Shown: piece by piece, positions 1 to 20,306 of the stretch
Layout of the letters: each line of letters starts with the position of its first letter
Position numbering within the stretch: the first letter of the stretch is position 1
Source of the DNA: a virus
Length of the DNA: 20,306 nt
Virus record (IMG/VR): IMGVR_UViG_3300020401_000127
Location: 1 to 20,306 of that record
Direction: 5' to 3' (one strand)
Position numbers and translations under genes: made by a program
Notes under the pieces: model-generated
The model's input: only the letters and a program-made list of their open reading frames with translations
What the model was told of the DNA's origin: nothing
Databases searched by the model: none

Positions 1-727
1 CTTCAATCATTTTTCTACATTCAGGCGACAAGAATATTTGTCGTTCAGTTTTATTTCTTATTTGTACATAACGCATCTCAAAGAAACCGCCTGACTCTTC
101 GATCAGGATAGACAATAACTTAGATCCTATGTGCATCTTTGTATCTCGACGCCAATCTAAAGTTTCAATTGCTTTTAACTTTCGTGTCCAATTACCCCAT
201 TGCCTTTGATTAAAATTTTTAGCCGTTCTAATTAGTCTAGCTGCAACATCAGGCGTACCTGTAGTTTTACTTTGTTGCTTGCTTTCTCGTAACCACTTCT
301 CGAATTCCATTTGTTGTTTGGTTGCCAATCCAATGTTCAAACATATTGTACGCGCGGGTCTGCCAAGGCCATTGTCAGACATACGAATAGACAATAAATT
401 TTTGATAGCAAGATAGGCAAGCTTGTCAGCTTCTACTTGTGGTAAATACCACCACCAAACAGGGCGCACTCCGCGCCCCGCATTGGCGATACCTTCAATT
501 GCAATCTCTTGTTCTCTTTTGATTGCGGGTATCAGGAGCGACATCTGTTCTTTAAATATCTCTCGACCAACCCCTGTATCGACTAGCCTTGTTTCTTTAT
601 CGACCAACAAGCGTCTAAACTTTTCGACGCCTTCGTTGATTGCAGCCATTTCAAACTTTACCTGTTCTTTTTCATCGGTCATTACCTCGGAAAGAACTTT
701 TGTTAATTGAGTTTGCATATCTGACAT
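1..727 (-). CDS. Phage single-subunit (T7-type) RNA polymerase, N-terminal part
   Basis: This frame runs open from an ATG at 727 off the left edge, so only about 242 N-terminal residues are visible. The conceptual protein begins MSDMQTQLTKVLSEV. It matches the layout of the T7 RNA polymerase N-terminal domain: a helical stretch with a conserved aromatic run (VWWWYLP near residues 89-95), a 'AYLAIKNLLS' helix like T7 'AYITIKTTLA', and 'MHIGSKLLSILIEESGGFFE' followed by 'IFLSPECRKMIEE', like T7 'IHVGVRCIEMLIESTGMV' and 'IELAPEYAEAIATR'. The polymerase would transcribe the phage middle and late genes. The start follows GAGGGAG, and its ATG shares one base with the upstream stop (TAATG), so translation is probably coupled. 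The catalytic palm and fingers lie outside the window. The family call is mine from recalled alignment. Confidence 0.85.
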   Translation of the reverse strand, partial: MSDMQTQLTKVLSEVMTDEKEQVKFEMAAINEGVEKFRRLLVDKETRLVDTGVGREIFKEQMSLLIPAIKREQEIAIEGIANAGRGVRPVWWWYLPQVEADKLAYLAIKNLLSIRMSDNGLGRPARTICLNIGLATKQQMEFEKWLRESKQQSKTTGTPDVAARLIRTAKNFNQRQWGNWTRKLKAIETLDWRRDTKMHIGSKLLSILIEESGGFFEMRYVQIRNKTERQIFLSPECRKMIE

Positions 728-963
728 TACTTTCTCCCTCGTTCTAGCGTTGCTTGGATTAGCTGACGAATATCATTTGACGATTGTTGATATTGTTTCT
801 TCCAATTTCTAGATCGAAAATAAAAAAATAAAATTAATCCAGGCTGAATGATAATAAACAACCACACATTAATTTCTTCGTATGAAAGACCTGTCATTGC
901 TGACAGATCGCGCAGCAATTGGATACACCAATTACACACGCTAACCATTATCTCTTGATACAT
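727..963 (-). CDS. Small single-pass membrane protein between integrase and RNA polymerase
   Basis: A 78-residue protein with one hydrophobic segment (about residues 33-50, VWLFIIIQPGLILFFYF) followed by a basic, hydrophilic C-terminal tail (RSRNWKKQYQQ... to ERGRK). The amphipathic N-terminus has two cysteines (CNWC). The ATG at 963 is preceded by AAAGGAG at good spacing and overlaps the last 23 nt of the integrase. An internal ATG (residue 6) is a weaker alternative start. The stop shares a base with the polymerase start. I do not recognise a family. The position between int and the polymerase suggests an early or lysogeny-related accessory function, but nothing visible shows what it does. 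Confidence 0.75.
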   Translation of the reverse strand: MYQEIMVSVCNWCIQLLRDLSAMTGLSYEEINVWLFIIIQPGLILFFYFRSRNWKKQYQQSSNDIRQLIQATLERGRK

Positions 964-2017
964 TCGCGCTCCTTTGATTTAAGATTTCAGTTGCCTTTCG
1001 TGACTCAACAGACGGCACTAAATGTGCATATCGTTGAGACATCTGTTCGTTCTTGTGACCAAGTAATTTACTGACAGAATATAAAGACATACCACCTTGC
1101 ACCAATCGTGATGCAAAAGTATGTCTGAATGAATGACAGGTAAATTTCCCGTATCGATCAACAAGAGTTTTTTCGTTTAATCCTGAAGCTTCGATCGCAT
1201 TCTTAATTACCCGTGTTGAATAACCACGAGGATTGCCGATCGTTCTCGAAGGAAAAACAAAACCGCTGCACTTATTGTCAAATCGTTTTGTCAGTATTTT
1301 TCTGACTCGTTCAGTACAATATATGATACCTTCGTTTGCCACTTTCGATCTATATAAATTGATCCATTGGAATTCCTTATCAACAGAATTCCAGGGCAAA
1401 CTAGCAATCTCATTGTACCTTGCGCCTGTATCAATCAAAAAGACAACCAAGTCTTTTGAATCACCTTCAGGCAGATTAGACAATAACCTTTCCTCTTCGC
1501 CTTCTAAAAGATATCTAGTCTTTTGTTCGACGAAAAGTTTTAAGTCTTTAAAGTTTTCGTTTGGCACATTGCAGTTATAATCGTTCCGTGCCTTATTGTA
1601 TACACATATCCAAAAAGTTATTTCATTGTTAATAGTCGAATGTTTTAACCCCTCGAATAGTCTTTTGTTTTTCAGCGTCAATAACCACATACGATTTAAC
1701 CTTGATATCGGTTGGTCTCCGTCGTTGTGATTTAATTTGTTTAAATAAACTTGATAGTCTTTGCCCGCCGACTTACCGAGCGCAATAGTGTCTTCAATGT
1801 ATTGTCTTGCTGCGCCCGCAATAGTCATACTTTTGTAGTTTTTTAGTTGAACTTCATCCAACTTCTGTTTGTTCTGTTGTCTGAACACAGACAAAGCTTC
1901 AGACTTCACTCGTCTCTTTGTACTCTGTTTGTGATATCTGACGATATTCCCTCTGTCATCAACTACAGGCAATGACATCCAATAGTACGGACTATCGTTT
2001 CTCTTATATACTGACAT
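941..2017 (-). CDS. int: Tyrosine-type site-specific integrase
   Basis: A 358-residue tyrosine recombinase that would recombine phage attP with host attB. The catalytic set is complete: R200 (DTGARYNEIASL), K225 in the beta-hairpin (YRSK), H295 and R298 (HSFRHTFASRL), H321 (LLGHKN) and the nucleophile Y330 (SQRYAHL). An N-terminal arm-binding-like segment (residues 1-50) and a SAM-like core-binding region (about 60-160) precede the catalytic domain. The ATG at 2017 has an AAAGGA Shine-Dalgarno. It is followed by the small membrane protein and then RNA polymerase, the int-before-RNAP order of temperate marine T7-like phages. An intact catalytic set argues for a functional enzyme. The upstream gap carries a large imperfect inverted repeat that may be regulatory or part of attP. 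Confidence 0.95.
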   Translation of the reverse strand: MSVYKRNDSPYYWMSLPVVDDRGNIVRYHKQSTKRRVKSEALSVFRQQNKQKLDEVQLKNYKSMTIAGAARQYIEDTIALGKSAGKDYQVYLNKLNHNDGDQPISRLNRMWLLTLKNKRLFEGLKHSTINNEITFWICVYNKARNDYNCNVPNENFKDLKLFVEQKTRYLLEGEEERLLSNLPEGDSKDLVVFLIDTGARYNEIASLPWNSVDKEFQWINLYRSKVANEGIIYCTERVRKILTKRFDNKCSGFVFPSRTIGNPRGYSTRVIKNAIEASGLNEKTLVDRYGKFTCHSFRHTFASRLVQGGMSLYSVSKLLGHKNEQMSQRYAHLVPSVESRKATEILNQRSANVSRDNG

Positions 2018-2048
2018 TCGTTTGTCCTTTCGTTTGCTTAATGTAAAA

Positions 2049-2122
2049 CCTTATGTCCAATGGTGAGACCATAGGTATACTATAAGTCTATAGTACACTA
2101 TAGCCCCCCAATGGGCATAAGG
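2049..2122. repeat. Nested inverted repeats upstream of the integrase (possible attP or regulator site)
   Basis: Outer arms of 15 bp at 2049-2063 and 2108-2122 are inverted repeats with 13 of 15 matches (CCTTATG-T-CCAATGG and CCAATGG-G-CATAAGG). Inside are two overlapping perfect hairpins. One is TACTATA/TATAGTA (2078-2084 and 2089-2095, loop AGTC). The other is CTATAGT/ACTATAG (2088-2094 and 2097-2103, 2-nt gap). The element lies 32 bp upstream of the integrase start. Core-type sites of tyrosine integrases, repressor operators and a structured 5' leader could all look like this; I cannot choose between them. Confidence 0.6.
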
Positions 2123-2127
2123 ATGCT

Positions 2128-2259
2128 CTAAATAACCACGAGAAGTGTTGCAAAAATGCAACAGACCAGGAATACATAACGCCATTCAAAAATTGGATAC
2201 AATGGCATTCTGTAGTGAAGCTTCTCGTGGAATCTTTTGTATAGATTATTATTATCCAT
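2128..2259 (-). CDS. 43-residue single-pass membrane protein
   Basis: A short frame with a very good AGGAG sequence five bases before its ATG at 2259. The protein begins MDNNNLYKRFHEKLHYRM and ends in a hydrophobic stretch (about residues 26-43, EWRYVFLVCCIFATLLVVI) that would span the membrane, with the polar N-terminus probably in the cytoplasm. It starts about 20 nt after the stop of the 63-residue gene and lies upstream of int in the same direction. The codons for VCCIFAT contain the palindrome described at 2146-2163. No family recognised. The size makes it uncertain, but the ribosome binding site and membrane topology support it. Confidence 0.6.
   Translation of the reverse strand: MDNNNLYKRFHEKLHYRMPLYPIFEWRYVFLVCCIFATLLVVI
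2146..2163. repeat. 18-bp palindrome, copy 1
   Basis: TGTTGCA-AAAA-TGCAACA is a perfect inverted repeat (7-bp arms, 4-bp spacer). A copy with one changed base lies at 5772-5789 upstream of the early promoter. The shared sequence suggests a binding site for one dimeric protein, but copy 1 also lies inside the coding frame of the 43-residue protein. Confidence 0.5.
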
Positions 2260-2279
2260 ATCGACTCCTGTTTATTCCG

Positions 2280-2471
2280 TTAACCTTCGAGAATTCGTTT
2301 CCAAGCTGCGCGTACTCGCTCTTGTTCGTCATCAGCATTTGACGGCAAACATTCGGCAGTTGCATCACAAAATTCTTCGACGACTTTTGAGATTATTTTG
2401 ACCGCTTGTTGCCATTCCATACGCTCGCTTGAACCCTTCCCAAAGCGGACAGGGTTTCCGCTATCTTTCAT
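2280..2471 (-). CDS. Small acidic/amphipathic early protein of unknown function
   Basis: About 63 residues from the ATG at 2471 (MKDSGNPVRFGKGSSERMEWQQ...), mostly helical by appearance, ending AAWKRILEG. The start is uncertain. The only Shine-Dalgarno (GCGAGGTG, near 2490-2485) is about 13 nt from this ATG but 7 nt from an in-frame TTG at 2477, and an in-frame GTG at 2486 overlaps the Shine-Dalgarno itself. The neighbouring gene uses an identical 15-nt Shine-Dalgarno block with 7-nt spacing, which favours the TTG. The predicted hammerhead cleavage at 2507/2506 would leave this gene as the first on its own mRNA, with a leader of about 30-35 nt. No family recognised. Confidence 0.65.
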   Translation of the reverse strand: MKDSGNPVRFGKGSSERMEWQQAVKIISKVVEEFCDATAECLPSNADDEQERVRAAWKRILEG

Positions 2472-2480
2472 TACCAATAA

Positions 2481-2495
2481 AATCACCTCGCTTTC
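2481..2495 (-). promoter_or_regulatory. Shine-Dalgarno block repeated at 2728-2742
   Basis: The 15 bases GAAAGCGAGGTGATT (minus strand) occur here and identically at 2742-2728. In both places they supply the GAGGTG ribosome binding site of the following small gene. This suggests a duplicated gene-start cassette, and its spacing supports the TTG at 2477 as the start of the downstream gene. Confidence 0.6.
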
Positions 2496-2499
2496 GGTT

Positions 2500-2556
2500 A
2501 GTTACGGACGCGGACTTTCGCCCGCGTTTCGTCCTTATGGACTCGTCAGCGTAACC
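2500..2556 (-). ncRNA. Hammerhead ribozyme, type I (stem I open), copy A
   Basis: Read on the minus strand from 2556: stem I strand GGTTACG (2556-2550), core CTGACGA (2549-2543), stem II GTCC/GGAC (2542-2539 and 2534-2531) with loop ATAA, then GAA (2530-2528). Stem III follows: ACGCGGGC (2527-2520) with GTCCGCGT (2515-2508), closing a GAAA tetraloop with one G.U pair. C17 is at 2507, and the second stem I strand CGTAACT is 2506-2500. All core positions match: C3 to A9, G12-A14, G10.1:C11.1, A15.1:U16.1, C15.2:G16.2 and C1.1:G2.1. Cleavage is expected between 2507 and 2506. The 3' end of the upstream gene, including its TAA stop in loop II, forms the 5' half of the ribozyme. Structure read by eye. 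Confidence 0.92.
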
Positions 2557-2723
2557 TTTTGATCGACTACATCGACCGCCTTTTTGTTCATCAAAATTTG
2601 ATTACAAAGAAAGGCTAAAAGTTTGTCAGACTCTGACCAATGTTTAGTCTCCTGAATCTTGGTTTGTGTAATATCCAAGTCTAGCAGGATTCTTAGCTTT
2701 ACTTTTTTCTTAGTCGAACTCAT
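2535..2723 (-). CDS. Small basic early protein whose 3' end encodes half a ribozyme
   Basis: 62 residues: a lysine-rich start (MSSTKKKVKLRILLDLDITQTKIQ) and a helical middle (SDKLLAFLCNQILMNKK), ending VTLTSP. The start follows GAGGTG with a 7-nt spacer and overlaps the end of the 58-residue gene by 14 nt, so translation is probably coupled. The last six codons (VTLTSP) and the stop are the stem I strand, CUGACGA core, stem II strand and loop of the type I hammerhead. The same bases are thus under both protein and RNA constraint. Ribosomes reaching the stop should disturb the ribozyme fold, so translation and self-cleavage could compete. No family recognised. Confidence 0.75.
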   Translation of the reverse strand: MSSTKKKVKLRILLDLDITQTKIQETKHWSESDKLLAFLCNQILMNKKAVDVVDQKVTLTSP

Positions 2724-2886
2724 CCGTAATCACCTCGCTTTCTTCCATTTCGTCTTCGGGTTGTCCGTTCTTTTCGTCTTCCGTTTCGTCTAACTTTTTA
2801 CGGAAAAATTTTAAGGTCTCTTCGACATCGATAACTACTCTATCGTTGTCGTCGAGACCCCAAAATACTCGTTGTTTTATGTGCAT
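2710..2886 (-). CDS. 58-residue acidic protein, too short for routine calling
   Basis: The frame starts at ATG 2886 (MHIKQRVFWGLDDNDRVVID), preceded by a strong AAGGAG inside the end of the methyltransferase gene, which it overlaps by 10 nt. It ends EVITDEFD. The C-terminal half is highly acidic (DETEDEKNGQPEDEMEES). It overlaps the next gene by 14 nt. Two coupled overlaps and a strong ribosome binding site support a real gene. An acidic protein beside a methyltransferase could be a DNA mimic or an adaptor, but that is only a guess from charge. No family recognised. Confidence 0.7.
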   Translation of the reverse strand: MHIKQRVFWGLDDNDRVVIDVEETLKFFRKKLDETEDEKNGQPEDEMEESEVITDEFD

Positions 2887-3980
2887 TTAACTCCTTCCAT
2901 TATTTGTTTGATTATTCCGATAGTCCACCCATTGCCGAGCATTCTATATCTTTGTGTTTTGCTGACATAATTAGTGTAATTATCGGGAACATTCTGCAAC
3001 CTTTCGCATTCAACAGGTGTAAGCTTTCGCCAACTATATTTGTCGGTTTCCTGTAAAATTAAATGATTGTCAGATTGAACGCTTGTAAGCGCGTTTGATT
3101 TATCGTCAAAACGCATTTCGTATTGTTGATTGTATTTAGTCTCATTAGCCTTTTTACGACCTCTGAGAGCGCCTATACCGATTTTAGGTTCAGTATTACC
3201 GCCCATACAAGCGTTGAGCGTTGGCGACTTGCCTTCGACGGAATAAACACGCTTTAAGATATCGTGTCCGTTAATATCGGACGCCATACCTATCTTTTTT
3301 AATCCGTCTTTTGATGTTTTTGGATTATCAATTAAAACCATTGTTCGTTGGTTTCGCTCGATAGAATTCCAATACACCGCGCCTTGATATCTAGCCGTCA
3401 AACAATGCGCCTTGCCGTTGTTTGTCATTGCCTTATGACTAGTGCCATTTTCTAGGATATCGCATAGCATTATGCCTTTATCCTCGAAATTTTTATTAAA
3501 TGGAATATTAGTCCAATATAAACGCTTTCGATGTTGCGCGCTTACAAGTGAACTATTTATCTCCACGGGTTCAACGCCAAGATATTTACTAATAATATCC
3601 TGACTCTCTTTTTTCATTTTGACATTTTCCAAAAGAAAATATTTCGGTTTTAACTCGTTGAGAATTTCAACAAAGTTAAAAAATAGTTTCGATCTTGGAT
3701 CTTCAAAATTTAATTGTTTACCCGCATAGCTGAACCCCTGACAAGGTGACCCGCCAAGAAGTAAATCTATTTTTGGAAATTTGTTATCTCTCCAAAATTT
3801 TAATACACCTCGAACATCGCCGAGGTGCATTGTATTTGGAAAATTTTCTTGAGCAACTTTGATAGCGTATTTATCAATCTCACTCGCGAAATAATTTTTA
3901 ACAGGAATCCGCGCTTGTTTTAGTGCAAGCTGACCGCAAGACATCCCGTCAAATAAAGATAAAACATTTAAACCTTCCAT
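2877..3980 (-). CDS. DNA (cytosine-5) methyltransferase
   Basis: 367 residues with the C5-methyltransferase motifs in order. Motif I is LSLFDGMSCGQLAL (about 7-20), for S-adenosylmethionine binding, in the DNMT3-like variant frequent in phages. Motif IV is GGSPCQGFS with catalytic C80. Motif VI is ENV (118-120), motif VIII is QHRKR (149-153). A long target-recognition region (about 180-315) is followed by motif IX (RKLTPVECERLQ, about 318-329) and motif X (RYRMLGNGW, about 345-353). It would transfer a methyl group to C5 of cytosine in a short site that cannot be read from the sequence. No partner restriction enzyme is present, so it is probably an orphan protecting phage DNA from host restriction. 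The ATG lies inside the end of the preceding gene, after GGAAAGG. Confidence 0.95.
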   Translation of the reverse strand: MEGLNVLSLFDGMSCGQLALKQARIPVKNYFASEIDKYAIKVAQENFPNTMHLGDVRGVLKFWRDNKFPKIDLLLGGSPCQGFSYAGKQLNFEDPRSKLFFNFVEILNELKPKYFLLENVKMKKESQDIISKYLGVEPVEINSSLVSAQHRKRLYWTNIPFNKNFEDKGIMLCDILENGTSHKAMTNNGKAHCLTARYQGAVYWNSIERNQRTMVLIDNPKTSKDGLKKIGMASDINGHDILKRVYSVEGKSPTLNACMGGNTEPKIGIGALRGRKKANETKYNQQYEMRFDDKSNALTSVQSDNHLILQETDKYSWRKLTPVECERLQNVPDNYTNYVSKTQRYRMLGNGWTIGIIKQIMEGVKCT

Positions 3981-4183
3981 TGTTTTACCTTTCCATTATC
4001 AGTTAAATAAACGGCGGTCGTCACACTTTGTAGATTTCCCTTTTTATTCTTATATTGAATATTTACGGGAATTTTTGGAAATTTACTAGCAATCTTCCTA
4101 AGACATTTTTTATAGGAATTTTCACTAATAACTTCTGTTTGTTCCGCTGACGGAACTTTGCTAATTGTGTAGTCGTATCGCAT
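3968..4183 (-). CDS. Small basic early protein, unknown function
   Basis: 71 residues (MRYDYTISKVPSAEQTEVISENSYKK...), lysine-rich. The second half looks like short beta strands (VNIQYKNKKGNLQSVTTAVYLTDNGKVKQWKV). It starts after AAAGAAAGGCTAAAAA, nearly the same leader as the 157-residue gene. It overlaps the methyltransferase start by 13 nt and shares its mRNA. Cleavage by the type II hammerhead at 4251/4250 would make it the first gene on a processed RNA with a 67-nt leader. No family recognised. A 60-residue frame overlapping it in another register is rejected. Confidence 0.75.
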   Translation of the reverse strand: MRYDYTISKVPSAEQTEVISENSYKKCLRKIASKFPKIPVNIQYKNKKGNLQSVTTAVYLTDNGKVKQWKV

Positions 4184-4221
4184 TTTTTAGCCTTTCTTTT
4201 GTTAATATTCTGATAAATAAA

Positions 4222-4281
4222 AAACCTCATCAGCGCCCGCAACACGGACGGACGCGGGCAAAAATACCCGCGTTTCGGTTT
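4222..4281 (-). ncRNA. Hammerhead ribozyme, type II (stem II open), copy B
   Basis: Read on the minus strand: stem II 3' strand AAACC (4281-4277), GAA (4276-4274), stem III ACGCGGG (4273-4267) with CCCGCGT (4258-4252) and loop TATTTTTG. Cleavage base C17 is 4251. Stem I is CGTCCG (4250-4245) with CGGGCG (4239-4234), loop TGTTG and one G.U pair. Then core CTGATGA (4233-4227) and stem II 5' strand GGTTT (4226-4222). This is the hammerhead core circularly permuted so that stem II is the open end. All conserved core pairs are present. Cleavage is expected between 4251 and 4250. The TAA stop of the upstream gene (4282-4280) provides part of stem II. Confidence 0.92.
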
Positions 4282-4753
4282 AGCCTGTTATTTGTTCGGT
4301 CGTTGTTTTTCTATCAAGATAAACGCGTAAATTTTTAGATTTAGAAATTGGTTGTCCGTGATAGGTGCAACCTGTTTTTCTAAATTCGTCTTTTACATTT
4401 TGACCTTTTACACGCATTTTATATCCGTCTTTATTTAGATAGATTTTTAAAAGTTTTATAAATTGCTTTCCAAAATCATCATTCGGGATTTTTTCAAAAG
4501 CCATTTCATAACCTACATTGTAAGTTTTATATTTTGGCGCAAGTCTATCGTAGAACGATTTAGACATTAGAGTTTTTTTAACTATTCGTAAAAGGTGGAC
4601 TAATTCCATATCAAGAATATTTATATATTCCTGTTTGCTTTCCGAAAAGTATTTTAAACCCTCGTCGTTAAAATCTTGTAAATCACACGGGAAAGCGCGC
4701 CCGTCGTTATCGTGAATTACTTTATCGATTTCTAAAAGTTTTCTTATTTGCAT
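4280..4753 (-). CDS. Early protein of unknown function between two ribozymes
   Basis: 157 residues, no family recognised. The N-terminal half is helical (LLEIDKVIHDNDGRAFPCDLQDFNDEGLKYFSE), and the C-terminal half is rich in lysine and arginine, ending with a strand-like basic stretch (KSKNLRVYLDRKTTTEQITG). Two cysteines are isolated (FPCDL and TGCTYH), so a metal site is not obvious. The start at 4753 follows AAAGAAAGGCTATAAA, the same leader type as the 71-residue gene. It is flanked by type II hammerheads on both sides, so processing would release it as a monocistronic mRNA with a 5'-hydroxyl end and a 63-nt leader. Confidence 0.8.
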   Translation of the reverse strand: MQIRKLLEIDKVIHDNDGRAFPCDLQDFNDEGLKYFSESKQEYINILDMELVHLLRIVKKTLMSKSFYDRLAPKYKTYNVGYEMAFEKIPNDDFGKQFIKLLKIYLNKDGYKMRVKGQNVKDEFRKTGCTYHGQPISKSKNLRVYLDRKTTTEQITG

Positions 4754-4788
4754 TTTATAGCCTTTCTTTTGTTTGTTCTAACTCGGTT

Positions 4789-4844
4789 ATCCTCGTCAGC
4801 GCCGACATAATCGACGGACGCGAGCAATTGCCCGCGTTTCGGAT
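4789..4844 (-). ncRNA. Hammerhead ribozyme, type II (stem II open), copy C
   Basis: Read on the minus strand: stem II 3' strand ATCC (4844-4841), GAA (4840-4838), stem III ACGCGGGC (4837-4830) with GCTCGCGT (4825-4818), loop AATT and one G.U pair. Cleavage base C17 is 4817. Stem I is CGTCGA (4816-4811) with TCGGCG (4805-4800), loop TTATG and one G.U pair. Then core CTGACGA (4799-4793) and stem II 5' strand GGAT (4792-4789). Cleavage is expected between 4817 and 4816. Copies B and C share stem III and the open-stem-II layout but differ in stem I, stem II and loops with pairing kept, which is covariation supporting a conserved RNA fold. Confidence 0.92.
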
Positions 4845-4846
4845 TT

Positions 4847-5635
4847 TTATATAGCGTCAACAACAAAACCGCTTTTGTCGCCTATCGCGTCGCCTTTAGC
4901 GTATAAACCGACAACAACGCCTTGTTCATCGTAAAACCTAACATCGGTTTCGTCGCCGTTTATTACACGCATATTTAAAAAAGTTTTTGGCAAAATTTTA
5001 TCACGAAAAACAACCGCAATTCTCATTCCGTTTTTAATCGCAATTTTTATTTGATCTTGAAACAATGTCTCTATTCCTGAATAACTAAAAGTTAAATCGT
5101 AAATTTCAGGATTAGGAATTTTTCTATTTGCAAGTTTTGTATAGTCGTAAAATTTAACATTATATTCGTTATATAATTCGACCATATCCGCCCAAAAGTA
5201 ATTTTCAATTCTGATATCGCTAGTACCATTAAAACGCACCGCAAATTGATATCCTTGCGCTTGCGCTTTTTTACTTTCTTTTATTATTTCATATTTTAAT
5301 TGGGTTAAGAATTCGTCGCGTCTATCTATCCAATAAAGCGTTTTTCTAATTCTTGATAATTGTACGCTTGTAAACTTGCCACGCCCCGCCGAATACAAAC
5401 ACGCTTTTTCACAACCCGCCAATTTTGCCATTGGGCAAGTATTATAGAAATTTAAAGTATTAGACGGCGTAAGATATATAATACCTGTTTTAACTTTAAG
5501 CTTGTCGCCTTTTATTGTCTTAGCGTCGCCGTCAATTGTCATTAACTTAGCGGGCAATTTTTGAAACAATTGCGCGTTTTCATTAATCGCTTTTAAGATG
5601 TTTGGATTAGTTATTTTTGAGATTGATTTAAACAT
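4847..5635 (-). CDS. GP88-like phage protein with clustered cysteines
   Basis: 262 residues resembling the 'gene product 88' family known from mycobacteriophages and many other phages, recognised by the segment KTGIIYLTPSNTLNFYNTCPMAKLAGCEKACLYSAGRG (about 50-86). C67, C75 and C79 cluster there and could bind metal or an iron-sulfur centre; this is inference. The rest alternates helices and strands (YQFAVRFNGTSDIRIENYFW; FYDYTKLANRK; LTFSYSGIE), a pattern compatible with a TIM-barrel-like fold. The biochemical role of the family is not known to me. It is the first gene after the early promoter, with a leader of about 32 nt and an AAAGG ribosome binding site. Its stop is two bases from ribozyme copy C. 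Confidence 0.75.
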   Translation of the reverse strand: MFKSISKITNPNILKAINENAQLFQKLPAKLMTIDGDAKTIKGDKLKVKTGIIYLTPSNTLNFYNTCPMAKLAGCEKACLYSAGRGKFTSVQLSRIRKTLYWIDRRDEFLTQLKYEIIKESKKAQAQGYQFAVRFNGTSDIRIENYFWADMVELYNEYNVKFYDYTKLANRKIPNPEIYDLTFSYSGIETLFQDQIKIAIKNGMRIAVVFRDKILPKTFLNMRVINGDETDVRFYDEQGVVVGLYAKGDAIGDKSGFVVDAI

Positions 5636-5674
5636 TCGTTTTGCCTTTCGTTTAGTTACATTTTGTTAATTCTG

Positions 5675-5704
5675 ATTATATGCATATTTTTTAAAAAAAG
5701 ACAA
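5675..5704 (-). promoter_or_regulatory. Sigma70-like promoter of the early operon
   Basis: On the minus strand the -35 element is TTGTCT (5704-5699) and the -10 element is a perfect TATAAT (5680-5675), separated by 18 bp that include TTTTTTAAAAAA. Transcription would start near 5668, about 32 nt before the GP88-like gene. Host polymerase would be the natural user, as for T7 early genes. Its position at the late/early junction fits an early promoter. Confidence 0.75.
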
Positions 5705-5728
5705 ACACTTTAAGAAAAAAATAGTGTT
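5704..5728. repeat. Inverted repeat at the early promoter
   Basis: AACACT (5704-5709) and AGTGTT (5723-5728) are perfect inverted arms 13 bp apart, touching the outer edge of the -35 box. An operator at this position could control early transcription and the lysis-lysogeny decision. As RNA the arms would form a weak 6-bp hairpin followed by a T-rich stretch, so a weak terminator of late transcription is an alternative. Confidence 0.4.
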
Positions 5729-5771
5729 ACAGGGGTGCGCGTCCGTGCCGTGATAAATATATCACAACCGC

Positions 5772-5789
5772 TGTTGCAAAAATACAACA
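5772..5789. repeat. 18-bp palindrome, copy 2
   Basis: TGTTGCA-AAAA-TACAACA differs by one base from the perfect palindrome at 2146-2163. It lies about 70 bp upstream of the -35 box of the early promoter, as a distal operator or integrase arm site might. Confidence 0.5.
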
Positions 5790-5879
5790 CTCACGATTTA
5801 CCCAATAACACTAAATAACAGGAATATCTTTTATATAACAATATGAACAACCGCCGATAATTTAAGCATATCAACAAGT

Positions 5880-6098
5880 TTATTTTTGCCCGCCGTCAAT
5901 CGTAACAATAACGGGATTGCTTTTTGTTTTCTGACAGGTTTTTTTGAAGCTTCGACCTGGACGCCTGGCAGCCAGGGTCACGGGGGTTCGCCAAAGTGTG
6001 TCGGGGAAAATATGACCACACGAATTTTTGGCATTTTTTGAAAACGGCTCTCTAGGAAGACGAGGGAGTACATATGTTGCTATCAAATGACCAAACAT
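5880..6098 (-). CDS. 72-residue basic protein, unknown, last gene of the late operon
   Basis: The ATG at 6098 is preceded by a full AGGAGG with 8-nt spacing, the best ribosome binding site in the window and the main reason to accept this frame. The protein starts MFGHLIATYVLPRLPREPF and has an arginine/lysine-rich C-terminal half (AARRPGRSFKKTCQKTKSN) ending VIVTIDGGQK. The middle of the gene is more GC-rich than its neighbours. No family recognised. It follows the 53-residue gene by 12 nt and is the last reading frame before the junction. Its place beside the endolysin does not by itself show a lysis role. Confidence 0.55.
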   Translation of the reverse strand: MFGHLIATYVLPRLPREPFSKNAKNSCGHIFPDTLWRTPVTLAARRPGRSFKKTCQKTKSNPVIVTIDGGQK

Positions 6099-6110
6099 AC
6101 CTGAAACCTC

Positions 6111-6272
6111 CTAATCCTTCTGTATGACGCTTATATCGCCATTAAACGCCATTCGCCCTTTTCGGCTATAAATTTTCTTATTTTTAACTATCTTCTGACG
6201 GAACTTCGGTGTCCGAAGGTCTTTCGCCAATGGATTCGCTTTCCTCTTCGGGCGTTTTGGATTCTTCGACAT
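6111..6272 (-). CDS. 53-residue very basic phage protein nested in the end of the endolysin gene
   Basis: The frame is open further upstream, but the family-like start is the internal ATG at 6272: MSKNPKRPKRKANPLAKDLRTPKFRQKI... Short proteins with the pattern 'NPLA..LRTP.(F/Y)RQ(K/R)(I/V)VKNKK' recur in marine podophages as I recall. A GGAACGAG sequence precedes this ATG. About 89 nt overlap the 3' end of the endolysin gene in another register. That is a long overlap for this genome and probably explains the low-complexity acidic tail of the endolysin. Net charge is strongly positive, so it may bind nucleic acid; the function is unknown. Confidence 0.65.
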   Translation of the reverse strand: MSKNPKRPKRKANPLAKDLRTPKFRQKIVKNKKIYSRKGRMAFNGDISVIQKD

Positions 6273-6645
6273 ACTCGTTCCACGAAAGTTGAAAATGTGG
6301 TGCATCTTTAAAAGTCTCCCAATCTCCACCCCATTCAATAGTAATACCTTTATTAGATCCTATAGCTTTAATTAAGTTAGCAACAGGAATATATTCATCG
6401 AACTCCCATACTGCTTTCTTATCTTTATATATAAATATATCTACGGCGTGACCTGTAAGATGTCTTGAATTCATAGTTTGAGATTTACCTTCTCTGACTA
6501 ATTCTCTTTGTCTCTCTTTAGTTCTTAAACCTTCAGATATACCAAAGTCTACAGGTGAAACAGATATTGCTTCTACCATTATAGATACTAAATCTTCGTG
6601 TACGCCTTTAAGTTTACTCATAGATGTTTTTCCAAAAGTATACAT
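6184..6645 (-). CDS. Endolysin, M15-type peptidoglycan peptidase
   Basis: 153 residues of the M15 zinc peptidase type (VanY/L-alanyl-D-glutamate endopeptidase group), which cuts peptide bonds in peptidoglycan to release virions. Visible motifs are SEGLRTKERQRELV (37-50), the zinc motif SRHLTGHAVD (60-69) giving H62 and D69, and WGGDWETFKDAPHFQL with H117 as the third ligand and D114 beside it. The acidic tail (about 126-153) lies beyond the catalytic domain and overlaps the next gene in another frame. There is no signal peptide, so export needs the holin about 3.3 kb upstream in the same operon. The ATG at 6645 follows AAGGGGAT. Confidence 0.88.
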   Translation of the reverse strand: MYTFGKTSMSKLKGVHEDLVSIMVEAISVSPVDFGISEGLRTKERQRELVREGKSQTMNSRHLTGHAVDIFIYKDKKAVWEFDEYIPVANLIKAIGSNKGITIEWGGDWETFKDAPHFQLSWNEYVEESKTPEEESESIGERPSDTEVPSEDS

Positions 6646-6655
6646 AACTATCCCC

Positions 6656-6949
6656 TTATATTTTAATTTTAGTTAGTTTAATAACATTCTTAGTTGGTAT
6701 TGTAGTAACACCACCAATGTCACCTAATGTACCATCGTCATTAAAATTGTAATCACTTGCAATCCTATGACAATGATTGTTTGTTGATATTAACCAACCT
6801 GTTGATAAACATATCGTAGGTTTGGTTGTCTTTGCTTTATCTTGTGTCAGCCAACTTGCATCACTATTGATATCAAGCCACCAACAAAAATAATAATCAG
6901 CTATGTCAGGTATATCAGGTAATACTAAAGCTTTCTTTTTTTTCGCCAT
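6656..6949 (-). CDS. Conserved small phage protein next to terminase
   Basis: 97 residues starting MAKKKKALVLPDIPDIADYYF. The body has the pattern WW.DI..DASW...... ICLSTGWLI......HRIASDYN..DDGTLGDIGG.TTIPTKNV, which I recall from small uncharacterised proteins of marine and other podophages and myophages, often near terminase or structural genes. The mixed strand content suggests a compact beta domain. The start follows GGGGGAACA and lies 25 nt inside the terminase gene. Function is unknown. Confidence 0.7.
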   Translation of the reverse strand: MAKKKKALVLPDIPDIADYYFCWWLDINSDASWLTQDKAKTTKPTICLSTGWLISTNNHCHRIASDYNFNDDGTLGDIGGVTTIPTKNVIKLTKIKI

Positions 6950-8805
6950 TGTTCCCCCTTTCTATCTGACATCCATACTTCAGTTCGTTGCCCACCACGC
7001 TTAACCCCACGGATCAATTTTGCACCGCCTTCCATAAACTCTAAGAAATCTTCGATCTCTTCGTCCATTCTTTGTTGTAGCACACCTTGAGCAGCTTGGT
7101 TGACATCTTGTTCCATCGATCGCTGATAGTGTGCTACTGCGCCCGCTAGGGCGTCTAATCGGTCGTCGTGTTTCAACGACCCTCTGTCTCTTGTTATATG
7201 TGTCAACTGATATAACAAAGAGAATCGATGGTCTTCTGCACGAGCCTCGGCACGCGCTAAATCTTCATCTATCACTAATCGGTGTTGTGCTAATACGGGT
7301 TCAAGCGTATCTATAATTCTTAATTCTTTTTGACCTTTCGCCCATTCGGACTCACAGACCGTACAACCGCCAGGCCATACTTTTGATAATACAGGTTGGA
7401 ATGCAGCAAGCCACATCCCTTGTCCAAAGTTAGGTTCAACCTCAATGGTTTGCACATCGTATTTCTTTGCGTCTATAGCTATCTGTGTCATAGCATCAGA
7501 CGGATCTCCGTGTGTTCCACCAATGTGTAAACAATACATAATACCATTAAGAACACCTACGATTGCCCAGGCAGTTTCGTCCGCTCCTCTTCCTGAAGGA
7601 TCGACAAATAAAACCTTAGACTCTAAAGTTTCCCATTCTTTATCTATAAACAATGGTCGCAAAAAGTGATCACCTGAGAAACCTAAGTTAGGTATATCTT
7701 TTATGTAATTACCTTTATCATTATCTCTTCCCCATTGTACCGTCAGCGGTGCTTTCATAGGGTTGATAGCCATTGTAATCAAATTGAATTGTCTTAATGG
7801 ATATCTTTCGGCATCTGATAAAGATGTATCTAACATATATTGTAAAGCAAACGATGCTCTACCTTTAGACTCAATCTTTATTAATTCTTCTTCACCAAAC
7901 CTTTTATCTGTAATATCACCTGACTTCATTTTCTTTGTAGCGTATCTTGCTAAAAGATAAGGTGCTAATATGTTTACCTCTGTTCCTTTGTTGTTATCTG
8001 TTAACAAATAGTTTTTAAGTTTGTCGGTAGTCGGAAACCTTACAGGAATTGTAAAACAATTAAATCCCATCTCTGTGACTAGTTTATTATAAACAGACTC
8101 TTCTGTCTGAGGAGTACCCAATAATATTATGTCTCCCTTTCCGTGTTCTGTTTTTGTAATCGGTACAAAGTCAGATTGGATAATTCGTACAATTCTTTGT
8201 CTAGCTTCTTCCGTAAGGCTATTACGCTCAACTTCTATATCGTCAGCAATTAAGATAGTCGCACGACTACCTGTTATCTGACCTGTAATACCACGCGCAG
8301 CAACACTATACGATTGCGATAGTGATGCTCCCGCTACATCAAATTGATCAGCCATATCTCTTCGAGCTGCACCTGACTCACGATTACCTTCGAGTAACCA
8401 TTGAACTAAGTCCATTGACTCTAGGATACCTTTAGTTTGTGCAACGAATTCTTTTGCCTTAGATCCTGTAGCTGAGACTACAAGTATCTTTTCGTCTCTA
8501 GGGTTTCTCATTAAACGCCATATAGCATACGCAGAAGTAATGTAAGATTTACCCAATGATCTAAAGCATCGTATAATATCTTCGCGCGGGCCACTTACAG
8601 ATATTCCTTGCGAAAGTTCTGTAGTATCAACGCCGTGTTGGAGACGATGTGCAATTTCATATTGAGCGGCGGTAGGTTCAGGCAGACCTAAGTGTTGCCA
8701 CACAATAAATAAAAAGTTTCTAAAATCTGTATATGCTCCCCACACATCATCAGGAAATGTAGTTTCCCAATGCGGTCTATCCTCAAGCATTAGGGGATTG
8801 AGCAT
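6925..8805 (-). CDS. terL: Terminase large subunit (T7 gp19 / DNA maturase B type)
   Basis: 626 residues, the DNA-packaging motor and headful/terminal-repeat nuclease. The ATPase domain has a T7-like Walker A, CFRSLGKSYIT (about 80-90, K86), and Walker B ILIADDIE (184-191, D188 and D189, the latter like the T7 'ADDVE' motif). The coupling motif is LLGTPQTEESVYN (228-240). The RNase H-like nuclease has VLFVDPSGRGADETAW (D402), a TIEVEPNFGQGMW segment (E457 region) and HDDRLDALAGAVAHY (D547-D548). The length is close to T7 gp19 (586 aa). The start has AAGGAG and overlaps the preceding stop as TAATG. Its position at the end of the late region, before the genome junction, is as in T7. Confidence 0.97.
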   Translation of the reverse strand: MLNPLMLEDRPHWETTFPDDVWGAYTDFRNFLFIVWQHLGLPEPTAAQYEIAHRLQHGVDTTELSQGISVSGPREDIIRCFRSLGKSYITSAYAIWRLMRNPRDEKILVVSATGSKAKEFVAQTKGILESMDLVQWLLEGNRESGAARRDMADQFDVAGASLSQSYSVAARGITGQITGSRATILIADDIEVERNSLTEEARQRIVRIIQSDFVPITKTEHGKGDIILLGTPQTEESVYNKLVTEMGFNCFTIPVRFPTTDKLKNYLLTDNNKGTEVNILAPYLLARYATKKMKSGDITDKRFGEEELIKIESKGRASFALQYMLDTSLSDAERYPLRQFNLITMAINPMKAPLTVQWGRDNDKGNYIKDIPNLGFSGDHFLRPLFIDKEWETLESKVLFVDPSGRGADETAWAIVGVLNGIMYCLHIGGTHGDPSDAMTQIAIDAKKYDVQTIEVEPNFGQGMWLAAFQPVLSKVWPGGCTVCESEWAKGQKELRIIDTLEPVLAQHRLVIDEDLARAEARAEDHRFSLLYQLTHITRDRGSLKHDDRLDALAGAVAHYQRSMEQDVNQAAQGVLQQRMDEEIEDFLEFMEGGAKLIRGVKRGGQRTEVWMSDRKGEQWRKKRKL

Positions 8806-9116
8806 TAGGTTCTCCTTTTATATGATCGTTTATTAATTCTTAGATATCCATCGATGAATGCACTAACACCATTGATTGCTCCTGGAACACCTTCAGTTCC
8901 ATCTTTAACACCTTCGAGCAATTGCATTTCTTTGTTAGGACTATACCCAACTTTAGGTGCTTTAGATTTTCTTTTGTTAGCATCTTCAAGCAATGGATTT
9001 TTAACTTGTTGTGTCTTTGGTGTCATATTAGTCCGCATCTGATTTTGTGTCGGTGACATAATCTGTAAAGGTGCGGGTCTATATTGACTTGACGCTAGTC
9101 CTGATTTAACTGCCAT
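8805..9116 (-). CDS. Unknown protein between terminase genes
   Basis: 103 residues with a low-complexity N-terminal half rich in glutamine, proline, lysine and asparagine (QIMSPTQNQMRTNMTPKTQQ), probably disordered. The C-terminal segment is more ordered (LLEGVKDGTEGVPGAINGVSAFIDGYLRINKRSYKRR) and has basic residues at the end. It overlaps the small-terminase candidate by 11 nt at its start and the large terminase by one base at its stop, so it is firmly part of the packaging cluster. No family recognised. Scaffold, packaging accessory and minor virion protein are all possible. Confidence 0.75.
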   Translation of the reverse strand: MAVKSGLASSQYRPAPLQIMSPTQNQMRTNMTPKTQQVKNPLLEDANKRKSKAPKVGYSPNKEMQLLEGVKDGTEGVPGAINGVSAFIDGYLRINKRSYKRRT

Positions 9117-9342
9117 ATTCCTTCTCCTTGTTTAAATCAAAAGGCATTGTTGCCTTATACTTTGATAAAGAAGAAGCTATCTTTTTTGCGGTAGGTAAAT
9201 CCTCAAGTTCTTGTGCGGGTGGAAACGCTTTAAGAAAGTTAACTATAGCAGAAACCATTGCGGGTTGTAGTTCCTCTTCGGTTTCTACAATACCAGATAG
9301 TCTGACTAATAGTTTATCTTTTAACTCTTTAGTATCTGCCAT
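9106..9342 (-). CDS. terS: Probable terminase small subunit
   Basis: 78 residues, mostly helical: MADTKELKDKLLVRLSGIVETEEELQPAMVSAIVNFLKAFPP, then a short polar C-terminus. Small DNA maturase A proteins of T7-like marine phages have this size and a similar 'helix, acidic turn, ...A.(V/L)...(N/R)FLK' core, and lie just upstream of the large terminase, as here with one small gene between. It would recognise the packaging site and recruit TerL to the procapsid. The start follows AAGGAGTTACT. Similarity is by pattern and context only; a profile search is needed to confirm. Confidence 0.6.
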   Translation of the reverse strand: MADTKELKDKLLVRLSGIVETEEELQPAMVSAIVNFLKAFPPAQELEDLPTAKKIASSLSKYKATMPFDLNKEKEYGS

Positions 9343-9351
9343 AGTAACTCC

Positions 9352-9501
9352 TTATTTTTTCTTTTTCTTCTTAGGAAAACCCGCTTTCATATTTGCATAG
9401 GCTTTCTTAGTTATTGTACTTTTGGATTTCGGACGCGAAATACCAAGACGCTTCCTACGATTTATATTGGCGTAGAGACCAGGTTTTTTCTTCGTAGCCA
9501 T
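9352..9501 (-). CDS. 49-residue highly basic mini-protein
   Basis: MATKKKPGLYANINRRKRLG... ending FPKKKKKK, with about 40% lysine plus arginine. The pattern 'KKKxGLYANIxxRRKR' is recurrent in small phage proteins as I recall. It sits one base after the stop of the 41-residue gene and 9 nt before the terminase small-subunit candidate. A DNA- or RNA-binding or condensing role is plausible from charge, but nothing shows it. Confidence 0.7.
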   Translation of the reverse strand: MATKKKPGLYANINRRKRLGISRPKSKSTITKKAYANMKAGFPKKKKKK

Positions 9502-9502
9502 A

Positions 9503-9628
9503 TTACTTCATCTTCTTTGGTGAACGACCACGATAAGTAATTTTCTTACCTGATTTTTTAGCTGCGGCTTTGGCTTTCTTCATTCCACCTCTGCTATAGC
9601 TATAAGATTTGTTTCCAACTTTTGGCAT
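9503..9628 (-). CDS. 41-residue highly basic mini-protein
   Basis: MPKVGNKSYSYSRGGMKKAKAAAKKSGKKITYRGRSPKKMK: a basic helix-prone middle (KKAKAAAKKSGKK) resembling histone-tail-like phage peptides. The start at 9628 follows AAGGAGAAATAATT. The spacing to its neighbours is typical of the operon. No family recognised. Confidence 0.65.
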   Translation of the reverse strand: MPKVGNKSYSYSRGGMKKAKAAAKKSGKKITYRGRSPKKMK

Positions 9629-9658
9629 AATTATTTCTCCTTATTTGTTAAGTTGATA

Positions 9659-9907
9659 TTATCTTGACTTTGTGCCACTACATCTCCAACGCTTTCGAGA
9701 TAGTCTCAAAGGTGAGTTGGGATTTCTTGCTGCTTTTGGGTTACGCTTCATTTGGCCCGCGCTACGAGCGCAATATGAATTTCCTTTCTTAGTGCCTGGA
9801 CGAACTCTTGGGCCACCACCTTTGGCTTTGCCCGCTTGTCCATAAGAAACTTTTTTACCTGATGCCGTTATTTTAACTTTGGCTTTTCCTTTTCTAGGTT
9901 TTGTCAT
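9659..9907 (-). CDS. 82-residue basic protein, DUF6321-like
   Basis: A strongly basic N-terminus (MTKPRKGKAKVKITASGKKV) precedes a conserved-looking core: SYGQAGKAKGGGPRVRPGTKKGNSYCARSAGQMKRNP, then NSPLRLSRKRWRCSGTKSR. I recall this core as a small domain of unknown function (DUF6321) in marine phage and cyanophage genomes. Two cysteines (about 46 and 76) flank the core and could form a disulfide or half a metal site. The start overlaps the holin stop (ATGA-type overlap). Function is unknown, and the DUF name should be checked by profile search. Confidence 0.7.
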   Translation of the reverse strand: MTKPRKGKAKVKITASGKKVSYGQAGKAKGGGPRVRPGTKKGNSYCARSAGQMKRNPKAARNPNSPLRLSRKRWRCSGTKSR

Positions 9908-10305
9908 TTTGTAGTTCCCTTCATCTTGTCGTAGCTTCTAAGTCCAGCAAGACCGAGCATCGCAAATACGAGTTCTAGCAAAATGTCTGTATTAATGGAG
10001 GGTAGTATGGTATCGTTGCCGACCAATACAAGTATCCATTGCAAAATTGGTTGTAGTATAAAAGTGTACGCGAAACCCGCGCTGCACGCCCATCCGAGAC
10101 TCGGACGCCATCCTGAAGTCCATACGGATCTATGACCCGCTTCAATTTGATTTGTTTTGATTTGTTCAACATTTATTTGTGCCGCGTTAGCAATTAACAT
10201 TTTTTCTATTTCAGATTTAGTTTTTGCGTTTAGATTTTTATCAGGCACAACTCTATCTAAAACTTCGCCGACCATTGGTAGCAATGTGTTAATTATTGGT
10301 AACAT
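9904..10305 (-). CDS. Holin, three-transmembrane GTA type
   Basis: 133 residues. The motif GHRSVWTSGWRPSLGWACSAGFAYTF (58-82), a second hydrophobic segment (ILQPILQWILVLVG, 83-96) and the C-terminal LLELVFAMLGLAGLRSYDK (109-127) match the GTA_holin_3TM family first noted in the gene transfer agent of Rhodobacter. Holins form membrane lesions that let the endolysin reach peptidoglycan. The N-terminal 55 residues are amphipathic and cytoplasmic by inference. The start follows AAGGAGTT. It forms a lysis group with the small membrane genes just upstream, though the endolysin lies well downstream of it. Confidence 0.85.
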   Translation of the reverse strand: MLPIINTLLPMVGEVLDRVVPDKNLNAKTKSEIEKMLIANAAQINVEQIKTNQIEAGHRSVWTSGWRPSLGWACSAGFAYTFILQPILQWILVLVGNDTILPSINTDILLELVFAMLGLAGLRSYDKMKGTTK

Positions 10306-10314
10306 AATAACTCC

Positions 10315-10500
10315 TTAATATTTCATAAACTTATCAATAAAGTTATACACCCTACCGAATTGTTTATCTATGTTTAGTAATTCTTGGTTCATCATACTGA
10401 CCGTCGATTTTAACTCAACGATCTCTATTAAGACCCAAGTGCTTAGACCCATCAAGATAATACCTAATAAAGCTATTAATTGTTGTTGAAACTTTTTCAT
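10315..10500 (-). CDS. 61-residue membrane protein with coiled-coil tail
   Basis: One transmembrane segment (about residues 8-28, LIALLGIILMGLSTWVLIEIV) follows a short basic N-terminus. A heptad-like helix then runs LKSTVSMMNQELLNIDKQFGRVYNFIDKF. That topology (N-in, C-out, coiled coil in the periplasm) resembles small inner-membrane spanins and holin partners. It is placed 9 nt before the holin and has a GGAGATTT ribosome binding site. An i-spanin-like role is inference; no outer-membrane partner lipoprotein is visible. Confidence 0.7.
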   Translation of the reverse strand: MKKFQQQLIALLGIILMGLSTWVLIEIVELKSTVSMMNQELLNIDKQFGRVYNFIDKFMKY

Positions 10501-10512
10501 AAATCTCCGTTG

Positions 10513-10962
10513 TTATAGGCTTTTAAGAAACCAAATTTCTAATGCTATCGCTCCTATCGCTAGTATAACACCACCGATAACAAGCATAACATTAATTGTT
10601 TGACGCCTTTTTTCTGCCATCTTTTTTAAATAGTCTGCGCGTTCTTTACGAACAGACGCTATTTCAGCTTGTAACCTTTCCCATTGTCCTGGCGCACCAT
10701 ACAATAGAAATAAACTACGGAGTTCATCACGCTTCTGTCTAAGTTCTTCTTTTTTAAAATGTCGTTCAATTGCTTTATCTTCAGTAAAAGAAAATCTTGA
10801 TGCTTTCTTTTTAGACTCGCCGAATTGTAAATCAGCTTCAGCCGTTGCGTACTTAGCAATTTGATGTCCAAGAGAGTTTAAATCACGCCCCGCTTTAACT
10901 GCCCTACTAATAGCAGATGCAGCGGTGGACACGGCGCTAAATGCCGTGATTGGATCAATCAT
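10513..10962 (-). CDS. 149-residue protein with C-terminal membrane anchor
   Basis: MIDPITAFSAVSTAASAISRAVKAGRDLN is an alanine/serine-rich amphipathic start that I have seen in several marine podophage proteins. A long charged helical region follows (about 45-122, many E, K, R), and then a transmembrane segment (about 125-144, VMLVIGGVILAIGAIALEIWF). The charged helix is predicted to be a coiled coil. It lies between the tail genes and the holin, so it may belong to the lysis group or be an internal virion or membrane-channel component. The family function is unknown to me. The start follows GGGAAGGAAA. Confidence 0.75.
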   Translation of the reverse strand: MIDPITAFSAVSTAASAISRAVKAGRDLNSLGHQIAKYATAEADLQFGESKKKASRFSFTEDKAIERHFKKEELRQKRDELRSLFLLYGAPGQWERLQAEIASVRKERADYLKKMAEKRRQTINVMLVIGGVILAIGAIALEIWFLKSL

Positions 10963-10987
10963 TTTCCTTCCCCGTAAAAGATTATTA

Positions 10988-11182
10988 TTAAATTATTTTA
11001 TTTATAAACATCATTATAAATCCTATAAGTGATATAGTTGAAATCATTACCATAGCTTCAATTCGCCAAATTCTTTTGTGTAAACCTTCAAGCTTTTCTA
11101 AAACATATTTATATCTAATAGCACACTCGGCTTCGTGTTTTTCTAACTCCGCCTGTGTTGTCTCAATGGTTTTTCTTGGCAT
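10988..11182 (-). CDS. 64-residue membrane protein, XhlA-like layout
   Basis: A charged helical N-terminal part (TTQAELEKHEAECAIRYKYVLEKLEGLHKRIWRIEAM) is followed by one C-terminal transmembrane segment (about 44-63, VMISTISLIGFIMMFINKII). This 'coiled helix plus tail anchor' layout is shared with XhlA-type haemolysin/holin-associated phage proteins. It begins 10 nt after the RCC1 protein's stop, with AGGAGATAG before the ATG. A lysis-accessory role is likely from layout and place, but not demonstrated. Confidence 0.7.
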   Translation of the reverse strand: MPRKTIETTQAELEKHEAECAIRYKYVLEKLEGLHKRIWRIEAMVMISTISLIGFIMMFINKII

Positions 11183-11191
11183 ATCTATCTC

Positions 11192-13732
11192 CTAAAACAA
11201 TACTAATTTAGGCGTATAGAAACTATGACCATCGTCTTCAGGAATAGCGTAAGAACCACCATATCCCCACATAAAGAGTTGACCATCTTCTAGCAATGCA
11301 GCCCAACCACCTTCACTTGATTGTCCGTGTTGAGAAATCTGTATTACTTTGCCTGGTAATCCATAAACTTCGTAGAACACTTGGTAGTTATTACCTGTTT
11401 GTCCTACACCGACTTGACCGTTTCCATTATAACCACAAACCCAAACCTTACCTTCTGAAGTTAGTACCGCAGAAGTTTGATATTGTGTTCCGCCCGCAAA
11501 CATAGCTTGAGTGACGGTAAATGGATAACTAGCTGCTGATAGTGTTTGGTTAGCATAAGTTCCGTCGTTTTGTAGTAAACGGAATTTCATTTCTGTATAT
11601 GTGTTTAATGCAGTTGTGTTACCTTGACCTAATTGTCCATAGCCATTGTAACCCGCAGCCCAAACGCTTCCATCAGTTTTAATAATCATTGTTGAATTAT
11701 AGTTATCAGTACAATGTGTAACTGCTACTTTAGATACATCACTCATAACATTTGTTGGGTTATAGTAATTACCCGCAGTACCACCACGACCAAAGTAACC
11801 ATTGTTATCATAACCCCAATTCCAAAGATTGTTGGCAGTATCAATAACAAAGACACCTTTGTGACTTACCGCAGCAATTCTATCAATTACATTACCACCA
11901 TTAGTCGGGCCAACCACAGGAACAATAGTCGGTGTTGTGTGGTTAGTCGTGTTATTTTCTCCGTGTTGGTAGTAACCTGTATATCCAACAGAATATACAT
12001 CTCCGTTTTCTGTAAGAACTATTAGTGTTGGATTAGACGCACTACTAATTTCAATTTGTTTAGCTTTGTAAGCAGAAACACCACCTACACCAAATGTAGG
12101 ATATTGTTTAAACTGATATTGAGCCGAAGTATTACCTTGACCCATAACGCCGTGGCCATTGTAACCTGATCCGTAAACGAATCCATCTTCGTCTCGAACA
12201 ACAATTGCGCCGTTGTTTCCGTCAGTTGCGTGTGGTGTTGCTAGTTCAACAATTTTCTTTCTTGACGAAGGTACTGATGTACTACCAATACCACCTGTAT
12301 AGTTAGTTCTTGTAGAAATATTTACAGGTACACCTCTTCGTCCTTCAAAAGTTCCACCCCCAGTGTTGTTTTGAATACCCATTTCGCCGTAGTTATTATT
12401 ACCCCAAGTCCAAAGATGGTTGTTTTTATCAATACAAGCACCATAAGAGTTGTAGTTTTGCATAAAGTTTCCTTCAACTTGTGTGTCGATACCTGGAAAC
12501 TCTTGCGGAAATGCTACAGGAATAGGTTGTGATCTGTTATTTGTAGTATATCCGATACCACCTTTGTAATTTCCGTTGTTACCCCACCATCTTAGTGAGC
12601 CATCTTGCATAAGAACCATTTGTGATCGGTAACTTCCCGCCATATCAACTTTTAATTTAGCAACTTTTGTACCTGATCGTACACTTTCTTGTTCCCAAAC
12701 AGGCATAAGTGTAGATTCGTCAATTTTTAAGACTTGATTTTCTGCACCAACAGGTAATGTTTGTAGTTGTGTGCCATCATAGTACAATAAATCACCTTCA
12801 ACACTTCCTGTCGAGTCTACACCCGTAGCAAATGTTGCCCAATTGGAAGAATTAACGGTCACCGACACCGATGCTTTTGCAGTTGGTAGCGAACCGCCCA
12901 TTCCAGAATGGAAATGACAATAATAGTAGAGATTTGGGGCATCTACAGGTACTTGAATTTGTACATACCTTGTAGTTGCGTTGGTGTAAGCGCTAGAAGT
13001 GTAAGCAGCTAGACCATCACCAAGAGAATTGACCGTTAGTACAATATCAGTTGTACCTGTACCAACAATGCTTGATGCAGCAATAGTAATTGTGTCGTTG
13101 ACGGCGTAACCTGTACCACTATCTTTTTTAACAATAGTCGCGTTACCACTTCCATCAATTTGTACATCGCAAATAAAACCCGTTCCTGAACCACTTGAAG
13201 TAGTAGCAACATTAGAGTTAATGTTTGCGGTTCTTCCCGCATCATATCCACCTGAAGTTAGAGTAAATGCTCCAACAACATTCTTATCTTGTGCCGCAGC
13301 ACCATCTAGGTAATAACTTACGCCTGACGAATAGTTAGTTCCCGCACTAGGAGAGGTAGTGTGAGTTCCATCTGAAGTCGCGCTAAATAGGAGAGGATGA
13401 TTAGCGTTAGACGAATCGTTTTGGTAGAACTTGTAAGTGTTACCTTCAATTAATTTAAGATATTTTTGTTTTACATAAGTACCAGAGCCATCAGTTACAT
13501 CGATGTAAAAATAATTAGAGCCACCATCAGATTGTACTTTTGCGTAGTATTCTTCAGTAGCCGTACCTAAGTTTGTAGAGACCGTTGCGGGTACTACATT
13601 ATTTGTACCATCTTGTGTACAAATATAAGTCGTACCATTAAAGGCCGCTATATCTTGTTCGTTGTAAGTTGCCGTGTTGGAATAATTTCCTCTCCACGAA
13701 AACTTAACCTTTCCTAATGAAATTGTCGTCAT
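11192..13732 (-). CDS. RCC1-repeat tail/receptor-binding protein with cupredoxin-like domain
   Basis: 846 residues in four parts. Residues 1-55 form a small aromatic tail module (KFSWRGNYSNTATYNEQDIAAFNGTTYICTQ). About 70-295 is a cupredoxin-like domain with NHPLLF (H112) and YYYCHFHSGMGG (C272, H275, M278), interrupted at about 152-238 by an inserted beta module (GSGTGFICDVQIDGSGNATIV...GTGYAVNDTITI). A linker (GDLLYYDGTQLQTLPVGAENQVLKI) leads to RCC1-type blades from about 360 to the end, each with 'DGSLRWWGNN', 'NNHLWTWGNNNYGEMG' or 'GDVYSVGYTGYYQHG' signatures. RCC1 propellers bind proteins or glycans, so receptor binding at the tail is the likely role. It ends KLVLF, like its neighbour. 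The start follows AAGGAGAG. Confidence 0.82.
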   Translation of the reverse strand: MTTISLGKVKFSWRGNYSNTATYNEQDIAAFNGTTYICTQDGTNNVVPATVSTNLGTATEEYYAKVQSDGGSNYFYIDVTDGSGTYVKQKYLKLIEGNTYKFYQNDSSNANHPLLFSATSDGTHTTSPSAGTNYSSGVSYYLDGAAAQDKNVVGAFTLTSGGYDAGRTANINSNVATTSSGSGTGFICDVQIDGSGNATIVKKDSGTGYAVNDTITIAASSIVGTGTTDIVLTVNSLGDGLAAYTSSAYTNATTRYVQIQVPVDAPNLYYYCHFHSGMGGSLPTAKASVSVTVNSSNWATFATGVDSTGSVEGDLLYYDGTQLQTLPVGAENQVLKIDESTLMPVWEQESVRSGTKVAKLKVDMAGSYRSQMVLMQDGSLRWWGNNGNYKGGIGYTTNNRSQPIPVAFPQEFPGIDTQVEGNFMQNYNSYGACIDKNNHLWTWGNNNYGEMGIQNNTGGGTFEGRRGVPVNISTRTNYTGGIGSTSVPSSRKKIVELATPHATDGNNGAIVVRDEDGFVYGSGYNGHGVMGQGNTSAQYQFKQYPTFGVGGVSAYKAKQIEISSASNPTLIVLTENGDVYSVGYTGYYQHGENNTTNHTTPTIVPVVGPTNGGNVIDRIAAVSHKGVFVIDTANNLWNWGYDNNGYFGRGGTAGNYYNPTNVMSDVSKVAVTHCTDNYNSTMIIKTDGSVWAAGYNGYGQLGQGNTTALNTYTEMKFRLLQNDGTYANQTLSAASYPFTVTQAMFAGGTQYQTSAVLTSEGKVWVCGYNGNGQVGVGQTGNNYQVFYEVYGLPGKVIQISQHGQSSEGGWAALLEDGQLFMWGYGGSYAIPEDDGHSFYTPKLVLF

Positions 13733-13747
13733 TATATTCTCTCCTTG

Positions 13748-15619
13748 TTAAAATATTACCTTTTTAGGTGTACTGATGTTGATGTCATCATCGTTAGCAT
13801 TTAATTGGCGACTACCCCAACCGACCGTGTACACATCTCCGTTTTCACCGAGCAAACACCAATTGCTTGCGCCAGTTGCGTCGCTTATATATCCCGCAAC
13901 TTCGTAATCAATAATTTTATCGTTTACTTGTGCTGAAGGAATTCCGTCTGATTGAAAGTTATATGGATGTATGTTACCGCTAGTTCCTGTGCCGTCTCCA
14001 CCTTGGTTGTTATAACCCCAAGAGAAGAAGTAACCATCCGTTGTTAAACTTGCAAACACCCTTCCGTATCGTCCGTGGTGTGAATAAAATTTTGATTTAT
14101 CGTAAACATTGGTACCAGGATGAATGTGTTTATATGTTTGATCTTTTCCATCTTCAGTTCTAAATCTTATTCTATTCCATCCACCGCCTGTGCCTGTGCC
14201 TGTTGAATTATATTTGGAGTTTCCATTATATGCTCCGCCGACACTATATCCGACTTGCCATATAGAACCATTACCCATTAATGCTGCATAAGATTCATAA
14301 CCGCCCGCATTACCATAGGCGTCTATAACACCCCCAACATTAACGCCTGATGCGTTACCGCCGTAGGCAGAAGCACCCCCGAAGATCGTTTGTCCGTCGT
14401 TAGATGTTAGTTGTGAAGCTCCGCCGATTATTGGTGGAGTCCAACCAGGGTGTGAACTATACGCTGAAACTTGTCCTGTACTATTACCTAATCCCCACAG
14501 ACGACCATTAGCGTCACCTACGACAATAGTTTCATAATATTGAGTACCATTCGCCCAATGTCCGTCAGATCCCGCACTTCTCATAAAAGTAAAACTAGGG
14601 TTAGATACGCCTGTATATTCTACGAAACCTTCATATAAATTTGATGAATGTAAATTTCTACTTTGATAACCACAAATATATAATTTTCCGTTAGTATCTA
14701 TTAGTGTTGTTGTAGCGTAGTTACCTGAGTTTAAAAATATTGCTTTATTTCTAATTGGTGGCATTGCCGTACCATTAGCAAGTGTTGTAACTTTAGTTGG
14801 TTTTCGTTGTGGACTAGTTGTACCCCCATAGCCACATTGACCATCTGAGTTAAATCCCCACGAATAAACACCACCTTCGTCGTCTTGCGCCCACATACAA
14901 GTGTGACCTTGACCAACATTGTAATCTCTATCGGTAATAAACCACACGATTTTCTTACCTTCCATATCAGTACCTTCACTAATATTTACAAATCGGTATT
15001 GCGCTTGGTTTGAGCCATTTCCGTGATTAGGTTTCCAAGACCAACCACCCCACTCACTATTACTACCACACGCCCAAAGTTGATGATCTTGATCAAGACA
15101 AAATATATTGTTTTCCATTTGAAACGCATCAATGATCATTCGATCGCCTGGTAACGCAACACGAGTTGGATTCATAGATGAAATATCACCCATATTACCT
15201 GTACCCGCTTTACTATTTCTTAGGTCTCCCCAAACTCTAAGAGATCCGTCTGTCATAATTGCGCCGTGTACATATCCGTGTTGATAAGACGAACTTGTTT
15301 TCTTTTTACGCATTAATTTAACGGCTCTAGTTCCTGGTCTTTCACCTGGAAATCTAAACTCGACCGTTCCGTTTTGTGAATGTAAATAAGTATTCTTTGC
15401 GCCTGTTGCTCCGCCTGTTAAAGAGGTAGTTACTAATTGTCCTTTTGTAGTTGCGTGTTGTTGACCTTTAGCAAACTCAATCCACGCACCATTATAATAG
15501 TAGTAAACTTCTCCATCTTTTCGTACAACATCATAGTTTATATAAGTAGAACTAGCGTTGAAGATACCTTTCCATCGATAGCCAAGTTTTGTATAATCTA
15601 TAAATTGTGTACTAGTCAT
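13748..15619 (-). CDS. RCC1-repeat tail/receptor-binding protein, shorter paralogue
   Basis: 623 residues. The N-terminal module (YRWKGIFNASSTYINYDVVRKDGEVYYYYNGAWIEF, about 13-48) is like that of the next gene, followed by a linker and RCC1 blades from about 100 to the C-terminus (GAIMTDGSLRVWGD, HQLWACGSNSEWG, GGVYSWGFNSDGQCGYGG, GSIWQVGYSVGG, GYFFSWGYNNQGGDG, GDVYTVGWGS). It lacks the cupredoxin-like domain. It ends TPKKVIF where the other ends TPKLVLF. The two genes are tandem paralogues directly after the tail-fibre adaptor, which suggests two alternative or stacked receptor-binding tips. The start has AAGGAGAAAATA before the ATG. Confidence 0.82.
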   Translation of the reverse strand: MTSTQFIDYTKLGYRWKGIFNASSTYINYDVVRKDGEVYYYYNGAWIEFAKGQQHATTKGQLVTTSLTGGATGAKNTYLHSQNGTVEFRFPGERPGTRAVKLMRKKKTSSSYQHGYVHGAIMTDGSLRVWGDLRNSKAGTGNMGDISSMNPTRVALPGDRMIIDAFQMENNIFCLDQDHQLWACGSNSEWGGWSWKPNHGNGSNQAQYRFVNISEGTDMEGKKIVWFITDRDYNVGQGHTCMWAQDDEGGVYSWGFNSDGQCGYGGTTSPQRKPTKVTTLANGTAMPPIRNKAIFLNSGNYATTTLIDTNGKLYICGYQSRNLHSSNLYEGFVEYTGVSNPSFTFMRSAGSDGHWANGTQYYETIVVGDANGRLWGLGNSTGQVSAYSSHPGWTPPIIGGASQLTSNDGQTIFGGASAYGGNASGVNVGGVIDAYGNAGGYESYAALMGNGSIWQVGYSVGGAYNGNSKYNSTGTGTGGGWNRIRFRTEDGKDQTYKHIHPGTNVYDKSKFYSHHGRYGRVFASLTTDGYFFSWGYNNQGGDGTGTSGNIHPYNFQSDGIPSAQVNDKIIDYEVAGYISDATGASNWCLLGENGDVYTVGWGSRQLNANDDDINISTPKKVIF

Positions 15620-15629
15620 TATTTTCTCC

Positions 15630-16550
15630 TTATAGCGTTATCTGTAAATCGTTATTATTAATAGAAATTGTTATATTTTCAGACAACAACCAATTATCAA
15701 AATCTTTTACTGCTACATTTGCAGTTCTTGTGGATGTTAAATCTAAACTACCACCATTAATTTTAAGTCCATAGAATACAGGAGCTGCAACAGAGGATAC
15801 TAAGTTATATGCAGTACCCGCCGTGTTTACCTGTAAGAATTTATTACCTTGTCCTGATAAAGTGCTTGGTATGTTTGCAGCATTAAGTGCAGCTATAGAT
15901 GATGCTAAAGCGCTTTCAGCATCTGTCTTAGCAGTTTCAGCGTCGGTCTTTGCACTATTTGCATCGTTTCTATAACCTAAAGCATCTTGTCTATAACCTA
16001 AAGCTAATGCGGCGTCGGCTGATGCGGCCTGTTCTGCATTTTGTGCTTGACCCGCAGCCGTTTGTGCGGCCGTAACTGCGCCACCTGTAATCGCCGCAAC
16101 AGATTGTTTATTAACCGCGTCGGTATTATTTACTGCATCAGCAACATTAACAATTCTTGAATTTAGTGCATCCCAATTGTTTGAGTTATCTCTAGCAAGT
16201 GCCACTTCTTTAATATCGTTCGCTTCTTGTGCTAGAAAGAAACCTTGTAGTGAATCTTGGTCTAAGATTTCTTCTGATAAAACTGAGCCTGTTTGATAAT
16301 CAACAAGTCTAGCTGAAGGTGATGTTTCACGAGTAATAACAATTTTATCACCAATGACTATATTATGTGTTGCACCTTGTAGTCTTATATTAGATGCATC
16401 AATAAAATCATAAGCCGTAGTGTCTACACCATTTACGGCAACCTTAATATGACTCTTAGCAATGTAAGGAAAAGTAATTGGGTAGTCTAAATTACCAGTG
16501 CCATATTGGTTATTTGAACTAGGTTCATATACTTCTCTTGCAAAAGCCAT
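15630..16550 (-). CDS. Tail fibre protein, T7 gp17 N-terminal type
   Basis: 306 residues. The N-terminal 150 match the T7 tail-fibre domain that attaches fibres to the tail tube: REVYEPSSNNQYGTGNLDYPITFPYIAKSHIKVAVNGV, then IRLQGATHNIVIGDKIVITRETSPSARLVDYQTGSVLSEEILDQDSLQGFFLAQEAND. An alanine-rich coiled coil (about 150-220, repeats such as DALGYRNDANSAKTDAETAKTDAESA) would trimerise. A short beta-rich tip (240-306) ends NDLQITL. It is much shorter than T7 gp17 (553 aa) and lacks a large receptor-binding tip, so the RCC1 proteins that follow may supply that part. The start shares a base with the upstream stop (TAATG) after AGGAG. Confidence 0.9.
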   Translation of the reverse strand: MAFAREVYEPSSNNQYGTGNLDYPITFPYIAKSHIKVAVNGVDTTAYDFIDASNIRLQGATHNIVIGDKIVITRETSPSARLVDYQTGSVLSEEILDQDSLQGFFLAQEANDIKEVALARDNSNNWDALNSRIVNVADAVNNTDAVNKQSVAAITGGAVTAAQTAAGQAQNAEQAASADAALALGYRQDALGYRNDANSAKTDAETAKTDAESALASSIAALNAANIPSTLSGQGNKFLQVNTAGTAYNLVSSVAAPVFYGLKINGGSLDLTSTRTANVAVKDFDNWLLSENITISINNNDLQITL

Positions 16551-19500
16551 TATTTATCTCCTATTGTAACATCATATATTTGTTTATAAATTTTAAATGG
16601 TAACAACTTATTACCTATTTGTTGAATTCGATCTGTATCGCCGTCTCGTATTGCGCCTGACAAATCTAATCCGTCTTCGACAAGACCCGCAGTTGGGCCA
16701 AGTAGTAAACTCCATCTGTTTTTCTCTGCGGAATATCTTGAAGGTTGTTCAAACACTCCAACAAATTTACCCGCTTCAGCAAGCGGAACAGACAACATCA
16801 TTAAGAAACCCGCACGATCCATAACATCGTAACCCCATTGTGTAAGGTCTCGATCTTTTATTTCACCTTGGTATCTTAAATCAGAAAGCATTACGATACC
16901 TGTACCTAATGCTCCCGCTAATGTTAATGAACCAAACGCTTCCATATCTCCGTATCGTGCCATACGCTGAAACGCGGGTATCATATATTTTGTCATTGAA
17001 ATAAATCCATATGTCCAAAACTGAAGGATGGATTTCCAAATACCATTAGACATAAAGTAAGGTAAGTCACCTTTACCAGGCGTCATAATTGAACGCGTCG
17101 CTACATTTTCAAAAGCAGTACGCATATCGTGATATGCTCGGATACCTTCTGCGCCTTCGTCTAACCAACGACCCATTTCTAATTCCCACGGAGCGCCAGG
17201 TTCTGATTTTGTAGGCGGATGTTTTTTAATTAATTTAAGTATTCTAGCAATTTGTTCTTTACCCAAACCAAGACTTGCAGCCTTTGCCACATCTCTAGCA
17301 AACTTACTATTAGGTTGGGCAGAAGCCTTTTCTATAAGCTTTGGATATTTTCGTAAAAATTCAACAAAGTTGTGTTGCATTTCCAACATTACCAAAGACT
17401 TCATTCTAGTGTTCCACCACCCCATAAAGCTAAGTGTGTTTGTTGCTCGACTAAGACCATCAAGAACTTTGTCTGTATTAGATGTTAGATAATGTTTGAT
17501 CGTTCCTGGCGCTCCAACTCCTGTCATTTCTCTAGTAGTTTCAGCGCCCGCCATTTTCATAGTACGGCTATTTGATAATATTCGTTCAGATGCAATAGCA
17601 AGTCTAATGACCTCTTGGTTATTTAGACCGCTAAGTGCTTTTCTTAATTGTGAACTTTTTTTACTAAATAGATTCATATAACTAAATGAACCCCAACCTG
17701 AAGTAAAAACCACATTGGCTAGGTCAGCTAGTGAAGGTAAAAGAAATCCTGAACCATAACGAATGTAATTTAATGATCGAGCCGCCTGACCCGCCCAAGC
17801 TAGTCCGTATAGTCCATTTGTGTTCGCATTTCCTAAAAGTCCTAAATGTCGTCTAAATCCTAGTTCAACATCTAATTTTGCATTATTAAGTTCTTTTTCT
17901 AATTTTCTAATAAAGCTTTTTGATTTACCCGCTTTTTCTGCTGCATTAATTAATCGTGTATAATCGTCAGTAATTTCATTAATAAGCTTATCTAGTATTT
18001 TTTGCTCACTACCAAGCGCTTCACCATTAGCGTTAAACACTTTTCTTAGTGCAATACGCGCAGATAAATCTTCAAAAGATTTCATCATTACTCCGTAAAG
18101 GTCGTCTCTAAGAAAACCTAACTCTTCAGCTTCTCTTCGCATAGCGTTGCTTAATTTAAACTGACGCATTTTAGTACGACCTGATTGTGCAATCTCGCCG
18201 TCTAAACCACCAACTCGCATATTACCTCTAGTCGGACTTGATAATGCAAGATACAAATCATCAATGTATTCTTGTATAGAAGGTTTACTGCTAGTCTTTT
18301 TAAGAATTCTTTTAGCTTTTTTAATACCTCGTTTAGCTTTTCTAGCTTCAGTACCAAATTCTTTTTTAGCCGCATTAAGTATTTTTCTTTTTGCTCTTGC
18401 GTCTAATTTAGCTTTATTTGCTATTTTTATTTCTTCTATAACAGGCGCAAGTTTCTTACTATGTCTTGTAATATGTTTTTGCAAAAAGTTTGCTTCTTTG
18501 ATAAGCTGATTAATTGTGCCTTCTAAACGACCTGTACGAGTGTTGTGAACTTTTTTATTCTTTAGTTTCTCAACAGATTCATTTAACGCGTCTTCACCCG
18601 CTTTTGCGTAATTGTTATCTGCTTTAGTTAAATTTTCTCTAGCAAAGTTTAAATCATCTAAATCTTTAATTTCACCTTTACTAAGATTAGCAAGTCTAGC
18701 TTCAGCATTCTTTTCAGCTAATTTTAAAAGTTCTTCTGCTTCAGCAACTTCAGTTATTCTTTCCTTTTGTAGTTGTTTAGTTCTACCGCCAACATCGTGA
18801 TATGCGTTGTCTCTTATAGAATCTTCTTCTAGTTTCTTTTTAAGTTTTAATTTTAACTCTTGTATTTGTAGTTTCTTTTTTCGTAGTTCAGCAATCCTAA
18901 GTTCTTGATCTCTAATTCTAGCCTCAACTACTTTTTGTGCTTCAGCGACGGTCGCATCTTTTATTTCAGTATCTGTTTTACGAAGTTCTCTTGCTGCAAG
19001 AACCGCTTTTTGTCTTGACGATTTTTCGTGTGCAATTGCTAAGTCTAAGTCTACTTCGGCTCTAGCAACAGCGTTGTTCTTTAATTCTCCTGACCAATCT
19101 TCAAATATTTCTTGTTTGATAGACATACCTTCATTAGTTTTATAAGTAGTTCCGTCTGTCGTAGTAACATCCTTAACGCCTAAATCATCGAATTGTTTTT
19201 TAGTCATACCATAAGTATCAGCCAACCAATCATCAGGAATATCATCAAGCAACAATCTATAGAAAAAATCTTTAGCCTCTCTTGGACTCATTGCTAAAGC
19301 TTCAGATACCCAAAGTTGTGCTTTACCATATTGACGACCCATAGCCTCACTAGGTCTAATCATACCTGTTTCAATCATCAGGTCTTCCATAATTTTATTA
19401 GCGTCGTGTATTAAATCAGCTTGCTCTCTGACGGTTTTTACAATTAATTCTGCACCCTCATCTCCAAATCTTTCTTTTAGATTTTTAATTTCGTCAGGGG

Positions 19501-20306
19501 AAATATCATCGTACAACGCTTTGTTTGTTAGATCAGTAAACTCAAACTCATCTAAATTACCTGTTTTATTGGTGGTTGTTTTGTTAATTTTACTTGGGCC
19601 TTTTAAAACATTCTTACCAAAGTCCATAACATTTTGTTGTATATCTTCTACAACTAAACCAATTTCTTTTTGTGTCTTACCCGCCATTTCAGCAAGTTTA
19701 ATTCTTAAATCTACAAACCTTTGTATAGCGTCAGGGAACACACCCTCATCAAATATTTTTCTAATGTTATTAGCTTCGCTTTCTACATTTCTTACATAAA
19801 TACCCGCTTCATTAGCTTTAGTTAAAATACCACCTGTATCAAACAACATTTCTCCAATTCTAGCAGCTCGGTCACTTACGCTAGTTAATAGTCGATATAT
19901 TGGAGATCCTACAATTCTTGTTTTAGCAATTTTATCTAGACCTTTCATTCCTACTTTACCAATAGTAGAAACAACGCCTTTCGCGCCTGTTTTAAATCCT
20001 GTAGCTATTGTTCCTGAATATTGTTTTACGGCCGCAGCTCCCGCCGATGTTGGAATTCCTGATGCTTGCCAAGTGTCGTCTACTGCTTCGTAAGTTCGTT
20101 TGCCCGCTTTAATAATAGGTTTAAAAACTACACTATTTGCTAGACCTCGACCCATATCACCAATTGCAAGGTAAACAGGATTGTCGGCTCTAAATGGATT
20201 GTTTGGATGACTATGGTGTAAAATACTACCTTTAAAACTTGCCGATGAAAACGCCCCGATACCACCACCAAGAACAATAACACCGCCTAAGTTAAACATA
20301 GACTCT
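16550..20306 (-). CDS. Large internal virion protein (T7 gp16-like), 5' end outside window
   Basis: At least 1249 residues from the first visible ATG (20299). The frame stays open to the window edge and that ATG has no Shine-Dalgarno, so the real start is probably upstream. The N-terminal part has a glycine-rich hydrophobic stretch (GGVIVLGGGIGAFSSASF). About 420-680 is very rich in lysine, glutamate and alanine and forms long coiled coils (EAQKVVEARIRDQELRIAELRKKK...). The C-terminal third has membrane-prone segments (FGSLTLAGALGTGIVMLSDL; AGFLMMLSVPLAEAGKF) and ends LLPFKIYKQIYDVTIGDK. Size, composition and place just before the tail-fibre gene match the T7 internal core/ejectosome protein D (gp16, 1318 aa), which enters the host envelope during DNA ejection. 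No transglycosylase motif is visible. Confidence 0.78.
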   Translation of the reverse strand, partial: ESMFNLGGVIVLGGGIGAFSSASFKGSILHHSHPNNPFRADNPVYLAIGDMGRGLANSVVFKPIIKAGKRTYEAVDDTWQASGIPTSAGAAAVKQYSGTIATGFKTGAKGVVSTIGKVGMKGLDKIAKTRIVGSPIYRLLTSVSDRAARIGEMLFDTGGILTKANEAGIYVRNVESEANNIRKIFDEGVFPDAIQRFVDLRIKLAEMAGKTQKEIGLVVEDIQQNVMDFGKNVLKGPSKINKTTTNKTGNLDEFEFTDLTNKALYDDISPDEIKNLKERFGDEGAELIVKTVREQADLIHDANKIMEDLMIETGMIRPSEAMGRQYGKAQLWVSEALAMSPREAKDFFYRLLLDDIPDDWLADTYGMTKKQFDDLGVKDVTTTDGTTYKTNEGMSIKQEIFEDWSGELKNNAVARAEVDLDLAIAHEKSSRQKAVLAARELRKTDTEIKDATVAEAQKVVEARIRDQELRIAELRKKKLQIQELKLKLKKKLEEDSIRDNAYHDVGGRTKQLQKERITEVAEAEELLKLAEKNAEARLANLSKGEIKDLDDLNFARENLTKADNNYAKAGEDALNESVEKLKNKKVHNTRTGRLEGTINQLIKEANFLQKHITRHSKKLAPVIEEIKIANKAKLDARAKRKILNAAKKEFGTEARKAKRGIKKAKRILKKTSSKPSIQEYIDDLYLALSSPTRGNMRVGGLDGEIAQSGRTKMRQFKLSNAMRREAEELGFLRDDLYGVMMKSFEDLSARIALRKVFNANGEALGSEQKILDKLINEITDDYTRLINAAEKAGKSKSFIRKLEKELNNAKLDVELGFRRHLGLLGNANTNGLYGLAWAGQAARSLNYIRYGSGFLLPSLADLANVVFTSGWGSFSYMNLFSKKSSQLRKALSGLNNQEVIRLAIASERILSNSRTMKMAGAETTREMTGVGAPGTIKHYLTSNTDKVLDGLSRATNTLSFMGWWNTRMKSLVMLEMQHNFVEFLRKYPKLIEKASAQPNSKFARDVAKAASLGLGKEQIARILKLIKKHPPTKSEPGAPWELEMGRWLDEGAEGIRAYHDMRTAFENVATRSIMTPGKGDLPYFMSNGIWKSILQFWTYGFISMTKYMIPAFQRMARYGDMEAFGSLTLAGALGTGIVMLSDLRYQGEIKDRDLTQWGYDVMDRAGFLMMLSVPLAEAGKFVGVFEQPSRYSAEKNRWSLLLGPTAGLVEDGLDLSGAIRDGDTDRIQQIGNKLLPFKIYKQIYDVTIGDK

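Follow-up and report, generated by a model that had tools for sequence, protein, structure and literature searches.

Hammerhead ribozymes of mixed type at the early-gene junctions of a marine temperate T7-like phage: candidate processors of the early operon

Three hammerhead ribozymes of types II, II, and I, all with intact cores, lie on the coding strand of a marine phage genome, at the junctions between early genes. These elements (HHR1, HHR2, and HHR3) are probably cis-acting and self-cleaving, and would process the phage's early operon at its gene junctions, as judged from sequence comparison. The window, which is the whole 20,306-nucleotide stretch analyzed here (IMG/VR record IMGVR_UViG_3300020401_000127), carries all of its genes on the minus strand in the order virion and tail genes, terminase, endolysin, the GP88-like gene, a 157-residue gene, a 71-residue gene, a C5 methyltransferase, small genes, the integrase, and the start of an RNA polymerase gene (Table 1). 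The gene boundaries are as given in an earlier note on this DNA, and Pfam identifies GP88, the C5 methylase, the integrase, and the RNA polymerase N-terminus. The source is a marine temperate T7-like phage carrying an integrase; the T7-like genome, also claimed earlier, is supported. The 157-residue gene had no match in the Pfam and PHROG searches.

Table 1. Ribozymes, predicted cleavage sites, and genes in the window.
Feature	Coordinates	Strand	Basis or remark
HHR1, hammerhead of type II with open stem II; begins 2 nt past the GP88 stop	4789..4844	-	cmscan, descriptor, covariation, MFE
HHR1 predicted cleavage site, C17 at 4817 / 4816	4816..4817	-	inferred from hammerhead core
HHR2, hammerhead of type II, overlapping the 157-residue gene's stop codon	4222..4281	-	cmscan, descriptor, covariation, MFE
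HHR2 predicted cleavage site	4250..4251	-	inferred from core
HHR3, hammerhead of type I with open stem I	2500..2556	-	cmscan, descriptor, MFE
HHR3 predicted cleavage site	2506..2507	-	inferred from core
GP88-like early gene preceding HHR1, 262 aa	4847..5635	-	PF17338, E 3.2e-35
157-aa gene between HHR1 and HHR2	4280..4753	-	SD AGAAAGG after HHR1
71-aa gene, opens the block after HHR2	3968..4183	-	SD AGAAAGG
C5-cytosine DNA methyltransferase	2877..3980	-	PF00145, E 1.8e-47
62-aa ORF, end inside HHR3	2535..2723	-	gene calls
68-aa gene, opens the int block downstream of HHR3	2280..2486	-	gene calls
Tyrosine integrase	941..2017	-	PF00589, E 2.1e-22
N-terminal part of a single-subunit T7-type RNA polymerase; gene runs past the window edge	2..727	-	PF14700, E 1.2e-12; phrog_414

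Detection and fold of the three elements

The Rfam search that the earlier note had proposed gave matches at all three sites. With cmscan, HHR3 was matched by the type I model (RF00163, Hammerhead_1) at 2555-2501(-) with 33.9 bits (E 3.8e-5; curated cut-off 34), and the type II model (RF02276, Hammerhead_II; curated cut-off 37) matched HHR1 at 4844-4783(-) with 29.0 bits (E 0.027) and HHR2 at 4278-4226(-) with 27.6 bits (E 0.065). Expressed as a one-family, one-record search, the two type II E-values are 6.5e-6 and 1.5e-5. The window copies match these families in core, stems, and topology, but their scores (27.6-33.9 bits) all fall under the curated cut-offs, the gathering score being a curation threshold rather than a structural feature; nine relatives exceed the type II cut-off.

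A core-plus-stem descriptor, built independently of Rfam, returned exactly the three intervals of Table 1 in the window, together with the same three cleavage positions that the earlier note had predicted. On 200 random windows matched for dinucleotide composition it gave 2 hits, or 0.01 per window against the three observed, and a relaxed version gave none in 4.05 Mb of random sequence. The core features (CUGANGA, GAA, A15.1:U16.1, H17, and G10.1:C11.1) are present in the window elements by both cmscan and the descriptor, and each minimal element has as its MFE fold a hammerhead with three helices joined at the core. The Rfam models, the descriptor, and the folds therefore agree with the earlier placement of three intact hammerheads on the coding strand, and the Rfam models likewise bear out the mixture of types within one set.

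A weak RAGATH-1 match at the HHR3 position (26.0 bits against a cut-off of 56.3) covers the same core and was rejected. The Rfam scan of the early regions returned only hammerheads, tRNA, and tmRNA above cut-off and no other ribozyme family. The 5' half of HHR3 (2556-2535) doubles as the coding end of the 62-residue ORF, the stop codon of which is located in loop II.

Core conservation and covariation of the stems

The GAAAC, GUC, and CUGANGA segments are invariant in 20/20 aligned type II copies, 19 of which could be parsed for a count of stem covariation. Positions 1-5 of stem I are paired in all 19 copies with four to five pair types each, compared with a cross-sequence pairing of 41-54%, and stem III shows the same pattern outside its two fixed pairs. 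L003 is the closest distinct relative of the window, and 15 substitutions separate the two in the three elements, none at the 14 fixed core positions per element (P about 0.015 for the sparing of the fixed core); the loss of core residues in close relatives, which the earlier note had said would refute the idea, is not seen in L003. Two of the differences from L003, C4842G and G4791C, form a compensatory pair in stem II of HHR1.

Distribution among relatives

The relatives comprised 55 IMG/VR contigs recruited by terminase, and 50 records were searched with the hammerhead models. Type II matches occurred in 15 of the 50 records, 9 of them above the curated cut-off, and type I matches in 4; the best type II score was 53.8 bits, and copies in slots equivalent to those of the window scored 38.6-51.3 bits. 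Relaxed searching added type III hammerheads in G011 and G046 and two type I copies in L026, and the descriptor gave types I, I, and II for the cluster in L042. In six near-complete genomes (G002, G003, G006, G009, G011, and G046), all 11 hammerheads are situated on the coding strand between TerL and int, an interval that makes up 9-15% of each genome; the chance figure for this placement, 2e-14, assumes independence, which related genomes do not have.

The HHR1 slot is also filled in L003, G003, G004, G006, and G039. A counterpart of HHR2 exists in L003, and G004 and G006 show the order GP88, hammerhead, methyltransferase, without a second copy or the 157-residue gene; HHR2 is, on this comparison, an extra copy that accompanies the 157-residue gene. 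Hammerheads also exist in cultured phages. In Rhizobium phage vB_RleA_TRX32-1, an element at 39597-39668 (32 bits) directly follows the GP88 gene, and Rhizobium phage RHEph01 has one at 2078-2148 (28.4 bits). TRX32-1 is a phage that was induced from a lysogen.

No hammerhead was detected in L034 and L040, in both of which the GP88-to-int region is present, or in the examined stretches of a Devosia enhydra contig and a Magnetococcales MAG (TerL 56-61% identical; 61% for the Devosia prophage). The cultured pelagiphages and Roseobacter phages with a similar gene order that were searched (HTVC134P, HTVC309P, HTVC120P, Bylgja, CRP-114, and others) also gave none. Because L034, L040, and the Devosia prophage are relatives free of hammerheads, the function would be dispensable or replaceable.

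Placement at stop codons and exchange of topology

The ribozyme starts between -3 and +5 nt from the upstream stop codon in 22/30 copies, and where these copies have a recognizable gene downstream, its SD-led start codon lies in most cases 19-41 nt past the element. A broader set of type II copies, taken from other phage contigs, numbered 120; an upstream stop lies within 300 nt in 58 of these, and 25 of the 58 are no more than 5 nt from it.

The junction between the methyltransferase and int holds a type I hammerhead in the window and L003 and a type II hammerhead in G003, whose TerL is 88% identical; the genes flanking the element in G003 and the window are homologous (E 3.5e-4 upstream and 8e-9 downstream). 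Type II is also found at this junction in G006, G009, and G039. The first early junction is mostly occupied by type II, with type I in L026 and L029 and type III in G011 and G046, and at least three changes of type are needed on the TerL tree. Since the same junctions hold type I, II, III, or no ribozyme across related phages, the comparison argues that selection acts on the cut at the early-gene junctions.

The CGCGGG stem III is common to all three window elements across types, and L042_1 (type I) and L042_3 (type II) have an identical stem III sequence, whereas the sequence differs from genome to genome. This sharing across types within a genome, combined with the differences between genomes, suggests that new ribozyme copies were derived from an older copy in the same genome.

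Proposed processing of the early transcript

From the sequence, structure, covariation, placement, and topology exchange of the elements, we infer that they would cleave in the cell, with consequences for mRNA stability and expression. Each element would cut the early transcript once, just 3' of the stop codon of the upstream gene, giving four mRNAs that carry GP88; the 157-residue gene; the small gene and the methyltransferase; and the 68-residue gene and the integrase (plus the RNA polymerase). The cut of a type II hammerhead is located after stem III, so the stem III hairpin would stay on the 3' end of the upstream mRNA, whose terminus would be a 2',3'-cyclic phosphate. The downstream mRNA would open with a 5'-hydroxyl followed by the stem I hairpin, both in front of a ribosome-binding site. 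As both new ends would be structured, the stability and translation of neighboring early genes should be uncoupled, and such ends would tolerate the exchange of gene cassettes between ribozymes.

The gene order fits cuts at early-gene junctions in a transcript running toward the phage RNA polymerase gene, the extent of that transcript being assumed. Scans of the hammerhead region for sigma-70 promoters and terminators gave nothing above shuffled sequence, which makes the transcript extent an assumption, and a crude repeated-motif search for a phage promoter motif near the ribozymes returned only leaders resembling ribosome-binding sites.

A tertiary contact between stem I and stem II is needed for fast hammerhead cleavage at low Mg2+, and a pseudoknot is common in type II. 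Pairing between loop I and the tail is enriched in 128 other phage copies (p 5e-10) but is not above control for the window copies or for the clade, and stem I of HHR3 is a plain 7-bp helix that offers loop II neither a loop nor a bulge for docking. Given the lack of a demonstrable pseudoknot and the undockable stem I of HHR3, cleavage of the window hammerheads at physiological Mg2+ could be slow. When more flanking sequence is folded, CUGANGA in HHR1 and HHR2 can instead be paired with the tail.

Discussion

Processing at gene junctions has to be weighed against other uses of the same elements. If they were mobile or hitch-hiking DNA insertions, or seams of recombination, RNA cleavage would be incidental and not selected for any benefit to the phage. 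Several observations fit this view: TRX32-1 and RHEph01 have the same gene downstream of the element and unrelated genes upstream, L003 carries an additional 62-residue gene between GP88 and HHR1, and stem III is common to different types within a genome (in the window and L042). A DNA-level repeat, however, would preserve sequence rather than catalysis, so the divergence of the stems and loops alongside a retained catalytic core and pairing counts against insertion, as do the three topologies in the same slots and the confinement of all copies to the coding strand of one genome region; we regard this explanation as improbable. Active hammerheads could also serve RNA circularization or splicing, in which two cuts would release a middle piece to be closed by hammerhead ligation or by a host ligase, as in retrozymes. 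HHR1 and HHR2 share the CGCGGG stem III and parts of the core, and the two ends of the excised piece with the 157-residue gene would, on a reading of its sequence, supply what makes up a hybrid type II product complex. Their stem II strands, however, match over 2 bp only, and the near-complete genomes G011 and G046 have a single hammerhead each and hence no pair to bound a circle. Furthermore, Perreault et al. (PMC3088659) searched for splicing or circularization by clustered bacterial hammerheads and found no such products. This use appears highly unlikely.

The elements may instead be conditional switches, in which cleavage is gated by the ribosome that terminates the upstream gene or by a tail hairpin that hides CUGANGA. 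The stop codons do adjoin or overlap the elements, although such abutment is also expected from genome compaction. The tail-core pairing of HHR1 and HHR2 in the 3' product is raised over control (0.71 against 0.31 for HHR1 of the window and 0.85 against 0.20 for HHR1 of L003), and the window and L003 differ on both sides of it, yet core-tail pairing is not above control in the clade (p 0.18) or in the 128 other phage copies (p 0.36). Gating of this kind is decidedly unlikely in our judgment. A regulatory core-hiding hairpin as a general feature was rejected, being present in the window and L003 and not above control elsewhere. Processing at the junctions thus remains the preferred reading. A joint reading, which would combine cuts at set junctions, a ribozyme rebuilt among three permutations, timing by the ribosome at the stop codon, and exchangeable boundaries of early (anti-restriction) cassettes, is put forward tentatively, as a rather unlikely combination.

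Hammerheads of this kind are already known, since clustered prophage hammerheads with a processing proposal were described by Perreault et al. in 2011 (PMC3088659). In that study, close-set hammerheads flank genes or short blocks in prophages, a figure marks them as type I, II, or III, and the processing of long phage transcripts was suggested as a role, with the purpose of bacterial and phage hammerheads left open. The earlier note's statement that it knew of no such description was therefore too strong; its operon-processor role gains from the comparative data, although the concept itself had been proposed in PMC3088659. The prophage clusters, such as the Agrobacterium tumefaciens triple around ardA, resemble the window in having several hammerheads that flank genes or blocks in one cluster, and both are located near integrase and anti-restriction genes, with operon processing proposed. 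Tandem arrangements were found to cleave in vitro, and the Agrobacterium triple both in vitro and in E. coli (PMC3088659), whereas cleavage of the window elements is a prediction from their sequence. In contrast to those clusters, the present elements belong to a T7-type lineage with a single-subunit RNA polymerase, occupy orthologous slots, exchange topology in place, and abut stop codons. No report of hammerheads in T7-like phages was found in the largely open-access literature searched. To the known kind our analysis adds a T7-like lineage, slots that stay fixed while the topology is swapped, a fit to stop codons, and members in culture. Retrozymes and viroid-like circular RNAs also have paired hammerheads around a segment, but the window has no repeat structure, one copy per junction, and protein-coding early genes in between.

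In T7, the host protein RNase III cuts the early mRNA between cistrons at double-stranded hairpins, leaving a 5'-phosphate and a 3'-OH. By analogy, the proposed system would likewise make intercistronic cuts in an early transcript and leave structured ends, but here the RNA would cut itself, leaving a 5'-OH and a 2',3'-cyclic phosphate. The lineage offers a natural comparison, with corresponding junctions that hold a type I, II, or III ribozyme or none, and the cultured Rhizobium phages TRX32-1 and RHEph01 make the role testable. If confirmed, hammerhead cleavage at these junctions would be a protein-free counterpart to the RNase III processing of T7.

Sequences around the type II hammerheads

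Many of the type II hammerheads in the window's clade, those of the cultured Rhizobium phages TRX32-1 and RHEph01 among them, carry an additional U that separates A9 from stem II (CUGAYGA-U-GCC or -GGC); examples are in L059, L061, L063, L064, L074, L145 and L146. At the 3' side of the window's two type II hammerheads, HHR1 and HHR2, the CUGANGA can pair with the tail into a predicted hairpin. Both sides of the HHR1 tail hairpin are altered between the window and L003, its closest distinct relative. A leader, AACAAAAGAAAGGCTA, follows each of HHR1 and HHR2 and is similar to a motif like ACGTAAACAAAAGGAAA that is common to six early leaders ahead of start codons in the phage records of G046 (L104-L106).

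Gene neighborhoods

The first hammerhead is preceded by an ArdC-type anti-restriction gene in part of the clade and by GP88 elsewhere; hammerheads adjoining ardA have been described by Perreault et al. (PMC3088659). The tmRNA-family matches in two other phage records, G039 and G009, are possibly an attP copy of the host ssrA end. Translation of the window's tail-gene region gives a protein of 846 aa and another of 623 aa, both large and packed with RCC1-like WGxNxxGQxG repeats.

Features near the hammerheads and in the tail-gene region
Feature	Record	Positions	Remarks
HHR1 tail hairpin	window	4774-4797	predicted
HHR2 tail hairpin	window	4206-4228	predicted
ArdC-type anti-restriction factor gene	L042	2446-3330	before first hammerhead; PF08401, PF18818
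ArdC-type anti-restriction factor gene	L022	3542-4498	before first hammerhead; PF08401, PF18818
tmRNA-family match, 80 nt (G039)	L107	10891-10970	gap between endolysin and first early gene
tmRNA-family match, 80 nt (G009)	L100	2380-2460	gap between endolysin and first early gene
RCC1-like repeat proteins	window	11192-15619	tail-gene region

Dense arrays in other phages

A pattern scan of IMG/VR contigs returned phages, other than that of the window, in which type II hammerheads are very densely arrayed: 13 within ~9 kb in L193, 10 within ~7.6 kb in L172 and ~8.6 kb in L222, nine within ~6.9 kb in L220, and seven within ~3.5 kb in L163.
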